In this document: one piece after another, positions 1 through 64,000 of the stretch
How positions within the stretch are numbered: the stretch's first letter is position 1
Layout: the number at the start of each line of letters is the position of its first letter
DNA from: Flagellimonas ochracea
Lineage (GTDB): Bacteria > Bacteroidota > Bacteroidia > Flavobacteriales > Flavobacteriaceae
DNA length: 64,000 nucleotides
Assembly (NCBI RefSeq): GCF_009903685.1
Contig: NZ_JAAABI010000001.1
Location: 310,001-374,000, forward strand
Direction of reading: 5' to 3'
Position numbers and translations under genes: made by a program
The notes under the pieces: generated by a model
What the model was told of the DNA's origin: nothing
The model's database searches: none
The model's input: the letters and a program-made list of their open reading frames with translations, nothing else

Positions 1-2
1 CG

Positions 3-950
3 AAAAGATATCTGCAATTTATTATTGATTTGATGCCGGATAAGGATGAAAAGCTTCAAATTATGTACGGCATCAATAAGGAAAAGACCCTTACGGAACG
101 AACACTGGACCATCTGGAGGGTTACCAGGGCTCAAAACCAGTTCGCGTGGGCAATGCCGCCTACAAGCAACGACAAAATGATATTTATGGCATTTTAATG
201 GATGTCATTTATGAACAATTGATGAAGTTTAGCAACGACATTGAAAATGTGGAAGAGCTTTGGAGCATCACCAAGGGAATTGTTTGGATTGTTGCCAAGC
301 ACTGGAAAGAACCGGACAAGGGTATATGGGAGTTTAGGGGGGAAGACCGGCACTTTACATTTTCAAAGGTTTTGTGCTGGGTGGCATTGGATAGGGCCAT
401 TAAAGTCGCCAAAATGTTCGGTAAGCATCGAAAAATAGAGAAATGGTCCGTTCTGGAGCAAGAAATAAAAAGAGATATACATCAAAATGCGTGGAATAAG
501 GACATAAATGCCTTTGTACAATCCTATGGGTCCAAACATTTGGATGCTTCCGTGCTCTTGATGGAACCCTATGGTTTTATCCATGCCAAAGACCCGAAGT
601 ACGTCAGCACGGTTAGGGCCATAGAGGAAAACTTAAGTAACGATGGACTGCTTTATCGATATAAAAATGAGGATGATTTTGGGTTGCCTTCATCCTCTTT
701 TACCATATGCACCTTCTGGTTCATTAATAGCCTATTTAAAATTGGGGAGGAAGAAAAGGCTTTGAAGCTTTTTGAACGGTTACTGGGCTATAGCAACCAT
801 TTGGGACTCTTTAGTGAGGATATTGATTTTAAGACCAAACGGCTATTGGGCAATTTTCCGCAGGCGTACTCCCATTTGGCCTTGATAGAATGTGCCATCA
901 ATTTCTCCAAGAAGATGAGCGAAGAACGGATTTTGGAATCTATTGGCTAA
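3..950 (+). CDS. GH15 glucoamylase/trehalase-like glycoside hydrolase, 5'-truncated by window edge
   Basis: The reading frame is open from the first bases, so the start lies upstream of the window; about 315 C-terminal residues are visible. The pattern is that of bacterial GH15 enzymes, (alpha/alpha)6-barrel hydrolases of alpha-glucosides such as maltooligosaccharides or trehalose. A GIWEFRG segment carries the presumed general-acid Glu, followed by HFTFSKVLCW and ALDRA. Near the end GLFSEDID, with the second conserved Glu, is followed by LLGNFPQAYSHLALI, the usual GH15 ending. There is no signal peptide in the visible part. In Bacteroidota such genes often neighbour trehalose synthesis genes, but that side is outside the window. 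The gene ends in a strong hairpin and converges on the fad operon. Family assignment is firm; the substrate is not determined. Confidence 0.88.
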   Translation, partial: KRYLQFIIDLMPDKDEKLQIMYGINKEKTLTERTLDHLEGYQGSKPVRVGNAAYKQRQNDIYGILMDVIYEQLMKFSNDIENVEELWSITKGIVWIVAKHWKEPDKGIWEFRGEDRHFTFSKVLCWVALDRAIKVAKMFGKHRKIEKWSVLEQEIKRDIHQNAWNKDINAFVQSYGSKHLDASVLLMEPYGFIHAKDPKYVSTVRAIEENLSNDGLLYRYKNEDDFGLPSSSFTICTFWFINSLFKIGEEEKALKLFERLLGYSNHLGLFSEDIDFKTKRLLGNFPQAYSHLALIECAINFSKKMSEERILESIG

Positions 951-962
951 CACTAGAAAAGT

Positions 963-988
963 AAAAGCCGCCCTTTAGGGCGGCTTTT
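963..988. terminator. Bidirectional rho-independent terminator
   Basis: An 11-bp stem (AAAAGCCGCCC with GGGCGGCTTTT) closes a 4-base loop, with T runs usable on both strands. It lies between the converging GH15 gene and fadE. Confidence 0.9.
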
Positions 989-1019
989 CTACTTCAGCAT
1001 CGCTTCAGCATTATTTGAA

Positions 1020-2831
1020 TTAATCAAAAACGTATCCATTATCAGCGGCTACTTTGTTCGCTATTTGTGTACGCAGTTCTACCACATTCGGTTGATTTGT
1101 GTACTTGGTAAAGCGTTTCAATCCCATGAGCATCATACGTTGTTCATCGCCTTCGGCAAAAGAAACAATAGCTTCTTTTCCTTGTTGGCGAACGATGTCC
1201 ACTGCTCTATAAAGATATAGTTTGGCCATAGCAATTTGCGTTGCTTGAGGATTTTCTCCGAAACGTTTGGCATTTTTTTCGGTACGGAGAATGGCAGATT
1301 CAGCCAAATAGATTTGAATCAGTATATCCGCTGCCGACATCAATAGCATTTGGTGTTTCTCCAAATCTGGACCAAACTTTTGAACGGCGCTACCGGCAAC
1401 CATAAGGAATACTTTTTTTAATCGGGCCACCATGTCTTTTTCTTCTGAAAATAATTCAGAGAAATCAGGTGTTTCAAATGAAGGGATTCCCATTAATTCT
1501 TCCCCAACTGCAGTAGCAGGTCCCAAGAGGTCCACATGTCCTTTCATGGCTTTCTTTACCAACATGCCTACGGCCAGCATTCTATTTATTTCGTTGGTTC
1601 CCTCATAGATTCTGGCGATTCTGGCATCCCGCCAAGCCGATTCCATTGGGGTATCAGCACTAAAGCCCATTCCACCAAAAATTTGAATTCCCTCATCAGT
1701 AGTGTGCTGAACATGCTCGGAGACAGCCACTTTTAAAATGGAGCATTCTATGGCATATTCTTCCACACCCTTTAATTCAGCCTCTTGATGAGAATTTCCA
1801 TCAGCTTCACGAATGGCAATCCTATCCTCGATGTCCTTGGCGGCCCGGTAACATGCTGATTCATCCACATAGGCATTAGTGGCCATGTCTGCAATTTTCG
1901 CCTTAATGGCACCAAAGTTTATGATAGGTGTCTTAAACTGGACCCGTTCATTGGCATATTTGGCAGCTTCATTGATTACGCGCCTCTGCGCCTCCAAACA
2001 AGCTGCTGCCAACTTGATTCGACCTACATTGAGTGCATTCATGGCTATTTTAAAGCCATTTCCTCTTTCAGACAACATGTTTTCCACCGGAACTTGGGTT
2101 TCATTAAAGAAAACCTGACGGGTAGAGGAGGAGTGGATGCCCAATTTTTTCTCTTCGTCCCCCAGTGTTATTCCATTGGAGGGGTCGTTCTCCACGATAA
2201 ACCCAGTGATGTTCTTGTCATCTTCAATCCGGGCAAAAACAATGAAGAGGTTACAGAATCCTGCATTGGAAATCCACATTTTTTGTCCCGTGATGCTGTA
2301 GTGTTTACCATCTTTGGAAAGCACGGCCTTGGTCTTTCCAGAATTGGCGTCGGAACCAGCTCCCGGTTCGGTCAAGCAATAAGCACCAAACCACTCTCCT
2401 GTGGCCAGTTTAGGGACATATTTTTGTTTCTGCTCCTCCGTTCCATATAAGGTGATGGGCAGAGTGCCGATTCCGGTATGTGCCCCAAATGCAGTACTAA
2501 AAGAACCCGTGGCTCCCGATATATAATCACAGACCAGCATCGTAGAAACGAAGCCCATGCCCATTCCACCATAAGCTTCGGGAACCGCTACACTAAGTAG
2601 GCCAAGCTCTCCAGCCTTTCTCATACACGCTTCGGTGTAGGCATAATCCTTTTTCTCGAACCGTTCCCAGTGCGCCCAAAGTTCACGATCAACAAATTCC
2701 TTGGTACTTTCACGCATCATTTTTTGTTCTTCGGTCAAGTCTTCGAGGGTAAAAACATCCTCACAATCAGTTTCTTTCACCAGAAACTGACCACCTCTTA
2801 AAATTTCTTTGTTTAGGGTTTCAGCACTCAT
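1020..2831 (-). CDS. fadE: Acyl-CoA dehydrogenase (FadE type, 603 aa)
   Basis: FAD-dependent acyl-CoA dehydrogenase, catalysing the first oxidation of beta-oxidation (acyl-CoA to trans-2-enoyl-CoA) with electrons passed to ETF. The N-terminal and middle domains carry the family signature YCLTEPGAGSD at about residues 151-161. The C-terminal helical domain carries QIFGGMGF (383-390) and YEGTNEI, whose Glu410 is the expected catalytic base. A further ~180 residues follow the usual core, as in Bacillus FadE and VLCAD-like long-chain enzymes, which are also near 600 residues. It is the last gene of marR-fadN-fadA-fadE, 21 bp after fadA, and ends before the bidirectional terminator. Size and gene order match the B. 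subtilis fadNAE operon; chain-length preference is inferred. Confidence 0.93.
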   Translation of the reverse strand: MSAETLNKEILRGGQFLVKETDCEDVFTLEDLTEEQKMMRESTKEFVDRELWAHWERFEKKDYAYTEACMRKAGELGLLSVAVPEAYGGMGMGFVSTMLVCDYISGATGSFSTAFGAHTGIGTLPITLYGTEEQKQKYVPKLATGEWFGAYCLTEPGAGSDANSGKTKAVLSKDGKHYSITGQKMWISNAGFCNLFIVFARIEDDKNITGFIVENDPSNGITLGDEEKKLGIHSSSTRQVFFNETQVPVENMLSERGNGFKIAMNALNVGRIKLAAACLEAQRRVINEAAKYANERVQFKTPIINFGAIKAKIADMATNAYVDESACYRAAKDIEDRIAIREADGNSHQEAELKGVEEYAIECSILKVAVSEHVQHTTDEGIQIFGGMGFSADTPMESAWRDARIARIYEGTNEINRMLAVGMLVKKAMKGHVDLLGPATAVGEELMGIPSFETPDFSELFSEEKDMVARLKKVFLMVAGSAVQKFGPDLEKHQMLLMSAADILIQIYLAESAILRTEKNAKRFGENPQATQIAMAKLYLYRAVDIVRQQGKEAIVSFAEGDEQRMMLMGLKRFTKYTNQPNVVELRTQIANKVAADNGYVFD

Positions 2832-2852
2832 AGCTATATGTTTATTTTCTTA

Positions 2853-4043
2853 CTAGTTTAAAAATTCGTAGATACCTGCGGCTCCTTGCCCGGTTCCGAC
2901 ACACATGGTAACCATTCCATATTTGCCCTTCATATCTCGCTTACGCATTTCATCAAAAAGCTGGACAGATAGTTTGGCTCCAGTACACCCGAGCGGATGG
3001 CCCAAGGCTATGGCTCCACCATTGACATTGACAATTTCCTGGTTCAAGTTGAGTTCACGAATTACTGCCAACGACTGTGACGCAAAGGCTTCATTCAATT
3101 CGATGAGTTCAATGTCATCTTGTTTCATCCCCGCTTGTTTTAAAGCTTTTGGAATAGCTTTTACTGGACCGATACCCATGATTCTAGGTTCTACACCAGC
3201 AGCAGCATAGTTGACAAGCCGCGCAATGGGCTCCAAATTGAGTTCTTTTACCATTTCCTCACTCATGACCAATACGAAAGCGGCACCATCACTCATTTGA
3301 GAAGAGTTTCCTGCAGTAACACTCCCGTCAGCTGCAAATACGGGTCTTAATTTGTTCAAAGTTGGAATGTTTGTTCCTTTTCTAGGACCTTCATCCTTAT
3401 TGACCGTATATGTAGTTGTTTCCTTTTTGCCCGCATTATTAACGAAAGTATGTTCTACTTCTATGGGTACAATCTGGTCTTGAAAACGATTTTCCTCTTG
3501 TGCTTTAAGCGCTTTCATGTGTGAATTGTACGCAAACACATCTTGGTCTTCCCTGGATACATTGAACTGTTTGGCAACGGCTTCTGCAGTAAGTCCCATT
3601 CCCCAATAATAGTCCTCATGGCCCTCTTTTGCGGTTGCATAATCGGGTGTGGGTTTGTAACCTCCCATGGGAATATAGCTCATGCTCTCAGAGCCACCTG
3701 CAATGATGCAATCGGCCATACCTGATTGGATTTTGGCTGTTGCGATACCAATGGTTTCCAATCCTGAGGCACAATATCGGTTAACGGTAACCCCAGGAAC
3801 GTCCTCAATATTCAATCCCATTAGTGAGATCAACCGGGCCATATTTAACCCTTGCTCGGCTTCCGGCATCGCATTTCCCACAATAACGTCATCAATACGT
3901 TTTTTATCCAACTGGGGAAGCTCTTTCATCATGTGTTCAATCGTCTCTGCGGCCAATTCATCCGGTCTTTTAAACCTGAACAGTCCTCTGGGGGCTTTTC
4001 CTACCGCAGTTCTATATGCTTTTACTATATAAGCTGTTTTCAT
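2853..4043 (-). CDS. fadA: Acetyl-CoA C-acyltransferase (3-ketoacyl-CoA thiolase)
   Basis: Thiolase of 396 residues that cleaves 3-ketoacyl-CoA with CoA in the last step of beta-oxidation. The nucleophilic Cys91 is in NRYCASGLE, the catalytic His349 in ALGHPLGCTGA and the second Cys381 in MCVGTGQG, so all three active-site positions are intact. The length is normal for the family. It lies between fadN (61 bp upstream) and fadE (21 bp downstream) on the same strand, implying cotranscription. A biosynthetic acetoacetyl-CoA thiolase is an alternative by fold, but the operon strongly favours a degradative role. Confidence 0.93.
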   Translation of the reverse strand: MKTAYIVKAYRTAVGKAPRGLFRFKRPDELAAETIEHMMKELPQLDKKRIDDVIVGNAMPEAEQGLNMARLISLMGLNIEDVPGVTVNRYCASGLETIGIATAKIQSGMADCIIAGGSESMSYIPMGGYKPTPDYATAKEGHEDYYWGMGLTAEAVAKQFNVSREDQDVFAYNSHMKALKAQEENRFQDQIVPIEVEHTFVNNAGKKETTTYTVNKDEGPRKGTNIPTLNKLRPVFAADGSVTAGNSSQMSDGAAFVLVMSEEMVKELNLEPIARLVNYAAAGVEPRIMGIGPVKAIPKALKQAGMKQDDIELIELNEAFASQSLAVIRELNLNQEIVNVNGGAIALGHPLGCTGAKLSVQLFDEMRKRDMKGKYGMVTMCVGTGQGAAGIYEFLN

Positions 4044-4104
4044 TTTTTTTTGATTTTTAGATTCAAGAACCAGGAGTAAGGACTTGGTATCTTGATTCTT
4101 GTTT

Positions 4105-6510
4105 CTAATTTCTCAATGGTTTTCCTGTTTTCAACATGTGTTGGATACGTTCCAGGGTTTTTCTTTCAGTACAAAGTGATAAAAATGCTTCACGTTCCAA
4201 ATCTAAAAGGTATTGTTCAGTGACATAACTGGCTTCTGATAAATCTCCACCGGCCATCACATAGGCCAATTTATCAGCAATCTTTTTATCGTGTTCAGAG
4301 ATATAATGTCCTGCTTCCATGGAATCCGTTCCTACTAAAAACATACCTAATGCCTGTTTTCCAAGTACTTTTACATCCTTACGTTTAGGAGGCTTGGTGT
4401 AGCCCGACTCCGCCAAAATTTTGGCGTAAGCTTTTGCTGTTGCAATTTGGCGGTCTTTGTTCACCACAACTACATCCTTTCCTTTTTGTAGAATTCCCAA
4501 ATCGTATGCTTCGTAAGCCGAAGTGGATACTTTAGCCATTCCGATGGTCAAAAAGTATTCTTGGAGAACGTTCAATTCCACGTCATTTTTTCTAAAGGTG
4601 TCCGAGGCTCTTAAGGCCATTTCTTTGGAACCTCCGCCTCCGGGAATAACTCCAACTCCAAATTCCACCAATCCAATATAGGTTTCTGCTGCAGCCACGA
4701 CTTTATCCGCATGCATGGAAAGCTCGCATCCGCCTCCCAGGCACATCCCGTGGGGTGCGGAAATGGTGGGGATGGATGAATATCGCATCCGCATCATGGT
4801 GTCTTGGAAGTATTTTATGGCCATGTTCAGTTCGTCATATTCCTGCTCAACAGCCATCATAAAAATCATGCCTATGTTGGCTCCCACAGAAAAATTGGCC
4901 GCCTGGTTTCCTATAACAAGACCTTGAAAATCCTTTTCGGCTAAGTCGACCGCTTTATTGAGTCCTGCCAGTACATCACCTCCAATGGTATTCATTTTGG
5001 ATTGGAACTCACAGTTGAGAATGCCATCACCCAAATCCTCGATGACCACACCACTATTTTTGAATACTTCGTTTGATTTACGAATGTTGTCCAAAATGAT
5101 GAAAGCATCTTGACCGGGAACCTTTTCCATGGCCTTTTTTGGAATATCATAAAAATAGGTAGCTCCATCCAGTACGGAATAAAAAGATTCCATGCCGGCA
5201 GCTTTCATGTCATTGACCCATGAAGCGACTTCGAGGCCTTCGGTTTCTATGAGTTCTAGACCCTTTTCAAATCCTACGGCATCCCAAATTTGGAATGGTC
5301 CGTGTTCCCAACCGAAACCAGCTTTCATGGCATCGTCAATCTTGTAAAGTTCGTTTGTGATTTCAGGAATACGATGCGTAACATAGGCAAACAGGGCACC
5401 AAAACTCTTTCTGTAAAACTCACCTGCTTTGTCTTTTCCATTGACCAAAACAGAAAAACGATCAATTACCTTATCAATGCTCTTTGTCAATTCCAGCGTT
5501 GGAAACTTTGCGCTTTTTTTGGAACGATAATCCATCGTGTCCAAATCTAAAGTCAAGATTTCACTCTTGCCGTTATCCCCCTTTACTTTTTTATAAAACC
5601 CTTGTCCTGTTTTACTCCCTAACCATTTGTTATCCACCATGGTCTTGATGAAACCGGGCAGTTCAAAAAGTTCGTGGCGTTCATCGTCCTTACAGTTTTC
5701 ATAGATGCCGTTGGCGACATGCACCAAAGTATCCAGACCGACAACGTCCACAGTGCGGAACGTAGCGGACTTGGGCCTTCCGATTACGGGTCCGGTAAGT
5801 TTGTCCACCTCTTCAACGGTCATCCCTAAATCTTTGACGGCATGAAAAAGGCTTTGGATGCTAAAAATACCGATTCTATTACCAATAAAAGCCGGAGTAT
5901 CCTTGGCCACTACGGAAGTCTTGCCCAAGAATTTTTCTCCATAGCCGTTTAGAAAATCAAGAACATCCTGAGAGGTTTTTGGTCCCGGAATGATTTCAAA
6001 AAGTTTTAAATATCTGGCCGGATTAAAGAAATGGGTTCCACAAAAGTGCTTTTGGAAATCCTCACTTCTTCCCTCACTCATGAATTTGATAGGAATACCC
6101 GAAGTATTCGAAGTGATTAAAGTACCCGGAGTACGGTGTTTTTCCAGATTTTCGAACACTTGTTTTTTGATGTCCAAACGTTCGACCACCACCTCAATAA
6201 TCCAATCTACCCCTGAAATCTTTTTAATGTCGTCTTCCAGGTTTCCTGTGGTGATTCGGTTCGCAAACTTTTTATGATAAATGGGAGAGGGTTTGGATTT
6301 TAAGGCTGCCGCAAGCGAATCGTTGACCAACCGATTTCGAACAACTTTATTTTCCAAGGTGAGTCCTTTGGCCTTTTCCTTTTCATTGAGTTCCCTTGGG
6401 ATTATGTCCAATAATAAAACCTCGACACCGATATTGGCAAAGTGGCATGCTATACCGCTTCCCATGATACCCGAACCGATTACGGCAACTTTATTAATAT
6501 GCCTTTTCAT
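4105..6510 (-). CDS. fadN: Bifunctional 3-hydroxyacyl-CoA dehydrogenase / enoyl-CoA hydratase (FadN type)
   Basis: Protein of 801 residues catalysing hydration of enoyl-CoA and NAD-dependent oxidation of 3-hydroxyacyl-CoA. The N-terminus is a Rossmann domain with VIGSGIMGSG at about residues 9-18, followed by 3HCDH helical domains containing HFFNPARYLKLFEI and IGNRIG. The C-terminal third is a crotonase fold with PHGMCLGGGCEL and GVGVIPGGGGSKE. This order (dehydrogenase first, hydratase last) is that of Bacillus FadN, the reverse of E. coli FadB. It starts 12 bp after marR and is followed by fadA, so it is the first catalytic gene of the operon. Which hydratase Glu is catalytic was not checked by alignment. 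Confidence 0.93.
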   Translation of the reverse strand: MKRHINKVAVIGSGIMGSGIACHFANIGVEVLLLDIIPRELNEKEKAKGLTLENKVVRNRLVNDSLAAALKSKPSPIYHKKFANRITTGNLEDDIKKISGVDWIIEVVVERLDIKKQVFENLEKHRTPGTLITSNTSGIPIKFMSEGRSEDFQKHFCGTHFFNPARYLKLFEIIPGPKTSQDVLDFLNGYGEKFLGKTSVVAKDTPAFIGNRIGIFSIQSLFHAVKDLGMTVEEVDKLTGPVIGRPKSATFRTVDVVGLDTLVHVANGIYENCKDDERHELFELPGFIKTMVDNKWLGSKTGQGFYKKVKGDNGKSEILTLDLDTMDYRSKKSAKFPTLELTKSIDKVIDRFSVLVNGKDKAGEFYRKSFGALFAYVTHRIPEITNELYKIDDAMKAGFGWEHGPFQIWDAVGFEKGLELIETEGLEVASWVNDMKAAGMESFYSVLDGATYFYDIPKKAMEKVPGQDAFIILDNIRKSNEVFKNSGVVIEDLGDGILNCEFQSKMNTIGGDVLAGLNKAVDLAEKDFQGLVIGNQAANFSVGANIGMIFMMAVEQEYDELNMAIKYFQDTMMRMRYSSIPTISAPHGMCLGGGCELSMHADKVVAAAETYIGLVEFGVGVIPGGGGSKEMALRASDTFRKNDVELNVLQEYFLTIGMAKVSTSAYEAYDLGILQKGKDVVVVNKDRQIATAKAYAKILAESGYTKPPKRKDVKVLGKQALGMFLVGTDSMEAGHYISEHDKKIADKLAYVMAGGDLSEASYVTEQYLLDLEREAFLSLCTERKTLERIQHMLKTGKPLRN

Positions 6511-6522
6511 CTATGTAATATA

Positions 6523-6969
6523 TTAACTAGTTGTTTTGATATAAATTTTCTTATCTGCGATAAGCTTGTTTATAATATCTGTAGTATTGAAAAAACCTAC
6601 CAAATCTTCTTCAGAAACATGCTCCTTGACCACGTCATTGAAGCGTAATACCACATCTTTGGAATCTTTTCGTTTTTCCAGCCCCAGGGCGGTTAAATGA
6701 ATTAAGACACCCCGACCATCTTTCGGGTTGGGTTTTCTTTGGATGTATCCTTTTTCTTCAATACTCTTCAAAATTCGGGAAAGACTTGTCGCTTCCATGC
6801 CCATTTTCGGCCCCAAGGCGGTGCTTGGAGTTCCCTTTTTTGGGTCGATGCTCAAAAGGGTGAAGCCAATGGCCATGGTTAAACCATAATTCTTGGCTTC
6901 TTCATTATACATCTTGATTACAGCTTGCCATGTGGCCCGCAGTGCATAGTCTATGGTCAATTCTTTCAT
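6523..6969 (-). CDS. MarR-family transcriptional regulator of the fad operon
   Basis: A 148-residue winged-helix protein. The MarR core is clear: a helix-turn-helix region around STALGPKMGMEATSLSRILKSIEEKGYI, then the wing PNPKDGRGVLIHLTALG. It is the first gene of marR-fadN-fadA-fadE, with 12 bp to fadN. A TATATTTG promoter element and a perfect 28-bp palindrome lie just upstream, so it probably represses its own operon, with an acyl-CoA or fatty acid as a plausible inducer. MarR-type control of fatty-acid genes is known in other bacteria, but the ligand here is inference. Confidence 0.88.
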   Translation of the reverse strand: MKELTIDYALRATWQAVIKMYNEEAKNYGLTMAIGFTLLSIDPKKGTPSTALGPKMGMEATSLSRILKSIEEKGYIQRKPNPKDGRGVLIHLTALGLEKRKDSKDVVLRFNDVVKEHVSEEDLVGFFNTTDIINKLIADKKIYIKTTS

Positions 6970-6988
6970 GAACCTAGGTTGAGGACAT

Positions 6989-6996
6989 CAAATATA
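6989..6996 (-). promoter_or_regulatory. -7 element of the marR-fadNAE promoter
   Basis: The minus strand reads TATATTTG, an exact match to the Bacteroidota -7 consensus TAnnTTTG, about 20 bp before the marR start codon. The -33 region falls inside the adjacent palindrome and is a poor TTG match, consistent with a regulated promoter. Confidence 0.6.
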
Positions 6997-6999
6997 GGA

Positions 7000-7027
7000 A
7001 AATTTATTATGCATGCATAATAAATTT
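7000..7027. promoter_or_regulatory. Perfect 28-bp palindrome, probable MarR operator
   Basis: The 28 bases are identical to their reverse complement; the half-site is AAATTTATTATGCA. It begins 3 bp upstream of the -7 element and covers the -33 region of the marR-fadNAE promoter, so a bound dimer would block RNA polymerase. The base just outside each end does not pair, so 28 bp is the full extent. Operator function is inferred from symmetry and position. Confidence 0.75.
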
Positions 7028-7048
7028 ATCGAAATAGGTGAAAAATAA

Positions 7049-7074
7049 AATATGCCCACGGTTGCGGGCATATT
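7049..7074 (-). terminator. Rho-independent terminator after the acyl-CoA ligase gene
   Basis: A 9-bp stem (AATATGCCC with GGGCATATT) with an 8-base loop. On the minus strand it is followed by a T-rich run. It separates the ligase transcript from the marR promoter. Confidence 0.8.
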
Positions 7075-7100
7075 GCTGTAGCTTTCAATAGATGATTTAG

Positions 7101-8870
7101 TTAATGACCATAAATGTCATTATATAAATGAAGATACTTTTCCTTTACAATTTTTCGTCTAAGTTTCATGGTTGGGGTCAAATGACCATCATCAACGTTC
7201 CATACTTCGGGCGTAAGTCTAAACTGCTTTACTTTTTCCCATTTGGCAAAATCTTCGTTGGCTTTGTCCACTTCTTCCTGTATTCTGGCAATTACTTTTT
7301 CATTGAGAATAATGTCTGAGTTTTCACCAATGGTTACATTGTGTCGCTTGGCCCATTCGTGTAGGAACTCAAAATTGGGCTGTATCAAGGCAGCAGGCAT
7401 TTTTTCACCTTCACCTACAACCATGATCTGTTCAATGAAACGGGATTGCTTAAACCGGTTTTCCAACAACTGGGGCGCCACATATTTTCCACCAGAGGTT
7501 TTGAACATTTCTTTCTTACGATCCGTAATCCTTAGGAAACCATCGGCATCTATTTCCCCAATATCTCCGGTGTGGAAGTAATTATCGGTCATAACTTCTG
7601 CTGTTTTTTCTGGGTCTTTGTAGTAGCCCATCATCACATTGGGACCTTTACACAGAATTTCGCCGTCGTCTGCAATTTTTACCTCAACGTCGTCAATAAT
7701 TCGCCCTACAGAACCTATTTTCCAACCATGGTTACGCTGATCGTTGACCGAAATGACGGGAGAAGTTTCTGTAAGCCCATAGCCTTCCATAACGGGCATC
7801 CCGGCAGCGGCGAAAACACGGGCCAATCGAGGCTGAAGTGCGGCACTGCCCGATACCATTACGGACAAATTTCCACCCAGACCTTCTTGCCATTTGCTAA
7901 AGATGAGTTTGCGGGCAAGGCCCAACTGTTTTTCATACCACCACCCATTTTTTCCATAAGGCTCAAATTTCAATCCGAGCTCTACCGCCCAAAAGAACAA
8001 TTTTTTCTTCGCTCCCGTCAACAGTGCTCCTTTGGCTATTATCGCATCGTACACTTTTTCAAGCAGGCGAGGTACTACAGTCATCACATTGGGTTTTACC
8101 TCTTTAACATTATCACTGATTTTATCCAGGCCCTCGGCAAAATGAATCTCGATACCACAATATTGATAGAGGTATAAAATCATCCGCTCAAAAATGTGGC
8201 ACACAGGCAAAAAGCTCAACGCGGTACCTCCTGCTTCAAAGGGAACTCTTTTTTCACTTGCTATGACATTGGAAACAATATTTTTGTGTGATAGCATGAC
8301 ACCTTTTGGTTTTCCCGTGGTTCCGGAGGTATAAATAAGCGTTGCGAGGTCCTCTGGTCTTACGCCTTCCTTAGCTTTTTCCACCTCATTTTGGTTGGAG
8401 TTATCCACTCCTTTTTCCAGCACTTCGTTCCATGATTTGCAGTTATCCAGTGCATCAAAAGAATAAATGTCCTTTAAATGCTTAAGCTTGGAACTTATGG
8501 ACAATAGTTTATCTAAAACCTCACCACAGGATACAAAGCAATATTTCGCTTCAGAATGGTTCAGCACATATTCATAGTCATCCTCGGATATCGTTGGATA
8601 GATAGGAACGGTTTGGGCTCCGATTTGCAGGACTCCAATATCCACAACGTTCCATTCTGTTCGGTTGGTCATGGATATAATGGCAATCTTGTCGTTGGGT
8701 TTTACACCCATTCGCATCAGAGCACGGCTCACGGCATTGGCCCTGTCAATATATTCTTTGGTTGAGGTTGCTACCCATTTGCCGTTGTATTTGGTGACCA
8801 ACGACTTTTCCAGCGGAAGTTTTTCCAACTGGTAATAGGGGAAATCGAATAATCGGGTAACATTTTGCAT
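7101..8870 (-). CDS. Long-chain fatty acid--CoA ligase (AMP-forming)
   Basis: An adenylate-forming enzyme of 589 residues activating fatty acids to acyl-CoA with ATP and CoA. The AMP-binding P-loop LIYTSGTTGKPKG ends at about residue 190. GYGLTETSP, YFHTGDIGEID and DRKKEMFKTSGGKY follow in order, as expected for the long-chain (ACSL/FadD15-like) group with its C-terminal lid. It lies upstream of, and on the same strand as, the marR-fadNAE operon, with its own terminator between, so the two are neighbours but separate transcripts. It would supply the substrate for FadE. The 91 bp before its start show no clear TAnnTTTG box. Confidence 0.92.
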   Translation of the reverse strand: MQNVTRLFDFPYYQLEKLPLEKSLVTKYNGKWVATSTKEYIDRANAVSRALMRMGVKPNDKIAIISMTNRTEWNVVDIGVLQIGAQTVPIYPTISEDDYEYVLNHSEAKYCFVSCGEVLDKLLSISSKLKHLKDIYSFDALDNCKSWNEVLEKGVDNSNQNEVEKAKEGVRPEDLATLIYTSGTTGKPKGVMLSHKNIVSNVIASEKRVPFEAGGTALSFLPVCHIFERMILYLYQYCGIEIHFAEGLDKISDNVKEVKPNVMTVVPRLLEKVYDAIIAKGALLTGAKKKLFFWAVELGLKFEPYGKNGWWYEKQLGLARKLIFSKWQEGLGGNLSVMVSGSAALQPRLARVFAAAGMPVMEGYGLTETSPVISVNDQRNHGWKIGSVGRIIDDVEVKIADDGEILCKGPNVMMGYYKDPEKTAEVMTDNYFHTGDIGEIDADGFLRITDRKKEMFKTSGGKYVAPQLLENRFKQSRFIEQIMVVGEGEKMPAALIQPNFEFLHEWAKRHNVTIGENSDIILNEKVIARIQEEVDKANEDFAKWEKVKQFRLTPEVWNVDDGHLTPTMKLRRKIVKEKYLHLYNDIYGH

Positions 8871-8961
8871 ACTAAGTTTCTATTAGGTAATTGCAAAATA
8901 GGGAAAGGAAGTGGGATTTTAAAATGGGGAATTCAAAAAGGATGCTAATTATTTGACATTC

Positions 8962-9417
8962 TTATAACAAATGTAGCTTCATGCCCTCGTGCGAATCCAC
9001 AAAACCAAGGGATTTATAAAACTGCAAGGCATCTGGGCGTTTTTTGTCCGTAGTCAACTGCGTCACGTGTGCCCCTTTTTGCTTGGCTTTTTCCAAGGCC
9101 CATAGAAACAACTTTTTCCCGATGCCTTTTGCACGATAATCTTCGCGTACCCGAACGGCCTCAATTTGTGCCCGAATTCCACCTTGGTAGGTCAAGTACT
9201 GAATAAAACTCAGTTGAAGCGTTCCAATTACCTGTTTTTGCTCATTTTCAATGACCACCAGTTCTTGGTTGGGATTTGTGGAAATAGCATCAAACGCCTT
9301 TAGGTATTGATTTGGCAACGGAATGCTGTACGCTTCCCGAAGCCTTCCTAATTTATCATTGGCAAGCATTTGAACAATAAAGGGTACATCCTCTTTTTGA
9401 GCCTTCCTAATTTTCAT
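8962..9417 (-). CDS. GNAT-family N-acetyltransferase
   Basis: A 151-residue protein with a complete GNAT fold. The acetyl-CoA binding segment VREDYRAKGIGKKLFLWALEKA carries the RxxGxG/A signature, and the C-terminal ALQFYKSLGF is the usual beta-6/alpha-4 ending. Its start overlaps the end of purL by 11 bp, so it is translationally coupled to purL. The acetylated substrate cannot be told from sequence; the link to purine synthesis may be only positional. Confidence 0.85.
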   Translation of the reverse strand: MKIRKAQKEDVPFIVQMLANDKLGRLREAYSIPLPNQYLKAFDAISTNPNQELVVIENEQKQVIGTLQLSFIQYLTYQGGIRAQIEAVRVREDYRAKGIGKKLFLWALEKAKQKGAHVTQLTTDKKRPDALQFYKSLGFVDSHEGMKLHLL

Positions 9418-12400
9418 TGTTTACTTTTTCCACCCACTCCCTGGCATTCACAAAAGCTTGTAACCATGGTGAAACCTTGTCGTTTCTATCCTTTGGATAA
9501 TAAGCCCAGTTCCATGGAAAGGTAGAGCGTTCAATATGGGGCATGGTGACCAAGTGTCTTCCCGTTTTATCACAGAGCATGGCCGTGTTGTAATCACTCC
9601 CATTCGGGTTAGCTGGATATCCGTCGTAACCGTATTTGGCAACAATGTCATATTGATCTTCACCGTGAGGAAGACTGAACTTGCCTTCACCATTGGAAAT
9701 CCAAACACCTAAGGTAGTACCCGCCATGTTGGACAACATTACCGACTTGTTTTCCTGGATTTTCAATGAAGTAAATCCACTTTCATGTTTGTGGGAATCA
9801 TTATACATCATTCGGCCGTGAGTTTCATGTTCTGGATTAATCAGGTCCAGTTCCATAAACAATTGACAACCGTTACAGATGCCTACGGAGAGAGTATCGG
9901 GTCTGGCAAAAAAGTCCTTAAGGGCCCTGTTTGCCTTTGCATTATATTTGAAGGCACCGGCCCAACCCTTGGCGCTCCCCAAAACATCGGAATTGGAAAA
10001 ACCACCTACGGCTCCAACAAATTGGATGTCTTCCAAAGTTTCCCTGCCAGTAATGAGATCGGTCATGTGTACATCTTTTACGTCAAAACCGGCCAAATAC
10101 ATGGCATTGGCCATTTCGCGTTCCGAATTGCTCCCTTTTTCCCGGAGAATGGCGGCTTTAGGTCTGGATTTTGGCCGTGCAGGCAAAGTTCCATCAAAGT
10201 CTTTTGGGAAAATGTATACTAAAGCTTGATTTTTATAATTCTTATATCGGTCCTTGGCTAGATTATTGGCAGTTTGCTTGCTGTCGAGTAAGAATGAGGT
10301 CTTGAACCAAGTGTCACGGAGTGATGCAATGTTCAAACCGATTTCAATACCGTTATTTTTGATTAGTAAGGTGTCTGAGGTTGCAGCTTCGCCTATTTTA
10401 TTGAATTCAATATCAGCATCTTTAAGTATTTGTTCTACGGAAACATTTTTCGCTTGGAAAACCACACCTGCATTTTCAGAGAACAACAATTTAATGGCAT
10501 CTGCTTCACCAAGATCGGACAAATCAAGCTTGGCGCCCAAATCGTTGTCTGCAAAACACATTTCCAAAAGTGTGGTAATCAATCCACCAGAGGCCACATC
10601 GTGCCCCGCCAAAATTTGATTGTTTTTGATTAATCCCTGTAAGGTGTTAAAGACTGTTTTTACGTACGCTGCATCCAGTACTGAAGGTGCTTCGTCACCA
10701 ATACCATTTAAAACTTGCGCAAAAGAAGAACCACCCATTTTATAGTTGTCCCTGGAAAGATTTATATAATAAATGCTCCCTCCATCTTTTTGTAGGACGG
10801 GCTCAACCACATTGGTGATTTCATTGCAATTTGCGGCAGCGGACACGATAACAGTCCCAGGAGACAACACCTCACCATCTTTATATTTCTGCTTCATGGA
10901 AAGCGAATCCTTACCTGTCGGCACGTTGATACCAAGGGCAATCGCAAAGTCAGAAAGCGATTCCACAGCTTTGTACAAGCGGGCATCTTCACCTTCATTA
11001 CGACAGGGCCACATCCAATTGGCAGAAAGTGAGACTGATTTTAATCCATCTTTCAATGGAGCCCAAACAATATTGGTCAACGCCTCTGTAACACTATTCC
11101 GGCTGCCCGCCTCTGGGTCTATCAGACCAGAAATAGGAGAATGTCCAATACTGGTTGCAATGCCTTCTTTGCCTTTAAAATCCAAGGCCATCACCCCGCA
11201 ATTGTTCAAAGGTAGCTGAAGAGGTCCGGCACATTGTTGCTTGGCAACATGCCCTCCCACACAACGGTCCACTTTATTGGTCAACCAATCTTTGCAAGCT
11301 ACGGCCTCCAGTTGCAGCACTTGTTCCAGATAATCATGAAAATGTTCCAAGGAATAGGACAGGGGAGCGTATGTAATTTGGGAAGTGCTATCTTCCATTA
11401 TTGTTTTGGGCGAACTTCCAAACATGTCCATAAGTTCCAAATCCATGGGTTTTTCTCCCGTTTGATGCGATTCAAACGTAAATCGATGGTCGCCAGTAAC
11501 CGTACCTACATCGTACATGGGAGAACGCTCCCGAGCAGCAACGCGATCCAACAATTGCATATCCTCTTCACCAATGACCAGCCCCATGCGCTCCTGGGAT
11601 TCGTTTCCGATAAGTTCTTTTTTGGATAGGGTAGGGTCTCCAACGGGTAATTTGTCCGTATTGATATTACCTCCTGTTTCTTCTACTAATTCGGATAAGC
11701 AGTTGAGGTGTCCGCCCGCCCCATGATCGTGAATAGAAACAATGGGATTGTCATGGCTTTCCACCAACCCACGAATCGCATTGCAAGCTCTTTTTTGCAT
11801 CTCTGGATTGGAACGCTGTACGGCATTCAGTTCAATGGCGGAGCTGAATTCCCCAGTATCGGCACTGGAAACGGCAGCTCCCCCCATTCCAATTCGGTAG
11901 TTGTCACCACCAAGAATGACTATTCTGTCTCCCTTATTAGGGGTATCCTTCAAGGCTTGGTCTTTTTTGCCGTAGCCAATACCGCCTGCTAACATGATCA
12001 CTTTATCGAAGCCCATACGTCTTGCCTCTTCCTTGTGCTCAAAAGTGAGTACGGAACCAGCTATCAAAGGTTGTCCAAATTTGTTTCCGAAATCTGAGGC
12101 TCCGTTGGAGGCCTTTATCAAAATATCCATCGGGGTTTGGTAGAGCCATTCGCGTTCTAGCATACCCTTTTCCCAAGGGCGGTTTTCTTCCAATCTAGAA
12201 TAGGAAGTCATATAAACTGCCGTACCTGCTAATGGTAACGATCCTTTTCCACCCGCCAAACGATCCCGAATCTCGCCCCCTGAACCCGTTGCAGCTCCGT
12301 TAAAAGGCTCTACCGTGGTTGGAAAATTATGGGTCTCTGCCTTTAGTGATATAACGGAATCAAATTCTTTTTCCTCATAGAAATCCGGTTTATCCGCACT

Positions 12401-13075
12401 TTTTGGAGCAAACTGTACCGCTTTTGGACCTTTAATAAAGGCTACATTGTCTTTGTAGGCAGAAACAATGTCATTGTGATTGACTTCTGACGTCTTCTTG
12501 ATCAGTTTAAAGAGCGAAGATGGCATTTCCTTGCCGTCGATGACAAAGGTTCCATTAAAAATTTTATGTCTGCAGTGCTCCGAATTCACTTGGCTGAATC
12601 CAAATACTTCTGAATCGGTCAATTTTCGGCCCAATTTTTTGGAAAGGTTTTCCAAATATTCTATTTCTTCATCGCTTAGGGCAAGTCCCTCTTTTTGATT
12701 GTAAGCCGCAATGTCATCAATCTCCAAAATGGGTTCGGGAACAATATTGATGGTGAATATACCTTGGTTCAGCCCCTCATATTTTTGGGAGAGCATGGGG
12801 TCGAAATCGGTATAGTCTTCAGGTACGGCACGGTACTCCTCAATCCTAATGATTCCTGAAATGCCCATGTTCTGGGTAATCTCCGTGGCATTGGTACTCC
12901 AGGGAGTAATCATGGCGGCACGGGGCCCAACAAAAAAGGCGTCCAGAGACGCCGCTTGTATTTGGGGTTGGTTGCCAAACAACCAAGTTAATTTTTTTAT
13001 GTCTTCTTGGGAGATTTCTTTAGTGGTCTGGACAGCAAATACTTTGTTCGCCTTGTCCCCAAAAAAATGAATCAT
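9407..13075 (-). CDS. purL: Phosphoribosylformylglycinamidine synthase, large fused form
   Basis: A 1222-residue enzyme of purine synthesis converting FGAR to FGAM with ATP and glutamine. It has the long single-chain architecture: an N-terminal PurS-like part, two AIRS-like ATP domains (with SEHCRHKIF, FNGAATGSGGEIRDR and HDHGAGGHLNCLSELVEE), and a C-terminal glutaminase domain with the nucleophile Cys in GICNGCQLF and a late MPHIERST motif. The length fits proteobacterial-type PurL (about 1295) rather than the split PurSLQ system. A TAAATTTG promoter element lies 33 bp upstream and a GNAT gene follows with an 11-bp overlap. Confidence 0.97.
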   Translation of the reverse strand: MIHFFGDKANKVFAVQTTKEISQEDIKKLTWLFGNQPQIQAASLDAFFVGPRAAMITPWSTNATEITQNMGISGIIRIEEYRAVPEDYTDFDPMLSQKYEGLNQGIFTINIVPEPILEIDDIAAYNQKEGLALSDEEIEYLENLSKKLGRKLTDSEVFGFSQVNSEHCRHKIFNGTFVIDGKEMPSSLFKLIKKTSEVNHNDIVSAYKDNVAFIKGPKAVQFAPKSADKPDFYEEKEFDSVISLKAETHNFPTTVEPFNGAATGSGGEIRDRLAGGKGSLPLAGTAVYMTSYSRLEENRPWEKGMLEREWLYQTPMDILIKASNGASDFGNKFGQPLIAGSVLTFEHKEEARRMGFDKVIMLAGGIGYGKKDQALKDTPNKGDRIVILGGDNYRIGMGGAAVSSADTGEFSSAIELNAVQRSNPEMQKRACNAIRGLVESHDNPIVSIHDHGAGGHLNCLSELVEETGGNINTDKLPVGDPTLSKKELIGNESQERMGLVIGEEDMQLLDRVAARERSPMYDVGTVTGDHRFTFESHQTGEKPMDLELMDMFGSSPKTIMEDSTSQITYAPLSYSLEHFHDYLEQVLQLEAVACKDWLTNKVDRCVGGHVAKQQCAGPLQLPLNNCGVMALDFKGKEGIATSIGHSPISGLIDPEAGSRNSVTEALTNIVWAPLKDGLKSVSLSANWMWPCRNEGEDARLYKAVESLSDFAIALGINVPTGKDSLSMKQKYKDGEVLSPGTVIVSAAANCNEITNVVEPVLQKDGGSIYYINLSRDNYKMGGSSFAQVLNGIGDEAPSVLDAAYVKTVFNTLQGLIKNNQILAGHDVASGGLITTLLEMCFADNDLGAKLDLSDLGEADAIKLLFSENAGVVFQAKNVSVEQILKDADIEFNKIGEAATSDTLLIKNNGIEIGLNIASLRDTWFKTSFLLDSKQTANNLAKDRYKNYKNQALVYIFPKDFDGTLPARPKSRPKAAILREKGSNSEREMANAMYLAGFDVKDVHMTDLITGRETLEDIQFVGAVGGFSNSDVLGSAKGWAGAFKYNAKANRALKDFFARPDTLSVGICNGCQLFMELDLINPEHETHGRMMYNDSHKHESGFTSLKIQENKSVMLSNMAGTTLGVWISNGEGKFSLPHGEDQYDIVAKYGYDGYPANPNGSDYNTAMLCDKTGRHLVTMPHIERSTFPWNWAYYPKDRNDKVSPWLQAFVNAREWVEKVNNEN

Positions 13076-13107
13076 AGCGTAGTCGCGTTGAACGGATTAA
13101 GAAAGTG

Positions 13108-13115
13108 CAAATTTA
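13108..13115 (-). promoter_or_regulatory. -7 element of the purL promoter
   Basis: The minus strand reads TAAATTTG, an exact TAnnTTTG match, about 33 bp upstream of the purL start. No good TTG is seen at the ideal 19-bp spacing. Confidence 0.5.
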
Positions 13116-13227
13116 AACTATTCCTTGATTTTTTTGTGTCTGAAACATATAGTTATTCAACGTTTTGTTAACTTATCACTTCATTCCTAAGAACAAAATC
13201 ACAAATGCTAATTCAAAACTCTACCAT

Positions 13228-14820
13228 ATGAAAAATACAAAAGCCCTGTTAATGGTGATGTTCATGCTTTCAGTAATGGCTACTATCACCGCCCAAAAAA
13301 AATACTCCAAGAAACAAATTGAAAAACTGAAAAACGAAGTGGCCCAAATCGTGGAGGCCAACCACAAACAAAGCCAAGTGATGGTGGACAAAATTTTCAG
13401 CTTTGCTGAATTGGGCTTTCAAGAGGTGGAAAGCTCAAAATACCTATCAGGTATTTTAAAGGAAAACGGTTTTGAAATTGAGCATTCCGTAAGTAATATA
13501 CCAACGTCTTGGTTCGCCACATGGAGCAACGGAGAAGGTCCAGTAATTGCCTTGGGCAGCGATGTGGACTGTATTCCCAAAGCATCGCAGTATCCGGGAA
13601 TAGCCTACCATAAACCCATGGTCGATGGAGCACCTGGTCATGGTGAGGGCCATAACTCGGGCATTCCCTTGAACATTACTTCTGCATTGTCGGTAAAACA
13701 AATTATGGAACGGGAAAATATCCCCGGTACTTTGATATTGTGGCCCGGCATAGCCGAGGAACTTGTTGCCGCCAAAGCATGGTACGTGCGAGATGGTCTG
13801 TTTGACGATATCGATATGTGCATTTTCACCCACGTAAGCAGCAATTTGGGTGTTTCTTGGGGTCAGGCATGGGGTACCGGACTCATTTCAGTGGAATATT
13901 CCTTTGAAGGAGAAGCCGCACACTCCGCTGGAGCACCATGGCGTGGACGCAGTGCTTTGGATGCCGCCGAATTGATGAACATCGCTTGGAACTACAAACG
14001 AGAGCATTTACACCCACTCAAAAGGTCCCACTCCATTTTCACCGATGCCGGTGACCAGCCCAATGTGGTTCCCTCCAAGGCCAGTATTTGGTTCTATTTT
14101 AGGGATGTGGAGTACCAAGGCATCATGGATATGTATGCGATGGCCAACGATATGGCCAAAGGCGCTGCTTTGATGACCGGAACCACCATGAATTCCAAAG
14201 TATTGGGTGCGGCATGGCCTAGACATTTCAACAAGGTGATCGCCGAAACGATGTATGAAAACATCAAACAAGTGGGACTTCCTGAATGGACGGAGGCGGA
14301 CCAAATGCTTGCCAAGGCGGTTCAGAAAGAAGTTGATTCCAAAGACACTACTGGTTTGGCGACCGAGCCTAGAGAACTAGGTCTACCTGTGAAAGAGCCC
14401 AAAAGTGGGGGTTCTGATGATATCGGGGATGTTTCATGGAAAGTGCCCACGGTAACCATGCGCTTTCCGTCCAATATTCCAGGGCTACAGGGGCATCATT
14501 GGAGCAATGCCATAGCGATGGCAACTCCCATTGCCCACAAAGGAGTCACTGCAGGGGCCAAGGCAGAGGCCATGACCATTTTGGATTTTCTGTTGAAACC
14601 AGAATTGGTGACCCAGGCTTGGGACTATTTCAACAACGAACAAAGGAAGGAACAGAAGTACGAACCGATGATTTCCGCGGAGGATATGCCGCCCACCTAC
14701 TTGAACAAAGACAAACAAGACCAATTCAGGGATGAATTGGAAAAATTCTATTATGATGAAACCAAATACGATTCCTATTTGGAGCAATTGGGAGTTGAAT
14801 ATCCAACCTTAAAAGAATAG
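13228..14820 (+). CDS. Exported M20D-family amidohydrolase (AbgB-like)
   Basis: A metallo-amidohydrolase of 530 residues. The ATG at 13228 was chosen because it gives a clean signal peptide (MKNTKALLMVMFMLSVMATITAQ, cut after Ala or Gln); an earlier ATG at 13165 would add 21 residues unlike a leader. M20 motifs are visible: ALGSDVDCIP, GAPGHGEGHNSG, PGIAEELVAAK, and the dimerisation-domain stretch GEAAHSAGAPWRGRSALDA. Near the C-terminus GGSDDIGDVSW follows. The arrangement is that of aminobenzoyl-glutamate hydrolase subunit B and related amino-acid amidohydrolases. The leader suggests periplasmic action. It is a single gene ending in a terminator. The substrate is unknown. Confidence 0.88.
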   Translation: MKNTKALLMVMFMLSVMATITAQKKYSKKQIEKLKNEVAQIVEANHKQSQVMVDKIFSFAELGFQEVESSKYLSGILKENGFEIEHSVSNIPTSWFATWSNGEGPVIALGSDVDCIPKASQYPGIAYHKPMVDGAPGHGEGHNSGIPLNITSALSVKQIMERENIPGTLILWPGIAEELVAAKAWYVRDGLFDDIDMCIFTHVSSNLGVSWGQAWGTGLISVEYSFEGEAAHSAGAPWRGRSALDAAELMNIAWNYKREHLHPLKRSHSIFTDAGDQPNVVPSKASIWFYFRDVEYQGIMDMYAMANDMAKGAALMTGTTMNSKVLGAAWPRHFNKVIAETMYENIKQVGLPEWTEADQMLAKAVQKEVDSKDTTGLATEPRELGLPVKEPKSGGSDDIGDVSWKVPTVTMRFPSNIPGLQGHHWSNAIAMATPIAHKGVTAGAKAEAMTILDFLLKPELVTQAWDYFNNEQRKEQKYEPMISAEDMPPTYLNKDKQDQFRDELEKFYYDETKYDSYLEQLGVEYPTLKE

Positions 14821-14841
14821 AATAACGTTCTTAGACAAATT

Positions 14842-14866
14842 AAAAGCCCCATGAATTGGGGCTTTT
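14842..14866. terminator. Bidirectional rho-independent terminator
   Basis: A 9-bp stem AAAAGCCCC/GGGGCTTTT with a 7-base loop, between the converging amidohydrolase and SDR genes; T-rich on both strands. Confidence 0.88.
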
Positions 14867-14888
14867 ATATTTTTCGAAAGGTAAAATT

Positions 14889-15650
14889 TTAAATGAACAT
14901 TCCGCCAGACGCCTCAATGCGCTGACCGTTTACCCAAGCAGCATCGTCCGTGCAAAGGAAAGCCACAATGGAACCGATGTCCTCACTCTCACCAACCCGG
15001 CCCAATGCGGTCATGGATGCGATAATATCCACAACCTGGGGTGCTTGCTCAAAGCGTTCTTTGTTGAAATCGGTATTGATTGCCCCTGGAGCTACCGTAT
15101 TGGCCTTTATTTTCCGCCCACCCAATTCTTTTGCCAAGTAGCGGGTGTATACCTCAATGGCCCCTTTCATACTGGCGTAGGCCGAATATCCTGGTAAAGA
15201 AAAACGGGACAGTCCGCTGGAAATGTTGACGATTCCACCCCCGTCATTAAGTGTGTCCAACAACGTCTGCGTCAAGAAATAAACCCCTTTAAAATGGATG
15301 TTCAATAATTCATCAAAAGCTTCTTCAGTCGTATCGGCCACGGAACCTTCATGACCAAAACCTGCATTGTTGATCAAATAATCGATGTTTGAGGTGTTGA
15401 AATCAGCCTTCAACTGTTCGCTCAATTCCTTCTTGAAATCGGCAAAAGACTTAATGTTTCTGGCATCCAACTGGATGGCGACTCCATTACCACCAACCTC
15501 CTCAATGGAGGCGATGGTATCGGAAGCAGCTTTTTTGTTGGAATTGTAGGTGATGACCACATCCAATCCCTTTTTTGCCAAGTTGATTGCCATATCTTTT
15601 CCCAATCCGCGGCTACCTCCGGTAACCAGTGCTATCTTTTTTGTACTCAT
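14889..15650 (-). CDS. Short-chain dehydrogenase/reductase (SDR)
   Basis: A classical SDR of 253 residues. The cofactor loop TGGSRGLG is at about residues 10-17, NNAG at 94-97, a catalytic Ser in NISSG (144-145) and YASMK with Tyr158/Lys162, then the C-terminal VNGQRIEASGGMFI. The length and set of motifs are complete, so an active NAD(P)-dependent oxidoreductase is expected. It lies 89 bp downstream of an AraC-type regulator on the same strand, which may control it. The substrate cannot be assigned. Confidence 0.9.
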   Translation of the reverse strand: MSTKKIALVTGGSRGLGKDMAINLAKKGLDVVITYNSNKKAASDTIASIEEVGGNGVAIQLDARNIKSFADFKKELSEQLKADFNTSNIDYLINNAGFGHEGSVADTTEEAFDELLNIHFKGVYFLTQTLLDTLNDGGGIVNISSGLSRFSLPGYSAYASMKGAIEVYTRYLAKELGGRKIKANTVAPGAINTDFNKERFEQAPQVVDIIASMTALGRVGESEDIGSIVAFLCTDDAAWVNGQRIEASGGMFI

Positions 15651-15739
15651 GGTGTTTTTGTATTTAAATTATGAACACCACAAAGTTCCCTTTCGTTTGG
15701 TCAAATAGTTTGCATGGAAGAATCAAAGAGGTGTAAAAA

Positions 15740-16648
15740 TCAAACAATTTCCAATTTTCGGAAGATGGCAGGGGAGTGGCCAACGTGTTTTTTGAAGAAA
15801 TTGGAGAAATGTGCGGTTTCCTCGAACCGAAGCGAATTTGCTATTTCCGACACGTTCCAGTTGGTATGACGCAACAGTATTTTGGCTTCCTGTACAATAC
15901 GCTCCGTAATCAGCACTGAAGTATTTTTTTGCAAGGTCTCCTTTAAAGCACGGTTTAGATGATTTACGTGCACACTCAATTGATGGGCAAAGTCGGATGC
16001 GGTGCGCAGCCGAACCCGTTGCATGGGACTTTCAATGGGAAATTGACGCTCCAATAATTCCATGAACAAACCCGAAATGCGTTCCGATGCATTGGAGTTG
16101 CCATTTTTCAATTCACTGGCCGGTTGCATTTTAAGCCCGGTATGAATCAATTCAAACACCATATTGCGCAGCAGATCATATTTAAAGGCATACTCGGAAT
16201 CTATTTCGGATAGCATTCGGTTAAAAATGGGAGATACCAATTCCAGTTGCTCATCACTTAGCTGAAAAACTGGGTTGCCATTGGGTTGAAAAACTGGGTA
16301 CTGGTTCAAATCTCCGAATTGATGAAAAAAAGTATCTGTAAAAACACAGAAATATCCTGTCAGCTGTTCATCAATCTGTTCCCAATTGTACGGTATCTGT
16401 GGATTTGAAAATACCAAAACCTGCCTTTCCACAGGAACTATTTTGTCCGCGTAGTGCACACGACTCCTTCCCTTCACCAAACTAATTTTAAAGTAATCAC
16501 GTCGGTTAAAGGGCATAGCCTTGGGCTTTGGGCCAGTGAACTCATCCAGTTTGAACACGTTGAAATGTCCGATGCCGGACTTTATGCTTTCAGGCACATA
16601 GTGTTGTGTAGATTCATAAAACTCCTCGATGGAGACCTTTTTATGCAT
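15740..16648 (-). CDS. AraC-family transcriptional regulator
   Basis: A 302-residue protein with an N-terminal cupin-like ligand domain (around FKISLVKGRSRVHYADK) and a C-terminal double helix-turn-helix of AraC type: TASDFAHQLSVHVNHLNRALKE, then NVSEIANSLRFEETAHFSNFFKKHVGHSPAIFRK. It lies between the rRNA methyltransferase gene (26 bp upstream) and the SDR gene (89 bp downstream), all on the minus strand. In Bacteroidota this AraC type is commonly found next to an oxidoreductase it controls, so the SDR is the likely target; this is inference. A 14-bp AT-rich palindrome (CAAATAA/TTATTTG, 16668-16681) lies just upstream. Confidence 0.88.
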   Translation of the reverse strand: MHKKVSIEEFYESTQHYVPESIKSGIGHFNVFKLDEFTGPKPKAMPFNRRDYFKISLVKGRSRVHYADKIVPVERQVLVFSNPQIPYNWEQIDEQLTGYFCVFTDTFFHQFGDLNQYPVFQPNGNPVFQLSDEQLELVSPIFNRMLSEIDSEYAFKYDLLRNMVFELIHTGLKMQPASELKNGNSNASERISGLFMELLERQFPIESPMQRVRLRTASDFAHQLSVHVNHLNRALKETLQKNTSVLITERIVQEAKILLRHTNWNVSEIANSLRFEETAHFSNFFKKHVGHSPAIFRKLEIV

Positions 16649-16674
16649 ACCACAAAGTTACACAAATCAAATAA

Positions 16675-17889
16675 TTATTTGGATTTAGCCAGTAGTGCCA
16701 TGTAAAACCCATCAAATCCGCTTGTTGAGGCATAAATCTGCTGGTCTTTCACCAATTCAAACTTGTGACCATTTTCTGACTCCAGAAATCGCTGAACCTG
16801 TTCCTTGTTTTCTTGCGGGAGGATGGAACATGTGGCATAGACCATTTGTCCACCCGTTTTGAGCATTTTACTGTAGTTCTGTAGGATATCCTGCTGCACA
16901 CGCATGATGCGGTCCACAAATTCCGGTTCCAATTTCCATTTAGAGTCTGGATTTCTTTTTAAGACGCCTAAACCGGAACAGGGAGCATCTAATAAAAGTC
17001 GGCCAGCGCTATTGTGCAATTTTTTGATGACTTTGGTGGAATCGATTGCCCGTGTCTCCACATTGTGAACCCCATTTCTTCTTGCCCTGATTTTGAGTTT
17101 TTTGAGTTTACTCTCATAGAGGTCCATGGCAATAAGTTGTCCCTTGTTCTCCATTTGAGCCGCCAAATGCAATGTTTTTCCACCTGCACCGGCACATGCG
17201 TCCACCACCCTTTGTCCGGGTTTTGCTTCCAAAAAGGGGGCTACTAGTTGTGAGGAGGCATCCTGAACTTCGAACAGTCCATCTTTAAATGCCTGTGTAG
17301 TGAAGACATTTTTTCGTTCTTTAAGTTTTAGAGCATCTGGATATCCTTGAATAGTCGTTGTTTCAATACCTTCATCAGCAAGTAAAGCTTGCAGTTTTGT
17401 CTTTTGGATTTTGATTGTGTTGGTTCGGAGAATAACTTCTGCCTGTTTATTCAATGCGGCAATTTCCTCGGTCCAAAGTTTACTTCCAAGAGCTTTTTCA
17501 CCTAATTTGTCCAACCAATCGGGAATGGATTCCCGAAACTTTCTAATTTTAGATAATTCATCAAATCGCCCTTTTATCCTGCGTTCAGGCGTGCCTTCCA
17601 ACTGTTTCCAATCGGGAATTCGAATTCCGCGAAGTACACACCAAACCGCGAACAAACGAAATAGGTGCGGTCGGGTAAAGGGTTCATGGGCTTCGGCAAT
17701 TTCAGCGTATAACCGTTTCCAGCGTACAATATCGTAAGTGGTCTCGGCGATAAAGGCACGGTCACGGGCACCCCAACGCTTATCATGCCGCAGTACTTTT
17801 TCAATGACCTTATCGGCGTACTCTCCATCATTGAAAATCATTTTTAGGGCATCAATTACGGCAAATACCAAGTTTCTATGTAAGCGCAT
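16675..17889 (-). CDS. RsmB/NSUN-family SAM-dependent RNA (cytosine-5) methyltransferase
   Basis: A 404-residue class I methyltransferase. The N-terminal ~120 residues are a NusB-like helical region (IEKVLRHDKRWGARDRAFI). The catalytic domain has the SAM-binding motif VVDACAGAGGKT, the motif IV LLDAPCSGLGVLKRNPD with the release Cys, and YATCSILPQEN with the nucleophilic Cys. These are the hallmarks of 16S rRNA m5C967 methyltransferase (RsmB/Sun). It is on its own minus-strand promoter, with an exact TACCTTTG box about 19 bp before the start codon. The position methylated is inferred from family only. Confidence 0.88.
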   Translation of the reverse strand: MRLHRNLVFAVIDALKMIFNDGEYADKVIEKVLRHDKRWGARDRAFIAETTYDIVRWKRLYAEIAEAHEPFTRPHLFRLFAVWCVLRGIRIPDWKQLEGTPERRIKGRFDELSKIRKFRESIPDWLDKLGEKALGSKLWTEEIAALNKQAEVILRTNTIKIQKTKLQALLADEGIETTTIQGYPDALKLKERKNVFTTQAFKDGLFEVQDASSQLVAPFLEAKPGQRVVDACAGAGGKTLHLAAQMENKGQLIAMDLYESKLKKLKIRARRNGVHNVETRAIDSTKVIKKLHNSAGRLLLDAPCSGLGVLKRNPDSKWKLEPEFVDRIMRVQQDILQNYSKMLKTGGQMVYATCSILPQENKEQVQRFLESENGHKFELVKDQQIYASTSGFDGFYMALLAKSK

Positions 17890-17946
17890 GCTAACAATTT
17901 AAGCATGCAAAGGTAGGGTTTGTTACTTTCATTTCAGGCATGCTAA
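17886..17946. promoter_or_regulatory. RsmB-like gene promoter region with three GCATGC motifs
   Basis: The minus strand has TACCTTTG (17908-17915), an exact TAnnTTTG. Around it are GCATGCT (17886-17892, over the start codon), the inverse copy AGCATGC (17902-17908) and a third GCATGCTAA (17938-17946). The first two form a 7-bp inverted repeat with a 9-base spacer covering the expected start of transcription. This could be an operator; no regulator is evident. Confidence 0.45.
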
Positions 17947-18120
17947 AACCATAAAGTATAAACGACCATTGTGTCTATTGGATATATGGATTAGTTGGCG
18001 CGAGTTCCTTAAAGATTAAACTGGTATGGACTACATTTACAAGGAAAAAATATATCTCCAACGAGATTCATGATTTGATGATTCCCTTGTTGGTTCATGT
18101 CCACCAAATAACTATGGCTT

Positions 18121-19083
18121 ATGGCCCATGATACAGGTTTTGTTTTTAACCTTTTTTTGAAACGTAAACTGCATTTTTTTTATGAGAACCCGGTCTTTAA
18201 CAAAATCACTAAAGTTCAATTTCAGGCTTTGCCCAGTACCAAAACCATTGGCTTAAACTCCAATTTTTGCATAGTGACCGATATTCCTGATTATCTCGAA
18301 ACTAAGATTGACAAAAATTTAAAAAGCTGGAAAACAAGAACAATAAGACAATACAAAGGTTTCATTTGTAATTTTCGCGGTTATGAAAATGCTAAGGATT
18401 ATGTTAAGGACAATTTCAGCAAAAAGGCAATGAGGAGCATGGTGGCAAAAAAAAGACAATTGGAAACGCGCCATGCAATTTCCTATGTTTTTTACTTTGG
18501 AGAGATCAACCGGACCCAATATGAATTTTTGTTTGATAGGTTTTTTACTTTGATGAAAAAGAGATTTGATGTAAAGAAAGTATACAATCGATACTTATTG
18601 GAGTGGAAAAAATACTATGATATTGTGTACCCAATGATTTTGAACAAGGAGGCTTCACTATTTGTCATCTATAATGGGAAGGAGCCCATTGCGATGGCCC
18701 TTGATTTTTACATGGAGGATGTATGTTTTGGTTACATACAAATATTTAACCCTGAATATGGTAAATATCCAATGGGTGATGTAGCTATGTTTAAGCGATT
18801 GGAATGGTTAATGGAGAGGGATATATGGATCTTTGATTTTCTAATGGGCGAAACTTATTATAAAAGAAAGTGGTCCAATATGAAGTATTTCTATGAGCAT
18901 CAAATATTTTATAGAAGTGGATCTTTGTCAGCATTGATTAAATTGTTTTTTATGGTGGGGAAGTTAAAATTTAAACAGTTCTTAAGAGATAAAGGGATTT
19001 TAGGCAAAATGTTCAGTATGGATAGGTTCTTATACAAAAAGATGTCTAAAAAACTTATCCATTATGACTGGAAAAATCCTTAA
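18121..19083 (+). CDS. FemAB/GNAT-like acyltransferase-fold protein (lone plus-strand copy)
   Basis: A 320-residue cytoplasmic-looking protein without signal peptide. The middle and C-terminal parts resemble the GNAT/BioF2-like (Acetyltransf_6, FemAB-related) fold: YNGKEPIAMALDFY, then IFDFLMGETYYKRKW. It is a paralogue of the minus-strand protein at 21555-22784, which has GDEPIAITLTYF and ILDFSKGYFDYKTRW at matching places, followed by a similar tail with FKQFLRD/FKQYLRE. Proteins of this group transfer amino-acid or acyl groups onto cell-wall or lipid precursors. It converges on the SGNH gene and is AT-rich. An exact substrate cannot be given, and the ATG at 18121 is not supported by a ribosome binding site. 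Confidence 0.6.
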   Translation: MAHDTGFVFNLFLKRKLHFFYENPVFNKITKVQFQALPSTKTIGLNSNFCIVTDIPDYLETKIDKNLKSWKTRTIRQYKGFICNFRGYENAKDYVKDNFSKKAMRSMVAKKRQLETRHAISYVFYFGEINRTQYEFLFDRFFTLMKKRFDVKKVYNRYLLEWKKYYDIVYPMILNKEASLFVIYNGKEPIAMALDFYMEDVCFGYIQIFNPEYGKYPMGDVAMFKRLEWLMERDIWIFDFLMGETYYKRKWSNMKYFYEHQIFYRSGSLSALIKLFFMVGKLKFKQFLRDKGILGKMFSMDRFLYKKMSKKLIHYDWKNP

Positions 19084-19109
19084 GAAACTCTACAAACCTT
19101 TATCCAGCA

Positions 19110-20054
19110 CTATTTTAATTGCAGATGGCCTACAATGCTTTGGGCCACTAGGCTTCTTCCGTGGTTGTTCCAATGTTTGTCGTAGATCAGGGTTACAGGC
19201 CTATTAGATTTCTCGAACCACATTCCAAAATCAATGACGTCGATGCCTTTTTGGGTACAATTGGCGAGAAATGCCTGTGAAGTATGCCGCTTATCCAGCA
19301 ATAGGCTGGTCTTTGATCTATCTATAGGGTATTTTTTCAACAGCTTTTCGAAGTTGCTAATGTAAATGGAGTCTTTTTCATGTTGTCCATTTTGGTCTGC
19401 CTTTTCATGTTTGGGTTTCTCCTGAGCATCCTGATTACCAATTAAAATGTTTTTGATTGGATCTAGAAAACCTATTTCAGAGGCATAATATACCAGCTTG
19501 ATGTTGTCCCTGACTTTGAAAATGGTCGAATTCAAGGTTGCAATCCGAGAAATATTGGCTTCATAATCGGTTCGATGAAAATCCATGGGGTATTTGACAT
19601 AAATCACAATCTTGTCAATTTTGTCAAAATCATCAGGATAGGCATGTACCAAATGAAGCTGATCCGCCAAATCCCAGCCTGCATACCCATATTCATAAAC
19701 TTCAATATCAGTAGTTCGGTCCTCGATTTTTTTCCCAATGGAGTTAAAATAGTTTTGATGAAAACCCTGAATGAAAGAGTCCCCTATTAAAGCCAGTTCC
19801 TTTTTAGAATACCCGGGGGTGAACTCACGGTACGAATTGAAACCCTGATTATTGATGCGGTATTCTGTAAAATTCTGTCTTCGATTACCTGTAACCGTGT
19901 ATCCTTTATAATGTGGCACCCTTTTTTCAACTCCAAAATCATCAATGTAACGTGGGGAATCCTCTGGATAAAGATGAAACACCCGAACCAAAAGTTCCAA
20001 GACCACCAGGATCATAAAAAAGTACACTATCGATTTCAGAAATAATTTGATCAT
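19110..20054 (-). CDS. Membrane-anchored SGNH hydrolase-fold protein (AlgX/AlgJ-like)
   Basis: A 314-residue protein with one N-terminal transmembrane helix (about residues 8-27), the rest presumably periplasmic. SGNH block I is IGDSF with Ser93, and block V is DKHWNNHGR near residues 293-301, giving the Asp/His pair. This DxHWNxxG form is typical of acetyltransferase partners of MBOAT proteins (AlgJ/AlgX, PatB, DltD-like). The start is 1 bp after the stop of the MBOAT gene, so the pair is clearly cotranscribed. Together they would move an acyl group across the membrane and transfer it to a surface glycan. The acceptor is unknown. Confidence 0.8.
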   Translation of the reverse strand: MIKLFLKSIVYFFMILVVLELLVRVFHLYPEDSPRYIDDFGVEKRVPHYKGYTVTGNRRQNFTEYRINNQGFNSYREFTPGYSKKELALIGDSFIQGFHQNYFNSIGKKIEDRTTDIEVYEYGYAGWDLADQLHLVHAYPDDFDKIDKIVIYVKYPMDFHRTDYEANISRIATLNSTIFKVRDNIKLVYYASEIGFLDPIKNILIGNQDAQEKPKHEKADQNGQHEKDSIYISNFEKLLKKYPIDRSKTSLLLDKRHTSQAFLANCTQKGIDVIDFGMWFEKSNRPVTLIYDKHWNNHGRSLVAQSIVGHLQLK

Positions 20055-20055
20055 G

Positions 20056-21513
20056 CTAAAATTGAAAATAAATGAACGAGCGATCTATGCCATCATCGTA
20101 GAACAACAAAATACTGAAAATCACCAACGTGTAGGCCCAGAATCTCACAAATCGTGACTTAAATTTGAAAGGATTGCGTTCGTCTTTTCGTATCAGAAAC
20201 TCATAAATGACAAAAAGACCCAATAGAACAAAATAATCAACCAAACGATACCCCATTGGATGAATATAGGGCTCCCAACGAAAATCCGTGAAAAGTCTTT
20301 GAATAAATATAAAAGAGTCATTCAATGACTCCGATCTAAAAAAAATGCGGGAAAAAGTAACTATGGAAAAAGTGGCAAATAATTGTCCTATTTCCTTAAA
20401 TGAGGGCAAAAAAGTATTCTGAGCGACAACGGTATTCTTATATATGGTGTTACGTCCCATTAAAAAAACGGGGATATAGGCTAAGGCATGGAATGCGCCC
20501 CAGAATATAAATGTCCAGTTAGCACCGTGCCAAAAACCACTTACCAAAAACACGATACAAATATTGCGTATTGATTTCAATTTTCCCACCCTTGAACCTC
20601 CCAATGGGATGTACAGATAATGGCGAAACCATGTGGACAGTGAAGTATGCCATCGTTGCCAATATTCTGCCACATTTCTGGAAAAATTTGGGAACCTGAA
20701 GTTTGACATCAATTCAATGCCAAAAAGTTTGGCCGTTCCTATAGCAATATCGGAGTAGCCCGAAAAGTCGCCATACACCTGAAAACTGAACAAGGTCACT
20801 CCCAATACCAAAGTTGATGCTGAAAATGCGTCGTAGTGGGCAAATATGTCGTCGACCATTGGGGCTATACCATCTGCAATTACCATTTTTTTGAACAACC
20901 CCCATAAAATAAGTTTTAATCCCTCAACAATCTGTTCGTACTTGAACGTTCTTTTACGGGTCATTTGCCCTAAAAGGTTAGAAGCCCTTTCAATGGGTCC
21001 AGCGACCAATTGCGGAAAGAAGGCAACAAATGTTGCAAAGTTTAAAAGGCTCTTGGTGGGCTTTATCCTCTTGTAATAGATATCTAGAGAATAGGACATA
21101 GTCTGAAACGTGTAAAAGGAAATTCCTACGGGGAGAATGATATTCAATGTCCACGTACTTTGGATGGAATAGCCAAATAAATCTATCATATCCACAAAGG
21201 AACCTACAAAGAAGTTATAGTATTTGAAAAAACCCAATAGCGACACATTGAAAACAATGCTACACCACAAAAACAATCTACCTGATTTATGCTGCTTCTG
21301 CTCCCTATGGATTGCCAATCCCATTACGTAGTCGACTATGGTGCTAGCTAGTATTAAAAAAAGAAAACGCCAATCCCAAAGTCCATAGAAAACATAACTT
21401 GCCATAAGAACCAATGCGTTTTGGACTTTGAGGTTGTTGAATTTGGCAACGACCCAGTACAACACAAAAATTGTGGGAAGAAAAATTAGATATTCTACGG
21501 AATTGAAAAGCAT
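20056..21513 (-). CDS. MBOAT-family O-acyltransferase (AlgI/DltB-like)
   Basis: A 485-residue polytopic membrane protein with about 10-12 hydrophobic helices. The hallmark SGFWHGANWTFIFWGAFHAL holds the invariant His, and earlier FPQLVAGPIERA and YWQRWHTSLSTWFRHYLYIPLGGS are typical of the AlgI branch. It would take an acyl group, usually acetyl, from a cytoplasmic donor for transfer to an extracellular polysaccharide or peptidoglycan. Upstream at 41 bp is a FemAB-like gene; downstream at 1 bp is the SGNH partner. The length equals that of AlgI. Confidence 0.92.
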   Translation of the reverse strand: MLFNSVEYLIFLPTIFVLYWVVAKFNNLKVQNALVLMASYVFYGLWDWRFLFLILASTIVDYVMGLAIHREQKQHKSGRLFLWCSIVFNVSLLGFFKYYNFFVGSFVDMIDLFGYSIQSTWTLNIILPVGISFYTFQTMSYSLDIYYKRIKPTKSLLNFATFVAFFPQLVAGPIERASNLLGQMTRKRTFKYEQIVEGLKLILWGLFKKMVIADGIAPMVDDIFAHYDAFSASTLVLGVTLFSFQVYGDFSGYSDIAIGTAKLFGIELMSNFRFPNFSRNVAEYWQRWHTSLSTWFRHYLYIPLGGSRVGKLKSIRNICIVFLVSGFWHGANWTFIFWGAFHALAYIPVFLMGRNTIYKNTVVAQNTFLPSFKEIGQLFATFSIVTFSRIFFRSESLNDSFIFIQRLFTDFRWEPYIHPMGYRLVDYFVLLGLFVIYEFLIRKDERNPFKFKSRFVRFWAYTLVIFSILLFYDDGIDRSFIYFQF

Positions 21514-21554
21514 GTTTACAAATATCTTACTAAGATGAACACTTGTACAAAAGA

Positions 21555-22784
21555 TTAAGTGAAAGAGGCTATTTTATCGGTTTTGCTGCCCTTGAACAGG
21601 TATTGCCCCATATCATCTATTTTATAAATAACTACATTTTTCGAAGCTTCCCCGTATAGATACAAAAACTCAAAAAGCATTTTTTTTACTTCGTGTTCAT
21701 TTGCATCAACTCTTGTCAAGGAGTAATTGCTCTTTGGGTCAAAGTTTTTGAAAATCAACCTCTTACTTATTTTTTCTTTGCTGACTTCAGCATCTTTCTT
21801 TTTTGACTTTAAGGCAAAACGGAACTTACTCAATAAAAGGTTGAGGTTTCGTTCTCTAAGATATTGTTTAAAAGCAAAGAAGTTGCCTAAGAAGAACGCA
21901 CTTATTATGGACATTGGAGATTTCGGGTCGCTAAGTATATGGTATTCAAAATCATATTGTTTAGTAGCCCATCTGGTTTTATAGTCAAAATAGCCTTTCG
22001 AAAAATCAAGAATTTTAAACTGGTTTTCTATCCCCCATTGAATCAATAACATGATATTTACTGAGCCCAGATGGAATTTGGCATAATCGATATTGAAAAC
22101 GGTAATGGCATCAAAGATTATATCCTTGGAAAAATAGGTGAGTGTTATTGCGATCGGTTCATCTCCATTAAAGATTGTAAAAAGACCTGCGTCTCCTTTT
22201 TGAATCATGGGGAAAGCCACTTTTTTATAGAACTTCCATTCTTTGTGATCCAAATTGTTATTATGTTCCCCTTTCCCTTCAAACCTTTTTTGTAACAGAA
22301 GCTTGAATTTTTCAAAAATCAATTCAAATTCCGATTTACCCATTTCGTTCCTATACATCTTGTATTTAATCTCAAAACATTGAGTGAGCCTGCGGCGATA
22401 CTTGTTTAGTTTATACCTGCTTGATTTTTTGAATTTTTTTTGCATAAAATCCTGTAGGCTATTGAACAAATGGAGTTCTATAAGAAACCCAGGGTATTGT
22501 TTGATTTTTTTTAGTTTAGATCCTTTTGAAGGGAATGTTAAGGGACAGGCAAAGTACGATGGCACATCATAGACTAAACAGGTTTTTCCTTTAAGGGAAA
22601 TAGCATTATCGGTTGTGTAATAAATACCCTTGGTGATAGTTTTTCCCAAATTGATGAATACTCTGCCTTGCTCATAAAATTCTATCTTGCCAATACCTTT
22701 GATCTTGGTTCTGGTCTTTTGTTTTCCAAAGCTTTCGGACCATATTTTAACAAATGTTTCCGATGAGAAAGGGTTATCAGTCAT
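21555..22784 (-). CDS. FemAB/GNAT-like acyltransferase-fold protein with C-terminal extension
   Basis: A 409-residue soluble protein. Residues about 90-320 align by eye with the plus-strand protein at 18121-19083 (NGDEPIAITLTYF, ILDFSKGYFDYKTRWATK, FKQYLRERNLN). A further ~75 residues at the C-terminus, after a Lys-rich linker, are unique to this copy and not recognised. Its start overlaps the end of the 22777 gene by 8 bp, and the MBOAT gene follows after 41 bp, so it belongs to one four-gene operon. It probably acylates or aminoacylates an envelope precursor; that is inference from fold and context. Confidence 0.62.
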   Translation of the reverse strand: MTDNPFSSETFVKIWSESFGKQKTRTKIKGIGKIEFYEQGRVFINLGKTITKGIYYTTDNAISLKGKTCLVYDVPSYFACPLTFPSKGSKLKKIKQYPGFLIELHLFNSLQDFMQKKFKKSSRYKLNKYRRRLTQCFEIKYKMYRNEMGKSEFELIFEKFKLLLQKRFEGKGEHNNNLDHKEWKFYKKVAFPMIQKGDAGLFTIFNGDEPIAITLTYFSKDIIFDAITVFNIDYAKFHLGSVNIMLLIQWGIENQFKILDFSKGYFDYKTRWATKQYDFEYHILSDPKSPMSIISAFFLGNFFAFKQYLRERNLNLLLSKFRFALKSKKKDAEVSKEKISKRLIFKNFDPKSNYSLTRVDANEHEVKKMLFEFLYLYGEASKNVVIYKIDDMGQYLFKGSKTDKIASFT

Positions 22785-23859
22785 TGCCCAAACAGTTTAT
22801 TTGGGAAATCTCTACTTCGGGTGAAGTCGCATCACGATATAATGGAAAAAAACAAGCACCCTTATTCTTTTTGGTGTAGTCCAACGTTTCTTTTTGCATC
22901 ATTAAATCATGATATTTCTTTTCATCAACAACATACTGCCAAGAGCAGAATTCCCTGTAATCGTTAGAGAATCTCGATTTAAAGTAAAATAGGGAGTCTT
23001 GGTTTTGTCCACCTAAACCTCCTCCTAGATTGAAATTTGCAAACCCTTCTTTTGTAGCTTGGATCCTTACATGGTCTATAAGTAACTTGATTGGGTTCAG
23101 ATGTACGTATTCTTTTTTGACGCCCGAAAGATGATATTGTACTATCCCATTATTTTTGGTAAAAATGCCACCGCCTGCAAAATTGCCCGTCTCCTTGTGT
23201 TTAGCAACAACAAGTTGGGCATTTATTTGGGGACTGGCCAATAATTCATAGAAATATTGCTTTCCAAAGAAATAGCTTGGTTGGGCCAATACCCGTTTCA
23301 TATTTTCGCAATACGTAGCTATAAATGTATCCAGGCACTTTTCACAATGCCCATCTAAGATTTGATAATTCTTGGACTCCTTATTAATATAGGTCTTCAA
23401 TCGCTTGCTATACTGTTTTTTCTGCTCTTCCAAGCTCTTTGTCAGGTCAATGTTCACTACGTTTCCATGAGAAACAATTTGCCCTAGTCCTTTCAAAATG
23501 TTTTTTTGATTTGAGATATAAGGATGAAGTCTGGAAAACACGGACACAACTTGGTTTTCTCTTAAGAAAACCTGCAAACTTCTTTTAAATTCCTCATTGT
23601 TAAAATCTGCTCCAAGTTTACTGCTTACGGGACCCACATAACCATAAGCTGAAGTTGCATCTTTCCATGTAGTTCCTTCAATTTCCCTAATTAGTAATGG
23701 TATTGCAACGAGTTTTTCGTCGTTTGTGGATACAATTAGGACCGGTCTTTCTCCTTCTTTTTTTGAGATATGGTGGTAATCATAGGTGTGATAGAAGTCC
23801 GTCTCTTCGCATTTTTCCAATACTTCACCCCATGCATTTCTATCCTCAATGATTCTCAT
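22777..23859 (-). CDS. FemAB-like peptidoglycan/glycolipid aminoacyl- or acyltransferase
   Basis: A 360-residue protein, first gene of the envelope-modification operon. N-terminal FYHTYDYHHISKKEGERPVL and the central GAT-like half (AQPSYFFGKQYFYELL, LVVAKHKETGNFAGGGIF, YHLSGVKKEYVHLNPIKLL, FNLGGGLGGQNQDSLFYFKSRF) follow the FemAB pattern of two GNAT folds, as in lipid II:glycine glycyltransferases and the FemAB-like proteins of exopolysaccharide clusters. No membrane segment is seen. A TACCTTTG promoter box lies about 69 bp upstream. It is more canonical than its two neighbours; the substrate is unknown. Confidence 0.7.
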   Translation of the reverse strand: MRIIEDRNAWGEVLEKCEETDFYHTYDYHHISKKEGERPVLIVSTNDEKLVAIPLLIREIEGTTWKDATSAYGYVGPVSSKLGADFNNEEFKRSLQVFLRENQVVSVFSRLHPYISNQKNILKGLGQIVSHGNVVNIDLTKSLEEQKKQYSKRLKTYINKESKNYQILDGHCEKCLDTFIATYCENMKRVLAQPSYFFGKQYFYELLASPQINAQLVVAKHKETGNFAGGGIFTKNNGIVQYHLSGVKKEYVHLNPIKLLIDHVRIQATKEGFANFNLGGGLGGQNQDSLFYFKSRFSNDYREFCSWQYVVDEKKYHDLMMQKETLDYTKKNKGACFFPLYRDATSPEVEISQINCLGND

Positions 23860-23927
23860 TTTCTCTTTTTGAGATCCATGGCAAATTAGCTGATCAAAAC
23901 TGTTAATGGTATGACAAAAGTCATTTG

Positions 23928-23935
23928 CAAAGGTA
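23928..23935 (-). promoter_or_regulatory. -7 element for the FemAB-MBOAT-SGNH operon
   Basis: The minus strand reads TACCTTTG, an exact TAnnTTTG, 69 bp upstream of the first gene at 23859. No other promoter is evident inside the four closely spaced genes. Confidence 0.5.
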
Positions 23936-23993
23936 AAAGGGTTGAAGGGTAAAAAAAATCGACGAAATTGATGCTCCCAGGGAAGTACAAAAA

Positions 23994-24020
23994 AAGAGCG
24001 ACAATTTTATTACCGCTCTT
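23994..24020 (-). terminator. Rho-independent terminator for the small exported protein gene
   Basis: A 7-bp stem AAGAGCG/CGCTCTT with a 13-base loop. On the minus strand it is followed by a run of seven T, 35 bp after the gene at 24055. Confidence 0.75.
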
Positions 24021-24054
24021 CAACTAAAAACTAACCAAACCAACCAAACTAATT

Positions 24055-24405
24055 CTATACAGTTACGACTACAAAGTGTCTCCCTCTTTTTTTGTACCAG
24101 ACTCCTCGATATCTATAGAGTCTTTTTCCATTAACGTGCACCACCCTGTGTGCTCTTGGAAGTTTGGTGACCTTGAAGCCAGCCGGAGCGGCACATACTA
24201 CATATTTTCTTCCCCTTGCTCTATACCAGATGCCATCGGCGACGTAGTATGAAGTTCTTTGATGCACCACAACGCGTGGCTTTGAAATGGTGGTGACAAC
24301 TGTTCCATGTTTTGGGTATACATGAACCACTTTGGTTTGGGCATTTGTTAGCGCCATGCCTGCTAAAAGTGCCATAGAGATAAAAAGTGTTTTCAAAGCT
24401 TTCAT
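24055..24405 (-). CDS. Small exported protein with repeated WY/RGR motif (DUF6515-like)
   Basis: A 116-residue basic protein with a signal peptide (cleavage after about residue 22, LTNAQ). The mature part contains two copies of one motif: GIWYRARGRKYVV and GVWYKKRGRHFVVV, each preceded by a Tyr-rich beta segment. This matches a family of short Bacteroidota proteins labelled DUF6515. It is monocistronic, between two terminators. Location is periplasm or outer membrane; the function is unknown. The duplicated small beta module suggests binding to a polymer or to peptidoglycan, which is a guess. Confidence 0.7.
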   Translation of the reverse strand: MKALKTLFISMALLAGMALTNAQTKVVHVYPKHGTVVTTISKPRVVVHQRTSYYVADGIWYRARGRKYVVCAAPAGFKVTKLPRAHRVVHVNGKRLYRYRGVWYKKRGRHFVVVTV

Positions 24406-24464
24406 ACTGCAGATTTTTATGGATTTGTACCAGTAGGACCAAGGTTTTGATGAAAGGTTTAATG

Positions 24465-24491
24465 AAAAAGGAGCCTTTTGAGCTCCTTTTT
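24465..24491. terminator. Terminator after the ECF sigma operon
   Basis: A 10-bp stem AAAAAGGAGC/GCTCCTTTTT with a 7-base loop, lying 24 bp beyond the last gene of the minus-strand sigma operon; T runs on both strands. Confidence 0.85.
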
Positions 24492-24514
24492 GTGTAGTTT
24501 GTCGAAATGTGGGT

Positions 24515-24955
24515 TCATCGCCCTTGACGGCGCTTTCTAAACTGTTGCAACAAGCGTTTTTTGAAATCTTCCTCAGCCTTGATCAACAGCAATACTTTTC
24601 TTGGGGGGATGACCTTGCGTATGCGTGCTATAAAATTTTGATTGGTACCGTGCTTTTCAGTTTCGAGGGTCAATAGTTCATCCAAGAGGTCGGAGGCTTC
24701 TGAATCGGACAATGCTTCTGGGGACGATGCCCTAGAACCAAACTCAGCCCGCTCTTTTCTCCTTATGGCTTCCAGCTGCTCTTCATGCTCGTTATAAATC
24801 GGCCAAAACTGTTGGGCCTCCTTGCTGGTCAACCCCACCCTTTCTGTTATAAAGGCAACCTTAAGTGTTTTTATTCGCTCCCTGACCGGACCTTGGGCCT
24901 GTGACCAAAAGAATCCAGCCAAAAACACAAATAGAAAGCATACTTTTTTATTCAT
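24515..24955 (-). CDS. CpxP/Spy-like periplasmic protein ('sensor of ECF-type sigma factor')
   Basis: A 146-residue exported protein with a signal peptide ending near residue 20 (FFWSQAQ). The mature part is helical and charged: RIKTLKVAFITERVGLTSKEAQQFWPIYNEHEEQLEAIR is a typical LTxxQ-like Spy/CpxP helical segment. It is the third gene of a sigma - anti-sigma-like - sensor operon, overlapping the middle gene by 8 bp. By family it probably senses envelope or metal stress in the periplasm and modulates the membrane partner. The signal is not known. Confidence 0.72.
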   Translation of the reverse strand: MNKKVCFLFVFLAGFFWSQAQGPVRERIKTLKVAFITERVGLTSKEAQQFWPIYNEHEEQLEAIRRKERAEFGSRASSPEALSDSEASDLLDELLTLETEKHGTNQNFIARIRKVIPPRKVLLLIKAEEDFKKRLLQQFRKRRQGR

Positions 24956-25481
24956 AATCGCTGTAATCTAAATTTAATTCTTCAATATCCTCTACATTTT
25001 CATCCAAATACTCCAATATGTTTTCATCCTCAATATCATCTTCCAAAACGTCGTTAAGTTCTATATCTTCCAAGGAGACCATTTCTGCAATCTCATAGCT
25101 GCTCATATCGAGTTCCGAGATGTTTAAATAGTTTTCTATCTCTGCACTGGCCAAATCTTCAAAGGCGATGGCGGCATCTGATTTCCAAATCGGTGTAAAA
25201 ACCAATAGGAATATAGCTGCCACCGCTGCTGCTGCATAAAACAGCTTTCTATACGGATTTAATTGAACAAGCTTGCCCCTTTCGGTTTCTCTTATTTTGG
25301 ATGATATTTTTTCATTGAAGCCTTCAAAATAACCTTCCGGAATGGAAAAACCATCCGTTTTTGGAATTACATCGGAAGCTTCTTCGATTTTTTCTTGGTT
25401 TATTTTGTCCATGAGTCGGTCATGGAAGTTCTCAAAATAACCTTCCGGGGTGTTGAAACTATTTTTTTTGTCTTTTTTCAT
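24948..25481 (-). CDS. Membrane-anchored anti-sigma-like protein with duplicated PEGYFExF motif
   Basis: A 177-residue single-pass protein. The cytoplasmic part has two copies of one motif, NTPEGYFENFHDRLMDKI and SIPEGYFEGFNEKISSKI, about 40 residues apart. A transmembrane helix follows (LFYAAAAVAAIFLLVF, about residues 80-95) and then a strongly acidic external tail rich in Asp and Glu. It lies 33 bp after the sigma gene and overlaps the CpxP-like gene by 8 bp. Position and topology indicate an anti-sigma or transmembrane linker; no zinc anti-sigma motif is present. The duplicated motif may be the sigma-binding part (inference). Confidence 0.65.
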   Translation of the reverse strand: MKKDKKNSFNTPEGYFENFHDRLMDKINQEKIEEASDVIPKTDGFSIPEGYFEGFNEKISSKIRETERGKLVQLNPYRKLFYAAAAVAAIFLLVFTPIWKSDAAIAFEDLASAEIENYLNISELDMSSYEIAEMVSLEDIELNDVLEDDIEDENILEYLDENVEDIEELNLDYSDYE

Positions 25482-25514
25482 CTTTGTGGTTTGACCTTTT
25501 TTTGCTTCAAAGGT

Positions 25515-26069
25515 TTAATCTTCCTTAAGATACGCTTCTATTTTCTTTACTGCCAAGTGGTAGGAAGCTTTCAAGCCACCTACCGATGTTTCCAATACTT
25601 CAGAAATATCATCATATTTCATTTCTTGAAAATACTTCATGGTGAACACCAATTTTTGCTTATCGGGTAAGGAGGCCATTGCTTTTTGCAATTTCAATTG
25701 AATTTCATCTCCCTCAAAATACACATCCGATTGCAGATTTTCTAGCATGGTATTTTTCAACTCCTCATCGCTAACACCTAATTTTTTTGATTTTTGTTTT
25801 AAAAAGGTAAGGGATTCATTGGTGGCTATTCGGTACATCCATGAAAATAGTTTGCTTTCTCCTTTAAATCCCCCAATATTTCTATATACTTTGATAAAGG
25901 TATTTTGAAGCACATCATCGGCATCGTCATGATTGAGCACGATTCTTCGAATGTGCCAATACAGTCGCTCTTTGTAAGTGTTTACCAACACCTCAAAGGC
26001 TTTTGCTTGTGTTTCTTCCTGTTTTAGTTCTTTGACTAAGGTTTCCTCAGCAATCAATTGTCCGTGCAA
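25515..26069 (-). CDS. ECF-type RNA polymerase sigma factor
   Basis: A 184-residue sigma factor with sigma-2 (AFEVLVNTYKERLYWHIRRIV, DADDVLQNTFIKVYRN, WMYRIATNESLTFLK) and sigma-4 (LPDKQKLVFTMKYFQEMKYDDISEVL, VGGLKASYHLAVKKIEAYL) regions intact. It is the first gene of a three-gene operon with the membrane and CpxP-like proteins. The upstream element TACCTTTA is a near match to the housekeeping -7 box, so expression may be partly constitutive. Targets are not known. Confidence 0.93.
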   Translation of the reverse strand: MHGQLIAEETLVKELKQEETQAKAFEVLVNTYKERLYWHIRRIVLNHDDADDVLQNTFIKVYRNIGGFKGESKLFSWMYRIATNESLTFLKQKSKKLGVSDEELKNTMLENLQSDVYFEGDEIQLKLQKAMASLPDKQKLVFTMKYFQEMKYDDISEVLETSVGGLKASYHLAVKKIEAYLKED

Positions 26070-26088
26070 TTTGGTGCTATGACTTCTG

Positions 26089-26096
26089 TAAAGGTA
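26089..26096 (-). promoter_or_regulatory. Probable -7 element of the ECF sigma operon
   Basis: The minus strand reads TACCTTTA (7 of 8 of TAnnTTTG), 20 bp before the sigma start, with a TTG 18 bp further upstream (26115-26117). The remaining bases up to 26326 show no gene. Confidence 0.45.
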
Positions 26097-26326
26097 AAAG
26101 GTTTAATATTTCAACAATCAATTTGCAATGGCCAATTATCAATCGTCAATTAACAGAGCCGCTTGTCCATTTTGAGTAAGCAAAAAATCTATAGAATTTG
26201 TTGGATGGGATTTGTTGTAAATTTTTGTTTGACAAGAAATGCACAAATATCAACGAATTTTTGATGTCGCTCGGTCATTTTGAACGAAAGTGGGAAATCT
26301 TAGAACTATTAATCGAATTATTGGAC

Positions 26327-28153
26327 CTAAGCAGTGAAAGATTGCATTTCCACCAACTTTTTATATCCTTTTTTGGATTTCATCAACTCTTCGTGGGTAC
26401 CTTGTTCCACAATTTTTCCTTTGCTCAGCACAACTATGGAATCTGCATTTTGAATGGTGGATAAGCGGTGGGCAATGACCAAAGAAGTTCTGTTCCGCAT
26501 CATTTTCTCAAGGGCATCTTGAACCAACCGTTCGCTTTCCGTGTCTAAGGCTGAAGTTGCTTCGTCCAAAATCATGATAGGCGGATTCTTAAGCACGGCA
26601 CGTGCTATGGACAGTCGTTGTTTTTGGCCTCCGCTCAGTTTATTGCCACTATCGCCTATATTGGTGTCGTAACCATGTGGAAGCTCCATGATAAAAGCAT
26701 GGGCGTTGGCCACTTTGGCAGCGGCAATGATCTCATCCAAGGAAGCCTGCTCCTTGCCCAAGGCAATGTTGTTTTTTACCGTGTCGTTGAACAAAATAGA
26801 ATCTTGCGTCACCAGTCCCATCAGACCTCGCAATGATCTTTTACTAATATCTTTGATGTTGATGCCATCTATTTGAATTTCACCTTGGTTAACGTCATAA
26901 AAGCGGGTTACCAAGTTGGCTACGGTACTTTTTCCACTTCCAGACTGGCCCACTAGGGCTACGGTCTGGCCCTTTTTAACTTCAAGGTCAAAACCTTTTA
27001 GCACGTAGTCATCCTCATATTTGAATGAGATGTTTTTGAGGGCAATTCCTGTATTGAAATCGCTCTTGTCAACGGCGTTTTCTACATCTTTTATGGGATT
27101 TTCAGCCTCCAAAATTTCCAAGACACGTTCCGCAGCTGCATTTCCTTTCTTTACTCCATAGGAGGCTTTGCTTATTGCTTTGGCCGGGGTCAGGATGTTA
27201 TAGGCCAATCCCATATAGGCAATAAACGAAGAAGCATCCAAGGTTTGGTCCACCAACACCATTTTACCGCCGAACCATAGTAGCACCCCTATAACCAATA
27301 TGCCCAAGAACTCACCCGTGGGCGAGGCCAAGTTCTGCCGGTTCAACAAGGAATTGGAAAACTTGAAAAATCGTTCTGTGGAACTTTTGAATGTATTGTA
27401 GAATTTAGATTCTGCATTGAATGCCTTTACCACGCGAAGACCGCCCAGGGTTTCCTCTACGATGGAAAGAAATTCTCCTTGCTCTTTTTGGACCCGGTCA
27501 GATTTCCGTTTAAGGGATTTTCCAATCCTAGAGATGATCATACCTGCTATTGGGATGAAAATAAAAACAAAAAGTGTGAGCTTGGTGCTGATTCCAAACA
27601 TCACCAAAATGGTAAAGAAAATCGTTAATGGTTCACGGACAATCAATTCTAAAATGGAAAGAAATGAATGTTGTATTTCCAATACATCGGAAGTGATGCG
27701 TGCGATGACATCACCTTTTCTTTTTTCGGAAAAAAAGAAAATAGGAAGGTCGACTATTTTGTGATACATCTTGTTTCGGATGTCCTTGAGCACACCATTT
27801 CTTAAAAAGGTGATGAAGTACATTGCCAAATAATTGAACAGGTTTTTCAATAAAAAGAGGGCCAACACCAAACTGATTACCAAAACAAGACCTTTCATGT
27901 CATCATCCCCGGAATATTCCGTAACCTGATAGTTGATATAATCTTGCAGATAATCCTTTAGTTTGCCGAAACCTTGATAAATAGGTTTGGCATATACTTT
28001 CTGTTCTGGCTTAAAGAGCACATCCAGCATGGGAATAAGTGCTGCAAAGGACAGTGCACTGAACAGTGCATATAGAATATTGAAAAAGATATTCAAAGCA
28101 CCGTATCTGCGATATGGGGCCGCAAACCGGAGAATTTTTTTAAAGTAGTTCAT
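26327..28153 (-). CDS. MsbA-like ABC exporter (fused permease and ATPase)
   Basis: A 608-residue half-transporter: about six transmembrane helices in the first ~330 residues, then the nucleotide-binding domain. Walker A is GQSGSGKST, the signature LSGGQKQRLSIARA, Walker B IMILDEATSALD, and the H-loop is in VIAHRLSTI. Homodimers of this type flip lipid A core, lipids or drugs. It follows the phosphohexomutase gene by only 4 bp, and a GT2 gene lies further upstream, so an envelope glycolipid role is plausible. A multidrug role cannot be excluded. Confidence 0.88.
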   Translation of the reverse strand: MNYFKKILRFAAPYRRYGALNIFFNILYALFSALSFAALIPMLDVLFKPEQKVYAKPIYQGFGKLKDYLQDYINYQVTEYSGDDDMKGLVLVISLVLALFLLKNLFNYLAMYFITFLRNGVLKDIRNKMYHKIVDLPIFFFSEKRKGDVIARITSDVLEIQHSFLSILELIVREPLTIFFTILVMFGISTKLTLFVFIFIPIAGMIISRIGKSLKRKSDRVQKEQGEFLSIVEETLGGLRVVKAFNAESKFYNTFKSSTERFFKFSNSLLNRQNLASPTGEFLGILVIGVLLWFGGKMVLVDQTLDASSFIAYMGLAYNILTPAKAISKASYGVKKGNAAAERVLEILEAENPIKDVENAVDKSDFNTGIALKNISFKYEDDYVLKGFDLEVKKGQTVALVGQSGSGKSTVANLVTRFYDVNQGEIQIDGINIKDISKRSLRGLMGLVTQDSILFNDTVKNNIALGKEQASLDEIIAAAKVANAHAFIMELPHGYDTNIGDSGNKLSGGQKQRLSIARAVLKNPPIMILDEATSALDTESERLVQDALEKMMRNRTSLVIAHRLSTIQNADSIVVLSKGKIVEQGTHEELMKSKKGYKKLVEMQSFTA

Positions 28154-28157
28154 TCAC

Positions 28158-29864
28158 CTATAAATTCAATTCTGATTGTATGCCGTCCAATTTGGCTTCC
28201 AGCCGCGAATTTACGGATTTAAAATCCTCCGCTTTTTCCAATTCGGCATTGGTGCTGATATAAAACTTCACCTTGGGCTCTGTGCCACTCGGTCGGGCAG
28301 CAATTCGAGTCCCATCTTCCGTTTCGTAAATCAACACATTGGATTTGGGTAAATCAATGGTTCTCTCCTCACCAGTCTGTACGTTTTTAACAACGGAGGT
28401 ATTGTAGTCTTCAATATACAGTAGGTTAGAGCCCTGAACAGATTTTACTGGATTGTCCTTAAAGTCCTTTAGCATTTGCTTGATTTCTTCCGCGCCGCTG
28501 ATTCCTTTTTTAGTAAGCGATATCAACTTTTCTTTGTAAAAACCGAACTGCACGTAGCAATCAATCAATTCTTCATAAAATGAACTGCCCTTGGCTTTGG
28601 CATCTGCTGCTATTTCACAGGCCAATAGGGTAGAGGTCACGGCATCCTTATCCCGTACAAAATCTCCGACCATATAACCAAAGCTTTCCTCTCCTCCTCC
28701 AATGAAGTTGGAATCAGGAAAATCTTTGATCATTTTACCGATCCATTTGAATCCGGTAAGGGCGGTTTTGAATTCTACGCCGTAAGCTTTCGCCATTTGC
28801 TCCATCATCGGGGTGGATACGATGGTGGTGGCTATAAACTCATTGCCTTGGAAACCTTTTTGTTTGTGTTGGTCCAAAAGAAACTTGGTCATTAACACCA
28901 TGGTTTGGTTGCCATTCAGCAGTTCCATGTCGCCATCCAAGTTACGCACTGCGATTCCCAATCGGTCACTGTCGGGGTCGGTGCCCACTACCATGTCGGC
29001 ACCCAGTTCTTCGGCTTTTTTTATGGCCAGGGCCAGGGCCGCAGGTTCTTCGGGATTTGGCGACGCTACCGTGGGAAAAGACCCATCAGGCTTTGCCTGC
29101 TCTTCAATAATGCTGACATGTTTGTATCCAGCTCTTTTTAGTACTTCTGGAATTGCTGTAATCGACGTACCATGCAAGGAAGTGAACACAATTTTAAAGT
29201 TGTCCTTGCCCTTGGCATTGAAATTTCCATTTTGAACCGAAGCTTCAAAAAAGGCTTCGTCAACCTCTTTATCAATATGGTGGATTAAGTTATTCTGAGC
29301 GTTGAAATTGATGTCCTCAAAAGAAATTGCATTTATTTCAGCTATAATTTCCCCATCCTGAGGGGGTACAATTTGGCCGCCATCGGACCAATATACTTTA
29401 TACCCATTGTATTCTGGCGGATTATGAGAAGCGGTCAACACGATTCCCGCATGGCACCCTAAATATCGTACCGCAAAGGAAAGTTCTGGGGTGGTGCGTA
29501 GTTCAGAAAAAAGATAAACGGTTATCCCATTGGCTGAAAAAACCTCAGCAACAATTTGGGCCAGGGTATCCGAATTATGCCTACAGTCGTAAGCAATCAC
29601 CACTTTCTGGTCATCATTTGGGTGTGTTTTCTTGAGGTAGTTGCTCAGCCCTTGAGTACTCTTCCCCAATGTATATTTATTGATGCGGTTGGTACCAACA
29701 CCCATAACACCACGCATTCCCCCAGTTCCAAATTCCAGATTTTTATAAAAACGTTCCTTCAGTTCTTCCGGATTGTTTTTTAGGAGGTCTTGAATTTCAC
29801 TTTTAGTGTCTTTATCAAAAAAATCGGTGAGCCAGGATTTGGCAGTGGCTTCTGTAGCATCCAT
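28158..29864 (-). CDS. Phospho-sugar mutase (phosphoglucomutase/phosphomannomutase)
   Basis: A 568-residue alpha-D-phosphohexomutase interconverting hexose 1- and 6-phosphates. The active-site phosphoserine loop is TASHNPPEYNGYK, the metal loop GTDPDSDRLGIAV, the sugar-binding loop GGGEESFGYM and the phosphate-binding RPSGTEPKVKF near the C-terminus. The length matches the PgcA/PGM2-like group rather than the ~460-residue PMM group. It is followed 4 bp later by the ABC exporter gene. It would feed UDP-glucose or related sugar nucleotides; glucose versus mannose specificity is not resolved. Confidence 0.93.
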   Translation of the reverse strand: MDATEATAKSWLTDFFDKDTKSEIQDLLKNNPEELKERFYKNLEFGTGGMRGVMGVGTNRINKYTLGKSTQGLSNYLKKTHPNDDQKVVIAYDCRHNSDTLAQIVAEVFSANGITVYLFSELRTTPELSFAVRYLGCHAGIVLTASHNPPEYNGYKVYWSDGGQIVPPQDGEIIAEINAISFEDINFNAQNNLIHHIDKEVDEAFFEASVQNGNFNAKGKDNFKIVFTSLHGTSITAIPEVLKRAGYKHVSIIEEQAKPDGSFPTVASPNPEEPAALALAIKKAEELGADMVVGTDPDSDRLGIAVRNLDGDMELLNGNQTMVLMTKFLLDQHKQKGFQGNEFIATTIVSTPMMEQMAKAYGVEFKTALTGFKWIGKMIKDFPDSNFIGGGEESFGYMVGDFVRDKDAVTSTLLACEIAADAKAKGSSFYEELIDCYVQFGFYKEKLISLTKKGISGAEEIKQMLKDFKDNPVKSVQGSNLLYIEDYNTSVVKNVQTGEERTIDLPKSNVLIYETEDGTRIAARPSGTEPKVKFYISTNAELEKAEDFKSVNSRLEAKLDGIQSELNL

Positions 29865-29916
29865 AAAGTTGTATTTGTGAATTTAAAAATACAAAGTTTG
29901 AGGGTTTGGGAACTCC

Positions 29917-30864
29917 TTATAAATTAATTTTGTGCGAAATGGTGTAACGCGTGTCATTTTTTCTGGAGCGCACCATGATTTCACCCAAAAATCCGGCCAA
30001 AAAAAACTGGACACCTATAATCATTGCTGTCAATGCAATAAAGAACTGGGGACGGTCGGTGATGAGTCTTCCCATTGGGTTGAAGAACAATTTATCTATC
30101 CCTAGATAAAGCGCAAAACCAAAACCCACGATGGACATTAGTACCCCCAGTGCCCCAAACAAGTGCATGGGCCGACGACCAAATTTGGAAACAAACCAAA
30201 TGGTCACCAAGTCTAAAAAACCGTTGATGAAGCGTTCTGCGCCAAATTTCGTCTTACCATATTTTCGGGCCTGGTGCTGAACTACTTTTTCAGTGATATT
30301 GGAAAAGCCTGCATTCTTGGCCAATACGGGAATGTACCGGTGCATTTCACCGGAAACCTCAATATTTTTGATCACATTCCTGTTAAATGCCTTAAGCCCA
30401 CAATTGAAATCATGCAACCGCACGCCAGAAGTCTTACGGGCCGCCCAATTGAAAAGTTTGGAGGGAATGTTTTTGGTGATGAGAGCATCATACCGCTTCT
30501 TTTTCCAACCTGACACCAAATGATGGCCATTTTCTTGGACCATGCGGTAAAGTTCTGGTATTTCTTCGGGGTTGTCCTGCAAATCGGCATCCATGGTAAC
30601 GACCACCTCGCCTTGGGCAGCCTTGAAACCGGCATGCAATGCCTGCGACTTACCAAAGTTCTTTAAAAAGCGGAGCCCTTTAACGTGCTCATTTCTTTGG
30701 GACAGCTCGGTAATTATCTCCCATGAAGCGTCGGTACTACCATCATCAATAAAGATAATTTCATATAAAAAATGATTGGATTGCATCACGTGTACAATCC
30801 AATCATGTAATTCGTTCAACGATTCTTGTTCGTTAAGTAAAGGAATAACAATGGAAATCTGCAT
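29917..30864 (-). CDS. Membrane-anchored family 2 glycosyltransferase (DPM1/ArnC-like)
   Basis: A 315-residue protein. The GT-A domain starts with VVIP-like VIPLLNEQESLNEL, then DDGSTDASW and the metal-binding MDADLQDNPEEIP, with FLKNFGKSQALHAGF between them. Two transmembrane helices close the protein (LFGALGVLMSIVGFGFALYL and FFIALTAMIIGVQFFLAGFLGE), as in polyprenyl-phosphate glycosyltransferases. It probably loads a sugar onto undecaprenyl phosphate for envelope glycan modification. It lies 52 bp upstream of the phosphohexomutase and may share its transcript. Confidence 0.9.
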   Translation of the reverse strand: MQISIVIPLLNEQESLNELHDWIVHVMQSNHFLYEIIFIDDGSTDASWEIITELSQRNEHVKGLRFLKNFGKSQALHAGFKAAQGEVVVTMDADLQDNPEEIPELYRMVQENGHHLVSGWKKKRYDALITKNIPSKLFNWAARKTSGVRLHDFNCGLKAFNRNVIKNIEVSGEMHRYIPVLAKNAGFSNITEKVVQHQARKYGKTKFGAERFINGFLDLVTIWFVSKFGRRPMHLFGALGVLMSIVGFGFALYLGIDKLFFNPMGRLITDRPQFFIALTAMIIGVQFFLAGFLGEIMVRSRKNDTRYTISHKINL

Positions 30865-30907
30865 TGCTTTTTTCTGGAATTCCCTTCAAAAGTAGCACTT
30901 TTTTGAC

Positions 30908-31426
30908 TTAATAGGCAGGCTTGGCCTTTTTCAAAATAAGTCCGGTAACCAAACCGAGTGCAAGACCAATAAGGATGTTGATGATCAAGATGACCGGATA
31001 ACCCATCCACCAAAATTTGATGCTCTGTTCTTTTTGCAGGTCAAACTGCTCTTGGGTAATTTCTCCGTTCATCAGTGCCGGGCCCAAGCGTGCATCCATG
31101 ATCTTGGAAGGGGCATCGGGGTCGATATAGTTGACCAACACAAAGTTGTAAAGAATACCAATAATCCCTGCGATCAATGCGATACCGGCCCCAATTTTCA
31201 AAGCCTCGCTTAAGGTAAGGTATCCTCCATTCGCTTTTTTAAAGGCCGTAATTCCCAAAAAGGTAACCACAGCGGCCATTACGATTCCAATCACCATAAG
31301 TGCTGGACTTTGTGAGGTGTGCATGTCCTGGGTGTACAGCATAATTCCAAAGATGACGCTTATTCCTCCCAGAATTAACCCGTAGTTAAAGGAAATTTTT
31401 CCGGTTTTAGGTTGTTGTTCTTCCAT
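30908..31426 (-). CDS. DUF4199-family integral membrane protein
   Basis: A 172-residue protein with four transmembrane helices: two before residue 75, one around LKIGAGIALIAGIIGILYNF and the last at ILIINILIGLALGLVTGLIL. The ATG at 31426 is preferred; a longer frame back to 31606 would add 60 residues that run through the rpmE2 promoter and look non-coding. This is the DUF4199 pattern, abundant in Bacteroidota and without known function. It is divergent from rpmE2 and upstream of the GT2 gene. Confidence 0.8.
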   Translation of the reverse strand: MEEQQPKTGKISFNYGLILGGISVIFGIMLYTQDMHTSQSPALMVIGIVMAAVVTFLGITAFKKANGGYLTLSEALKIGAGIALIAGIIGILYNFVLVNYIDPDAPSKIMDARLGPALMNGEITQEQFDLQKEQSIKFWWMGYPVILIINILIGLALGLVTGLILKKAKPAY

Positions 31427-31488
31427 GTCTTTTATTTTTAGTGTTGATTGCGGTTTGTTAGTGGTTTTTGGACAGCATTTGTTACAAC

Positions 31489-31496
31489 TAAAGGTA
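31489..31496 (-). promoter_or_regulatory. Possible -7 element for the DUF4199 gene
   Basis: The minus strand reads TACCTTTA, 7 of 8 of TAnnTTTG, 63 bp before the chosen start at 31426. Confidence 0.35.
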
Positions 31497-31523
31497 CTTT
31501 TTTTCTTTTTTAAGGTCTTGGGG

Positions 31524-31553
31524 TTGTCGATATAAAAGAAATCATTAAATTTG
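31524..31553 (+). promoter_or_regulatory. Canonical Bacteroidota promoter of rpmE2
   Basis: TTG at 31524-31526, then exactly 19 bp, then TAAATTTG at 31546-31553. This is a full match to the -33/-7 consensus, 35 bp before the rpmE2 start codon. Confidence 0.85.
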
Positions 31554-31588
31554 CACCTCGAAAATTCGGAGATTAAGTATTTAAGACG

Positions 31589-31858
31589 ATGAGAAAAGGC
31601 ATACACCCAGAAAATTATAGATTGGTGGCATTCAAGGACATGTCCAACGATGATGTGTTCATCACAAAGTCCACTGCAGAAGCCAAGGAAACCATTACTG
31701 TTGATGGCGTTGAGTATCCTTTGGTGAAGTTGGAAATTTCCAGAACATCACACCCATACTATACGGGCAAGACCAAATTGGTGGATACCGCTGGTAGGAT
31801 CGATAAGTTCAAAAACAAATACAAGAAGTTTAAGAAAGAAGAGAAGGAGGCCGAGTAG
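31589..31858 (+). CDS. rpmE2: 50S ribosomal protein L31, type B
   Basis: An 89-residue ribosomal protein beginning MRKGIHPENYRLVAFKDMS, with the conserved TVDGVEYPLVKLEISRTSHPYYTGK and a Lys-rich tail. There are no CxxC pairs, so it is the zinc-independent type B form. It has its own canonical promoter and a terminator right after it, so it is monocistronic. Confidence 0.97.
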   Translation: MRKGIHPENYRLVAFKDMSNDDVFITKSTAEAKETITVDGVEYPLVKLEISRTSHPYYTGKTKLVDTAGRIDKFKNKYKKFKKEEKEAE

Positions 31859-31885
31859 GTTTACCTTTTCAACGAAATAACACCG

Positions 31886-31917
31886 ACGCTCCTGATGGTT
31901 TTCAGGGGCGTTTTTTA
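31886..31917 (+). terminator. Rho-independent terminator after rpmE2
   Basis: A 10-bp stem ACGCTCCTGA/TCAGGGGCGT (one G-T pair) followed by six T. A TATTTTTG box (31916-31923) begins in the T tract and may drive the next gene, whose ATG is at 31941. Confidence 0.85.
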
Positions 31918-31940
31918 TTTTTGTGCATATACCACATACC

Positions 31941-33116
31941 ATGAACTACATCATAGCTGACGGAACCACTCGTAATGCCTTATTGCCCTTTACCTTTACT
32001 AGACCTGTGGCGGACATCCGTGTGGGCATTTTGACCGTTCGTGAAAAGTGGGAAAAATGGTTGGGAACATCGTGTAGCAGTAAAACGGAAGCGTATCTCT
32101 CCAAAAAGTTCCCCTTGAAAGCCACTGATGCCAATGTAGTCATCTATGGACAGTATTTGCCAAACAAGGCGCTGGTGGAAAGTATTCGTGAACTAAAGGT
32201 AGGGGAGGCCTTGGTTTCCGAAGGAAAACCCTTGGCCTATGCCACAGTGCATCCTGAGAACGACTTCAGTTTTTCCGATTACCGCTCTGTGTCGTTTAAG
32301 GGTGATATCATGCAAATTGAATATACCTGGGATATTTTCTCCAAGAATGGGGAGGCCCTGCAGGCCGATTTTGAATTGTTGACCGCAGGCCGAAAGAGTC
32401 AACCGCTTTCCGGGACCAACCAGACGGTGAACCCAGAGAACATTTTCTTGGAAGAAGGCGCCAAAGTGGAGTTCAGTATTTTGAATGCTTCCACAGGTCC
32501 CATTTACATTGGGAAAAATGCCGAGATTATGGAAGGTTGTATCGTTCGAGGTGGATTGGCCCTTTGCGACAATGCCGTTTTAAAGATGGGTGCCAAGATT
32601 TACGGCCCCACCACGGCGGGGCCTTATTGTAAATTGGGCGGCGAGGTGAACAACGCCGTGCTTTTTGCCTATTCCAACAAAGGGCACGACGGATTTTTGG
32701 GCAACTCGGTGTTGGGGGAGTGGTGCAACCTTGGGGCGGATACCAATACCTCCAACCTAAAGAACAACTACGCACCCGTGCGCTTGTGGAGCTACAAAAC
32801 CGAAGGTTTTGCCAAAACGGGATTGCAGTTTTGTGGGTTGATGATGGGTGACCACAGCAAATGTGGCATCGATACCATGTTCAATACCGGAACAGTGATT
32901 GGTGTAAGCACCAATATTTTTGGCAGCGGCTTTCCCCGTAACTTTGTGCCCTCCTTTAGTTGGGGGGGTGCCTCGGGCTTTACCACTTTTTTGCCCAAAA
33001 AGGCCTTTGAAGTGGCTACGGCCATGATGCAGCGTCGGGGGATGACCTTTGATGAAAAGGAGCAAGGTATTTTGGAGCAGGTTTTTGAACTGACCAAAAA
33101 GTGGCGGAATTACTAA
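31941..33116 (+). CDS. GlmU-like sugar nucleotidyltransferase with left-handed beta-helix
   Basis: A 391-residue protein. The start at 31941 (MNYIIADGTTRNALLPF) was chosen over an in-frame ATG 18 bp earlier because the sequence from here matches the family N-terminus. The N-terminal half is a divergent nucleotidyltransferase-like domain (FTFTRPVADIRVGILTVREKW). The C-terminal half has hexapeptide-repeat character (IYIGKNAEIMEGCIVRG, VLKMGAKIYGPTTAGPYC, VLGEWCNLGADTNTSNL) like the GlmU acyltransferase domain. In Bacteroidota it is usually labelled GlmU-family or putative sugar nucleotidyltransferase. The classic LAAGxGTRM loop of GlmU is absent, so its exact reaction is uncertain. Confidence 0.82.
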   Translation: MNYIIADGTTRNALLPFTFTRPVADIRVGILTVREKWEKWLGTSCSSKTEAYLSKKFPLKATDANVVIYGQYLPNKALVESIRELKVGEALVSEGKPLAYATVHPENDFSFSDYRSVSFKGDIMQIEYTWDIFSKNGEALQADFELLTAGRKSQPLSGTNQTVNPENIFLEEGAKVEFSILNASTGPIYIGKNAEIMEGCIVRGGLALCDNAVLKMGAKIYGPTTAGPYCKLGGEVNNAVLFAYSNKGHDGFLGNSVLGEWCNLGADTNTSNLKNNYAPVRLWSYKTEGFAKTGLQFCGLMMGDHSKCGIDTMFNTGTVIGVSTNIFGSGFPRNFVPSFSWGGASGFTTFLPKKAFEVATAMMQRRGMTFDEKEQGILEQVFELTKKWRNY

Positions 33117-33144
33117 AAAATCTTGGAAGTTTCGTTATCGTGTT

Positions 33145-33266
33145 CGTGTATGGTTAGTTGCGGATAAATCCGCGAGGATTTTCCGCTATATTGATTTTTA
33201 ATAAAGGTAGGAATTTTTCTTTTGCTTAACCAACAGTGCAATTAATTATACACGTTGTTGTATGCA
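33145..33266. repeat. Foldable intercassette element A (attC-like imperfect palindrome)
   Basis: The left arm CGTGTATGGTTAGTTGC (33145-33161) pairs with GCAATTAATTATACACG (33238-33254) over 17 positions, with three G-T wobbles and no mismatch. Inside is the tight hairpin GCGGAT-AA-ATCCGC (33160-33173). It ends at GTTGTATGCA (33257-33266), which has an exact inverted partner on the other side of the AlbA_2 gene. The element closely abuts that gene's stop codon. The outer left side lacks a TACAAC partner. Confidence 0.6.
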
Positions 33267-33271
33267 GTATT

Positions 33272-34189
33272 TTATTCAAACCCCTTTAGAGTTTTTCCTA
33301 AATCCGATTCCATTATATCTTCACCGTTCGGATAATAAAGTCGAATTTCTAATTTTATGCTTTCTACAATTTCGTAGAATTCATCTTTTCTAAAAGCAAA
33401 ATTTATTCTTACTGTATTTAATGATTCATTTGGATATATAGGTGTTTCTCCATTAATACTTACCTTGACTCTATTATTTTCAAGTCTCGTATAATTCATA
33501 TTTTTATTTGTACCATTCTTGTTTTCCAAAATTCTCATTCCTTTTGAGAAGTCTATGAAGTAGATATTTACTTTGTAAGTGTCCTCCATTTTTTCACCTT
33601 CATTATATACGTCAACTTCAAGGCTATATTCATATTCCTCACTTTCTTCATCGACTTCTAACTTTGAAATCAAAGATTGAGCTAATATTAATTTTGACTT
33701 AACTTTTCTGCCATAAAGTTGTCTTACTTCATATTCTTCCATTGGTACAGATTCGAAGTTAAATCGCTTGTAGTATTTTTTATCTCGAGCCATATGAGGT
33801 GCGTCAAGACTCGATGGTATTTGAACTACGTAAATTGTATTTGAGATAATTCCACTATTCCTGATTGGAAATATTTTTAAATCTGGTATATTTCTGTTTA
33901 CTGTAGAACTTATAATTTGCTCTAACCATTCTTTTGTGAACACATTTCCATCTATAAACGAAAAGTCATGGGCTTTGTGGTTTTTCTCTTCAATGCCATA
34001 AATTATTATTCCACCATCTGAATTGGCGAATGCTGACACATCTTTGGACACTTCTTTTTTTTGTCCATCTTTTTTAGAAAGTGCTCCAGCCGATTTGAAT
34101 TCAATATGTATAGATTCCTCTATCTCATTTTCAATAAAAGACTTGATTGTTTCAAAATCGTATGACTCTAATTTATGTAGTTCTTTCAT
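33272..34189 (-). CDS. AlbA_2 (Schlafen-like) domain protein, accessory gene in an inverted-repeat unit
   Basis: A 305-residue soluble protein. The N-terminal ~160 residues match the AlbA_2/divergent AAA-4 pattern: ESIHIEFKSA, then VSKDVSAFANSDGGIIIYGIEE, and the following YKRFNFESVPMEEYEVRQLY. This domain binds nucleic acid and is shared with Schlafen proteins. The C-terminal part is beta-rich and not recognised. It is more AT-rich than the housekeeping genes and stands alone between elements A and B, bounded by a perfect 10-bp inverted repeat (33257-33266 and 34211-34220). AlbA_2 proteins occur as regulators and in defence loci; neither role is shown here. Confidence 0.75.
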   Translation of the reverse strand: MKELHKLESYDFETIKSFIENEIEESIHIEFKSAGALSKKDGQKKEVSKDVSAFANSDGGIIIYGIEEKNHKAHDFSFIDGNVFTKEWLEQIISSTVNRNIPDLKIFPIRNSGIISNTIYVVQIPSSLDAPHMARDKKYYKRFNFESVPMEEYEVRQLYGRKVKSKLILAQSLISKLEVDEESEEYEYSLEVDVYNEGEKMEDTYKVNIYFIDFSKGMRILENKNGTNKNMNYTRLENNRVKVSINGETPIYPNESLNTVRINFAFRKDEFYEIVESIKLEIRLYYPNGEDIMESDLGKTLKGFE

Positions 34190-34210
34190 ATTTCAGGCAC
34201 GTGTCAATAT

Positions 34211-34348
34211 TGCATACAACGGTCTCGTATAACCGTCAGTTACGGGTTTATATGCGTTAATTTTCGGTTTGGCACTGACTTTAGCAATTCCGAGTGGATT
34301 CGGAGTAGTCGAATCCGCCGTAATTGCGATTATACATTGTTGTAAGCA
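34211..34348. repeat. Foldable intercassette element B (attC-like, with extrahelical base)
   Basis: TACAAC (34215-34220) pairs with GTTGTA (34339-34344). Inside these, GTATAACCGTCAGTTACGG (34227-34245) pairs with CCGTAATTGCGATTATAC (34318-34335) apart from one bulged base and two non-Watson-Crick positions. In the centre, GGATTCG/CGAATCC (34296-34302 with 34310-34316) forms a 7-bp hairpin. The left end belongs to the AlbA_2 unit, TGCATACAAC, and the right end to the next unit, GTTGTAAGCA. No coding sequence lies inside. Confidence 0.65.
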
Positions 34349-34353
34349 GTTTT

Positions 34354-34974
34354 TTACTGTCCATATATCGCTGCTAAAATCAAAGGAATGGTTATTAAAA
34401 CAGAAATAATAGCTGGTTTTATCCAACTTCTTTTTCTGTGCTGAAATTCTTTTCCGATAAATCTATTCCAGAAATATTCTGTCAAAATTCCTCCGCCAGC
34501 AATATTAAAAATCAAAGCAATATTACCTCCAATGTTCAATGAGTTCACAACCACAAGCGTAATAATCGTATATAAAATTCCAAAAATCAAAACTTGAATT
34601 CTCCCAGTTTGATTGTCGGTTTGCTTCATATTGTACATTAGTAAAACTGCTCCGAAAATCGTCGAGAATAATCCAGAAAACACCATAATTACTTTTTTTG
34701 AATGAAGTTCAGGCGCATTTGGGTCGTCCGTTATATTGTTTTTCTTTTTGTGTTCCTTGATAGTTTTTTCACGAGCAATCTCTTTTTTCTCTTTTTCTAT
34801 TTTGATTTCGCTTTCAACAGATTCCAATTCAGGTGTTTTTCCGTTTCTCTCTTTCAGAATATGGATTGAAGCTGCGACAGCTTGTTCGTTGTAACTTTTT
34901 TTATTTTCTAAAATATATTCTAATTCCGAGTCAGTTTTATGTTGGAACTTTTCAATAAATCTATTTTCGCTCAT
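34354..34974 (-). CDS. Four-helix membrane protein of unknown function in an inverted-repeat unit
   Basis: A 206-residue protein not recognised as a named family. The N-terminal ~95 residues are charged and helical with coiled-coil character (EIKIEKEKKEIAREKTIKEH). Four hydrophobic helices follow, from VIMVFSGLFSTIFGAVLLMY to IKPAIISVLITIPLILAAIYG, with a Lys/Arg-rich loop before the last. The short N-terminal section DSELEYILENKKSYNEQAVAASIHIL resembles a repeat seen in many Bacteroidota membrane proteins. It is AT-rich and flanked by the exact 10-bp pair at 34339-34348 and 35008-35017, hence a second cassette-like unit. Confidence 0.6.
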   Translation of the reverse strand: MSENRFIEKFQHKTDSELEYILENKKSYNEQAVAASIHILKERNGKTPELESVESEIKIEKEKKEIAREKTIKEHKKKNNITDDPNAPELHSKKVIMVFSGLFSTIFGAVLLMYNMKQTDNQTGRIQVLIFGILYTIITLVVVNSLNIGGNIALIFNIAGGGILTEYFWNRFIGKEFQHRKRSWIKPAIISVLITIPLILAAIYGQ

Positions 34975-35341
34975 TATTTGATTTGGTTCGATTTTGTTGG
35001 TTCAAATTGCTTACAACGTATTAAGATATGATTCTGTTTTAATGAATTTATCGACCGATAACGAAGTTAGTCGAAATGGATTACAATTTCAATAAGGGTT
35101 TTAGTTGGGGTGTTAAGGAGTTGTCAACAAGTGTTCAAGGGTGAAGGGTTAAAGGTGAAAGGTGAAAGGTGAAGGAAGAAGGGTGAAGGGGAAAGGGTGA
35201 AGGGTGAAGGGTGAAGGGGGATGTCAGAGGTATGAGATTGGAAGTTGGATAAAGGGCCCAATGTTTGGGTAATGAACGCCAATGGTAAAGAGCACGGTCA
35301 ACAACCTGCCCAAGGTTTTTCACACCTAACATCCAACTTTC
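34975..35341. other. Gene-free interval with the last inverted-repeat end and heptamer repeats
   Basis: This 367-bp stretch has no credible gene. It holds TGCTTACAAC (35008-35017), the right boundary of the second cassette-like unit, without a visible opposite arm further right. The repeat tract is at 35139-35215. The rest, to 35341, shows no promoter or RNA I can name. Confidence 0.6.
35139..35215. repeat. Eleven in-register heptamer repeats, consensus RGGTGAA
   Basis: Eleven consecutive 7-mers in perfect register: five exact GGGTGAA, three AGGTGAA and three one- or two-base variants. It is a purine-only-biased tract in non-coding DNA at the edge of the accessory region. On the opposite strand it gives a low-complexity frame that is not a gene. 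Confidence 0.9.
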
Positions 35342-35686
35342 TTAATCCGCAATCTGGAATGGAATGGCTTCTTCTTTTGAATCGTTTATCAAAAAAATGG
35401 TGCCTGCCGTCACCAATGTAATCCCTCCCGCCAAAGCCAAAAAGTTGGTTTTTCTTCGTTTTAAACTGCTTACTTTTTCCTTAGGGAAAGTTACAATGTT
35501 CTCGTTGGTTTTTAAGTAAATGTTGTCCTCGGTAGTTTTAGAACAAATGCCTTCAACGGTCTGTCCGTTATACAGGGTCAACTCGTAGGTCTTTCCATTT
35601 TTCATTTCCGAAATTTCCCTTGGTTTGTATACTTGACAGCTTTGTAACAGGAAGAAGGCAGCAAAAACTAATATTGTAATTCTCAT
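35342..35686 (-). CDS. Small lipoprotein of unknown function
   Basis: A 114-residue protein with a lipoprotein signal peptide: hydrophobic VFAAFFLLQSC, lipid-modified Cys about residue 17. The mature part has a beta-rich domain (KTYELTLYNGQTVEGICSKTTEDNIYLKTNENIVTFPKEKVSSLKRRK) resembling small LSm-like or translocation-type SH3 folds, and a C-terminal hydrophobic helix (NFLALAGGITLVTAGTIFLI). It is a single gene. No function can be assigned. Confidence 0.7.
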   Translation of the reverse strand: MRITILVFAAFFLLQSCQVYKPREISEMKNGKTYELTLYNGQTVEGICSKTTEDNIYLKTNENIVTFPKEKVSSLKRRKTNFLALAGGITLVTAGTIFLINDSKEEAIPFQIAD

Positions 35687-35886
35687 GAAGAGGTTTTAAA
35701 CAACCGCAGAACTAAACCAAAACAATTTTTATAATCTGCGACTTAATTATCTTCAACAATAATATATTTTTTTTAAATATTGCTTACAAGGATTATTATT
35801 TTGGTGAATGATCTCTTACATCGACGATATCTATGCCTATTTGTCCTGCCAGTTGTTCTCACTACAGCTAACTTTAATCAAATTAC

Positions 35887-35894
35887 TATCTTTG
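35887..35894 (+). promoter_or_regulatory. -7 element of the mtaB promoter
   Basis: TATCTTTG, an exact TAnnTTTG, 23 bp upstream of the mtaB start. No TTG is found at the ideal spacing. Confidence 0.5.
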
Positions 35895-35917
35895 CACCCC
35901 TTTTATAAAGGAAAGGC

Positions 35918-37246
35918 ATGAACAAAAAGGTCGCTTTTTATACGCTGGGCTGCAAGCTCAACTTTTCCGAAACTTCCACCATTGCGCGGAGTTTTGAAAA
36001 AGAGGATTTTGAGCGGGTGGACTTTTCCGAAAAAGCGGACATTTATGTCATCAACACCTGTTCCGTTACCGAAAATGCTGACAAAAGGTTCAAAACCATT
36101 GTAAAACAGGCCCAAAAGAACAATCCTGATGCTTTTGTGGCCGCTGTGGGATGTTATGCCCAGTTAAAACCGGAGGAGCTTGCTGCCGTGGATGGCGTGG
36201 ATTTGGTGCTCGGCGCCACCGAAAAGTTCAAAATCACGGATTACCTGAATGACCTTTCCAAAAATAATCATGGAGAGGTGCATTCCTGCGAGATCGAGGA
36301 GGCTGATTTTTATGTGGGCAGCTACGCCATCGGTGACCGTACCCGTGCTTTTTTAAAGGTCCAGGACGGTTGCGATTACAAATGTACCTACTGCACCATT
36401 CCCTTGGCCCGGGGCATATCACGTAGTGATAATCTGGACAATGTATTGCGCAATGCCCGTGAAATTGCTTCGCAGAACATTAAGGAAATTGTACTGACCG
36501 GTGTGAACATTGGTGATTACGGCAAAGGCGAGTTTGGAAACAAAAAGCACGAACATACCTTTTTGGATTTGGTCCAAGCACTGGATAGGGTGGAGGGCAT
36601 CCATCGGTTGCGCATTTCATCCATCGAACCCAATTTATTGAAGAACGAGACCATTCACTTTGTGGCGAACAGCAATACGTTTGTGCCACACTTTCATATT
36701 CCCCTTCAAAGCGGTAGCGATGCCATCTTAAAAAAGATGCGCCGCCGTTATCTTACCAATCTCTACGTAGATCGTGTGAAACATATTAGGGAAACCATGC
36801 CCCATGCTTGTATTGGTGTGGATGTTATTGTTGGCTTTCCTGGGGAAACCGATGAACATTTTTTGGAGACCTATCATTTTCTAAATGAGCTGGACATTTC
36901 TTACCTGCATGTTTTCACCTATTCGGAGCGAGACAATACCCTCGCTGCAGAAATGGAAAACCCAGTGCCCCAACATATCCGTAAAAAGCGGAGCAAAATG
37001 TTGCGCGGACTTTCAGTGAAAAAGCGGAGGGCGTTTTACGAAAGCCAATTGGGCAGTGTGCGAACCGTTTTGTTCGAAGGCGAGAACAAATCGGGCTACA
37101 TCCACGGGTTTACCGAAAACTACGTTAAGGTAAAAGCACCATGGGACCCCTCACTGGTGAATACCCTGCATCAGGTGGAGCTTACCAACATTGATGATGA
37201 TGGTCTGGTACGGATTGCGTTTGTTTCCGAAACCGTTTCGGCATAA
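35918..37246 (+). CDS. mtaB: tRNA t6A37 C2-methylthiotransferase MtaB
   Basis: A 442-residue radical-SAM enzyme that converts t6A to ms2t6A at position 37 of tRNAs reading ANN codons. The N-terminal methylthiotransferase domain has cysteines in TLGCKLNFSE, NTCSVTENA and AAVGCYAQ for the second [4Fe-4S] cluster. The radical-SAM motif is DGCDYKCTYCTIPLARG (CxxxCxxC). A C-terminal TRAM-like region ends the protein. Length and the GCKLN form distinguish MtaB from MiaB and RimO. It has its own promoter and terminator. Confidence 0.95.
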   Translation: MNKKVAFYTLGCKLNFSETSTIARSFEKEDFERVDFSEKADIYVINTCSVTENADKRFKTIVKQAQKNNPDAFVAAVGCYAQLKPEELAAVDGVDLVLGATEKFKITDYLNDLSKNNHGEVHSCEIEEADFYVGSYAIGDRTRAFLKVQDGCDYKCTYCTIPLARGISRSDNLDNVLRNAREIASQNIKEIVLTGVNIGDYGKGEFGNKKHEHTFLDLVQALDRVEGIHRLRISSIEPNLLKNETIHFVANSNTFVPHFHIPLQSGSDAILKKMRRRYLTNLYVDRVKHIRETMPHACIGVDVIVGFPGETDEHFLETYHFLNELDISYLHVFTYSERDNTLAAEMENPVPQHIRKKRSKMLRGLSVKKRRAFYESQLGSVRTVLFEGENKSGYIHGFTENYVKVKAPWDPSLVNTLHQVELTNIDDDGLVRIAFVSETVSA

Positions 37247-37251
37247 AAAAA

Positions 37252-37268
37252 CCTCCTTAAAAAGGAGG
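37252..37268. terminator. Terminator between mtaB and the small GNAT gene
   Basis: A 7-bp stem CCTCCTT/AAGGAGG with a 3-base loop; a run of seven A precedes it and a T-rich stretch follows, so it can act on both converging transcripts. Confidence 0.8.
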
Positions 37269-37293
37269 CTTATTATTTTTTAGGCTTGCCCTA

Positions 37294-37587
37294 TCAGATA
37301 CGAATACCCACCGGCAACATTTCCTTGTACTGTCTGTTCTTTCTCAAGAAACCTGCAATGTGCGGACTTGTGGGCACTACTCTCAGGTTTTGCTCTTGGA
37401 TGTGGTGCAGAACGGCCTTGATAAAAGTTTCTTTAAAGCCATCTTGTTCAATTTCTTCTGGAATTACGAGCTTGGTCAAAAATACCTTTCGTTCTTGGGA
37501 AGAGTACTCAATTTTTGCTAAATGCCCATTTACTTTTGTTTCGAATTGGCGCAAGAAACTATTGTCATTGATTTCCATTTCTGTCAT
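37294..37587 (-). CDS. Small GNAT-type acetyltransferase (YjdJ/NATD1-like)
   Basis: A 97-residue protein of the minimal GNAT family: FETKVNGHLAKIEYSSQ, LTKLVIPEEIEQDGFKETFIKAVLHHI and VVPTSPHIAGFLRKNRQYKEML. The last segment matches the C-x-F/Y-V-x-x-F/Y-I-R-x-x-P-E-Y region of the NATD1 family, with Ser in place of the usual Cys. It converges on mtaB. The substrate is unknown. Confidence 0.75.
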   Translation of the reverse strand: MTEMEINDNSFLRQFETKVNGHLAKIEYSSQERKVFLTKLVIPEEIEQDGFKETFIKAVLHHIQEQNLRVVPTSPHIAGFLRKNRQYKEMLPVGIRI

Positions 37588-37753
37588 ATAGTTTTATTTT
37601 AAAATTGATTCGGTCACAATACCAACACGGTGAATCCAAGTCGGCGCCCTTTTTGATGTTATTTTGTTTTTTTGGCGGGGCTATTTGCAAAGGGGATACA
37701 AAAGTAGTCAAAAAATGGGTAATTTCCTAGTTTTAATCGATATTTGGCGAGAA

Positions 37754-38416
37754 ATGCCCGAGGATAAAACACACGTTTATTTGATGCCGGGAATGGCTGC
37801 CAACTCTTCCATTTTTGATGGTATCCAGTTGCCTCCCGACCGATTTGTGATGCATAAATTGGATTGGTTCCTTCCAGAAAAGGGAATGTCCTTGAATGAC
37901 TACGCAAAAAAAATGTGCGATAACGTTCTTCATGAAAATCCTGTATTGCTCGGGGTGTCCTTCGGCGGAATGTTGGTCCAGGAAATGGCGAATCATTGTA
38001 AACCATTCAAAACAATTATCGTCTCTTCGGTAAAAAACCATAGCGAGTTGCCCAAGCGGATGGTGTTTGCCAAATATACCAAGGCCCACAAGCTGTTGCC
38101 CACAGGTTTGGTGAACAATGTGGAACTGTTGGCCAAATATGCTTTTGGCGAAACGGTGACCAAACGTTTGGAGCTATATGAAAAGTATCTGTCAATCCGG
38201 GACAAAAATTACATCGATTGGTCGTTAGATCAAATTGTGAACTGGAAACAACACGAGCCTCCCAAAAATTTGGTACAAATCCATGGGGAGAAAGATGCCG
38301 TATTTCCCATTGGTAATATCCGAGAGTGCATAATCGTTAAAAACGGAACCCATACCATGATCATTCATCGGGCAAAATGGTTCAATGAACATCTACCTAC
38401 AATTATTTTAGAATAA
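37754..38416 (+). CDS. Alpha/beta hydrolase
   Basis: A protein of about 220 residues. The start at 37754 (MPEDKTHVYLMPG) was chosen because the oxyanion-hole region begins there and a near-consensus GATATTTG box lies about 8 bp upstream; in-frame starts at 37664 and 37715 would only add non-conserved residues. The nucleophile elbow is GVSFGG with Ser at the centre, the late Asp is in HGEKDAVFP and the His in KNGTHTMI, so the triad is complete. It is a single gene; the substrate is unknown. Confidence 0.8.
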   Translation: MPEDKTHVYLMPGMAANSSIFDGIQLPPDRFVMHKLDWFLPEKGMSLNDYAKKMCDNVLHENPVLLGVSFGGMLVQEMANHCKPFKTIIVSSVKNHSELPKRMVFAKYTKAHKLLPTGLVNNVELLAKYAFGETVTKRLELYEKYLSIRDKNYIDWSLDQIVNWKQHEPPKNLVQIHGEKDAVFPIGNIRECIIVKNGTHTMIIHRAKWFNEHLPTIILE

Positions 38417-38455
38417 GGGAGTTCTAAATAGTATCTTTATAGTACAGAAAGAAAA

Positions 38456-39412
38456 ATGCCTATGAAACCTCTAAAAAATATATTGGCTGCGATTGGATCG
38501 GTTGCGGTAGTGAGCACACTGGTGTTCGCTGTACAGTCCGATGCTGTTGAAGAAGTGAAAATACAGCCTGAAGAAACCACAGATAAAAATGTGGCCGAAG
38601 GCTATCAAATAAGTGCCATAGAAATCCCTGAAGATTTGAATTTTGCTGGAGAACCGGTTCCTATGGATGATCCTGAGGTAATGGAGCGTGTAGATCGTGA
38701 GTTTTTGGTGAATACCTATTGGCAGTCCAACGCCCTATTGTTGATGAAGCGCGCCAACAAATACTTTCCCATTATCGAGCCCATATTGGCCAAGAATGGC
38801 ATTCCAGACGACTTTAAGTATCTGGCCATGGCCGAAAGTGGGCTCACAAATGCGGTTTCACCTGCTGGAGCCAAGGGAATCTGGCAAATTATGAAAGCCA
38901 CAGGCAAGGAATATGGATTGGAGGTTAACTCCAATGTGGACGAGCGGTACCACGTGGAAAAAGCTACCCAAGTGGCTTGTAACTATCTGAAAAAATGGAA
39001 AGAACGTTTTGGCAATTGGACCTTAACAGCGGCGGCATACAATGCGGGACCTGCTGGAATCCGTAAATACATGGGTATTCAAAAGGCAGATAACTACTAT
39101 GATCTCTTGTTGGGAGAAGAAACGGGACGCTACGTTTTTCGAATCATGGCGATTAAGGAAATCATCTCAAATCCCAAAAAATATGGTTTTGAACTGGACA
39201 AAGAGGACCTTTATGAAGCTGTGCCCACCTTCTCGGTGGAAGTGGATACCGCTGTGGCAAGTTGGGCTGACTTTGCCCAAGAATATGAAATCAGTTACAA
39301 AGTGCTGAAAAGGCACAATCCATGGTTGCGAGAGCCGTATTTGTACAATGATTCTGGAAAAAAATATGTAGTGGAAATACCCAACAAAGGGTATTACAGA
39401 AGTGCAAAATAG
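38456..39412 (+). CDS. Membrane-bound lytic transglycosylase with SLT and LysM-like domains
   Basis: A 318-residue exported protein. An N-terminal hydrophobic segment (NILAAIGSVAVVSTLVFA, about 8-25) is a signal peptide or anchor. The SLT (family 1) domain has the catalytic Glu127 in MAESGL, then SPAGAKGIWQIMKATGKEYGL and TAAAYNAGPAGIRKY. The last ~60 residues (SWADFAQEYEISYKVLKRHNPWLR) look like a LysM peptidoglycan-binding module. It would cleave glycan strands to 1,6-anhydro-MurNAc ends. Its end nearly touches the converging gene at 39417. Confidence 0.9.
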   Translation: MPMKPLKNILAAIGSVAVVSTLVFAVQSDAVEEVKIQPEETTDKNVAEGYQISAIEIPEDLNFAGEPVPMDDPEVMERVDREFLVNTYWQSNALLLMKRANKYFPIIEPILAKNGIPDDFKYLAMAESGLTNAVSPAGAKGIWQIMKATGKEYGLEVNSNVDERYHVEKATQVACNYLKKWKERFGNWTLTAAAYNAGPAGIRKYMGIQKADNYYDLLLGEETGRYVFRIMAIKEIISNPKKYGFELDKEDLYEAVPTFSVEVDTAVASWADFAQEYEISYKVLKRHNPWLREPYLYNDSGKKYVVEIPNKGYYRSAK

Positions 39413-39416
39413 ACCT

Positions 39417-39932
39417 CTAAATTTTCTTCATCTGCTGCTGCATCATCTTGATTTGCTCGGTCAGCATGTTATTTTTGTCCAATTTTTTCGCTTCTTGGAG
39501 TAGCTGGGTGGCTTCACGCTTTCTTCTTTTCTGCATAGCAATTCCTGCAAGGCTTAATTTGGCCATGGCCACATCATAATCCATGGTAAGTCCAAATTTC
39601 AAGGCCTTTTTAAAATATTTTTCGGCCTGGGTCAGGTTCTTTTGTGAATAGATGATGCCGTGGAGGTAATTGAAGTACCCTTGTTGTTTTTTGATCAGGG
39701 CCGATTCGGGATTTTTGATTTTGTTTAACCATCTTTGGGTACCCTCCATATCTTGTTTGCGCATCCGCAGAAATGCCAGTAGAATAAACTCGTTCCTGAA
39801 ATAGAGAAAAATGAAGACCAGGGAAAGAAAAATCAAGGCAATGCCATTACCTATATACCCTTCAATAAACTGGTATACAGCATAGCCGATGATCAATGCG
39901 GCTATAACAAGTTTTATATTTTTGTTGAACAT
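39417..39932 (-). CDS. Membrane protein with two N-terminal helices and TPR-like domain
   Basis: A 171-residue protein. The first 50 residues form two transmembrane helices (VIAALIIGYAVYQFIEGYIG, ALIFLSLVFIFLYF). After them come helical repeats of TPR type (AEKYFKKALKFGLTMDYDVAMAKLSLAGIAMQKRRKREATQLLQEAKKLD). It is conserved in appearance among Flavobacteriia but without a known role. A TACTTTTG box at 39970-39977, an exact TAnnTTTG, lies 38 bp upstream. Confidence 0.7.
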   Translation of the reverse strand: MFNKNIKLVIAALIIGYAVYQFIEGYIGNGIALIFLSLVFIFLYFRNEFILLAFLRMRKQDMEGTQRWLNKIKNPESALIKKQQGYFNYLHGIIYSQKNLTQAEKYFKKALKFGLTMDYDVAMAKLSLAGIAMQKRRKREATQLLQEAKKLDKNNMLTEQIKMMQQQMKKI

Positions 39933-39969
39933 GATTCTTCGTATGGTTTTAGCTAAGATTACGAGCAGG

Positions 39970-39977
39970 CAAAAGTA
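39970..39977 (-). promoter_or_regulatory. -7 element for the TPR-like membrane protein gene
   Basis: The minus strand reads TACTTTTG, an exact TAnnTTTG, 38 bp before the start at 39932. Confidence 0.45.
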
Positions 39978-40010
39978 GTAAAAAGTAAATTAAATATTTT
40001 TAAAGGGCAT

Positions 40011-40040
40011 TTGTCAAAGTAAAAACTCTTTGTATATTTG
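40011..40040 (+). promoter_or_regulatory. Canonical promoter of rpmH
   Basis: TTG at 40011-40013, 19 bp, then TATATTTG at 40033-40040. The match to the Bacteroidota consensus is exact. The start codon is 67 bp further on. Confidence 0.85.
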
Positions 40041-40107
40041 CGCCCAGAATTTTTCGGGAAGTATGACCTTCCTTTTTAGAAAAAAAATCCAGTAAAATAG
40101 TTCGGAA

Positions 40108-40266
40108 ATGAAAAGAACGTATCAGCCGTCAAAAAGGAAGAGAAGAAACAAACATGGTTTTAGGGAGCGCATGGCGACTGCCAATGGAAGAAAAGTTCTT
40201 GCACGAAGAAGAGCAAAGGGAAGAAAAAGACTAAGCGTATCTTCAGAGCCAAGACACAAAAAATAA
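40108..40266 (+). CDS. rpmH: 50S ribosomal protein L34
   Basis: A 52-residue, very basic protein: [19 protein letters not shown] at the start and [12 protein letters not shown] near the end, the unmistakable L34 pattern. It has a canonical promoter and its own terminator, so it is transcribed alone. Neighbouring rnpA, dnaA or yidC genes, usual next to rpmH in many phyla, are absent here. Confidence 0.97.
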
Positions 40267-40288
40267 TGACTGTCAATAACTTTTAATT

Positions 40289-40324
40289 AAAGGTGCTACT
40301 TTTCAAGTTTAGCACCTTTTTTTT
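40289..40324 (+). terminator. Rho-independent terminator after rpmH
   Basis: A 10-bp stem AAAGGTGCTA/TAGCACCTTT with an 11-base loop and eight T at the 3' side. Confidence 0.9.
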
Positions 40325-40364
40325 GACTTATTTTTAAATTTTTAACAACGAGTAACTCTATAGA

Positions 40365-43217
40365 ATGCCTAAAAGAGAAGATTTAAAATCCATTTTGATT
40401 ATTGGTTCTGGCCCTATTATCATTGGCCAGGCATGTGAGTTCGATTATTCAGGATCCCAAGCGCTTCGGTCCTTAAAAGAAGATGGTATTGAGACCGTCT
40501 TGATCAATAACAATCCGGCCACGATTATGACCGACCCGGTGATGGCGGACCATATTTATTTGAAACCGCTGACGACCAAATCAATCATAGAGATTTTAAA
40601 GAAGCATCCCAATATTGATGCGGTATTACCGACCATGGGAGGACAAACTGCATTGAACCTTTGCATCGAGGCCGATGAGAAGGGAATCTGGGAAGATTTT
40701 GGAGTAGAGATCATCGGGGTGGATATTGATGCCATCAACATTACCGAAGATAGAGAACAATTCAGGGCATTGATGACCAAGATTGGTGTTGGCATGGCAC
40801 CACAGGCTACCGCCACTTCATTTTTGAAGGGAAAAGAAATCGCACAAGAATTTGGTTTCCCGCTTGTAATACGCGCTTCGTTCACATTGGGGGGAGCAGG
40901 GGCCTCTATAGTATACGACCCAGGAGATTTTGACAAGCAGCTCAGTCATGGATTGGAAGTTTCTCCCATCCACGAGGTTATGATCGATAAGGCCATGATG
41001 GGATGGAAAGAGTATGAATTAGAGCTCCTTCGAGATAAGAACGACAATGTGGTCATTATTTGTACCATTGAAAATATGGACCCCATGGGGATACATACCG
41101 GGGATTCGATAACCGTGGCACCTGCGATGACCCTTTCAGATCGTACTTTTCAACGCATGCGAGATATGGCCATCCACATGATGCGTAGCATCGGGGATTT
41201 TGCGGGGGGATGTAACGTGCAATTTGCCGTTAGCCCAGATGAGAAAGAAGACATTATTGCCATTGAGATTAACCCGAGAGTATCGCGTTCATCTGCCTTG
41301 GCATCAAAAGCAACGGGGTACCCCATAGCTAAAATTGCAGCCAAGCTCGCCATAGGGTATTCTTTGGATGAATTGGAGAATCAAATCACAAAATCCACTT
41401 CGGCCCTCTTTGAACCCACCTTAGATTACGTAATCGTAAAAATTCCACGTTGGAATTTTGACAAATTTGAAGGATCTGACCGAACCTTAGGCCTTCAGAT
41501 GAAATCTGTGGGTGAGGTTATGGGAATCGGACGGTCTTTCCAAGAAGCCCTGCACAAGGCCACTCAGTCCTTGGAAATAAAAAGAAACGGTTTAGGTGCA
41601 GACGGAAAAGGGTATAAAGACTATGACCAGATCATTCATAAACTTAGAGTGCCAAGTTGGGACCGGGTTTTCGTAATTTATGATGCCATTCAATTGGGAA
41701 TCCCATTAAAACGAATCCACGACATTACTAAAATTGACATGTGGTTCTTGAAGCAATATGAGGAACTGCATTTTCTGGAGCAGGAGATATCAAAATACAC
41801 GATTGAAAGCCTACCTAAAGCACTCATGTTGGAAGCCAAGCAAAAAGGTTTTGCAGATCGTCAAATTGCTCATATGTTGGATTGTTGGGAGAGTGAGGTC
41901 CACGCAAAACGTGTAGATTTTGGAATAAATCGCATATACAAATTGGTGGATACCTGTGCCGCCGAATTCAAGGCGGTAACCCCTTATTACTATTCCACGT
42001 TTGAAGAAGAGATAGAGACGTCAGATGGCCAACGTTTTGTGGCCAACGACAGTGAAGTGACCGACAGAAAGAAAATTGTGGTACTGGGATCAGGTCCCAA
42101 CCGTATCGGTCAAGGCATCGAGTTTGATTATTGCTGTGTCCATGGTGTATTGGCAGCGGCTGAATGCGGTTATGAGACCATCATGATAAACTGTAACCCC
42201 GAAACGGTCTCCACAGATTTTGATACGGCCGACAAGCTCTATTTTGAGCCGGTTTTTTGGGAGCATATCTACGATATCATCCGTCATGAAAAACCAGAAG
42301 GGGTTATTGTTCAATTGGGGGGGCAAACAGCTTTGAAATTGGCTGAAAAGTTGGATAAATATGGCATTAATATTATTGGAACGAGCTTCAAATCCTTGGA
42401 TCTTGCCGAGGACCGCGGAAGTTTCTCCACCTTGTTAAAGGAAAACAATATTCCATATCCAAGATTTGGAGTGGCCGAAACCGCGGATGAAGCCTTGGAA
42501 CTAGCCGATGAGTTGAATTTCCCGCTCTTGGTAAGACCTTCTTACGTGTTGGGGGGTCAAGGCATGAAAATTGTCATCAACAAAGAGGAATTGGAGGCTC
42601 ATGTGGTTGACCTACTTCGAAAAATACCAAACAACAAACTGCTGCTGGACCATTATTTGGATGGCGCCATTGAGGCGGAAGCGGATGCCATTTCTGACGG
42701 GGAGGATGTTTATATCATCGGAATTATGGAGCACATTGAGCCTTGCGGAATTCATTCTGGGGACTCCAATGCAACCTTACCTCCGTTCAATTTGGGTGAA
42801 TTTGTAATGCAACAAATAAAAGACCATACCCGGAAAATTGCATTGGCATTGAATACTGTTGGGTTGATCAATATCCAATTTGCCATCAAAGACGATATGG
42901 TCTACGTTATTGAGGCAAACCCCAGAGCATCTAGAACGGTTCCCTTTATTGCCAAGGCTTATGGAGAACCTTATGTAAACTTTGCAACAAAGATCATGTT
43001 GGGCGAAAAGAAACTTAAGGACTTTAAGTTTAACCCCCAATTGGAGGGTTATGCTATAAAACAGCCCGTGTTCTCGTTTAACAAATTCCCAAATGTGAAC
43101 AAGAATTTGGGACCGGAAATGAAAAGTACCGGAGAAAGTATTTTATTTATTGACAGTCTTAAGGATGATGAGTTTTACAATCTGTATTCCCGCAGAAAGA
43201 TGTATTTAAGTAAATAG
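40365..43217 (+). CDS. carB: Carbamoyl-phosphate synthase large subunit without allosteric domain
   Basis: A 950-residue ATP-grasp enzyme making carbamoyl phosphate from bicarbonate, ammonia and two ATP for arginine and pyrimidine synthesis. The two homologous synthetase halves are both complete: SILIIGSGPIIIGQACEFDYSG at the start with AIEINPRVSRSSALASKATGYP, and VVLGSGPNRIGQGIEFDYCC with VIEANPRASRTVPFIAKA in the second. The protein stops soon after GPEMKSTGE, where E. coli CarB (1073 residues) continues into an MGS-like domain that binds UMP, IMP and ornithine. That domain is absent and no separate frame for it follows. carA is not in the window. Confidence 0.96.
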   Translation: MPKREDLKSILIIGSGPIIIGQACEFDYSGSQALRSLKEDGIETVLINNNPATIMTDPVMADHIYLKPLTTKSIIEILKKHPNIDAVLPTMGGQTALNLCIEADEKGIWEDFGVEIIGVDIDAINITEDREQFRALMTKIGVGMAPQATATSFLKGKEIAQEFGFPLVIRASFTLGGAGASIVYDPGDFDKQLSHGLEVSPIHEVMIDKAMMGWKEYELELLRDKNDNVVIICTIENMDPMGIHTGDSITVAPAMTLSDRTFQRMRDMAIHMMRSIGDFAGGCNVQFAVSPDEKEDIIAIEINPRVSRSSALASKATGYPIAKIAAKLAIGYSLDELENQITKSTSALFEPTLDYVIVKIPRWNFDKFEGSDRTLGLQMKSVGEVMGIGRSFQEALHKATQSLEIKRNGLGADGKGYKDYDQIIHKLRVPSWDRVFVIYDAIQLGIPLKRIHDITKIDMWFLKQYEELHFLEQEISKYTIESLPKALMLEAKQKGFADRQIAHMLDCWESEVHAKRVDFGINRIYKLVDTCAAEFKAVTPYYYSTFEEEIETSDGQRFVANDSEVTDRKKIVVLGSGPNRIGQGIEFDYCCVHGVLAAAECGYETIMINCNPETVSTDFDTADKLYFEPVFWEHIYDIIRHEKPEGVIVQLGGQTALKLAEKLDKYGINIIGTSFKSLDLAEDRGSFSTLLKENNIPYPRFGVAETADEALELADELNFPLLVRPSYVLGGQGMKIVINKEELEAHVVDLLRKIPNNKLLLDHYLDGAIEAEADAISDGEDVYIIGIMEHIEPCGIHSGDSNATLPPFNLGEFVMQQIKDHTRKIALALNTVGLINIQFAIKDDMVYVIEANPRASRTVPFIAKAYGEPYVNFATKIMLGEKKLKDFKFNPQLEGYAIKQPVFSFNKFPNVNKNLGPEMKSTGESILFIDSLKDDEFYNLYSRRKMYLSK

Positions 43218-43245
43218 GTATGGGAGTTTCATACCCTTAATAACT

Positions 43246-43280
43246 AAAGAAAAGCCGTTGAAAATCAACGGCTTTTCTTT
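43246..43280. terminator. Bidirectional terminator between carB and the repeat-protein gene
   Basis: A 16-bp perfect stem (AAAGAAAAGCCGTTGA with its complement) with a 3-base loop, T-rich on both sides. It reaches the first base of the stop codon of the converging gene at 43280. Confidence 0.92.
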
Positions 43281-44056
43281 TAATCTTTTGTTTGTTCCAA
43301 TTTCTCCAGTCGTTCCGATAATTCCTTAATTAGCTCATTCTGCTTTGACAAGTTTTGGTTGAGATGCTTCAAACTATCTATTTCTTTTTGTTGCTGTATG
43401 GTATGCAGGGTGAGTTCTTCAATTTTTTGAAGCAATTTTGCATCCATTTGACCCAATTCGATGCCATTTTTCCGTACTTCTTTTGCACTTGGAATGTTTG
43501 GAAGATGCCCATTCACTTTGATATAGTTTTCAATGAAGAACAAGCTAGGTAAATCGTAGTCACTTGTGAAAACAAAGTCTGGCCAGTTTCCCTCTAGTTC
43601 TACCTTCACACTTTCAGCGACCATATTACCGGCCACTGCCAGCAAATATCCTTGCGTATTTGTGGTTCCTATCCCCACATTCCCTGTTGTATAAGAAGCA
43701 TCATTACCAGAAACACTCCACGGCGAAGAAGGTAAAGCAGCGCCATTGATCAAAATGTCCGTGGCATTGATTGTACCGTTCACATCCAAGGCAAATCCGG
43801 GACTGTTGGTTCCGATGCCAACATTGCCAGTATTATAAAAAACACTCACTCCAGAAACATTCCATGGAGAACTTTCCATGGCGCTTCCATTGACAAACAG
43901 TTGCGTTGCATTGATTGTCCCTACAATGTCAAGACTATAGCCGGGGGTTAGGGTTCCAATACCAACATTTCCCGAGGCTGGAAATGTGTTTTGTCCAAAG
44001 GCAGAAATACCAAAGAACAAAAAAAGAATGGTGTAAAATGGGGTAACTTTTTTCAT
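43280..44056 (-). CDS. Exported GNVGIGT-repeat protein (tail-fibre/adhesin-like)
   Basis: A 258-residue protein with a signal peptide (FFGISAFGQ). Three copies of the GNVGIGT module occur; the first two are followed by LDIVGTINAT and LDVNGTINAT and by SSPWNVSG/SSPWSVSG, so a unit of about 46 residues is duplicated. The C-terminal part resembles the conserved region before an endosialidase-chaperone-like end (FFIENYIKVNGHLPNIPSAKEV) and finishes in a coiled coil (LLQKIEELTLHTIQQQKEIDSLKHL). Bacteroidota use such proteins as surface or exported structures. The true role is unknown. It follows a collagen-like lipoprotein gene by 36 bp. Confidence 0.75.
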   Translation of the reverse strand: MKKVTPFYTILFLFFGISAFGQNTFPASGNVGIGTLTPGYSLDIVGTINATQLFVNGSAMESSPWNVSGVSVFYNTGNVGIGTNSPGFALDVNGTINATDILINGAALPSSPWSVSGNDASYTTGNVGIGTTNTQGYLLAVAGNMVAESVKVELEGNWPDFVFTSDYDLPSLFFIENYIKVNGHLPNIPSAKEVRKNGIELGQMDAKLLQKIEELTLHTIQQQKEIDSLKHLNQNLSKQNELIKELSERLEKLEQTKD

Positions 44057-44092
44057 AATGTCAATAATTCTATTTATTGAACCTAAAAGGTC

Positions 44093-44698
44093 TTATTCGT
44101 ATTCTCTCAGTTCAAACGACAAGTTGCTGAAATCATCCGCAAAGGCATTGGTTCCATTTTGGAGTTCAATACGGACTTCATTGTCTCCTACAATTTCGCC
44201 ACGCACTCCTGTATGCGTGGTAGGGGTCGTATAAAAAATAACGGTTTTTCCAATATCGATGTTACTGTCCAATGATCCTACATACTTTCCCTGAGACTCC
44301 CTGGTCCAAACAATGGACAATCCCAAAGTGTTTTCCAATACCGTGGAAGTAGGGTCTTGGGTTCCAGTTTGGTTAATCAAGGAAACATAAGAAAGAAAGG
44401 GAAGTCCAGAGGCATCACCGTTGCAAAGAAACTCAGTGGCATCAACTTCAGAAGCCTCCAATTGTCCATTATCGTTTATATCCTGACCAACTTCAATTTT
44501 ATAGCCTCCGTTAGAGCAGTTTTCGCCAGGTTGCTCGATCAAAGTGGTTATTAAGCTATTCAATCCGTTCGTTCCATCGGTGCCATCAATTCCATCCCTA
44601 CCATTTGCACCATCAGCACCATCTTCTGAACTGCAGGCTGCAATAGAAACAAATAGTAGGACAATCGCAAAAAATCGAAATGAAAGAATATTTTTCAT
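44093..44698 (-). CDS. Lipoprotein with collagen-like Gly-Xaa-Xaa run and DUF7151-like domain
   Basis: A 201-residue protein. The ATG at 44698 gives a lipoprotein leader (VLLFVSIAACSS); an earlier ATG at 44731 would add 11 residues ahead of it. After the Cys, seven or so GxD/GxN triplets form a short collagen-like run. A domain with NCSNGGYKIEVGQDINDNG and ASEVDATEFLCNG follows, the DUF7151 type usually found after such repeats. The C-terminal ~90 residues look beta-rich. It lies upstream of the GNVGIGT protein and probably shares its transcript, with a TAACTTTG promoter box 31 bp before the start. Confidence 0.75.
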   Translation of the reverse strand: MKNILSFRFFAIVLLFVSIAACSSEDGADGANGRDGIDGTDGTNGLNSLITTLIEQPGENCSNGGYKIEVGQDINDNGQLEASEVDATEFLCNGDASGLPFLSYVSLINQTGTQDPTSTVLENTLGLSIVWTRESQGKYVGSLDSNIDIGKTVIFYTTPTTHTGVRGEIVGDNEVRIELQNGTNAFADDFSNLSFELREYE

Positions 44699-44728
44699 GA
44701 GGTTTGTTGGGGTTAAATACTCGCTTTG

Positions 44729-44736
44729 CAAAGTTA
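44729..44736 (-). promoter_or_regulatory. -7 element for the collagen-like lipoprotein gene
   Basis: The minus strand reads TAACTTTG, an exact TAnnTTTG, 31 bp before the start at 44698. Confidence 0.5.
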
Positions 44737-44846
44737 GGAAAGCATTTACTTAACCCATGGCAGCATAAGCTGGAAAATACGATAATTTAGATGAAGTGCA
44801 TACAATTTCGCTGTATGGGGTTTACAACAAAGGTGTTTTCGCAAAC

Positions 44847-45446
44847 TCATTCTACTAGTTTAAAGGAGTTCGCAATATGTTTAAAAGCCGCTACATGGTT
44901 TTCTTTTTCGGAACTTAACGTATAAGACATCACCATGTAAATTTTGGCTTTGCCCTCGATTAAGGTCAGTAAATAAAAAATATCCTCTTCAATGCCTGGT
45001 ACGGCACCTGTTAGCTCTACCATTTCGGCTTCCATACCATCAATTTTAAGGGGTACGGAAGTACTTTTAGTTTTTATATCGACAGCTTCAGAAAGCAATC
45101 GCATTTGAATTTCTGTATACATTGAAATTAGGGATTTGTCTGCGTGTTTGCCTTTTGTGGGTTTTAAAAGAGGCTCCAGTCTGGCTTTAGGTTCTCCAAT
45201 TACAATGGTATAGATTTCTTTATCTGTATTTTGATATTGCAGCGAAGCTTGGTTGTTAAGGCCCCTGGCATTTTCCATGAAGTCAGGCAAAGAGAGAAAA
45301 TATTCATTACCGACTTTTACTTCTTTAAAACCGTTCTCCGCGGTTTGGTTATTGGTGGCATCTTTTGCTTTCTTGTTACTATCAACACAGGACGTCACAA
45401 TAAGTCCCATTGTCAGCAGATAGCAAAATGCAACATATTTTTTCAT
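44847..45446 (-). CDS. Lipoprotein of unknown function
   Basis: A 199-residue protein with a lipobox (LIVTSC, Cys about residue 20). The mature part begins with a low-complexity, Asn/Lys-rich linker and continues with a mixed alpha/beta domain (YFLSLPDFMENARGLNNQASLQY, IYTIVIGEPKARLEPLL, YMVMSYTLSSEKENHVAAFKHIANSFKLVE). The last segment recalls PsbP/LpqN-like or DcrB-like envelope proteins, not proven. It is monocistronic, upstream of gnd's end on the same strand. Confidence 0.65.
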   Translation of the reverse strand: MKKYVAFCYLLTMGLIVTSCVDSNKKAKDATNNQTAENGFKEVKVGNEYFLSLPDFMENARGLNNQASLQYQNTDKEIYTIVIGEPKARLEPLLKPTKGKHADKSLISMYTEIQMRLLSEAVDIKTKSTSVPLKIDGMEAEMVELTGAVPGIEEDIFYLLTLIEGKAKIYMVMSYTLSSEKENHVAAFKHIANSFKLVE

Positions 45447-45524
45447 GCGAAAAGCTTTAGCAAATTTTAAATTATTTATGATTTTTTTATTCTGTCAAAC
45501 CTCAAATTAGCGAATAGTTTGTGT

Positions 45525-46931
45525 TTATTCCCACTCGGTATGGAAAACACCCTCTTCATCTAACCGCTCATAGGTGTGCGAACCAAAAAAGTCCCTCTGG
45601 GCCTGTATCAAGTTAAGAGGTAAACGTTCACTGGTATAAGAATCAAAATAGGTTAACGCATTGGAAAGTCCAGGCAGCGGAATCCCATTTACCGCGCCAT
45701 AAGCAACCAACTCACGAGCAGCACCAACAGTTTCTTGTATCTTATTTTTGAAGGAAGGAGCAAGCAAAAGGTTCTCCAAGCTTTTATTTTCTTGATAGGC
45801 TTGGGTAATATCCGCCAATAGTGCTGCACGAATGATACATCCAGCCCTCCAAATTTTCGCAATTTTCCCGAGCTCCAATTCATAGCCATATTCCTCAGAC
45901 GCATCGGCAAGTTGATGCATGCCCTGGGCGTAGGCCATGATAAAGGCAAAGTATAGTGCTTGCTCCGCTTTTTCAATAAAACTGTCTTTGTCGACTTCTT
46001 TGGGAATAGGCCTGTCATACATGGCATCAGCCTTGATACGTTCGTCCTTTAATGCGGAAATCTGACGCATACTTACTGCAATATCAATGGTCGGCACCGG
46101 AATGCCAAGGTCCATGGCATTTTGAGAGGTCCATTTTCCGGTACCCTTTTGCTTGGCTTTGTCCAATATTTTATCCACTAAATAGCCTTCGCCCAAATCA
46201 TCTTGTTTACCAAAAATTTTGGATGTGATTTCGACCAAAAACGACTGTAACCTGCCGTTGTTCCAGGTGTTGTATGTGACCTGTAGTTCTTCATTAGTGA
46301 GGCCTGCAGATTTTTTTAAGAGGTCATAGATTTCTGAGGTGAGTTGCATTAATCCATATTCAATGCCATTGTGCACCATTTTTACATAATTCCCAGCGGA
46401 TTTTGGTCCTAAATAAGCAACACAGGGCTCACCCTGATACTTGGCGGCCACGGCTTCAAATATCGGTTTCACATGTTGATACGCTTCACGTGAGCCTCCG
46501 GGCATAATACTGGGCCCTCGCCGTGCCCCCTCGGCCCCACCAGAGACCCCGGCACCAAAGAAGTTTATTCCTTTATCCTTAAGAAAGGCTTCACGGCGGT
46601 CCGTATCAGTATAAAAAGAATTGCCTCCGTCAATAATAATATCACCCTCGTCCAGATGGGGAAGCAGGTTTTCAATGACCTTGTCCACAATTTCCCCTGC
46701 GGGGACCAACAACATAATCTTACGCGGACTGATCAATGCCTTTACAAAAGTGGCCACATCGGTAGCTGCATTCACTCGGGCCGTATCCCCACCTTCTTCA
46801 ATCAAAGTATTTACTTTCTCTTGATCCAAATCGTTTCCAAAGGCGGTAAAACCATTATCGGCCACATTCAAAATAAAGTTGCGTCCCATTACCCCAAGGC
46901 CGACGAGGCCAAAATCATAATTATCTGGCAT
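45525..46931 (-). CDS. gnd: 6-phosphogluconate dehydrogenase, decarboxylating
   Basis: A 468-residue enzyme converting 6-phosphogluconate to ribulose 5-phosphate and CO2 with NADP. The N-terminal Rossmann motif is GLVGLGVMGRNF. The substrate-binding region IIDGGNSFYTDT, the signature GAGVSGGAEGARRGPSIMPGG and KMVHNGIEYG with the catalytic Lys follow. The C-terminal end GSHTYERLDEEGVFHTEW is complete. It is divergent from zwf, with about 158 bp between starts, and completes the oxidative pentose phosphate branch with zwf and pgl. Confidence 0.97.
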   Translation of the reverse strand: MPDNYDFGLVGLGVMGRNFILNVADNGFTAFGNDLDQEKVNTLIEEGGDTARVNAATDVATFVKALISPRKIMLLVPAGEIVDKVIENLLPHLDEGDIIIDGGNSFYTDTDRREAFLKDKGINFFGAGVSGGAEGARRGPSIMPGGSREAYQHVKPIFEAVAAKYQGEPCVAYLGPKSAGNYVKMVHNGIEYGLMQLTSEIYDLLKKSAGLTNEELQVTYNTWNNGRLQSFLVEITSKIFGKQDDLGEGYLVDKILDKAKQKGTGKWTSQNAMDLGIPVPTIDIAVSMRQISALKDERIKADAMYDRPIPKEVDKDSFIEKAEQALYFAFIMAYAQGMHQLADASEEYGYELELGKIAKIWRAGCIIRAALLADITQAYQENKSLENLLLAPSFKNKIQETVGAARELVAYGAVNGIPLPGLSNALTYFDSYTSERLPLNLIQAQRDFFGSHTYERLDEEGVFHTEWE

Positions 46932-47023
46932 ATATTACATTTTTATGCATTAATGTTGAGACAACACCGAGTAAGCTATGTGCTGAATTCCGAACCTAAA
47001 ATAAACGTTATATTCGTTATGCT

Positions 47024-47031
47024 CAAATATA
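47024..47031 (-). promoter_or_regulatory. -7 element of the gnd promoter
   Basis: The minus strand reads TATATTTG, an exact TAnnTTTG, 93 bp before the gnd start, in the region shared with zwf. Confidence 0.45.
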
Positions 47032-47089
47032 AATGGCTTCAACACAAAAGCTGAGGCATTTTGGAACATCTTTTTAGTTTTGATAGTAT

Positions 47090-48622
47090 ATGAAAAAAAC
47101 AGATAATCAAATCCTGGTAATTTTTGGTGCTTCTGGTGATTTAACGGCAAGAAAATTGATTCCAGGTCTCTTCAATCTTTATTTGGCTAAGCAGCTTCCA
47201 GAGAAATTTATAGTACTGGGAACCAGCCGGAGTGATTTAACGGATGAAGATTTTCGAAAAAGAGTTGTCTATGAGAGCCCTTATTTGAAAGAAAAACTGG
47301 GAACTCAGGAAAATGGTAGGGCTGAAAGTTTTGCCAACATGTTGTTTTATGAAGATTTGGGTGGCGATTACGACACAGATTATAGCAATTTGCGAAAAAG
47401 GGTGGAGACGTTGAAGGAAGAATTCAATACTTCTGGCAACATCATATATTATCTTTCCACACCTCCAAGATTATATGAGACCATAGCCCAAAATCTGGCC
47501 GATGCCGGTATGAATACACAGAATAACGGTTGGAAACGATTGATTGTGGAAAAACCGTTTGGCTACAGTTTGGAAACCGCAAAGAAATTGAACAAGGGAC
47601 TGCACCAATATTTTGATGAATCACAAATCTATCGAATTGATCATTATTTGGGGAAAGAAACAGTCCAGAATCTGCTGGTAACCCGATTTTCAAATAGCAT
47701 TTTCGAACCGCTTTGGAATAGAAACTATATCAAGCATGTGGAAATTACCAATGCCGAAAGCGTAGGGGTTGAAAAAAGAGGTGGGTATTACGACAAATCG
47801 GGGGCACTTCGTGATATGTTCCAAAACCATTTGCTACAAATTGTGTCCTTGGTTGTGATGGAACCCCCCATTGGAGACGAACCTGAGGAGATCCGGAATG
47901 AAAAGGTAAAGGCTTTAAAATCCCTTCAGATCATGAAAGATCACAAAACGTTGTACAATAATACCGTTAGGGCACAGTATGTGGCTTCAGAAGTCCATGG
48001 AGAACGGGTAAAGGGCTATCGTGAAGAAGATGGGGTCGAATCTGATTCCATTACAGAAACCTATGCCGCCATCAAGTTTTATGTAAACAACTGGCGATGG
48101 GAAGGCGTTCCATTTTACGTACGGACTGCCAAACGCATGCCCACCAAAGTAACCGAAGTGGTGGTTCACTTTAAATCACCACACCATCAGATTTTTAAGG
48201 ATTCGGGAATGAACAACAAGGATAATAAGTTGATCATTCGTATTCAGCCTGACGAGGGTATTTTGGTGAAATTTGGAGTTAAGGTACCCGGACAGGGCTT
48301 TAAAGTTGAACGGGCTAACTTGGATTTTTACTATTCCAGCTTAACCCAAACCTATGTTATGGAAGCCTATGAGCGCCTACTTTTGGATGCTATGCAAGGA
48401 GACGCCACCTTATATGCGCGGGCCGATGAGGTTGAAGCTGCCTGGGAGTTTGTAGATCCCATTTTGGATTATTGGAAGAATGGCAAGGATGTGCGTATGT
48501 ATGGATATGCGGCGGGAGTTTGGGGACCGGAAAATGCTGACGACCTTATCGAGGGCAATGGATTCTGGAGAAATCCAGGGAAGAATTTGGCAGATGACCC
48601 AGGGTATTGTGTGATTTGTTAA
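47090..48622 (+). CDS. zwf: Glucose-6-phosphate dehydrogenase
   Basis: A 510-residue enzyme oxidising glucose 6-phosphate to 6-phosphogluconolactone with NADP or NAD. The cofactor motif is FGASGDLTARKL and the substrate signature RIDHYLGKETVQNLLV carries the conserved Asp-His pair; KPFGYS and the C-terminal EAYERLLLDAM follow. It is divergent from gnd and followed, after 137 bp containing heptamer and REP-like repeats, by pgl. TAGTTTTG (47075-47082) sits only 7 bp before the ATG, which would make the mRNA leaderless. Confidence 0.97.
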   Translation: MKKTDNQILVIFGASGDLTARKLIPGLFNLYLAKQLPEKFIVLGTSRSDLTDEDFRKRVVYESPYLKEKLGTQENGRAESFANMLFYEDLGGDYDTDYSNLRKRVETLKEEFNTSGNIIYYLSTPPRLYETIAQNLADAGMNTQNNGWKRLIVEKPFGYSLETAKKLNKGLHQYFDESQIYRIDHYLGKETVQNLLVTRFSNSIFEPLWNRNYIKHVEITNAESVGVEKRGGYYDKSGALRDMFQNHLLQIVSLVVMEPPIGDEPEEIRNEKVKALKSLQIMKDHKTLYNNTVRAQYVASEVHGERVKGYREEDGVESDSITETYAAIKFYVNNWRWEGVPFYVRTAKRMPTKVTEVVVHFKSPHHQIFKDSGMNNKDNKLIIRIQPDEGILVKFGVKVPGQGFKVERANLDFYYSSLTQTYVMEAYERLLLDAMQGDATLYARADEVEAAWEFVDPILDYWKNGKDVRMYGYAAGVWGPENADDLIEGNGFWRNPGKNLADDPGYCVIC

Positions 48623-48625
48623 GTT

Positions 48626-48667
48626 CAATAATCAATAATCAATAATCAATAATCAATAATCAATAAT
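48626..48667. repeat. Six perfect CAATAAT heptamers
   Basis: Six identical, contiguous 7-bp units between the zwf stop and pgl, starting 4 bp after the stop codon. No coding sequence lies inside, and its copy number could vary by slippage. Confidence 0.97.
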
Positions 48668-48683
48668 CGGATTGCGTATGTCA

Positions 48684-48703
48684 GTTCGAGCGCAGTCGAG
48701 AAC
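48684..48703. repeat. REP-like short palindromic element
   Basis: GTTCGAGCGCAGTCGAGAAC is an imperfect palindrome. Near-identical sequences are familiar from memory as dispersed intergenic repeats in Flavobacteriia genomes. Only one copy is seen in this window. Confidence 0.55.
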
Positions 48704-48759
48704 AATTTGATTATTGGAAAGCATAATCGAGAACCAATAAATTTTTGCAAAATAACCTA

Positions 48760-49473
48760 ATGGAGCTAAAAATCTATAAAGACAAAAATGAAGTTGCTGA
48801 GGAGTTTTCAGCCTTTTTTGCTGAGAGGACCAAAGGGGACAAACCCTTTCATGTGGCACTTTCGGGAGGAAGCACGCCCAAGATTGTATTTGATGTGTTG
48901 GCTGATAAGTTTTCAGATGGAATAGATTGGAACAACATTCATTTTTACTGGGGTGATGAACGTTGCGTGCCTCCATCAGATGATGAGAGCAATTACAAAA
49001 TGACCGTCGAGCATCTTTTTTTAAAAATTGATGTCCCCCAAGCAAACATCCACAGAATTTTAGGGGAAAATGACCCAGAAGGTGAAGCCATGCGGTACGC
49101 AAATTTGCTAGAAATCAATTTGGATAGGGTGGAGGGAGTTCCACAATTCGACTTGGTGATTTTAGGTATGGGTGATGATGGGCATACGGCATCTATTTTT
49201 CCGCATCAAATCGAGCTTTGGAATTCCAATGACCATTGTGTAGTCGCCACACATCCTCAGTCGGGTCAAAAGCGGGTTTCCATTAACGGAAAAGTCATTA
49301 ATATGGCAAAGGAAGTGGCCTTTTTGGTTACGGGAAAATCTAAAGCTGAAAAAGTGAAGACCATTGTTGAAAAAGCAACGGGATACGAAACCTTTCCTGC
49401 TTCTTTGGTGAACCCTTCCTCAGGAAACCTGTTTTGGTTTTTGGATGAAGATGCTGCTTTGGACCTGGACTAA
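48760..49473 (+). CDS. pgl: 6-phosphogluconolactonase
   Basis: A 237-residue hydrolase of 6-phosphogluconolactone, of the SOL/DevB type. The ATG at 48760 is preferred over an in-frame TTG 15 bp earlier, since MELKIYKDKNEVAEEF starts like the family. Motifs are VALSGGSTPKIVFDVL, FYWGDERCVPPSDDESNY, FDLVILGMGDDGHTASIFP and KAEKVKTIV. It completes the zwf-pgl-gnd set. Its stop codon overlaps that of the converging thioesterase gene within CTAA. Confidence 0.95.
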   Translation: MELKIYKDKNEVAEEFSAFFAERTKGDKPFHVALSGGSTPKIVFDVLADKFSDGIDWNNIHFYWGDERCVPPSDDESNYKMTVEHLFLKIDVPQANIHRILGENDPEGEAMRYANLLEINLDRVEGVPQFDLVILGMGDDGHTASIFPHQIELWNSNDHCVVATHPQSGQKRVSINGKVINMAKEVAFLVTGKSKAEKVKTIVEKATGYETFPASLVNPSSGNLFWFLDEDAALDLD

Positions 49474-50027
49474 TCTAAATCCAATTTTGCGTTTTCACCT
49501 TTTAGAAATGTGACGTACGCAGATCTATCCAAAATTTCGCCATCATATTTGGAGTCTCTCCGATAGACGGCCATTTTTCGCTCCAAACTACGCGCAAATC
49601 GTCTCAACCCCTGTTCATCGTTTATGAGCAATCCGGGCACGGGTTTGTTATTTCCCGAATCGTCCTTAGCGACCATGGTAAAGTATGAAGAGTTGCAGTG
49701 CCTTTTTTTTCCTGTTTTAACGTTTTCAGATTCCACCCGAACACCCACTACCATAGAGGTTTTGCCCGTATAATTTATGGAAGCCTTTAGGGTAACCAAT
49801 TCTCCCACATCAATGGGGTTTAAAAAATCCACCCGATTTTCAGAAGCCGTAACGCAATAGCTTTGTGAATGTTTAGAGGCACAGGCAAAGGCTATTTGGT
49901 CCATTAGATTAAGGATATGCCCACCATGCACTTTACCTCCAAAATTGGAATGGGTGGGAAGCATAAGCTCAGTAATGGAAACCTGGGATGCGCTGGCCAA
50001 TTTAAATGTATCCATATCAGTTGCCAA
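49470..50027 (-). CDS. Acyl-CoA thioesterase, hot-dog fold (YciA/BACH type)
   Basis: A 185-residue thioesterase. The core motif NFGGKVHGGHILNLMDQIAFACASKHS carries the helix and active-site Asp of the cytosolic long-acyl-CoA hydrolases, and RVDFLNPIDVGELVTLKASINYTGKTSMVVGVRVESENV follows as expected. It hydrolyses acyl-CoA to free acid and CoA. It is the last gene of rmuC - small membrane protein - thioesterase, overlapping the middle gene by 11 bp. The preferred chain length is unknown. Confidence 0.9.
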   Translation of the reverse strand: MATDMDTFKLASASQVSITELMLPTHSNFGGKVHGGHILNLMDQIAFACASKHSQSYCVTASENRVDFLNPIDVGELVTLKASINYTGKTSMVVGVRVESENVKTGKKRHCNSSYFTMVAKDDSGNNKPVPGLLINDEQGLRRFARSLERKMAVYRRDSKYDGEILDRSAYVTFLKGENAKLDLD

Positions 50028-50382
50028 AGTGTGGTGATTCTTCCATTTGGATGGCGGTGATAAAGTATTTAGTATCTCCTAGCCAGAAAAAGGTGGCGTA
50101 GCGTTCTTTGTACTCCACTTTCACGTAACGACCTTGATATTCTTTCATTTTTTCAATGATATCCTGTTCCTTGTCCTCTACTGAAAATGAAAAAATATTA
50201 GTCCCTGAAATGCCTTGGCTTATTTGGCCCTCCCATGTCTTGACCAGCACCCCTTTTCGGCTGAACTTGATGAGCTCGCCAGAACGATATCCCTCACTAA
50301 AGGGAACATAATAAACAAAGGAAAAATACGCGACTACCCCGAGTAGAATAATGGAAATAGCGATAAAAAAGGCTTTTTTCAT
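50017..50382 (-). CDS. Small single-pass membrane protein of unknown function
   Basis: A 121-residue protein with one N-terminal membrane helix (FFIAISIILLGVVAYFSFVYYV) and a small outer domain. GYRSGELIKFSRKGVLVKTWEGQI and YVKVEYKERYATFFWLGDTKYFI are the conserved-looking parts. Similar short proteins have, as far as I recall, been labelled '6-phosphogluconate dehydrogenase' in databases; nothing in this sequence supports that label. It is 3 bp after rmuC and overlaps the thioesterase gene. Confidence 0.7.
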   Translation of the reverse strand: MKKAFFIAISIILLGVVAYFSFVYYVPFSEGYRSGELIKFSRKGVLVKTWEGQISQGISGTNIFSFSVEDKEQDIIEKMKEYQGRYVKVEYKERYATFFWLGDTKYFITAIQMEESPHFGN

Positions 50383-50385
50383 GGA

Positions 50386-51729
50386 TTATAGTTCAAGTTT
50401 GGGTTTTTCATAATCATCTTCCTGCGCTCTTTTTAGTATGGGTTCGGGCATTGCCTTTTTGGCTTTGGCCCCCATGGTCCTCAATTTTTCAATGCTGGTA
50501 ATAATATTGCCCCTGCCATCAAAGAGTTTGTTCATGGCGTTTTTGTATTCTCGCTTCGTGTCATCCATTTTTTTACCGACTTGCGTCAAATCCTGCATAA
50601 AACCAACAAATTTATCGTAGAGGGCTCCCGCTTGTCTAGCAATTTCCAAGGCATTCTTTTGCTGTTTTTCATTGTTCCACATGGTATCTATAGTGCGCAA
50701 GGTGGCCAATAGGGTAGATGGGGTAACAATCACAATATTTTGCTCAAAAGCTTTAGTGTACAGCGTGTTGTCTTCGTTTATAGCAATGGCAAAGGCAGGT
50801 TCAATGGGCACGAACATGAGCACAAAATCCGGACTTTCCATTTCATAGAGGTCTTCATATTTTTTTGCAGAGAGTTGTTCTACATGCCTGCGAAGTGAAT
50901 TGATATGATCTTTTAAGAATTTGGCGGTTTCTTCTTTTTCTGCATTGATATATCGCTCATAATCAGTCAATGATACCTTGGAATCCACTACCATTTTTTT
51001 ACCGTTGGGAAGATGAATGATCACATCAGGCATCACCCGGCTTCCATCTTCTTGGGTAAAGCTTTGTTGCACACTATATTCTCTATCTTTTTCCAATCCT
51101 GATTTTTCCAGAACGCGTTCCAGAACCAATTCTCCCCAATTCCCCTGCGTTTTGCTATCCCCCTTAAGCGCTTTGGTCAAATTTTCTGCTTCTTGGGTAA
51201 TCTTTAGGTTTTGACTTTGAAGGTTGAGGAGCTGTTCTTTCAGTGCGGAATGAATGCTTATATTCTCTTTTTGGGATTTTTCTACCTTTTCCTCAAACTC
51301 TTTTATCTTTTTGTTGAGAGGTACAAGAATGTTCTCAATATTTTCCTTGTTGCTTTTGGTAAATTTTTCACTTTTTTCCTCCAAAATTTTATTGGCCAGG
51401 TTTTCAAATTCCTTGGTGAATTTTTCCTGAAGCCTTTCTACTTCCTCTTTTTGTTCGGTATTGATGCGCTGCAAATTTTCCAAATCAGCCTGATAGCGTA
51501 TGAGTTTATTGCCCTGTTGTTCTTTCTCTTCCTGCAATTGTTTTTTCTCTTGTTCCTGAACAGTCAGTCGTTCATTCAGTCCTTTAAGGGTATTGTCCAA
51601 TTGGTGTTCTCGTTCCACCCATACATTTTCGTTGGATTTGTTTTTTAGCTTTTGAACATACATACCGATGAAAAGCCCAACAGCAAGTGTTATCAATCCA
51701 ACAATTACAAAAATCAGTTCTGTACTCAT
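50386..51729 (-). CDS. rmuC: DNA recombination protein RmuC
   Basis: A 447-residue protein: an N-terminal transmembrane helix (FVIVGLITLAVGLFIGMYV), a long coiled coil to about residue 185, then the RmuC nuclease-like domain with TQGNWGELVLERVLEKSGL, MPDVIIHLPNGKKMVVDSKVSL and FVPIEPAFAIAI. RmuC limits inversions at short inverted repeats in E. coli. It is the first of three genes read leftward. Confidence 0.94.
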   Translation of the reverse strand: MSTELIFVIVGLITLAVGLFIGMYVQKLKNKSNENVWVEREHQLDNTLKGLNERLTVQEQEKKQLQEEKEQQGNKLIRYQADLENLQRINTEQKEEVERLQEKFTKEFENLANKILEEKSEKFTKSNKENIENILVPLNKKIKEFEEKVEKSQKENISIHSALKEQLLNLQSQNLKITQEAENLTKALKGDSKTQGNWGELVLERVLEKSGLEKDREYSVQQSFTQEDGSRVMPDVIIHLPNGKKMVVDSKVSLTDYERYINAEKEETAKFLKDHINSLRRHVEQLSAKKYEDLYEMESPDFVLMFVPIEPAFAIAINEDNTLYTKAFEQNIVIVTPSTLLATLRTIDTMWNNEKQQKNALEIARQAGALYDKFVGFMQDLTQVGKKMDDTKREYKNAMNKLFDGRGNIITSIEKLRTMGAKAKKAMPEPILKRAQEDDYEKPKLEL

Positions 51730-51789
51730 GAAATTACTTCTTAGGATAAAGATAACGGATTCCTGTTGATGCAGAAATTGAAAAGCAAC

Positions 51790-52569
51790 TTACTTATTCA
51801 CCTTAAAAGCACCGGTTTTTGCATCAAAAACAACCATTTCCGGAGGAAATAAACGTTCAAAGTGTTTTTGGTCAATAAGCTCGCAAGGGTTTCCAAAAGG
51901 ATTTTCCGTACCATCCAAAATCAATATTTTATCACACAGTTGAATGGCCAAATCAATTTCGTGGGTGGTAAAGAGGATTGTCTTTTGTTGATGATGCGCT
52001 AAATTTTGTAGCAACTTCAAGATTTGGACTTTGTGGTACAAATCAAGATGCGTGGTGGGTTCATCCAAAAGAATAACAGAAGTATCCTGGGCCATGGCGC
52101 GGGCTATGAGCACACGCTGCATTTGACCATCACTGAGTTCGTGGCATTTTCGGTCTCTTAATTCGGTCAGCAAAAAAGAATCCAAGCTTTGCTGAACCAG
52201 TTTTTTGTCCGCAACGGTCAAATTCCCCAACCAGTTTGTGTAGGGTTGTCTTCCCAGAGCAATCAATTCCTGCACGGTTAGGTTTTTTGAAGCTGGGAGT
52301 TCGGTAAGTACCACACTCAGTGCCCTGGACAATTGAATGGGGGAGTAGGTCTCTAATTTTTCACCTTTAATGAAGATAGTTCCTTTCAATCGAGGTTGCA
52401 ATTTGCCCAAAGTCCTCAATAATGTTGATTTGCCAATGCCATTTACACCTACTATGGCACATAATTCCCCACTTTTGACTGTAAAATTGATGTTTTTGGC
52501 CACGCTGAGGGTATCATATCCTACGGACAGTTCTTTAACTGAAATGGTATGTTCGTTGGGCACTTCCAT
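51790..52569 (-). CDS. btuD: Cobalamin/iron-siderophore-type ABC transporter ATP-binding protein
   Basis: A 259-residue ATPase. Walker A is GVNGIGKST, the signature LSDGQMQRVLIARA, Walker B VILLDEPTTHLD and the switch His in LFTTHE. The order and overlap (1 bp) with the permease gene, and the riboswitch-controlled TonB receptor next door, point to vitamin B12. Iron-siderophore importers share the same family, so the symbol rests on context. Confidence 0.82.
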   Translation of the reverse strand: MEVPNEHTISVKELSVGYDTLSVAKNINFTVKSGELCAIVGVNGIGKSTLLRTLGKLQPRLKGTIFIKGEKLETYSPIQLSRALSVVLTELPASKNLTVQELIALGRQPYTNWLGNLTVADKKLVQQSLDSFLLTELRDRKCHELSDGQMQRVLIARAMAQDTSVILLDEPTTHLDLYHKVQILKLLQNLAHHQQKTILFTTHEIDLAIQLCDKILILDGTENPFGNPCELIDQKHFERLFPPEMVVFDAKTGAFKVNK

Positions 52570-53600
52570 TAAAACAACATTTTACGTTTACGGACCAGTA
52601 ACCAAATAACCACTGGTGCGCCCACAAGGGATGTTATTGCATTTATGGGCAATAGATGGGCTGAATTGGGCAGTTGGGCCACAGTATCGCAAAGTAACAT
52701 TAAAATGGCGCCATATAGGAACACGGCCGGAATAAGAATCCGGTGTTCCATGGTATCAAATATTTGTCTTGTGAGGTGGGGAACGGCTAACCCAATAAAG
52801 GCAATGGGCCCGGCAAATGCCGTAACCCCTCCGGCCAACAGGCCAGTCGCCACAATTATCACTATTTTAGACTTTTTAAGTGAAACCCCCAAACTTTGAG
52901 CGTAGTGCTCTCCAAGCAGATAGGCATTTAAAGGCTTGATGGATGCAATGCTAAGGACTGTTCCCAAAACTACGATACCAAAAAGCAGTACTACTTGCTG
53001 GCTAGATAAATTTCCGACACTCCCAAAGGACCAAAAAATAAAACGCTGTAAATTTTCTGCTGTTGAAAAATAGGCGAGCACACTGACAATGGCCGAAGTA
53101 ATGCTGCCAAACATTAAACCAATGATCAACAGAGCCATAGTATCCTTTACCCGTTGGGCCACCATTAAGACCACCAGTAGCACCAAAAAGCTCCCCACAC
53201 TGGCTGCAATGGCCAACGAAATATCGCTGAACAAGGTAAAAGAAGTCCATCCGGAGAGCATGGAAACGCCCATTAACAGCAAAGCGGCCCCTAAACTAGC
53301 TCCGGAACTGATTCCCAAAACAAAAGGCCCCGCCAAGGGATTTCTGAACAGCGTTTGCATCAACAAACCGCTCAAGGATAGGCCACCACCCACCAAAATG
53401 GAGGTGAATGCCTTGGGCACTCGGTAGTTCCAAATGATATATTGCCATGATTCTTCCTTTAAAGTATCTCCGAACAACGCCGAAACAATGTCCCAAAAGG
53501 GTATGAAAACCGAACCAGAACTGATGTTCAGTACCCCAGCCAGTATTAAGGCAATAAGAATCAAAACAAAGGAAATTTGATATGATTTTGTAGCGTGCAT
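52569..53600 (-). CDS. btuC: FecCD/BtuC-family ABC transporter permease
   Basis: A 343-residue membrane protein with about 10 helices. Conserved FecCD segments include RVPKAFTSILVGGGLSLSGLLMQTLFRNPLAGPFVLGISSGA and the coupling region GPIAFIGLAVPHLTRQIF. It sits between btuF (adjacent) and btuD (1-bp overlap), forming the standard three-gene importer. Confidence 0.85.
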   Translation of the reverse strand: MHATKSYQISFVLILIALILAGVLNISSGSVFIPFWDIVSALFGDTLKEESWQYIIWNYRVPKAFTSILVGGGLSLSGLLMQTLFRNPLAGPFVLGISSGASLGAALLLMGVSMLSGWTSFTLFSDISLAIAASVGSFLVLLVVLMVAQRVKDTMALLIIGLMFGSITSAIVSVLAYFSTAENLQRFIFWSFGSVGNLSSQQVVLLFGIVVLGTVLSIASIKPLNAYLLGEHYAQSLGVSLKKSKIVIIVATGLLAGGVTAFAGPIAFIGLAVPHLTRQIFDTMEHRILIPAVFLYGAILMLLCDTVAQLPNSAHLLPINAITSLVGAPVVIWLLVRKRKMLF

Positions 53601-54758
53601 CTATTCCAAAGGCATAAAAAAATGAGGTTCGTAGTCGGGCAAAAGTAAGGGATGCATAATGGCAATGAGGTCTTTTAAGACCAAATCGGGTCGCTGTGGC
53701 GCCAACTCGTAAAAGAGTAGTCCACCCTTGGCTCCTTTCTTTATGGCATTTGAGAATACTCTCTGTTGTTTAAAGGCTTCAAATTGTTGGTGATGTGCAT
53801 TGGCACTTTGCAGTTCTTTGTAGGTTATGTGCATAGAGGGGTTGAGCCAATAATCAGCTTTTTGTGCTTTGTCCAGTACCACTTCCAAACTTAGTCCTAT
53901 GCTGCCTTTGTGGTCTGTGTTAGCCCACAGGTAATCTGTATTTGCGTCCTGTAAAAATTGGGCCATCCAGCTTTTTCCTCCAGCCACATACCATACATCT
54001 TTATAAAGTCCACCTGTTAAAACTGTTGGTTTTTTTTGGGATTTCTGGGCCAATTGTTTTGCATTGAGATAGCCTTTTTCGATGGTATGGAATAGGCTAT
54101 CAGCCAATGTCTCTTTTTGAAAGAAAGGAGCAAAAAATTTAATCCATTCTGCTTTTCCCAAGGGAGTCTGTTCTACCCAATCACCATTGTACGCCACAGG
54201 AATACCAGACTTTTTTATGGCTTCATAGGCCTTGTTGGTATCGTTTATACCGAATCCGATTACCACATCGGGTTGCAGTGCCATTGCAATTTCGGTATTG
54301 ATATTTTCATTGGTGCCCAATTCTTTGATTTGACCATTCTCTATGCGTTTTCGAGCTGCCGGGGAGGAAATAAAATCAGTGCTGGGGAACCCAATAATGG
54401 TATTTACTACGCCTAAAGCTTCCAGAGAGGGAATATGGGTGGTGGAGGTGAGCACAACATGTTCCACGGGTGTTGGTACAATGGCATCGTAAGCATCTCT
54501 GGGAAAAGTAATTGTTGCCAACTTTTCTTTTGGCACCAGGGCATATTTAAAATTATTATCGGAACTGGGCCAGGGAGAGGTGACCTCAATAACGGTAAAG
54601 GTGGCATTCTTTTGGACAGAGAAACCTTTGGCATATTTCAGCTCAGTTTTTGTGCTATTTTGTTCAACGGAAAGTGACTTATTTTTTTTGCCACACCCGA
54701 GTAAACAAACAATAGCGAATACACAGAAAAATAATGCGTAGAACCGATTCGTTGCCAT
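53601..54758 (-). CDS. btuF: Cobalamin-type ABC transporter substrate-binding lipoprotein
   Basis: A 385-residue lipoprotein with lipobox IVCLLGC. The two-lobed helical-backbone binding protein is recognised from VVLTSTTHIPSLEALGVVNTIIGFPS, MALQPDVVIGFG and YAWANTDHKGSIGLSLEVVL-like segments. It is the first gene of btuFCD. Its promoter box TACTTTTG (54763-54770) lies only about 5 bp before the start codon, suggesting a leaderless mRNA. No riboswitch is seen on this strand. Confidence 0.82.
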   Translation of the reverse strand: MATNRFYALFFCVFAIVCLLGCGKKNKSLSVEQNSTKTELKYAKGFSVQKNATFTVIEVTSPWPSSDNNFKYALVPKEKLATITFPRDAYDAIVPTPVEHVVLTSTTHIPSLEALGVVNTIIGFPSTDFISSPAARKRIENGQIKELGTNENINTEIAMALQPDVVIGFGINDTNKAYEAIKKSGIPVAYNGDWVEQTPLGKAEWIKFFAPFFQKETLADSLFHTIEKGYLNAKQLAQKSQKKPTVLTGGLYKDVWYVAGGKSWMAQFLQDANTDYLWANTDHKGSIGLSLEVVLDKAQKADYWLNPSMHITYKELQSANAHHQQFEAFKQQRVFSNAIKKGAKGGLLFYELAPQRPDLVLKDLIAIMHPLLLPDYEPHFFMPLE

Positions 54759-54762
54759 AACC

Positions 54763-54770
54763 CAAAAGTA
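54763..54770 (-). promoter_or_regulatory. -7 element of the btuFCD promoter
   Basis: The minus strand reads TACTTTTG, an exact TAnnTTTG, immediately before the btuF start. Transcription would start at or within a few bases of the ATG. Confidence 0.5.
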
Positions 54771-54826
54771 AGGTTATTTAATTTTTGCAGAAAAAGATTA
54801 AACAGATTGATTACATTCGCATTGAA

Positions 54827-55017
54827 TCTTGGTTCGCACGATGTTTTCGTGCGATTAAAAGGGAATCCGGTGTAAATCCGGAGCTGTTCCCGCAACTGTA
54901 AGTTTATGCCAAACTTGATTTGGCACCTCCCTGGAGGGTGTTGTTTTCTTCAAGCCACTGTTATTGTATAATGGGAAGGCAAAGCAGCTTTAAACAAGTC
55001 AGGAGACCTGCCAAATT
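54827..55017 (+). ncRNA. Cobalamin (B12) riboswitch upstream of btuB
   Basis: The B12 box and its surrounding helices are clear: CGCACG/CGTGCG hairpin (P2-like), AAAAGGGAATCCGGTG followed by AAATCCGGAGCTG and CCCGCAACTGTAAG, then GCCACTG, GGGAAGGC and finally GTCAGGAGACCTGCC. The final segment lies 85 bp before the btuB start. After it, AAACTTT/AAAGTTT (about 55033-55053) may form the switching stem. It should repress the receptor when adenosylcobalamin is plentiful. Exact ends are approximate. Confidence 0.93.
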
Positions 55018-55098
55018 CAAACAAACAGTGTTAAACTTTCGGGATAAAAGTTTGCGTATGAACATCATACTATTCTCCCGTTTATTCTCGTAAACGAA

Positions 55099-56958
55099 AT
55101 GAACAAAAATTATTTAGGGGTATGTGCCGTCATTTTGGTGGTTAAGGGAATCTTTGCCCAGTCACAACAAGATTCTATTCCTTTGCATCAGTTGCAAGAA
55201 GTGGTGGTAAGCGATTCCAAGTTTGGGTTGAAACGTGAAAATTCTGGTAAAACGGTCATTAAAATCACTAGGGAGGAATTGGAACGTAATCAAGGAAGGA
55301 CGCTTGCAGAGATTATCAACACTAAAAGCGGTATTGAAATTGCTGGAAGTCGGGGTCGCGATGGCAACGTTTTGGGTGTTTTTACCCGCGGTGGTCGGGG
55401 TAGGCAAGCTTTGGTAATCATTGATGGCGTGCGGGTTTCGGACCCTTCCACATTTTCACAGGAATATGATCTAAGGTTACTCTCACCAGCTCTTATTGAG
55501 TCCATTGAAATCATAAAAGGCGCGGCCAGCACCTTATATGGGACGAATGCGGCCACAGCTGTGATCAACATCTCCACTAAAAAGAGCGCATCGCATAAAA
55601 TAGCTGCAAACATTCAATCCAGTATAGGGACCAATCAGACCGCAGAGGATCAAAACTACAATTTGGGGGCATTCAACAATATGGTTTCCGTAAATGGAAC
55701 CTTGAAAAAATTGACCTATAGCGTAGATTTCTCCAATCGATATAAAAGTGGGGTTTCTGCGGCAACGACTCCAGAAAATGAGGAAGATATTTTTTCAAAC
55801 TATAGTGCCAATGTGCGCTTGGGATATGAGTTTTCGCAGGATTTTGATATTTCTGTTTTTGGCAATCAAACCAAATTCAACAATGAATATGATGCTTCTT
55901 TTGCTGAGGCTCCCAACGTTTCCAATAGTGAACAAAAAAGAGTTGGATTGGCCTCTAATGTAGCATATGGAAAGGGCAGTATACATTTAAATGTGGCATT
56001 TTCGGAATATGGGACCGATACCAATGATACTTTTGGTGAAAGTACTTTTACGGGGGAGAATCTAGTGCTCGATGTATACAATAAATACATCTTTGGGGAT
56101 AGGTGGCATACCATTGTTGGCATCAATTATATAAAGGATAAAGCCGTATTTTCTGATCAGGCCGATTTTACCATTGTGGATCCGTATGCCAATTTAGTCT
56201 ATGTCTCTGATTTTGGGCTGAACCTGAACCTGGGAGGAAGATTGAACAATCACTCGGAATACGGCAATCATTTTGTTTATAATCTTAACCCTTCGTATAC
56301 ATTTTCTAATGAGAAAGGGTATTTAAAGGTGTTAGGGTCCTTTGCGACTTCCTACATCACTCCAAATTTGACCCAATTGTTCGGGGATTTTGGTGCCAAT
56401 CCCGATTTAGAACCTGAGGAAAACAGGACACTTGAAGGCGGAATTGAATTTTATACCAATAGCGGGTTGCGGATCAGTGCGGTCTATTTTGACAGAAACG
56501 AAAAGAACACTATTGGTTTTGACCAAGATTTTATGAGTATCAATGTTTCGGAAGAAATCAATGCCAATGGCTTGGAAATTGAAGCTTCATGGAAACCGAC
56601 AGCCAAGCTTTTTGTTGATGCCAATTATACGTTTACAGAAATAAATGGGGATAATGCCATTCGTATTCCCAAACACAAGGCCAATTTGTCTATTGGATAC
56701 CAGCTATGCGACAAAACGAATCTCAACTTCATCTATGCCTATACCGGAAGTCGATTAGATACTGACTTCAGCACATTTACCAATGTAACGTTGGATTCTT
56801 TTTCACTGCTTGGATTATCTATTGGCCATGAACTGATACCCGATAAGATGGATATTTTTTTAGGTGCTGAAAATTTGTTGAACGAGGAGTACATCGAAAT
56901 TTTAGGATTTACCACTTTAGGAAGAAACTTGCGTTTTGGGATGAACTTGAAACTTTAA
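55099..56958 (+). CDS. btuB: TonB-dependent vitamin B12 receptor
   Basis: A 619-residue outer-membrane receptor with a signal peptide (GVCAVILVVKGIFAQ). After the N-terminal HQLQEVVVSDSKFG TonB-box-like segment comes the plug (GKTVIKITREELERNQGRTLAEIIN, FTRGGRGRQALVIIDGVRVSDP, IESIEIIKGAASTLYGTNAATAVINI), then a 22-strand barrel ending in aromatic NLRFGMNLKL. The upstream cobalamin riboswitch and divergent btuFCD identify B12 or a corrinoid as the ligand. Its size is like E. coli BtuB (about 614). Confidence 0.93.
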   Translation: MNKNYLGVCAVILVVKGIFAQSQQDSIPLHQLQEVVVSDSKFGLKRENSGKTVIKITREELERNQGRTLAEIINTKSGIEIAGSRGRDGNVLGVFTRGGRGRQALVIIDGVRVSDPSTFSQEYDLRLLSPALIESIEIIKGAASTLYGTNAATAVINISTKKSASHKIAANIQSSIGTNQTAEDQNYNLGAFNNMVSVNGTLKKLTYSVDFSNRYKSGVSAATTPENEEDIFSNYSANVRLGYEFSQDFDISVFGNQTKFNNEYDASFAEAPNVSNSEQKRVGLASNVAYGKGSIHLNVAFSEYGTDTNDTFGESTFTGENLVLDVYNKYIFGDRWHTIVGINYIKDKAVFSDQADFTIVDPYANLVYVSDFGLNLNLGGRLNNHSEYGNHFVYNLNPSYTFSNEKGYLKVLGSFATSYITPNLTQLFGDFGANPDLEPEENRTLEGGIEFYTNSGLRISAVYFDRNEKNTIGFDQDFMSINVSEEINANGLEIEASWKPTAKLFVDANYTFTEINGDNAIRIPKHKANLSIGYQLCDKTNLNFIYAYTGSRLDTDFSTFTNVTLDSFSLLGLSIGHELIPDKMDIFLGAENLLNEEYIEILGFTTLGRNLRFGMNLKL

Positions 56959-56960
56959 AA

Positions 56961-56988
56961 AAAAAGCGGCTTAAAAAAGCCGCTTTTT
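56961..56988. terminator. Bidirectional terminator between btuB and the S41 protease gene
   Basis: A 12-bp stem AAAAAGCGGCTT/AAGCCGCTTTTT with a 4-base loop and T runs on both strands. Confidence 0.92.
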
Positions 56989-58427
56989 TATTTGAAGTTG
57001 ATGTTTAGCGGTTTATCCAAGTACATGTTGTCCTTCATAGTTGTTTGTAATCTGGAACTGGTAAATGGCTTCGCCGCCATTTGTACTGTGAAATCTTTTT
57101 TGCTGGTTACACCTGTAATTTCCTGAATTGCCCTGGCCAATAGCGGTTCGTTGGGGCTCCCAAGTACGCCTAAATCGGTCAAATCCTCGGCTAAAACAAT
57201 ATCCGGAGCAAGACCATTGGTGTAATCAAAGAATCCATCCGCATTTTCATTGCGACCCACCAAAGGCTGTAACCCCCAACTATTTTGAGGGTTTATATCA
57301 TCTTCACTCTGACTCGAATAAACAAAGGAATTGTCTGAATTGTCCACTAAAGTAATGGAGAATTCATTCTTACCTCGGGTGGTTTCACCAATATGAACCA
57401 CATCCACATAAGGAGCTAGACCATTCATGACCAACTCGCTGGCTGAAGCAGAACTATTGGTCGCTATAACATATACTTTGCTCAAATTCAATGAATTGAT
57501 AGGGGTTGAGCCCGTGGTACTGGCAAAATAATCCTCCAGCTGCTCTGTACTAAGCTGTTCCTGTACCTTATCGTTCCATCGCTGCCTTATATAGAGCTCA
57601 TCAGTATTGGTGCTATAAACCATACTGGCCAGCAGTCGGGACGTGTTTACCGAGCCTCCTGGGTTGTAACGCATATCGAGCACCAATTCCGTGGCACCAT
57701 CTGCTACAAACTTGGCAAAGGCTTCGTTGAGTTGTTCATTAAAACTGCTCAAGAAACGATTGTACATCAAATAGGCTATTTTAACACCATTTACCTCCAA
57801 GGTTTCCGCTACCAAAATCGGATCTTCTACTTGGTTTTCTATTTTGGTGAGCGACACTTCTTTATCATTGTCTGTGATCGTAGTACCATTAATATCGGCC
57901 ATCCCCAATGTATAGGAGTCGTTGTCACCGAACAAGAGATCTCTATAGTTGTTTATGTTGAGTTGTTGACCATCTACACGGGTAAAAATTTCTCCTCTAG
58001 AAATGTCTTTGGTAGAAGCATCTGAGTTTGGAACAATGTATTGCACATAACCAAAGAGATCATCACTTTCTGAAAAACGAACCAAGCCAAACTCCAGACC
58101 ATTACTTTTGGAGACTCCCGAAAGATTGTTCACCAATTCTCTATAGTCTTCATTTAAAAAACTGAAACGATCATCATCAAAAAGCAACACATTAAAGTAA
58201 AAGTCCTCGGGATCAGGTGCTTGTTCCAAGAAGGAGTTATACGCCTGGTCCGTGGAGAAGCGGTTGTCCGCCAAATCATCAACCTCACCTTGCCAAAAAT
58301 ACCACAGGTTCATTGCTCTCCACATAAAATTTTGAGCGACTATGTCATTAGAGACAAAATCATCGTCATTGTTGCATGAAATGCTTAGTAATGAAAGCCC
58401 GAGAAAGAGGAACATATTTTTTTTCAT
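56988..58427 (-). CDS. S41-family C-terminal processing peptidase, lipoprotein
   Basis: A 479-residue lipoprotein (leader LLSISC then Asn/Asp-rich spacer). A PDZ-like region lies around DISRGEIFTRVDGQQL. The protease domain has ATELVLDMRYNPGGSVNTSRLLASM, then the nucleophile Ser in IATNSSASASELVMNGL and the general-base Lys in GETTRGKNEFSI, so the Ser-Lys dyad appears intact. The C-terminus is GVLGSPNEPLLARAI. It would degrade or process exported proteins. It is divergent from the second ECF operon; functional linkage is unknown. Confidence 0.88.
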   Translation of the reverse strand: MKKNMFLFLGLSLLSISCNNDDDFVSNDIVAQNFMWRAMNLWYFWQGEVDDLADNRFSTDQAYNSFLEQAPDPEDFYFNVLLFDDDRFSFLNEDYRELVNNLSGVSKSNGLEFGLVRFSESDDLFGYVQYIVPNSDASTKDISRGEIFTRVDGQQLNINNYRDLLFGDNDSYTLGMADINGTTITDNDKEVSLTKIENQVEDPILVAETLEVNGVKIAYLMYNRFLSSFNEQLNEAFAKFVADGATELVLDMRYNPGGSVNTSRLLASMVYSTNTDELYIRQRWNDKVQEQLSTEQLEDYFASTTGSTPINSLNLSKVYVIATNSSASASELVMNGLAPYVDVVHIGETTRGKNEFSITLVDNSDNSFVYSSQSEDDINPQNSWGLQPLVGRNENADGFFDYTNGLAPDIVLAEDLTDLGVLGSPNEPLLARAIQEITGVTSKKDFTVQMAAKPFTSSRLQTTMKDNMYLDKPLNINFK

Positions 58428-58558
58428 AGCGAATTTTCTACAGGTTAATCAATTTTCGTTCCAATATAAAAGAGGTTGGTAAGTAAGGCGGAAAATTCTA
58501 TGGATTCTTACAATTTTCAGTCCCAAAATAGCTACATTCAATGAGAATACAAATTTTT

Positions 58559-58584
58559 TGTAACAAAATTCGATATACGTCGTC
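58559..58584 (+). promoter_or_regulatory. Candidate ECF-sigma-type promoter of the second sigma operon
   Basis: TGTAAC (58559-58564) is followed after 16 bp by CGTC (58581-58584), with an alternative CGTC at 58578 (13 bp). The pair resembles the AAC/CGTC elements of ECF promoters. It lies 50 bp before the sigma gene start, and no TAnnTTTG box is seen there, so autoregulation is plausible. Confidence 0.5.
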
Positions 58585-58634
58585 GTGATAATGTAGGTCG
58601 ATAAGTGAAGACCAAAAACAACTAAGACTACCAA

Positions 58635-59144
58635 ATGAAACAGGCTGAATTCTTGAACGTTGTGATGCCCTTCAAGGACAAATTATACCGATTGGCGAAG
58701 CGCCTATTGGTTTCTAGGGAGGAAGCGGAGGACGCCACACAGGAAATTTTGCTGAAACTATGGTCGAAAAATGAGTCGATGGCAGAGTATAAGAATGTGG
58801 AAGCTTTTGCCATGACGATGACCAAGAACTTTTGTTTGGATCGGTTAAAATCCAAACAAGCAGGCAATTTGAAATTAGTGCACAGCAATTATACCGATGA
58901 AAACGTGTCCTTGCAACGACAAATCGAGGCCGAGGACAGTTTAAGCTGGATGGAGCGAATCATGGAACATTTGCCCGAACAACAAAAAATGGTATTGCAG
59001 TTACGCGATGTGGAACACTACGAATTTGAAGAAATATGCGAATTATTGGACATGAAGCCCACCACAGTAAGGGTCACACTGTCAAGAGCACGAAAAGCAG
59101 TTAGAGAAGAACTTATTAAAAAACACAGCTATGGCATTGGATAA
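58635..59144 (+). CDS. ECF-type RNA polymerase sigma factor
   Basis: A 169-residue sigma factor. Region 2 contains LYRLAKRLLVSREEAEDATQEILLKLW and AFAMTMTKNFCLDRLKS; region 4 contains LPEQQKMVLQLRDVEHYEFEEICELLDMKPTTVRVTLSRARKAVREEL, both intact. It is the first gene of a six-gene plus-strand operon leading to four DUF4252-type genes; its 3' end overlaps the next gene by 14 bp. Confidence 0.93.
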   Translation: MKQAEFLNVVMPFKDKLYRLAKRLLVSREEAEDATQEILLKLWSKNESMAEYKNVEAFAMTMTKNFCLDRLKSKQAGNLKLVHSNYTDENVSLQRQIEAEDSLSWMERIMEHLPEQQKMVLQLRDVEHYEFEEICELLDMKPTTVRVTLSRARKAVREELIKKHSYGIG

Positions 59145-59565
59145 CATAGAAAAATTATTGGAGAAGTATTTCGAAGCCACCACAACAATGGCGGAGGAGC
59201 GTGTATTGCAAGAGTATTTTTCACAAGAGGAGGTTGCAACTCATCTTGAGCAGTATAGGCCCATGTTCACTTACTTTTCCAAAGCCAAGGAAGAACGGTA
59301 CACCAAGCAGGTTCCATTAAAACCTAGAAAAAACTTTTACAAATGGATTTCCGTTGCAGCAGTGGCAGTTTTAACCTTTGGCATCTATTTTGGTAATGAA
59401 TACCGAATTCAGAAACAGGTAGAAAGGGAGCAGGCAGCATACGCCTACCAAGAAACCAAAAAGGCTTTTGAACTCTTGGCGGAGAATTTTGGAAGAGGCA
59501 CGGAAAAAGTGGCCTATTTACAGGAGTTCGAAGTTGCAAAACAAAAAATTTACAACAACAATTAA
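59131..59565 (+). CDS. Single-pass membrane anti-sigma-like protein
   Basis: A 144-residue protein. The first 60 residues are helical (EKLLEKYFEATTTMAEERVLQEYFSQ), similar to the cytoplasmic end of small anti-sigma factors of Bacteroidota. A transmembrane helix follows (WISVAAVAVLTFGIYFG, about 70-86) and a helical outer tail. Overlap with the sigma gene (14 bp) supports a regulator-partner pair. No HxxxCxxC zinc motif is present. It is 11 bp before the first DUF4252 gene. Confidence 0.7.
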   Translation: MALDNIEKLLEKYFEATTTMAEERVLQEYFSQEEVATHLEQYRPMFTYFSKAKEERYTKQVPLKPRKNFYKWISVAAVAVLTFGIYFGNEYRIQKQVEREQAAYAYQETKKAFELLAENFGRGTEKVAYLQEFEVAKQKIYNNN

Positions 59566-59576
59566 AATTAAAAGAA

Positions 59577-60119
59577 ATGACAAAGAATATTTTAATCTTT
59601 TTAATCGCCGTATTGCCACTTTCAGCGATTGCACAGTCGCTGTTCGACAAATACGAGGACTATGACGAAGTAACTTCTGTAGTGGTCAATAAGAGCATGT
59701 TCAACCTATTGGCAAAAATAGATGTGGAGGTGGATGACCCTGAGGCCCAAGATTTTATGGAAATTGCCAGCAGCCTTAAAAGTTTGAAGGTGTTTACCAC
59801 CGATGATGCGAAAATAGGAGCTGAGATGAAATCATCGGTGAGCAGTTATCTTAAGTCAGCTAGAATGGAAGAGTTGATGCGCGTTAAGGACAAAGATGCC
59901 AACGTAAAGTTTTATATAAAGCAAGGCAAGGATGAGGACCATGTGAGTGAATTGTTAATGTTGGTTACCGGACTTAAGGAAATGGAAGCCGACGGTCGAA
60001 AATTTGAGACCGTATTGCTGTCCCTGACCGGTGATATCGATTTGAACAAGATCAATTCCCTTACCAAGAAGATGAATCTTCCAGAAGAACTGAACAAAGC
60101 GGGTAAAAAAGAAAACTAG
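59577..60119 (+). CDS. DUF4252 exported protein, copy 1
   Basis: A 180-residue protein with a signal peptide ending ...SAIAQ. SLFDKYEDYDEVTSVVVNKSMFNLLAKI opens the mature part, LKVFTTDDAKIGAEMKSSV and ARMEELMRVKDKDANVKFYIKQGKDEDHVSELLMLVTGL follow, all shared with copy 2. DUF4252 is a Bacteroidota family of unknown function. It is the first of four consecutive related genes under the ECF sigma operon. Confidence 0.85.
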   Translation: MTKNILIFLIAVLPLSAIAQSLFDKYEDYDEVTSVVVNKSMFNLLAKIDVEVDDPEAQDFMEIASSLKSLKVFTTDDAKIGAEMKSSVSSYLKSARMEELMRVKDKDANVKFYIKQGKDEDHVSELLMLVTGLKEMEADGRKFETVLLSLTGDIDLNKINSLTKKMNLPEELNKAGKKEN

Positions 60120-60124
60120 GAACC

Positions 60125-60676
60125 ATGAAAAGAGCATTTATTATAGGCCTATTGGCCCTAGCACCCTATTTCGGAACCGCGCAATCAATTTTTGATAAGT
60201 TCGAAGATTCCGATAGGATAGGAACCGTGACCATAAACAAGGGTATGTTGGACATCGTTTCAAAAATGATGGAGAACGATGAAGACCCGGAAACTCAAGA
60301 GTTTATGCAGATTGCCCAAAATATTGATAATATCAAAATCTTTCTATCTGAAGATGAAAGTGCCTCCGCGGATATGTCGGATGCCATGAACCAATATGTA
60401 AAATCTTCCAAGTTGGAAGAGCTGATGAAGGTAAAAGATGGAGATACGAACTTGAAATTTTACATCAGACAGGGCAAGAATGAAGATCATATAACAGAAC
60501 TGTTAATGTTCGTGACCGGTATCGATGAAGGAAAGCACCATCATTCCGACCGACATTTTGAAACGGTTCTGTTGACGATGACAGGTGACATCGATTTGAC
60601 CAAAGTGGGAACTTTGACCAACAAGATGAAGCTCCATAAAGGATTGGAGAACGTAGCCAAGAAAAAAGACCATTAA
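60125..60676 (+). CDS. DUF4252 exported protein, copy 2
   Basis: A 183-residue protein with a signal peptide (APYFGTAQ), closest to copy 1: SIFDKFEDSDRIGTVTINKGML, IKIFLSEDESASADMSDAM, SKLEELMKVKDGDTNLKFYIRQGKNEDHITELLMFVTGI. It carries a His-rich insertion (GKHHHSDRHF) before the last strand, absent from the others. Six bp after copy 1. The role is unknown. Confidence 0.85.
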   Translation: MKRAFIIGLLALAPYFGTAQSIFDKFEDSDRIGTVTINKGMLDIVSKMMENDEDPETQEFMQIAQNIDNIKIFLSEDESASADMSDAMNQYVKSSKLEELMKVKDGDTNLKFYIRQGKNEDHITELLMFVTGIDEGKHHHSDRHFETVLLTMTGDIDLTKVGTLTNKMKLHKGLENVAKKKDH

Positions 60677-60683
60677 ACTTTTT

Positions 60684-61244
60684 ATGATGCGAAAATGGTT
60701 CTTGTTTTATCTATTATATTCAATGGGAACTGTTTTCATGGTTTCGCAAACTCCTACAAATGCTTTGGAAAACAACTATAAAGTCACCAGCACTGTTATA
60801 GGTAAACCTATGCTCTTGGTTGCACAACGAGTGAACATCAACAAAAACAATGAGAAGGACATAGAGTTTGTTAATCTTGTCAATCAATTGGATAGCTTAA
60901 AGGTTTTTACTACAAAGGATAGGCAAATTGTGGATGAAATAAGTGAGATGGTCTATGGATATGTTCACAATAGGGGCTTTAAGGAATATGAGATTGATAA
61001 GGTCTATGACGAAGATGTAGAATTCTTCATCAACGGTGATAGTGATATGAATGTTGCAGATAATCTGGTGATGTTTGTCAAGGAAAGGAGGAGGATAAGT
61101 TTTTTTTGGAACAAGCAGCGATATACCACCTTAACGCTGGAATTATATGGCAAGAACATGGATTTAAAAAAACTGCCACTCTTGGTCGAAAAGATGGGAC
61201 TGCCAGAAGAATTAAATAGAATTGTAAACTTAGAGGAAAAATAG
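60684..61244 (+). CDS. DUF4252-type exported protein, divergent copy 3
   Basis: A 186-residue protein with a signal peptide (SMGTVFMVSQT). The order of segments follows copies 1 and 2 (KVTSTVIGKPMLLVAQRV, LKVFTTKDRQIVDEISEMV, DEDVEFFINGDSDMNVADNLVMFV, LPLLVEKMGLPEELNRI) but the SxFDKxED opening is lost. Seven bp after copy 2. Confidence 0.7.
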   Translation: MMRKWFLFYLLYSMGTVFMVSQTPTNALENNYKVTSTVIGKPMLLVAQRVNINKNNEKDIEFVNLVNQLDSLKVFTTKDRQIVDEISEMVYGYVHNRGFKEYEIDKVYDEDVEFFINGDSDMNVADNLVMFVKERRRISFFWNKQRYTTLTLELYGKNMDLKKLPLLVEKMGLPEELNRIVNLEEK

Positions 61245-61321
61245 AGGTCCAGAGTCTGAGAAAGAAGTTTGGAAAATCTATCTCCAAGAATAAATCACAA
61301 AAAATGCAAAAAAATAAAGTA

Positions 61322-61861
61322 ATGGAAAATATAATCAAATCGTTGGCAGTGATTATCTTATCACTTTTGGCCTCCTGCTCTTCGCAACAGAGTCTACAAG
61401 AGTATTATGTGGATAATTCAGAAAACCCTAATTTCTTGACCATAGATGTGCCGGCCAGTATCTTAAAGATGGATGAGGTCAATCTTACACCCACTCAGAA
61501 AGAAGCGGTGGAATCTTTGAGAAAGTTTAACCTATTGGCTTTTAAGAAGAATACGAATAATGAGGCAGAATATGAAGTGGAACGGAAAAAAGTCAAGGAA
61601 ATCTTGAAAAACGATGAGTTTGTGGAGTTGATGAAGATCAATTCGCAATATGGAAAAGGCGTCATCAAATATTTGGGTGATGAAGATGCCATTGATGAGG
61701 TCATCATTTTTGGAGATAGTAAAGAAAAAGGCTTTGCCGTTATTCGTGTTTTGGGCAAAAACATGAACCCGGCCCACATTGTACAACTCATGCAGGCCAT
61801 TCAAAAGTCCGATTATCGAGGAGAGGGCCTGGGAGAGATTGGAACGTTCCTCAAAGGATAG
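61322..61861 (+). CDS. DUF4252-type lipoprotein, copy 4
   Basis: A protein of about 179 residues. The ATG at 61322 gives a lipoprotein leader (VIILSLLASCSS); an earlier in-frame ATG at 61304 would add six residues. FLTIDVPASILKMDEV, LRKFNLLAFKKN, FVELMKINSQYGKGVIKYLGDEDAIDEVIIFG and FAVIRVLGKNMNPAHIVQLMQAI correspond to the DUF4252 fold. It is the last gene of the operon, 77 bp after copy 3, and ends before a terminator. Confidence 0.8.
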   Translation: MENIIKSLAVIILSLLASCSSQQSLQEYYVDNSENPNFLTIDVPASILKMDEVNLTPTQKEAVESLRKFNLLAFKKNTNNEAEYEVERKKVKEILKNDEFVELMKINSQYGKGVIKYLGDEDAIDEVIIFGDSKEKGFAVIRVLGKNMNPAHIVQLMQAIQKSDYRGEGLGEIGTFLKG

Positions 61862-61892
61862 GCTAAATCAACATCAATCAATAAACGGTAAA

Positions 61893-61917
61893 GGGCAACT
61901 AAGTTGCCTTTTTTTGT
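61893..61917 (+). terminator. Terminator of the sigma-DUF4252 operon
   Basis: A 6-bp stem GGCAAC/GTTGCC with a 3-base loop followed by seven to nine T, 32 bp after the last DUF4252 gene. Confidence 0.85.
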
Positions 61918-62302
61918 GCACCAACGGAGAATCTGGACCTCAGCTTTCTTGGTTAATAGTAGGTGATTTATTTCGGTTGGTTTGCTTTTCAAAATCAGGT
62001 GGTATCACCTCTACCGCTTTACGTGATGGAATAGCATATAATGGACGAATGTTGCTATACTAACCATAAAAATACTACATTTAAAAATCCAAAGCCTTAA
62101 GAAATGTGATAGGATTCTCATTTCAGGCTAGTCATTTTCAGGTCTGCTCAGGCGGATAACCTCCTTGAAAAATTTTCAACCTTCATTTTCAACCTCAAAT
62201 GAGATGGGGCTTATTGTCCTTTTCTTATGAGCTATTAGTGTCGAAAATCGAAATACTAAATATGCTGATTACTTGAATTACTAACTATTAATTCTATTAT
62301 AT
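61918..62302. other. Gene-free interval
   Basis: About 385 bp between the terminator and the beta-barrel gene. A short frame crosses its first part but has no start context and runs through the terminator, so it is not called. I see no promoter consensus, RNA or repeat here. Confidence 0.5.
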
Positions 62303-62806
62303 ATGAAGATGAGTAAATTTAATTTGTTGATTTTGGGCGTGTTATTTTCATTTACCACAGTAAGGTCACAAGAGTTCAAATTAGGAGGTGGACTTTCATT
62401 AGGCACTGAATCCAGTGTTGATGAAGATTTTTTAGGTGACCCAGCCTTTGGTGTAAACCTACGAGGTCTGTACAAAATAACTGAAAAATGGGGAGTTACT
62501 GGAGGGGCCACCTATTTCTTTTCCAAAGCGCCTGAACCTCTCGAAAGCACCGTTTATGCATTCAATTTTGACGGAACCTATTCCTTTGTGACCAATGGTA
62601 CATTGGATTTTTATGGATTGGTAGGTTTCAATGTTGGGTATATTAAGGTAAAGAACACTGAAGAAAATATTGAGGCGGATGATACCTTAACTGGAATGGA
62701 ATTGGGTATTGGAATTATGACCAAGATGGGCCTCTTCTTTGAGGCCAAAGCAGATGGTGCTTTGGAACAAGGACAATTTACATTGGGTTATTTACTAAAG
62801 CTATAA
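62303..62806 (+). CDS. Small outer-membrane beta-barrel protein
   Basis: A 167-residue protein with a signal peptide (NLLILGVLFSFTTVRSQ). The mature part alternates hydrophobic and polar residues: FKLGGGLSLGTE, FGVNLRGLYKITEKWGVTGGATYFF, DFYGLVGFNVGYIKV and a final TLGYLLKL with terminal hydrophobic residue, like OmpW/OprF-type 8-stranded barrels. ATG at 62303 or at 62309 both fit. The downstream lipoprotein gene begins 3 bp after its stop. Confidence 0.75.
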   Translation: MKMSKFNLLILGVLFSFTTVRSQEFKLGGGLSLGTESSVDEDFLGDPAFGVNLRGLYKITEKWGVTGGATYFFSKAPEPLESTVYAFNFDGTYSFVTNGTLDFYGLVGFNVGYIKVKNTEENIEADDTLTGMELGIGIMTKMGLFFEAKADGALEQGQFTLGYLLKL

Positions 62807-62808
62807 AA

Positions 62809-63545
62809 ATGAAAAAGATAATTTTATTACTACTCATCATTTTTATTAGTTCCTGTTGTAAAGAAGATGATACCGCCCTAGTATGCATTTCAGACTGTAC
62901 CGTGGTGCAAGGTCAAATCGTAACATCAAATGGGAAACCCTTGGCGAATATTCCAATAGAATTTAGACACAATTCAAGTCGGCCTTACAATTCTTCGATA
63001 AGGAGGATCAAAAAAGCTACAACTGATAAAAATGGCTACTATAATATGGAATTCTTTATTGAGAGTGATGAGCTGGCTCTGAAGCGAAAGGTTATTTTGA
63101 GCTAATAATCGATTATAGCAAGTTAGATGAAAAAGTATATATGAATAATAGTCCTTTCTATGACATCACTATTTCATCAATAAATAGACGTGACACAACA
63201 GGTACAATGGATTTCTACAATCCTAAAAAAGCATATATCACGGTGAATCTTAAAGGTTTTAACCCTGAAGTTGAAGAGGATTATTTTAGGGTAAGTTCCC
63301 TATATCCATCCGGTTTAAAAATAGGCCAGAATGAGTTTTTAAATTCTGAATATCAACTTGCCTACGATGGCAATAGATCTTATGCTACTTTAACGGACAC
63401 CAAGATTGACAGTATTCTGGTTGCAGAAAGTGATTATAATTTGATAAGCATATCCAAACGTAAAAATGGCGGAGAAGTTGAAGATGAATACCATGAAGTA
63501 TATGTGCCGAAGCATTCGAAATTGGAATTGACATATAACTATTAA
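62809..63545 (+). pseudogene. Carboxypeptidase-regulatory-like lipoprotein gene with a -1 frameshift
   Basis: The first part (62809-63105) encodes a lipoprotein leader (FISSCC) and a CarboxypepD_reg-like domain: VVQGQIVTSNGKPLANIPIEF and TTDKNGYYNMEFFIE. The frame then ends ...LKRKVILS. In another frame, open from 63072 to 63545, KGYFELIIDYSKLDEKVYMNN continues the same kind of domain, then a beta-rich region to the end. One missing base between about 63065 and 63090 would explain the split. It lies 3 bp after the beta-barrel gene. It may be a true pseudogene, a sequencing error, or two proteins. Confidence 0.6.
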
Positions 63546-63658
63546 AAAATGGTTCATTCTGATTTTTTTGCCCATTTAATATGTTATGTTTTTGACTTTG
63601 AACTCACATCAAAATTAGCAGCATAATCCCAAATCCATAAACTTTAATCTACTTGAAA

Positions 63659-64000
63659 ATGAAAAAATTACTGATTGCTCTTTACATTTTGTCTTTGAGC
63701 GGCTGCAGCAACGACGACAAACCCGAAAACCCGGTGGATGCCCTCCCGCCCATAACCCAGACCGGAGAAAACACCTTTGCCTGCCTGATCAATGGAAAAC
63801 CGTTTTTTCCCAGTTCAGATAGGAGAGCCTTTTATACTATTGGAAATGGGGCATACACATTAAGTATCAGTGGTTCGCGAAACGACAATCAGGGGCTTAG
63901 GACTATTCAATTATCGGCGTTAGATATAGAAGGTGGAGTCAATGAAGGAGAATACCCTCTTACGACTCGAGCAAGTGGTGGCTATAGTGCAGAATATTTT
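63659..64000 (+). CDS. Lipoprotein, 3'-truncated by window edge
   Basis: The start codon at 63659 opens a frame running to the last base; 114 residues are visible. The leader LYILSLSGCSNDD has a lipobox, followed by an Asp/Pro-rich linker and TGENTFACLINGKPFFPSS, the start of a beta-sandwich-like domain seen in many Bacteroidota lipoproteins. The function is unknown. Confidence 0.8.
   Translation, partial: MKKLLIALYILSLSGCSNDDKPENPVDALPPITQTGENTFACLINGKPFFPSSDRRAFYTIGNGAYTLSISGSRNDNQGLRTIQLSALDIEGGVNEGEYPLTTRASGGYSAEYF

Follow-up and report, generated by a model that had tools for sequence, protein, structure and literature searches.

Two accessory genes of the window (the whole stretch of 64,000 nucleotides that was analysed, C11:310001-374000 in the numbering of the host genome) are very probably mobile cassettes, each carrying one gene, that belong to an integron-like system of Bacteroidia. 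Read in the coding direction, such a cassette consists of GTT-N7, a short leader, one gene, and N7'-AAC, followed by a body of approximately 118 nt with a predicted hairpin fold; the N7 bases are hypervariable from cassette to cassette and yet pair perfectly inside each of them. The evidence comes from the anatomy of these units, the pairing of their arms, their common direction, covariation, a recombinase at array heads, and breakpoints between genomes, from which we infer the recombination itself.

The Two Cassettes of the Window

Four 10-mers are the sole matches to GTTGTANGCA in the window on either strand (0.31 expected; 0 of 100 shuffles reach four), and the stricter pattern GTT-N7-A ... 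C-N7'-AACA with complementary N7 returns precisely two units window-wide. When checked in the sequence, the 10-mers were found where the sequence-only reading had placed them, pairing exactly within each unit (Table 1), and its remarks that both genes are AT-rich and lie on the same (minus) strand hold as well. It had also noted a variable base that matches within each unit and differs between the two, which is borne out and extends to seven variable bases in the wider system (194 distinct N7 in 694 cassettes). The left gene encodes an SLFN_AlbA_2 protein (Pfam, 1.1e-16) and the right one, of 206 aa, has no Pfam match; the neighbouring genes code for an NTP_transf_4 protein and a radical-SAM UPF0004 protein, which we take to be MtaB. 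The short sequence preceding the first cassette may be a truncated body remnant or an insertion site, and the array end could perhaps represent the cassette's G joined to chromosomal sequence, or a decayed R'.

Table 1. Features of the two-cassette array, in window positions and in the order of the minus strand.
Feature	Position	Strand	Description
Pre-cassette sequence	35018..35035	-	end similar to the 3' end of an element body
R' arm	35008..35017	-	sense GTTGTAAGCA; opens cassette with N7 = GTAAGCA
Cassette gene, 206 aa	34354..34974	-	no Pfam match; labelled membrane protein in the sequence-only reading
R'' arm	34339..34348	-	sense TGCTTACAAC; closes the cassette of the 206-aa gene, 5 nt past the stop codon
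Element body 1	34221..34338	-	118 nt; member of the largest body family; predicted to fold as a hairpin, stabler on the bottom strand
R' arm	34211..34220	-	sense GTTGTATGCA; opens second cassette with N7 = GTATGCA
Cassette gene, 305 aa	33272..34189	-	SLFN_AlbA_2-domain protein
R'' arm	33257..33266	-	sense TGCATACAAC; closes second cassette
Element body 2	33140..33256	-	117 nt; different body family; last element of the array
Array end	33128..33139	-	sense G followed by ATAACG at the expected GTT position

The intergenic element (34221-34338 plus arms), whose recurrence had escaped the sequence-only reading, was matched at E 0.01 or better in 185 of 299 family genomes; among the matches listed, the closest show 85-97 % identity over 119-152 bp.

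Cassette Arrays across Genomes

In the fetched stretches, this element recurs in many copies, all in one direction and interspersed with short genes. Within its main body family (128 elements, 125 of them usable; partners sought within 3.5 kb), R' has an exact 10-bp downstream partner in 67 of 110 cases (shuffled mean 4.2, maximum 9) and R'' an exact upstream partner in 84 of 113 (shuffled mean 5.7, maximum 12), which leaves 43 of 110 R' arms without an exact partner. Partners in the wrong direction are found for 3 (R') and 4 (R'') of 125, and the two arms of a single element agree in 3 of 125, near random (1.1 %). At base 8 outward, there are 0 matches in 69 neighbouring pairs. An initial test restricted to the main body family found perfect pairing in just 18 of 69 neighbouring pairs, a weak result because undetected body families intervene; this was remedied by the arm search and by a de novo scan for GTT-N7-A ... 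C-N7'-AACA. The scan returned 422 pairs in 1.08 Mb as compared to 2-6 in five controls, spread over 47 of 51 stretches and using a single strand within each stretch. Enlarged to 190 stretches totalling 3.03 Mb, of which 122 had one pair or more, it found 727 pairs, one of them on the minor strand, as compared to 4, 4, and 9 when N7 was rotated, reversed, or taken as identical; since the stretches were picked around element matches or recombinases, these pair counts are not genome-wide frequencies. The proposal of one-gene, cassette-like units with covarying ends is thus supported, the arms matching across the gene far more often than across the element. A relaxed 10-mer scan (320 vs. 213 in the control) was uninformative. 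No arm pair was seen in the 483 kb of 34 recombinase loci from other phyla or in the 121 kb of 29 same-genus loci, and one locus titled Spirochaetota (L166, counted with the Bacteroidota set) has a single pair.

The distance from AAC to GTT is 121-131 nt in 238 of 257 cases (triplets included) and 172-198 nt in 15; three Rufibacter cassettes follow the same plan, with a compact form of 59 nt where measurable. The longest ORF lies on the sense strand in 396 of 414 cassettes (5 opposite, 13 without any), and 575 of 694 cassettes hold a single sense ORF of at least 50 aa. Cassette GC content is near 30 %, and the median distance from GTT to the first possible start codon is 25 nt (694 cassettes), so that these same-direction arrays of mostly single-gene cassettes offer little room for promoters, which are probably lacking. 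The largest array (G255) has 67 pairs (63 starts) in 100 kb, all in one direction, and another genome (G068) has 50 pairs in 100 kb. Of 10 cassette proteins tested, 8 have no Pfam match, and PADLOC matched none of 10 proteins. Distant searches of a plasmid collection with the window element and the G255 element gave nothing noteworthy, and the exact 54-base core is absent from viral contigs.

Predicted Folding of the Element Bodies

The folding set comprised 244 elements in 54 body-family clusters of quite different sequence and one shared skeleton. The bottom strand is predicted to be the stabler one in 50 of 54 body families (mean -29.7 kcal/mol as compared to -26.0 for the top strand and -11.9 for mononucleotide shuffles), and likewise in both window elements; in this run, the arms were set to the cassette's own N7, which affects both strands alike and renders the arm-pair table circular and hence unused. 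Conserved A.C oppositions on the coding strand correspond to G.T pairs on the opposite strand, one of which is G.T in 43 of 44 sequences. Within a stem of 16 bp (alignment of 43 of the 54 families and the window; long bodies and those crossing stretch borders were dropped), 672 of 696 cells are paired with 148 two-sided changes, a count biased in favour of the structure because the latter was drawn from the same alignment, and slid versions of the stem reach 28-45 %. RNAalifold predicted 12 pairs for the coding strand, 10 of them with compensatory changes. In silico, the bodies would hence form an attC-like hairpin with bottom-strand preference, the features by which the definition given in PMC8946536 describes attC. 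Rfam gave no match to an attC family in the window and two further loci (L079, L080), the lone match being a riboswitch elsewhere.

Breakpoints between Genomes

The 694 cassettes contain 95 between-genome pairs with a common gene. One pair per gene family was analysed at an identity of at least 88 %, giving 22 families, in 21 of which N7 is identical (random 1.1 %). Identity rises from 0.65 over the five bases preceding GTT to 0.99 from GTT onward, stays at 0.99 as far as AAC, and falls to 0.76 beyond. The shared breakpoints at the 10-mers that the sequence-only reading had proposed to look for are therefore seen between genomes, including those of the window's own 206-aa-gene unit. The latter, with the same N7, is present in one other genus (G028, 92.3 % nucleotide identity over window positions 35033-34321) and twice in a further one (G141, 83.6 % over 35018-34331), each time with the same arms in different flanks and with different downstream bodies. 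For the AlbA_2 gene, the 299 genomes hold distant relatives only (four besides itself).

The downstream body is common to both members in 10 of 22 gene families (8 % of random pairs; p 3e-6), the upstream body in 3, which is not above chance (p 0.14), and neither body in 9. Among 11 pairs of at least 90 % identity with neither body in common (body-sharing cut 0.8, one pair lying at 0.79), an R'-like motif follows the body on both sides in 7 and is absent in 4; in those 7, different elements thus directly follow AAC. The arms stay with the gene in 21 of 22 families and the downstream body does so in 10, so that either arm may serve for crossover. That the body does not accompany the gene in 12 of 22 families is unpredicted by a simple integron. 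The earlier suggestion that inheritance concerns the gene with its ends rather than the intergenic element accordingly stands for the arms and needs amending for the downstream body, which travels along in 10 of 22. Presence or absence of units in relatives, also anticipated, was seen in part: at 1 of the 29 same-genus loci, which were chosen around the neighbouring gene (L042), the flanking genes are adjacent, approximately 75 bp apart, with no array between them, but none of the 29 provides a base-precise empty site. At three others (L032, L040, L053), the whole of the second neighbour is located on the other side.

Recombinases at Array Heads

A recombinase profile gave 99 matches in the 190 stretches, 65 of them scoring at least 300 bits. 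An array starts within 400 bp of 32 of these 65, with 23-320 bp separating them from the opening GTT of a strict cassette; 27 of the 32 are oriented with the array and 5 against it, and 27 are 340-410 aa long. The other 33 comprise 10 with cassettes farther off and 23 without any in the stretch (some are short contigs), and one (L123) of the 34 matches below 300 bits lies near an array. A search with nothing but the recombinase sequence gave at least 590 loci, of which the best 80 contained 46 strict pairs vs. 0 in the control, the genera of the pair-bearing loci including Winogradskyella, Seonamhaeicola, Algoriphagus, and Cyclobacterium. In the gap between recombinase and first GTT, an attI-like palindrome exceeds the shuffled mean by more than 2 at 19 of the 32 heads; it does not stand out in the genome to which the window belongs.

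The latter genome has one such recombinase (C11:178376-179269), located beside an array of its own at approximately 164 kb from the window cassettes, and no recombinase of this family was found in the 12 kb around these. Of the earlier assumption that the locus lacks an integrase and is served in trans, the first half is thereby supported, and an enzyme of the right family is available that may act in trans. The recombinase is present in all 8 array-bearing genomes searched individually. Among 100 genomes, 52 have both the element (this body family) and the recombinase (E 1e-60), 11 the element only, 20 the recombinase only, and 17 neither (p 0.003), so that both are linked only loosely at the genome level. 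The 100 kb of the largest array (G255) hold no such recombinase, the one of that genome lying more than 500 kb away.

In a tree of 115 rows (five rows were dropped beforehand, including the low-scoring L123 near an array), all 32 array-head recombinases fall into one 64-row group that is nearly all Bacteroidota (SH-aLRT 97), and the 12 IntI, taken from other classes within the phylum, form a separate group (100), the order of the deep forks being open in this tree. Eight of nine loci labelled Xer group elsewhere, and the ninth (L289) sits among the array-type recombinases. There are 42 alignment columns that are present in more than 70 % of the 12 IntI and in less than 10 % of the array recombinases; the latter lack the IntI-specific insert (I2 or patch III) and, in the tree, group outside IntI. 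In the account given in PMC8138268, this insertion is essential for integron function and incompletely conserved in an integron-like subgroup. Of 247 genomes across the phylum, 70 have a protein above the IntI cut-off (TIGR02249), one among the matches listed being from the same class; within the family, none of 100 genomes has one. Among five recombinases, NF040815 (XerA_Arch) is the best NCBIfam model for four and above its cut-off for one, and TIGR02249 (integron integrase) ranks among the best profile matches and is the best for one. An AlphaFold model of the recombinase (mean pLDDT 83, pTM 0.51) has XerA and IntI4 2a3v as top Foldseek matches, with TM-scores of just 0.41-0.57. Many array recombinases carry an additional N-terminal domain of approximately 100 aa.

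Proposed Mechanism and Alternatives

In a free cassette, the two arms would meet and the bottom (non-coding) strand would fold as an attC-like hairpin, in which a perfect 10-bp arm stem is followed by a small asymmetric bulge, the covarying stem of approximately 16 bp, and a tip that varies. The enzyme proposed to act on the folded strand is a tyrosine recombinase of the Xer-like type, encoded at array heads elsewhere in the genome; it would join this strand to a double-stranded site beside the recombinase gene or to further sites in the arrays, with cleavage at the conserved GTT/AAC triplets. As only GTT/AAC would have to match, N7 would be free to differ between partners and would stay with its gene; on the simplest view, which is integron-like, the proposed single-strand exchange on the folded bottom strand would be the reason why the N7 next to the cut need not match. 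Crossover at R' would move the gene and its downstream body together, and the exchange of bodies would be due to crossover at R'' as well. The absence of the I2 insert fits such an exchange via second cleavage, short of proving it. The window would represent a two-cassette outlier array that has no recombinase and is served in trans. Summed up, we tentatively suggest that Bacteroidia possess a second, separately evolved mode of gene capture via folded single-stranded DNA, in which I2-less Xer-like enzymes cut at either arm, gene and arms are mobile, and bodies are exchanged.

A rather unlikely alternative is a true integron, with an IntI that has simply diverged and with sedentary chromosomal, taxon-specific attC sites that surveys have missed. 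It shares the array logic, the single-gene cassettes, the predicted bottom-strand folding, and the recombinase at the array head, and it could draw on TIGR02249 as one of the best profile matches, on the Foldseek placement of IntI4 2a3v beside XerA, and on the deep forks, whose order would still accommodate common descent with IntI. However, no genome among the 100 of the family exceeds the IntI cut-off, the 42 IntI columns are nearly missing from the array recombinases, which group separately from IntI, and bodies are exchanged between genomes. The core sites of attC have the consensus RYYYAAC / GTTRRRY; a mere 46 of 694 R' arms fit GTTRRRY, so most arms do not have this core, GTT and AAC themselves being fixed by the design of the search.

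Readings without a cassette system fare considerably worse. The sequence-only reading had considered, besides cassettes, a transposon-like element, and single genes enclosed by perfect inverted ends do resemble short non-autonomous (MITE-like) transposons with terminal inverted repeats and a transposase in trans. Such an origin is nevertheless very improbable given head-to-tail, one-directional arrays with shared bodies and a tyrosine recombinase at their heads; moreover, terminal-inverted-repeat transposons have a fixed terminal sequence, and the 194 N7 in 694 cassettes count against this candidate. Still less credible is the notion that the repeats are transcription terminators or other RNA structures of single-gene operons: while the predicted hairpins do start 5 nt past the stop codon of both window genes, the outer arms pair across the gene rather than across the hairpin, the non-coding strand folds better, units with identical arms occur in different flanks and different genera, and Rfam has no match in the window, L079, and L080 save the riboswitch elsewhere.

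Relation to Known Systems

The cassette system described here works like an integron and, by two tested features, is not one as defined; it is perhaps an independent, I2-less branch of the integron kind. As in integrons (e.g., the Vibrio superintegron), single-gene cassettes form one-directional arrays with a recombination site behind each gene, the arms of a cassette pair mutually and not with those of its neighbours, bottom-strand folding is predicted, a recombinase heads part of the arrays, and other arrays have none (CALIN-like). In contrast to integrons, the recombinases lie outside the IntI group and are devoid of its insert, many having the extra N-terminal domain; the arms consist of GTT and seven variable bases instead of GTTRRRY; and the body has a nearly fixed length and is often exchanged, with gene and arms staying together. 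Both the profile matches and the fold place the recombinases nearest to XerA-like and IntI proteins, which recalls Xer/dif, but the array enzymes are distinct from the other Xer-like genes of the family and belong to dedicated gene-cassette arrays. In the discussion of PMC4792948, the sole reaction likened to cassette recombination is the integration of CTXphi by XerCD. GInts, islands with several tyrosine recombinases to go by their description in PMC5385486, likewise have tyrosine recombinases beside cargo.

Literature searches among open-licence papers returned no description of this system. Reviews, in their overviews, count Bacteroidota among the integron-bearing phyla; the survey with IntegronFinder 2.0, in its account of Bacteroidetes proper, has only integrase-alone elements (In0), known earlier, and one complete integron added since, in Salinibacter ruber; and the taxon-specific attC models as presented by Ghaly 2021 include no Bacteroidota. 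Compared with these entries, 185 of 299 genomes of a single family (Flavobacteriaceae) carry at least one body family. The cassettes would thus form a large pool of mobile genes whose functions are unknown, as the share of tested proteins without a Pfam match (8 of 10) suggests.

The system also bears on the origin of integrons. According to the pertinent part of Escudero et al. 2016 (PMC4792948), the I2 domain of IntI impedes the second cleavage, and the same source asks how folded sites were selected before I2 existed. In the present system, sites with a covarying, predicted fold accompany recombinases that lack I2. If true, a separately evolved I2-less system would be the kind of missing intermediate for want of which the origin of integrons is paradoxical. 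The cassettes shared between genomes break at both arms, as one might expect with the second cleavage unblocked.

Changes and repeats within arrays

A single gene (about 84-93% nucleotide identity) recurs in different genomes with differing N7 arms, each perfectly paired; both arms of a cassette therefore change together. Repetition also occurs inside arrays: one fetched stretch (L083, G101:C1:80000-99999) carries two copies of one cassette block, spaced 6.8 kb apart and identical (100%) across at least 1.67 kb, and in another (L074) near-identical cassettes (93-99% identity) recur within a single array at array-sense positions 8467, 9027 and 11138. In a Rufibacter stretch (L137, 16057-17699), the element takes a compact 59-nt form, with arms and stem plan as in the longer elements.

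Many of the recombinases encoded where arrays begin bear an additional N-terminal domain of about 100 aa, with predicted strands and helices and no match in Pfam, ahead of the SAM-like and catalytic domains (e. g., L134:10001-11128).

Surroundings of the window array

To the right of the array, a small ORF (35342-35686) and the decayed R'-like sequence preceding it (35779-35790) may represent a third, decayed cassette.

Features in the window and positions, in fetched stretches (L), of the common gene with differing N7
Feature	Position	Strand	Remark
Low-complexity tandem, GGGTGAAGGG-like units	35123-35231		adjoins array
Small ORF, 114 aa	35342-35686	minus	right of array
Decayed R'-like sequence, CTTGTAAGCA (sense)	35779-35790		before 114-aa ORF
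Cobalamin riboswitch (Rfam RF00174)	54813-55029		upstream of 619-aa ORF at 55099
Common gene	L075:13484, L102:9555, L087:3539, L149:14536		array-sense
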